This document shows positions 1 to 6,628 of a stretch of DNA of 6,628 bases, piece after piece. Positions within the stretch are counted from its first letter, which is position 1. Each line of letters opens with the position of its first letter. The notes beneath the pieces are model-generated. The model was given only the letters and a program-made list of their open reading frames with translations. It was not told where the DNA came from and searched no databases. Source of the stretch: Gammaproteobacteria bacterium (GTDB taxonomy: Bacteria; Pseudomonadota; Gammaproteobacteria; Woeseiales; Woeseiaceae); contig PBBK01000014.1 in the NCBI GenBank assembly GCA_002717685.1, positions 1 through 6,628 on the forward strand, read 5' to 3'. The translations under genes were made by a program, and so were the position numbers.

Positions 1-382
1 AAGATGGGCTAAACATTATGGAATTCCCTTTAAATTTAATTCTATTTTTCCACAAAACACCCTTAAATCATTGAGGCTTTCATTGGCTGCGCAAAATCAC
101 GGTGTATTCAATAACATTCATCAGTCACTTTTTGATGCGATGTTTGTTTATAATCAGGATCTAAGCCAGGATAATGTTTTAGCAGAAATTATTAAAAAAA
201 ATAGTCTAGATGATTATCGTCTAATGGAAGAAATTGAGGATTTATCGATCAAGAGTGCCTTGAAAAAAAATACAGATGAAGCCATTGCTCGGGGAGTATT
301 TGGTGCACCTACATTCTTTATTGATGAAGAGATGTTTTTTGGTAATGATCGATTTGAATTTATAAAAAAAGCTTTATCTTAG
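1..382 (+). CDS. 2-hydroxychromene-2-carboxylate isomerase family protein (DsbA/GST-kappa fold), 3' part
   Basis: The frame is open from the left edge (first full codon at base 2) to a TAG at 380-382, giving the last 126 residues of a protein whose family is usually about 200 residues, so roughly the first third is outside the window. Visible family signatures are an early RWAKHYGIPFKFN stretch, then FPQNTLKSLRLSLAA, and near the C-terminus GVFGAPTFFIDEE (residues 98-110 of the fragment) followed by FFGNDRFEFI. The Ala-Pro-Thr contains the cis-proline typical of thioredoxin-fold DsbA-like proteins. Characterised relatives isomerise 2-hydroxychromene-2-carboxylate in naphthalene breakdown using glutathione, but most chromosomal copies have no proven substrate, so a general glutathione-dependent isomerase or oxidoreductase is the safer reading. 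The active-site N-terminus cannot be inspected. A leucine codon (TTG) at 71 is internal to this frame and not a likely start. Confidence 0.9.
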   Translation, partial: RWAKHYGIPFKFNSIFPQNTLKSLRLSLAAQNHGVFNNIHQSLFDAMFVYNQDLSQDNVLAEIIKKNSLDDYRLMEEIEDLSIKSALKKNTDEAIARGVFGAPTFFIDEEMFFGNDRFEFIKKALS

Positions 383-420
383 GAAAGTTAATGATAGTTA
401 AGAAAAATAACTTTGTTTCT

Positions 421-436
421 ATTCTAATAGAATTTT
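421..436 (+). terminator. Weak hairpin plus short T-run between convergent genes
   Basis: In the 86-bp gap between the isomerase and xthA, ATTCT (421-425) and AGAAT (429-433) can pair around a 3-base loop, followed by TTT. A second weak pairing, AGTTA (396-400) with TAACT (408-412), precedes a T-rich stretch. Both stems are short and AT-only or nearly so, so this is at best a poor intrinsic terminator. Nothing better is present in the gap for either gene. Confidence 0.25.
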
Positions 437-468
437 GGTCTATCAAGCATTAGAGTAAAGCTTAAAGA

Positions 469-1239
469 TTATTCGACCTCAAATTCTGCTATTACAGGCG
501 TGTGATCGGATGGCCTTTCCCAACTTCTAGGTTCACGATCAATATAACTAGCGATACATTTTTTACTCAAACTATTACTCGCTAATATCAAATCTATACG
601 CACACCTGCATTTCTTCTAAAAGAAACTGCTCGATAATCCCACCAACTAAATAATTTTTCTTCCTGTTTAAATTGCCTGAATACATCTATAAAACCAAGA
701 TTAAAAATCTTTTTTAGAGCGCCTCTTTCTTTGGGGCTGCATAGAACATCCTCCCCCCATTTTTCAGGATCATAAACATCCTGATCTTCCGGGGCAATAT
801 TGAAATCTCCCAGAACAATAAGTTGTTTGTGTCTGGCAAGTTCTTCTTTTAGGAAATTTGTTAAAGCTTCTAACCATTTTAATTTATAAAGGTATTTATC
901 AGATTCCACAGTTTGTCCATTAGGAATATACAGATTAATGATACGGGAATTTCCAATGGTACTTGCTAGTACTCGTCTTTGCGCATCCTCAAAATTAGGG
1001 ATATCTAAGACAATTTCTTTAGGCTCTTCTTTTGAAATAATAGCAACGCCATTATAAGTTTTCTGGCCGTTGGCTAAAGAGTAATATCCTAATTTTTGAA
1101 ATTCAGATGCCGGAAAAGCTTCATTAATTTGTTTAATTTCTTGAAGAGCAAGAATATCAGGGGTATTAGCTTCCATCCATTCTTGGACATGAGGGAGCCT
1201 TACGTTTAAAGAGTTGACGTTCCACGTAGCTATTTTCAT
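469..1239 (-). CDS. xthA: Exodeoxyribonuclease III (AP endonuclease)
   Basis: Encodes 256 residues (E. coli XthA has 268) of the exonuclease III/EEP metallo-phosphatase family, which cleaves DNA 5' to abasic sites and removes 3' blocking groups in base-excision repair. Family residues are all visible: Asn7 in the TWNVNS motif, Glu34 in LALQEIK for the metal ion, Tyr104 in LYIPNG, Asp145 and Asn147 in LGDFNIAPED, Asp216 in RIDLIL, and the catalytic Asp245-His246 pair in PSDHTPVIAEF. The start chosen is the ATG beginning MKIATWN, where family proteins normally start. An in-frame ATG 33 bases upstream (1272) would add MPNTIIGIINL, which lies outside the conserved domain, and its codons overlap a perfect TATAAT box. 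Neither start has a convincing Shine-Dalgarno sequence. It is divergent from gor and convergent with the isomerase gene, so it is probably monocistronic. Confidence 0.95.
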   Translation of the reverse strand: MKIATWNVNSLNVRLPHVQEWMEANTPDILALQEIKQINEAFPASEFQKLGYYSLANGQKTYNGVAIISKEEPKEIVLDIPNFEDAQRRVLASTIGNSRIINLYIPNGQTVESDKYLYKLKWLEALTNFLKEELARHKQLIVLGDFNIAPEDQDVYDPEKWGEDVLCSPKERGALKKIFNLGFIDVFRQFKQEEKLFSWWDYRAVSFRRNAGVRIDLILASNSLSKKCIASYIDREPRSWERPSDHTPVIAEFEVE

Positions 1240-1246
1240 AAGATTT

Positions 1247-1252
1247 ATTATA
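1247..1252 (-). promoter_or_regulatory. Candidate -10 box for xthA
   Basis: On the minus strand these bases read TATAAT, a perfect sigma-70 -10 hexamer, ending 7 bases before the xthA ATG at 1239. With 17-bp spacing the -35 position reads TTAATG, matching the consensus at only three positions. If used, transcription would start at or next to the ATG, giving an almost leaderless mRNA and excluding the upstream ATG at 1272. The box overlaps the inverted repeat at 1250-1265. Confidence 0.35.
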
Positions 1253-1265
1253 CCAATTATGGTAT
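1250..1265. repeat. Inverted repeat ATACCA-N4-TGGTAT upstream of xthA
   Basis: ATACCA (1250-1255) and TGGTAT (1260-1265) are perfect inverted arms around ATTA. The repeat overlaps the candidate -10 of xthA by three bases, which is where a repressor operator could sit. It may be chance in AT-rich DNA. Confidence 0.35.
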
Positions 1266-1321
1266 TGGGCATTAATTTTTAGAATCTCAAATTACAGTTG
1301 CTATTAGCACTTTTTTAAATT

Positions 1322-1339
1322 TGTGTTGGATGTTACACA
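1322..1339. repeat. Inverted repeat TGTGT-N8-ACACA in the xthA-gor spacer
   Basis: Perfect 5-bp arms TGTGT (1322-1326) and ACACA (1335-1339) lie just upstream of the gor extended -10. The dyad symmetry suits a dimeric regulator. It is not a CRP site, because CRP arms are TGTGA/TCACA with a 6-base gap. No regulator can be named. Confidence 0.3.
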
Positions 1340-1347
1340 GATAGGGT

Positions 1348-1356
1348 TGATACAAT
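1348..1356 (+). promoter_or_regulatory. Extended -10 promoter element for gor
   Basis: TGATACAAT is an extended -10 element (TGn followed by TACAAT, five of six consensus bases). A loose -35 match, TTGGAT at 1326-1331, lies 19 bp upstream, which is long but tolerable when the extended -10 is present. Transcription would start near 1363, leaving a leader of about 20 bases that contains the AAGGA ribosome site. TTGAT-ACA-ATCAA (1347-1359) forms a dyad across this element. Confidence 0.45.
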
Positions 1357-1368
1357 CAAGAAAAATAT

Positions 1369-1373
1369 AAGGA
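1369..1373 (+). promoter_or_regulatory. Ribosome binding site fixing the GTG start of gor
   Basis: AAGGA lies 8 bases upstream of the GTG at 1382, good Shine-Dalgarno spacing. It supports GTG as the true start. The next in-frame Met is residue 53, beyond the FAD-binding and redox-active motifs. Confidence 0.75.
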
Positions 1374-1381
1374 TTTATCTT

Positions 1382-2749
1382 GTGAGTGAAAAATTTGATT
1401 TAATTGTTTTAGGAGGAGGAAGTGGAGGGCTTGCTCACGCCCAAAGAGCAGCTGAATATTCGGCAAAAGTTCTTGTTATAGAACCAAATCCTCTTGGCGG
1501 TACATGTGTAAATGCAGGATGCATTCCAAAAAAGATCATGTGGTATGCCTCAAATATAATTCATCAAATAGAGCTAGCAGAAGGTTATGGTTTTGATCTC
1601 TCAATAAAATCTCATGATTGGAAATCTCTAAGAGATCACCGTAGTAGTTATATCAAGCGTCTCAACGAGTTGTATGAAAAAAATTTAATGAACAAAAAAA
1701 TTTGTCTGGTAAAGGATTGCGCTAGTTTTATTAATCCTAATACAGTTCGAGTTGGAGACAAAACCTATCAAGCTAAGCACATTGTTATTGCAACGGGCGG
1801 AAAACCCATTATTCCCCAGCTTAAGGGCGCAGAATTAGGTATTACATCCGATGACTTTTTTGAATTATCCAAAAAACCAAAACGAGTAGCGATTATTGGT
1901 AGCGGGTACATCGCAGTTGAATTAACAGGAATTCTTGCCGCCTTGGGTTCAGAAGTAAGTATTTTTGTTCGCAAAAATAGTATTTTACGCAATTTTGATA
2001 GCATGTTAAGAGACGAGTTAACCCATTCACTCAAACAACAGAACATTGGTTTGCATACAGAAGTGTTGTTGCGAGAACTTTATGAAAATACCTCCGAAGT
2101 CAATACTGGTAAAACTGTTATTGGATTGAAATCAGAAGGGGGAGAGAATTTTTCGTCTTTTGACAGCGTTATATGGGCTGTTGGCCGTTCACCAAATACG
2201 GAATTTTTAAATTTAGATAGTATTCAAGTAGAAACGGATGAGAAAGGCTTCATTAAAGTCGATAAATACCAAAAAACAAATATTGATAACATTTATGCGA
2301 TTGGAGATGTAACCGGAAAAAATGCGTTAACACCAGTCGCGATTGCCGCTGGACGCCGCCTTGCAGATAGATTATTTGGAGAAATGCTCGATAGATATCT
2401 TGAATATCGCACCATTCCATCAGTAGTATTTAGCCATCCTCCTATAGGCACGGTTGGATTGACAGAAGAAGAAGCCCGTAGCCAATATGGAGATGAGGTA
2501 CAAGTTTTTACATCAAAATTTACTCCTCTAATTTATGCGCTGAACAAAAAAAAATCTCTATCTTCCATGAAATTAGTTACGTTAGGGGATGATCAGAAAA
2601 TTATAGGTTGCCACATTATTGGCGATGGGGCAGATGAAATGCTTCAGGGCTTTGCTGTTGCCATTCGCAATGGTGCAACAAAAACTGATTTTGATGATAC
2701 AGTTGCTATTCACCCTACAAGCGCGGAAGAATTAGTGACTATGCGTTAA
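1382..2749 (+). CDS. gor: Glutathione-disulfide reductase
   Basis: A 455-residue FAD flavoenzyme that reduces glutathione disulfide with NADPH in the cytosol, the usual length for bacterial Gor (about 450). The N-terminal FAD motif GGGSGGLA (residues 11-18) is followed by the redox-active disulfide Cys42/Cys47 in [13 protein letters not shown], with the same numbering as E. coli Gor. The second dinucleotide fold carries GSGYIAVE (173-180) and Arg197 and Arg203 in VRKNSILR, the two arginines that select NADPH over NADH, so this is not lipoamide dehydrogenase. AIGDVTG (306-312) is the second FAD contact. The C-terminal His444 and Glu449 in HPTSAEE form the catalytic pair contributed by the other subunit of the dimer. 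Start is GTG with a good AAGGA site. The last 18 bases overlap the 3' end of aroE on the other strand. Confidence 0.97.
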
Positions 2750-3568
2750 GAGTTTAGTAAGTATACCGTTGGTATCTGGTCTTATTCCCCTCCAAAGATA
2801 AAAAGATTCCGCTGCTTGTTCTATCAACATTCCCCATCCATCGACTGAGTGTCTTACGCCTTTTTCTATGCTCCATTTTTTAAATGGGGTGGGTTTAGTG
2901 CTGTATGATAAGTCGTAGCAAAATGTATTTTTATTAATATTATTAATTGGGAAAAAGTTGCTTTGACCTTTTGTTCCAGCTGATGTTGCGTTGATAATAA
3001 GTTCATATGTTATGTCATCTGAGATATCCTCAAAATGGCATGTTGATATTTTGCCAATTGAATTAAAATGTTCCATAAGGGCAGTTGCCTTTTGTAATGT
3101 ACGATTTGCAACAGTTAAAGATAAAGGATTAGCTTTAAGTAATGGTTGCAAAATTCCCCTTGTGGCTCCACCAGCACCTAAAATAAGTATATTTAATCCC
3201 TTAAGTTTCAAATTATAGTTTTTTTCTAGATCATTCATTAGACCCACACCATCCGTGTTATCACCACAAATTCTTCCTTCTTCAAAAAGTAAAGTATTCA
3301 CAGCGCCAGCAATTCTTGCTCTTTCTGAAATTTCATCAAGATAATTTAATACAGTTGTTTTATGAGGAAGAGTTATATTTAACCCCCTTCCTCCTTTAAT
3401 TTGAAAGGATTTAATCGCATTCTCTAAATCATCAGGAGGCACAAGAAATAGTTCATACGAGATATTTTGATTTGTTTGAAGTGCAAAGAGATGATGAATA
3501 TTTGGGGAATAGCTATGCGAGATTGGATCACCCATTACCCCATATAGATCCATTTTTTTTTGACTCAT
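2732..3568 (-). CDS. aroE: Shikimate dehydrogenase (NADP+)
   Basis: A 278-residue AroE, near the family norm of about 270-280, reducing 3-dehydroshikimate to shikimate with NADPH in the chorismate pathway. The substrate side shows Ser19 and Ser21 in SHSYSP, Lys70 in NITLPHK (catalytic, E. coli Lys65) and Asp106 in DNTDG (E. coli Asp102). The cofactor side shows GAGGATRG (131-138) and Asn155-Arg156-Thr157, which grips the NADP phosphate. The C-terminal motif [14 protein letters not shown] (243-256) closes the active site with Gln251. Two starts are possible: ATG at 3568, preceded by a weak AAAAG, and ATG at 3553 (Met6), which aligns with the E. coli start. The first is kept because it has the better upstream sequence. 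A run of nine A's separates the two. It is convergent with gor and overlaps it by 18 bp; upstream on the same strand is the aldolase gene, 132 bp away. Confidence 0.96.
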
Positions 3569-3596
3569 AGCTTTTTAATTAGATTTTTTTGACAAG

Positions 3597-3638
3597 CTCT
3601 ATAAAAGTTAATAACTATTTTTACTCTATTTTATAGAG
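3597..3638. repeat. 10-bp inverted repeat in the aroE upstream region
   Basis: CTCTATAAAA (3597-3606) and TTTTATAGAG (3629-3638) are perfect inverted copies separated by 22 bases. The right arm is shared with the tighter palindrome at 3622-3640, so in RNA the two foldings exclude each other. Confidence 0.5.
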
Positions 3639-3640
3639 TA
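3622..3640. repeat. Palindrome TACTCTAT-TTT-ATAGAGTA before aroE
   Basis: An 8-bp perfect stem with a 3-base loop. It covers the candidate -10 box of aroE (3630-3635, minus strand), which suits an operator. On the minus strand it is followed by A-rich rather than T-rich sequence, so it is not a normal terminator for the upstream operon. Confidence 0.5.
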
Positions 3641-3658
3641 TTTCATTTTGATTGTAGA
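3630..3658 (-). promoter_or_regulatory. Candidate promoter for aroE
   Basis: On the minus strand TCTACA (3658-3653, four of six -35 bases) and TATAAA (3635-3630, five of six -10 bases) are separated by exactly 17 bp. Transcription would start near 3623, giving a leader of about 55 bases. AroE could thus be expressed apart from the topA-tsaC-aldolase series. The -10 lies inside a palindrome. Confidence 0.4.
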
Positions 3659-3676
3659 GAAAAATTTTTCTCCTAC
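3654..3676 (-). terminator. Hairpin just after the aldolase gene, possible terminator
   Basis: GAGAAAAATTTTTCTC (3657-3672) is a perfect 16-bp palindrome, extended by GTA/TAC arms with one bulged base. It begins 24 bases after the aldolase stop on the minus strand. The stem is mostly A-T and is not followed by a U-tract, so it could be a weak terminator, a 3'-end stabilising hairpin, or a protein site. Confidence 0.35.
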
Positions 3677-3700
3677 TTGTTGCTCCAGTTATTATTTAAA

Positions 3701-4612
3701 TTACGACATATCAAAATGAAGATCAGTAAGTTTTTGGATTAACTCTTTTTGAGTTTCTTTCTTTAATGATACCAATGGAGGTCGAACAGTTTCCCAATTA
3801 ACATTCTGACTATAATAAGCAACAACTGATTTTAAAGCAGGAATCATGGGGTAAGACTCCATTATATTCCTTATTTGATTAAGCTGTTTTTGTAGGTGAA
3901 CTGCCTTATTAGATTTCCACTCTTTGAAGAGAGTATGTATAGCATGAGGATTGATATTTGCAGTTGCGGATATGCATCCGGCACCTCCTCCACGCATGGT
4001 TTTCAGCAAAAAACGTTCACTACCCGCAAATATTCTGAAGTCATCCCATCTACGTTCAAGCATATTTTCTGTATTTTTCCAATTACCAGAACTATCCTTA
4101 ATACCTGCTATAACATTTGGATAACTGATAATTAATCGTTCAATTAAGTCTAAGCTTATTCCAACACCAGAAACATCCGGAATATGATATAAATAGATTT
4201 TTAATTTTTCGCTGCCAATTCTCTGGATTGTTTCGGAATAGCTTTTAAAGATTCCATCGTCACTAACCCCTTTATAGTAAAACGGCGGTAAAATTAAAAC
4301 TCCTCTACAACCCAGTTTTATTGCATGAGATGTCAGTTGAACAGTTTCAGTGAGTGAACAGCAACCAGTGCCTGGCATTAGTGAAGATGGATTAATATCT
4401 GCTTCAATAAGACGATTAAGCAGGGATATTTTTTCCTCAAGCGATAATGAGTTGGCTTCACTGTTAGTACCAAAGACTGCTAGAGAAACATTCTGAGACA
4501 ACAGCCATTGGCATTGTTTTATTAGTAGTTTGTGGTCCGGTTTAAGGTTATTTTTAAATGGCGTAATGACTGGAGTTAAGATACCAGAAAATTTTTTGGG
4601 ATTGTTAGACAT
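3701..4612 (-). CDS. Dihydrodipicolinate synthase/N-acetylneuraminate lyase family aldolase, substrate unknown
   Basis: A 303-residue class I aldolase of the DapA/NanA family (usually 290-310). The TIM-barrel landmarks are present: LTPVITPF near the start, the pyruvate-binding loop position at 48-52 (GTNSE), Tyr142 in LYHIP and the Schiff-base Lys172 in GIKDSSGNW, then FAGSERFLL (195-203) and GCISATANINP. Two features argue against true DapA. The usual GTTGE/GSTGE loop is GTNSE, and the arginine two residues after the YxxP proline, which binds aspartate semialdehyde in DapA, is Val147; the stretch IPDVSGV instead resembles the IPALSGV of sialate lyase. A GTGCC motif lies at 81-85. It probably cleaves or makes a 2-keto acid using pyruvate. 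Very similar wording is, from memory, common in alphaproteobacterial proteins annotated only as family members, so transfer is possible. It lies 43 bp after tsaC, with a weak ribosome site. Confidence 0.88.
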   Translation of the reverse strand: MSNNPKKFSGILTPVITPFKNNLKPDHKLLIKQCQWLLSQNVSLAVFGTNSEANSLSLEEKISLLNRLIEADINPSSLMPGTGCCSLTETVQLTSHAIKLGCRGVLILPPFYYKGVSDDGIFKSYSETIQRIGSEKLKIYLYHIPDVSGVGISLDLIERLIISYPNVIAGIKDSSGNWKNTENMLERRWDDFRIFAGSERFLLKTMRGGGAGCISATANINPHAIHTLFKEWKSNKAVHLQKQLNQIRNIMESYPMIPALKSVVAYYSQNVNWETVRPPLVSLKKETQKELIQKLTDLHFDMS

Positions 4613-4647
4613 TTCAAATTAAAATTTAGTAATTCACGATAAGAATT

Positions 4648-4653
4648 ATTATA
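4648..4653 (-). promoter_or_regulatory. Candidate -10 box for the aldolase gene
   Basis: The minus strand reads TATAAT immediately after the tsaC stop codon. The -35 position 17 bp upstream, inside tsaC, reads CTAAGG and is a poor match, and there is no TGn extension. Transcription would start near 4641, about 28 bases before the aldolase ATG. AT-rich spacers give such hexamers by chance. Confidence 0.25.
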
Positions 4654-4655
4654 AC

Positions 4656-5216
4656 TTAAGAATTTGCTGGCCTTAGTATTTTCCCGCTCTTTAAAACTCT
4701 AATTTCTGTTGGACCAGTTATTGGTCCACAAATACCAGGCAATATAAAATCTACCTGGTTTTGAAGTTGTTTTCTTAATACATGTATATTTTTAATAGGC
4801 GGTTTACCCGTAATATTAGCACTTGTGGATATTATTGAAGAATTTGATGCGTGGCAGAGCTTCATAGCAATTGAATGAGATGTAATTCTTACAGCTATGC
4901 ATTTATGTTTTCCTGATATCCAAAATGGTATTGGTTGTTTACCAGGAACAATCCAAGTAGTGGGTTTTTTTGAAGCAGCCAAAAGATCATCGTTGTTTGA
5001 AAGGAATACCCATGGTTTTAGCTGATCTAAGTTAGCACCAATAATAATAAGACCTTCAGATGGATTTCTGTTTTTTATGTGTAGAATTCGTAAAACAGCT
5101 TTTTTATTTTGTGGTAAACACCCTAATCCAAATACACCTTCTGTTGGATAAGCGACTACGCCCCCGTTTCTGATGATCCGCCCTGCTTTTTTTATGGGTT
5201 CAGAAATAATGATTAT
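4656..5216 (-). CDS. tsaC: Threonylcarbamoyl-AMP synthase (TsaC/YrdC), non-canonical start
   Basis: Makes threonylcarbamoyl-AMP from threonine, bicarbonate and ATP for tRNA t6A modification at A37. Read from the ATA at 5216 it is 186 residues, close to E. coli TsaC (190). Motifs in order: VVAYPTEGVFGLGC (20-33), Lys48 and Arg50 in IKNRNPSEGL, GANLDQLKPW, IAVRIT, STSAN (130-134) and GPTEIR near the end. The distance from the N-terminus to AYPTE agrees with E. coli within two residues, so the gene is full length. No ATG, GTG, TTG or CTG occurs in frame between the upstream stop (5219-5217) and the TTG at 4982 (residue 79), which is far too deep to be the start. Candidates are ATA 5216, ATC 5213, ATT 5210 and ATT 5207; ATA is preferred because it overlaps the topA TAA as a decayed ATGA junction. 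The usual WPGP loop is replaced by SKKP. The start is uncertain; the family call is firm. Confidence 0.85.
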   Translation of the reverse strand: MIIISEPIKKAGRIIRNGGVVAYPTEGVFGLGCLPQNKKAVLRILHIKNRNPSEGLIIIGANLDQLKPWVFLSNNDDLLAASKKPTTWIVPGKQPIPFWISGKHKCIAVRITSHSIAMKLCHASNSSIISTSANITGKPPIKNIHVLRKQLQNQVDFILPGICGPITGPTEIRVLKSGKILRPANS

Positions 5217-6628
5217 TTACCACTGACTATCTTCTTCGATGTTTTTTTCTTTTTTCCTCGGCGTTTTCGTTCGGGGGCAGCTGCAAGTAATTTTTCACAT
5301 TCTTCAAGTGTTAGGGATTCAGGATCTTGGTCTTTCGGTACTCGAGCATTTTTCTTTTTGTTTGTAATATAAGGGCCATAACGTCCATTTAATACCTGTA
5401 TACCTGCATCCTCAAAGTTATGGATAATACGATTAGCATCGGCAATTTCTTTTTCCTTTATAAGTTCTAATGCCCGGGAAATATCAATGGTATAAGGATC
5501 TTCATCTCGGGGAATGGAGGCATTTTTTTTATTACCGTAGTTGATGTAGGGCCCAAAAGGCCCTGTTTTCGCTAAAATATCTATTCCTTCCGGTGTTTTT
5601 CCAAGTATGCGCGGCAGTGAGAATAATGCTAGTGCCTCCTCAAGCGTTAGATTTTCAACGGATTGCTCAGGACGCAGTCCAGCAAATTTTGGAGTTTCTT
5701 CATCCTGATTCGTTCCAATCATTACATACGGCCCCCGGTGACCCATACGAACGGAGACAGGCTTATTACTTTCTGGATCTATACCGAGGTCACGAGAACC
5801 GAGGGCTTCGCTTCTGGTTACATTTTGATTTTGATTAATTAAATCTGTAAAGGGTTCCCAGAATTCTTTTACGAGTGGTTTGAATTGTTTTTCCCCACGG
5901 GAGACAGCATCAAGCTGATTTTCTAATTTGGATGTAAATTCATAATCAACGTATTGGGAAAATCGTTCAGTTAAATATTTATTGACTAATTTTCCAGTAT
6001 CAGTCGGTTGAAAACGTCTTCCATCCATATCCGTATATTTTTCCTGTAGTTTGGCAATAATTGTCGCGTATGTAGAAGGTCTGCCGATGCCATGCTCTTC
6101 AAGAGTTTTAACAAGGCTTGCCTCAGTAAATCGGGGGGGAGGTTCTGTAAAATGCTGTTCCGTTCTTAAAATGTCGATTGTTATGATGTCACCTTTATTA
6201 ATTTCAGGTAGTAGTTTATCACTGTCATCAATGACTCTATCATCTTTACTCTCCTGATAGACGGCCATAAAACCTGGCTTGACAAGTATTTGTCCATTTG
6301 CTCTAAATTGGTGTGCTTTTGAATTATCTGGTTCAGTTGATAAGTCTATTTTTACTGTATCAAAAACAGCTGCTTCCATTTGGCTAGCCATGGTTCTTTG
6401 CCATATTAGTGTATAGAGTTTTAATTGATTTTCATCGAGAATTGTTTCCATTGATTCCGGTGTACGTGTAATCGATGTAGGTCTAATTGCTTCGTGAGCT
6501 TCCTGAGCATTTGCAGCTTTGTTTTGATATGTTTGAGGTTTATCAGGAACATTCTCATTACCAAAACGATTACGTATCATTTCCCTAATTTCATCAATTG
6601 CATCAGAAGAAAGGTCTACTGAATCTGT
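5213..6628 (-). CDS. topA: DNA topoisomerase I, C-terminal two-thirds of the visible domains (5' end off window)
   Basis: The frame is open to the right edge, giving the last 471 residues; type IA topoisomerase I proteins have about 770-870. It relaxes negative supercoils through a tyrosyl-DNA link. The fragment begins with TDS, matching the YMRTDS active-site motif, so the catalytic tyrosine should be three residues beyond the edge. Next come QEAHEAIRPT, and LVKTLEEHGIGRPSTYATII of the gate domain. The C-terminus carries three repeats with a G-x-x-GPY core (HRGPYVMIG, PFGPYINYG, RYGPYITN), the Toprim C-terminal repeat type, then a lysine/arginine tail (RKRRGKKKKTSKK). There are no zinc-finger cysteine quartets, unlike E. 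coli; this architecture is common in Legionella- and Xanthomonas-like gammaproteobacteria. The TAA stop overlaps the proposed tsaC start, implying translational coupling. Confidence 0.97.
   Translation of the reverse strand, partial: TDSVDLSSDAIDEIREMIRNRFGNENVPDKPQTYQNKAANAQEAHEAIRPTSITRTPESMETILDENQLKLYTLIWQRTMASQMEAAVFDTVKIDLSTEPDNSKAHQFRANGQILVKPGFMAVYQESKDDRVIDDSDKLLPEINKGDIITIDILRTEQHFTEPPPRFTEASLVKTLEEHGIGRPSTYATIIAKLQEKYTDMDGRRFQPTDTGKLVNKYLTERFSQYVDYEFTSKLENQLDAVSRGEKQFKPLVKEFWEPFTDLINQNQNVTRSEALGSRDLGIDPESNKPVSVRMGHRGPYVMIGTNQDEETPKFAGLRPEQSVENLTLEEALALFSLPRILGKTPEGIDILAKTGPFGPYINYGNKKNASIPRDEDPYTIDISRALELIKEKEIADANRIIHNFEDAGIQVLNGRYGPYITNKKKNARVPKDQDPESLTLEECEKLLAAAPERKRRGKKKKTSKKIVSGK

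Follow-up and report, generated by a model that had tools for sequence, protein, structure and literature searches.

A tsaC gene without a canonical start codon in Woeseiaceae-like Gammaproteobacteria, with AUC as its candidate start

Known non-canonical starts and the tsaC locus

The closest described systems are bacterial genes with conserved non-canonical start codons, in the first place the autoregulated infC gene, which starts at AUU, AUC or AUA (AUH). Its start is reported as ATC in Streptomyces (PMC5472188) and as AUA in S. aureus (PMC13009471). Weak, IF3-sensitive initiation at a non-canonical codon is described for E. coli infC and for Streptomyces sigR, where the start codon is GTC (PMC5472188), and in E. 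coli the inefficiency of an AUU start limits pcnB (as cited in PMC1780047). Outside infC, conserved non-canonical starts are likewise reported for cvfC1 (AUU) and ccpN (AUA) of S. aureus, both at sites with extended Shine-Dalgarno motifs (PMC13009471), and for Listeria rnhC (ATC); a survey of Listeria gives fixed non-canonical starts for 6 of 2265 conserved genes (PMC13068326).

The gene considered here is tsaC, whose depletion, like that of tsaD, is reported to cause cell death in E. coli and B. subtilis (PMC9654439). It shares with infC an AUH codon at the putative start, to be read by the initiator tRNA. However, infC has GGAG upstream whereas tsaC has only a GG at -8/-7, and IF3 feedback on tsaC is putative. 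The comparison with E. coli pcnB involves another gene, codon and organism. The sigR gene encodes a regulator, and its start was proven by mutation and by the protein N-terminus (PMC5472188), whereas tsaC encodes a tRNA-modification enzyme and its start is proposed from sequence comparison. In contrast to the S. aureus cvfC1 and ccpN sites, tsaC has no extended Shine-Dalgarno motif. None of the titles found in a literature search on tsaC, its start codon and t6A concerns a non-canonical tsaC start.

The window, by which we mean the whole 6,628-nucleotide stretch analyzed, has a G+C content of 35.7% and contains the 3′ part of topA, tsaC, a dapA-like gene, aroE, gor and xth (Table 1 for the tsaC region). 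The tsaC product scores well above the curated cut-off of the Sua5/YrdC domain (PF01300, 140.3 against 25.1 bits) but below the NCBIfam equivalog cut-offs of NF007919 (TsaC type 1; 161.1 against 175 bits) and TIGR00057 (109.1 against 123.2 bits). TsaC is nevertheless its best family, so the protein is a divergent TsaC-like one, in which sense the name tsaC is used. Its best solved structures are 2mx1 (threonylcarbamoyl-AMP synthase) and 1hru (YrdC), and its translation carries the KxR...SxN motif (KNR, plus STSAN) that is named for TsaC in PMC9654439.

Table 1. Coordinates of the features in and around the start region of tsaC in the window
Feature	Position	Strand	Remarks
topA 3′ part (DNA topoisomerase I)	5213..6628	-	stop TAA 5215-5213; ORF list, Pfam PF01131 and PF13368
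tsaC, 185 codons plus stop, counted from ATC	4656..5213	-	PF01300
KxR motif (KNR)	5067..5075	-	codons 48-50; lost with a start at TTG 4982
108-aa ORF from the first in-frame TTG (gene-caller version), N-terminally truncated	4656..4982	-	matches P0002, 99% identity
Conserved start-region block (T/G)TGGTAnnnAATCATTnnnTCTGAAnnnATAAAAAAAGC	5185..5223	-	identical at named positions in the window, G183, G189, G103 and G211
ATA (start proposed earlier)	5214..5216	-	not conserved: AGA in three relatives, CTA in the fourth
ATC, most likely tsaC start	5211..5213	-	invariant, 5/5
ATT, second candidate start	5208..5210	-	invariant, 5/5

The start region of tsaC in the window and in relatives

Read on the minus strand, the frame of tsaC has its upstream stop, TAA, at 5219-5217 and continues with ATA (5216-5214), ATC (5213-5211), ATT (5210-5208) and ATT (5207-5205), after which it reads TCT GAA CCC ATA AAA AAA GCA. 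The original prediction, made from the window alone, held that no canonical start precedes codon 79 and that frames shifted by one base meet stops before the A7 run at the N-terminus, and the observation is confirmed: ATG, GTG, TTG and CTG are absent from codons 1-78, the first such codon is TTG 4982-4980 (codon 79), and the two other frames run into stops close to the junction. With the codon frequencies of the window, a run of 78 codons without ATG, GTG or TTG has a chance probability of 0.115, or 0.07 when CTG is counted as well; taken alone, the run in the window is not rare and proves little. The absence exceeds chance because the N-terminal sequence is conserved and the same absence recurs in four other genomes. 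Furthermore, tsaC must start upstream of codon 79, because codons 1-78 carry conserved TsaC sequence including KxR.

Relatives were found by a whole-genome search of 196 genomes of one order, 192 of which gave a match, and by a second search in the family of G183 (107 genomes, 104 with a match), which includes the Woeseiaceae genomes G002, G004 and G006 (loci L002, L004 and L040). Four close relatives (G183, G189, G103 and G211) have genomes of 1.1 to 2.0 Mb with approximately 35% G+C around tsaC, keep the dapA-like, aroE, gor and xth neighbors beside it, and encode products with 52-57% amino-acid identity to that of the window. A canonical N-terminal start is absent in all five clade members. 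Each of the four relatives contains a single TsaC-like match and no second at E 1e-3, which tells against the suggestion that another TsaC gene serves as a backup. No TsaC match was found in G210 and G212; G210 has priA and agcS, but its contig ends at 31,119.

For a wider comparison, 93 tsaC loci were counted (L049-L052, L059-L104, L109-L111 and L156-L195); outside this count are L053-L058, which are weaker or YciO-like, the second copies L105-L108, L112 and L113, and unfetched family matches. An ATG, GTG or TTG lies 18-26 codons before the proline of AYPTE in 88 of the 93, and the five exceptions are the four relatives and L094. The latter locus, from another family member (G221), has CTG at the position homologous to ATC and no ATG, GTG or TTG nearby.

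The coding frame of tsaC is under purifying selection, with dN 0.44 and dS 1.79 between the window and G183, and dN 0.15 and dS 1.13 between G183 and G189. Across the three main branches, the TsaC proteins are 52-66% identical and dS is 1.4 to 4.6. Within the first 12 codons from ATC, G183 and G189 differ by synonymous changes only (CCG/CCA and TCT/TCA).

Public protein collections reflect the same start region. The cluster nearest to the window, P0002 (23 members), is the 108-aa truncation and matches at 99% identity over 58% of the query. Among the best 120 matches to the G189 protein, six clusters are N-terminally short, namely P0121 (22 members), P0122 (14), P0123 (24), P0126 (25), P0128 (1) and P0137 (7), where members are clustered sequences rather than independent genomes. 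The same 120 matches include 186-aa clusters of 54-59% identity that start with M or L (P0124, P0125, P0127, P0130 with 384 members, P0131, P0146 and P0153), two of which agree in their first residues with the sister genomes G207-G209. Since gene callers expect ATG, GTG or TTG, they truncate such proteins in public collections, and an essential enzyme would score as broken.

The start region itself forms a conserved block (Table 1), the first 23 named-and-free positions of which occur once each in G183, G189, G103 and G211, whereas a search of seven other genomes did not find them; a search of viral contigs with the block pattern gave 0 matches. In the relatives, TopA is divergent (31-38% identity over part of the query) and the first base of the topA stop codon lies 20, 54, 54 and 38 nt upstream of the position of ATA. 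Because these stops lie upstream, the block is not topA coding sequence in the relatives, although it overlaps the end of topA in the window. The same distances reject the proposal that tsaC is translated only through coupling to topA. A single base belongs to both the ATC and the stop of topA in the window; the resulting TAATC resembles TAATG, a common stop-start overlap. The consensus folding energy of the tsaC leader was -0.06 kcal/mol with no covariation, and hence no conserved RNA structure was found there. A divergent TopA with another C-terminus adjoins tsaC in seven clade genomes (L105-L111), while TopA of the window is of the ordinary gammaproteobacterial type; this difference at the same syntenic place possibly reflects an in-place replacement.

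Candidate start codons for tsaC

The invariant ATC ATT (5/5) supports the earlier view that tsaC has an AUH-type start near the topA stop, although not at ATA. AUA or AUU had been proposed; the ATA codon varies in relatives and is rejected for this reason, together with the idea that a G-to-A change at 5214 destroyed an ATGA overlap, whereas AUU is retained as second candidate behind AUC. The reading that we favor, at a probability of about 0.6, is that tsaC of these AT-rich, small-genome Woeseiaceae-like Gammaproteobacteria is intact and starts at AUC, with the adjacent AUU as the alternative. We infer the use of AUC, its efficiency and a control of tsaC by IF3 as follows. An ordinary initiator tRNA, with anticodon CAU, would match AUC at two of its three bases, as on infC mRNA; initiation would be weak and held down by IF3; and the output of TsaC would be low, rising as IF3 becomes scarce. 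At -8/-7 from ATC, a GG is the sole Shine-Dalgarno-like element in the leader, and it would act at most as a weak one.

The position of the ATC can be compared with canonical starts elsewhere. ATC lies 22 codons before the AYPTE proline and ATT 21, and in the 93 loci a canonical codon is found at distance 22 in 22, 21 in 5, 20 in 37, 19 in 28 and 18 in 25, counts that overlap since one locus can count more than once. Several points speak against an AUC start. No strong or extended Shine-Dalgarno sequence was found at proper spacing before the ATC, unlike in infC of this family and at the S. aureus sites in the literature; this is a real weakness, although such a sequence is not taken as class-defining. 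A bare AUC start does not call for the conservation that extends upstream as far as TTG/GTG, ATC and ATT are conserved equally, and canonical codons are commoner at the downstream distances of 20, 19 and 18 than at the ATC position.

A start at the AUU one codon after ATC, the codon used by E. coli infC and pcnB, would accommodate the invariance of ATT in all five members just as well. This ATT aligns with the ATG of G201 and G124 (MNSVPIRRA and MNSLPIQRA; L088 and L060), and an AUU start also suits the tauE-like gene described below. Nevertheless, a canonical codon occupies its place in only 5 of the 93 loci, against 22 at the place of ATC, and infC of the family uses ATC; we therefore regard AUU as an unlikely start. 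The conservation upstream of ATC would fit a start at the TTG that opens the block (GTG in the window), one base out of frame, followed by a +1 shift within seven codons, before or at the conserved TGA, into the tsaC frame. The frame (T/G)TG GTA nnn AAT CAT nnn nTC TGA is intact in 5/5, continuous conservation begins at TTG/GTG, the variable columns upstream of ATC are confined to one codon of that frame, and the sister genomes G207-G209 (L109-L111) have an in-frame TTG nearby. In the programmed +1 frameshift of the prfB type, a TGA stop follows soon after the start codon and the next frame is the gene. The tsaC block shares the TGA shortly after a start-like codon, but it lacks CUU-UGA, and neither an internal Shine-Dalgarno sequence nor any slippery site was recognized in it. 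Moreover, G183 and G189 differ by CCG/CCA, a change that is synonymous when read in the tsaC frame but not in this one, and no like arrangement was seen at agcS, priA and the tauE-like gene, which also lack canonical starts. A frameshift seems quite improbable.

That the window is one contig would suit a sequencing or assembly error, which the original prediction had allowed for, or a decaying pseudogene whose function is supplied by TsaC from elsewhere; yet the start is missing from four other genomes and from several truncated protein clusters as well, the frame is intact with dN well below dS, and the four relatives show no second TsaC match at E 1e-3, making error or decay very improbable. 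A protein that starts inside the domain, at TTG 4982 or at a GTG or ATG chosen by gene callers, is scarcely credible: automated calls do begin there (P0002, P0121-P0123, P0126, P0128 and P0137), but the call sites vary between clusters, and such a protein would lose conserved N-terminal sequence and, in the case of TTG 4982, also the KxR motif.

infC, other genes and the initiation machinery

The AUC reading of tsaC can be set beside infC of the same family. In all 37 infC loci read, ATC occupies the place of the start codon and GGAG lies no more than 16 nt before it; 30 of these loci come from the family search (86 of 107 family genomes with a match over the cut-off) and seven from eight others, of which L125, a weak partial match, was left out. 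By the same comparative argument, these bacteria would therefore already use AUC to start a gene. Fourteen of the 37 loci, that of G183 among them, contain no ATG, GTG or TTG between the upstream stop and the ATC. The other 23 have at least one such in-frame codon upstream of the ATC, at varying positions, which weakens the argument from infC.

Further genes were sought in part of two genomes, 709 kb from G103 and 764 kb from G183, whose comparison gave 312 gene pairs, 308 of them usable. The scan is blind to genes with a chance in-frame ATG, GTG or TTG, and infC itself was not flagged. At a threshold of at least 10 residues, 33 pairs were flagged: in 13 the aligned stretch, 43 residues long in one case, contains a stop; 16 are free of stops but span no more than 10-20 residues, which conserved untranslated DNA could also produce; and four are stop-free frames of 39-89 aligned residues with a canonical start in neither genome. 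These four are tsaC, agcS, priA and a tauE-like gene, the latter three names being presumed from recognition of their sequences. A normal control pair (G072/G097; 38 usable pairs) yielded three flagged pairs, none above 16 residues, and a sister pair (G207/G209; 17 usable pairs) yielded one doubtful stop-free frame of 40 residues, at identity 0.40 and in a stretch with Ns; the control pairs are too few to prove an enrichment of start-less genes in the clade.

The three additional genes were each sought in 14 genomes, and their starts were read in the clade. In agcS (L310-L315, L317 and L318), a gene for a sodium:alanine-type symporter whose public matches carry PF01235, a canonical start near the beginning is absent in seven of eight clade genomes, the exception being G209 with an upstream in-frame ATG. 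ATC or ATT lies near the place where relatives have ATG, and the ATC of G103, G183, G210 and G211 coincides exactly with the ATG of G124 and G135. The public proteins nearest to agcS of G103 are N-terminally short (P0211, 461 aa; P0212, 448 aa; P0313, 457 aa; P0322, 471 aa), whereas the others among the best 120 matches have 522-579 aa. In priA (L296-L302; G103, G183, G210, G211, G212, G209 and G207), all seven genomes lack a canonical start over the 34 or more codons that follow the upstream stop, and each has GTC or GTT at a distance of nine bases from a preceding AGG or GGG, with an intervening CTG in G207 and G212. The IF3-repressed GTC start of Streptomyces sigR, with a third base other than G, is relevant to these codons (PMC5472188). 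The tauE-like gene (L347-L353) has ATT at one position in all seven clade genomes, with AAGG, GAG or AGG upstream; two codons after it, G189 has GTG where G103 and G183 have CTG, so that six of the seven lack a canonical codon there.

The initiation machinery of these genomes was also compared. An initiator-tRNA anticodon-stem pattern was matched in 11 of 14 genomes, with no match in G103, G208 and G212. Among the 16 stem stretches, three have GAT replacing CAT (G209, G124 and G201). ARAGORN, run on all 16 loci, called eight tRNA-Met(cat), no tRNA at the three GAT stretches and none at L329 (G207; CAT stem on a short contig). The six initiator tRNAs examined, four from the clade and two from other family genomes, are ordinary, with anticodon CAU and a GGG/CCC stem. 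On these six tRNAs and the lack of a tRNA call at the three GAT stretches, an altered initiator tRNA is rejected. A comparison of IF3 between six clade loci and 30 others of the family, from which one locus with Ns was excluded, shows differences at ten sites, four of which fall within residues 82-86, taken to be the linker; these sites show nothing decisive. Neither the initiator tRNA nor the IF3 differences explain the starts alone.

This kind of non-canonical start is already known from infC, pcnB, sigR and rnhC, and it is the number of genes that is unusual here. We tentatively consider it possible, if somewhat doubtful, that third-base recognition at the start codon has relaxed throughout the lineage, AUC, AUU, GUC or GUU having replaced the AUG or other canonical start of relatives in infC, tsaC, agcS, priA and the tauE-like gene. 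If the level of IF3 controlled these genes jointly, t6A formation, replication restart and transport might all follow the capacity for initiation. Should a single lineage indeed have several genes that start at AUC, AUU or GUC, they would form a natural set in which to test whether the choice of start codon links gene output to IF3, and the same set would also probe how far bacterial start recognition can drift.

Elsewhere in the window, the 3′ ends of the convergent genes gor and aroE share 18 bases (2732-2749).
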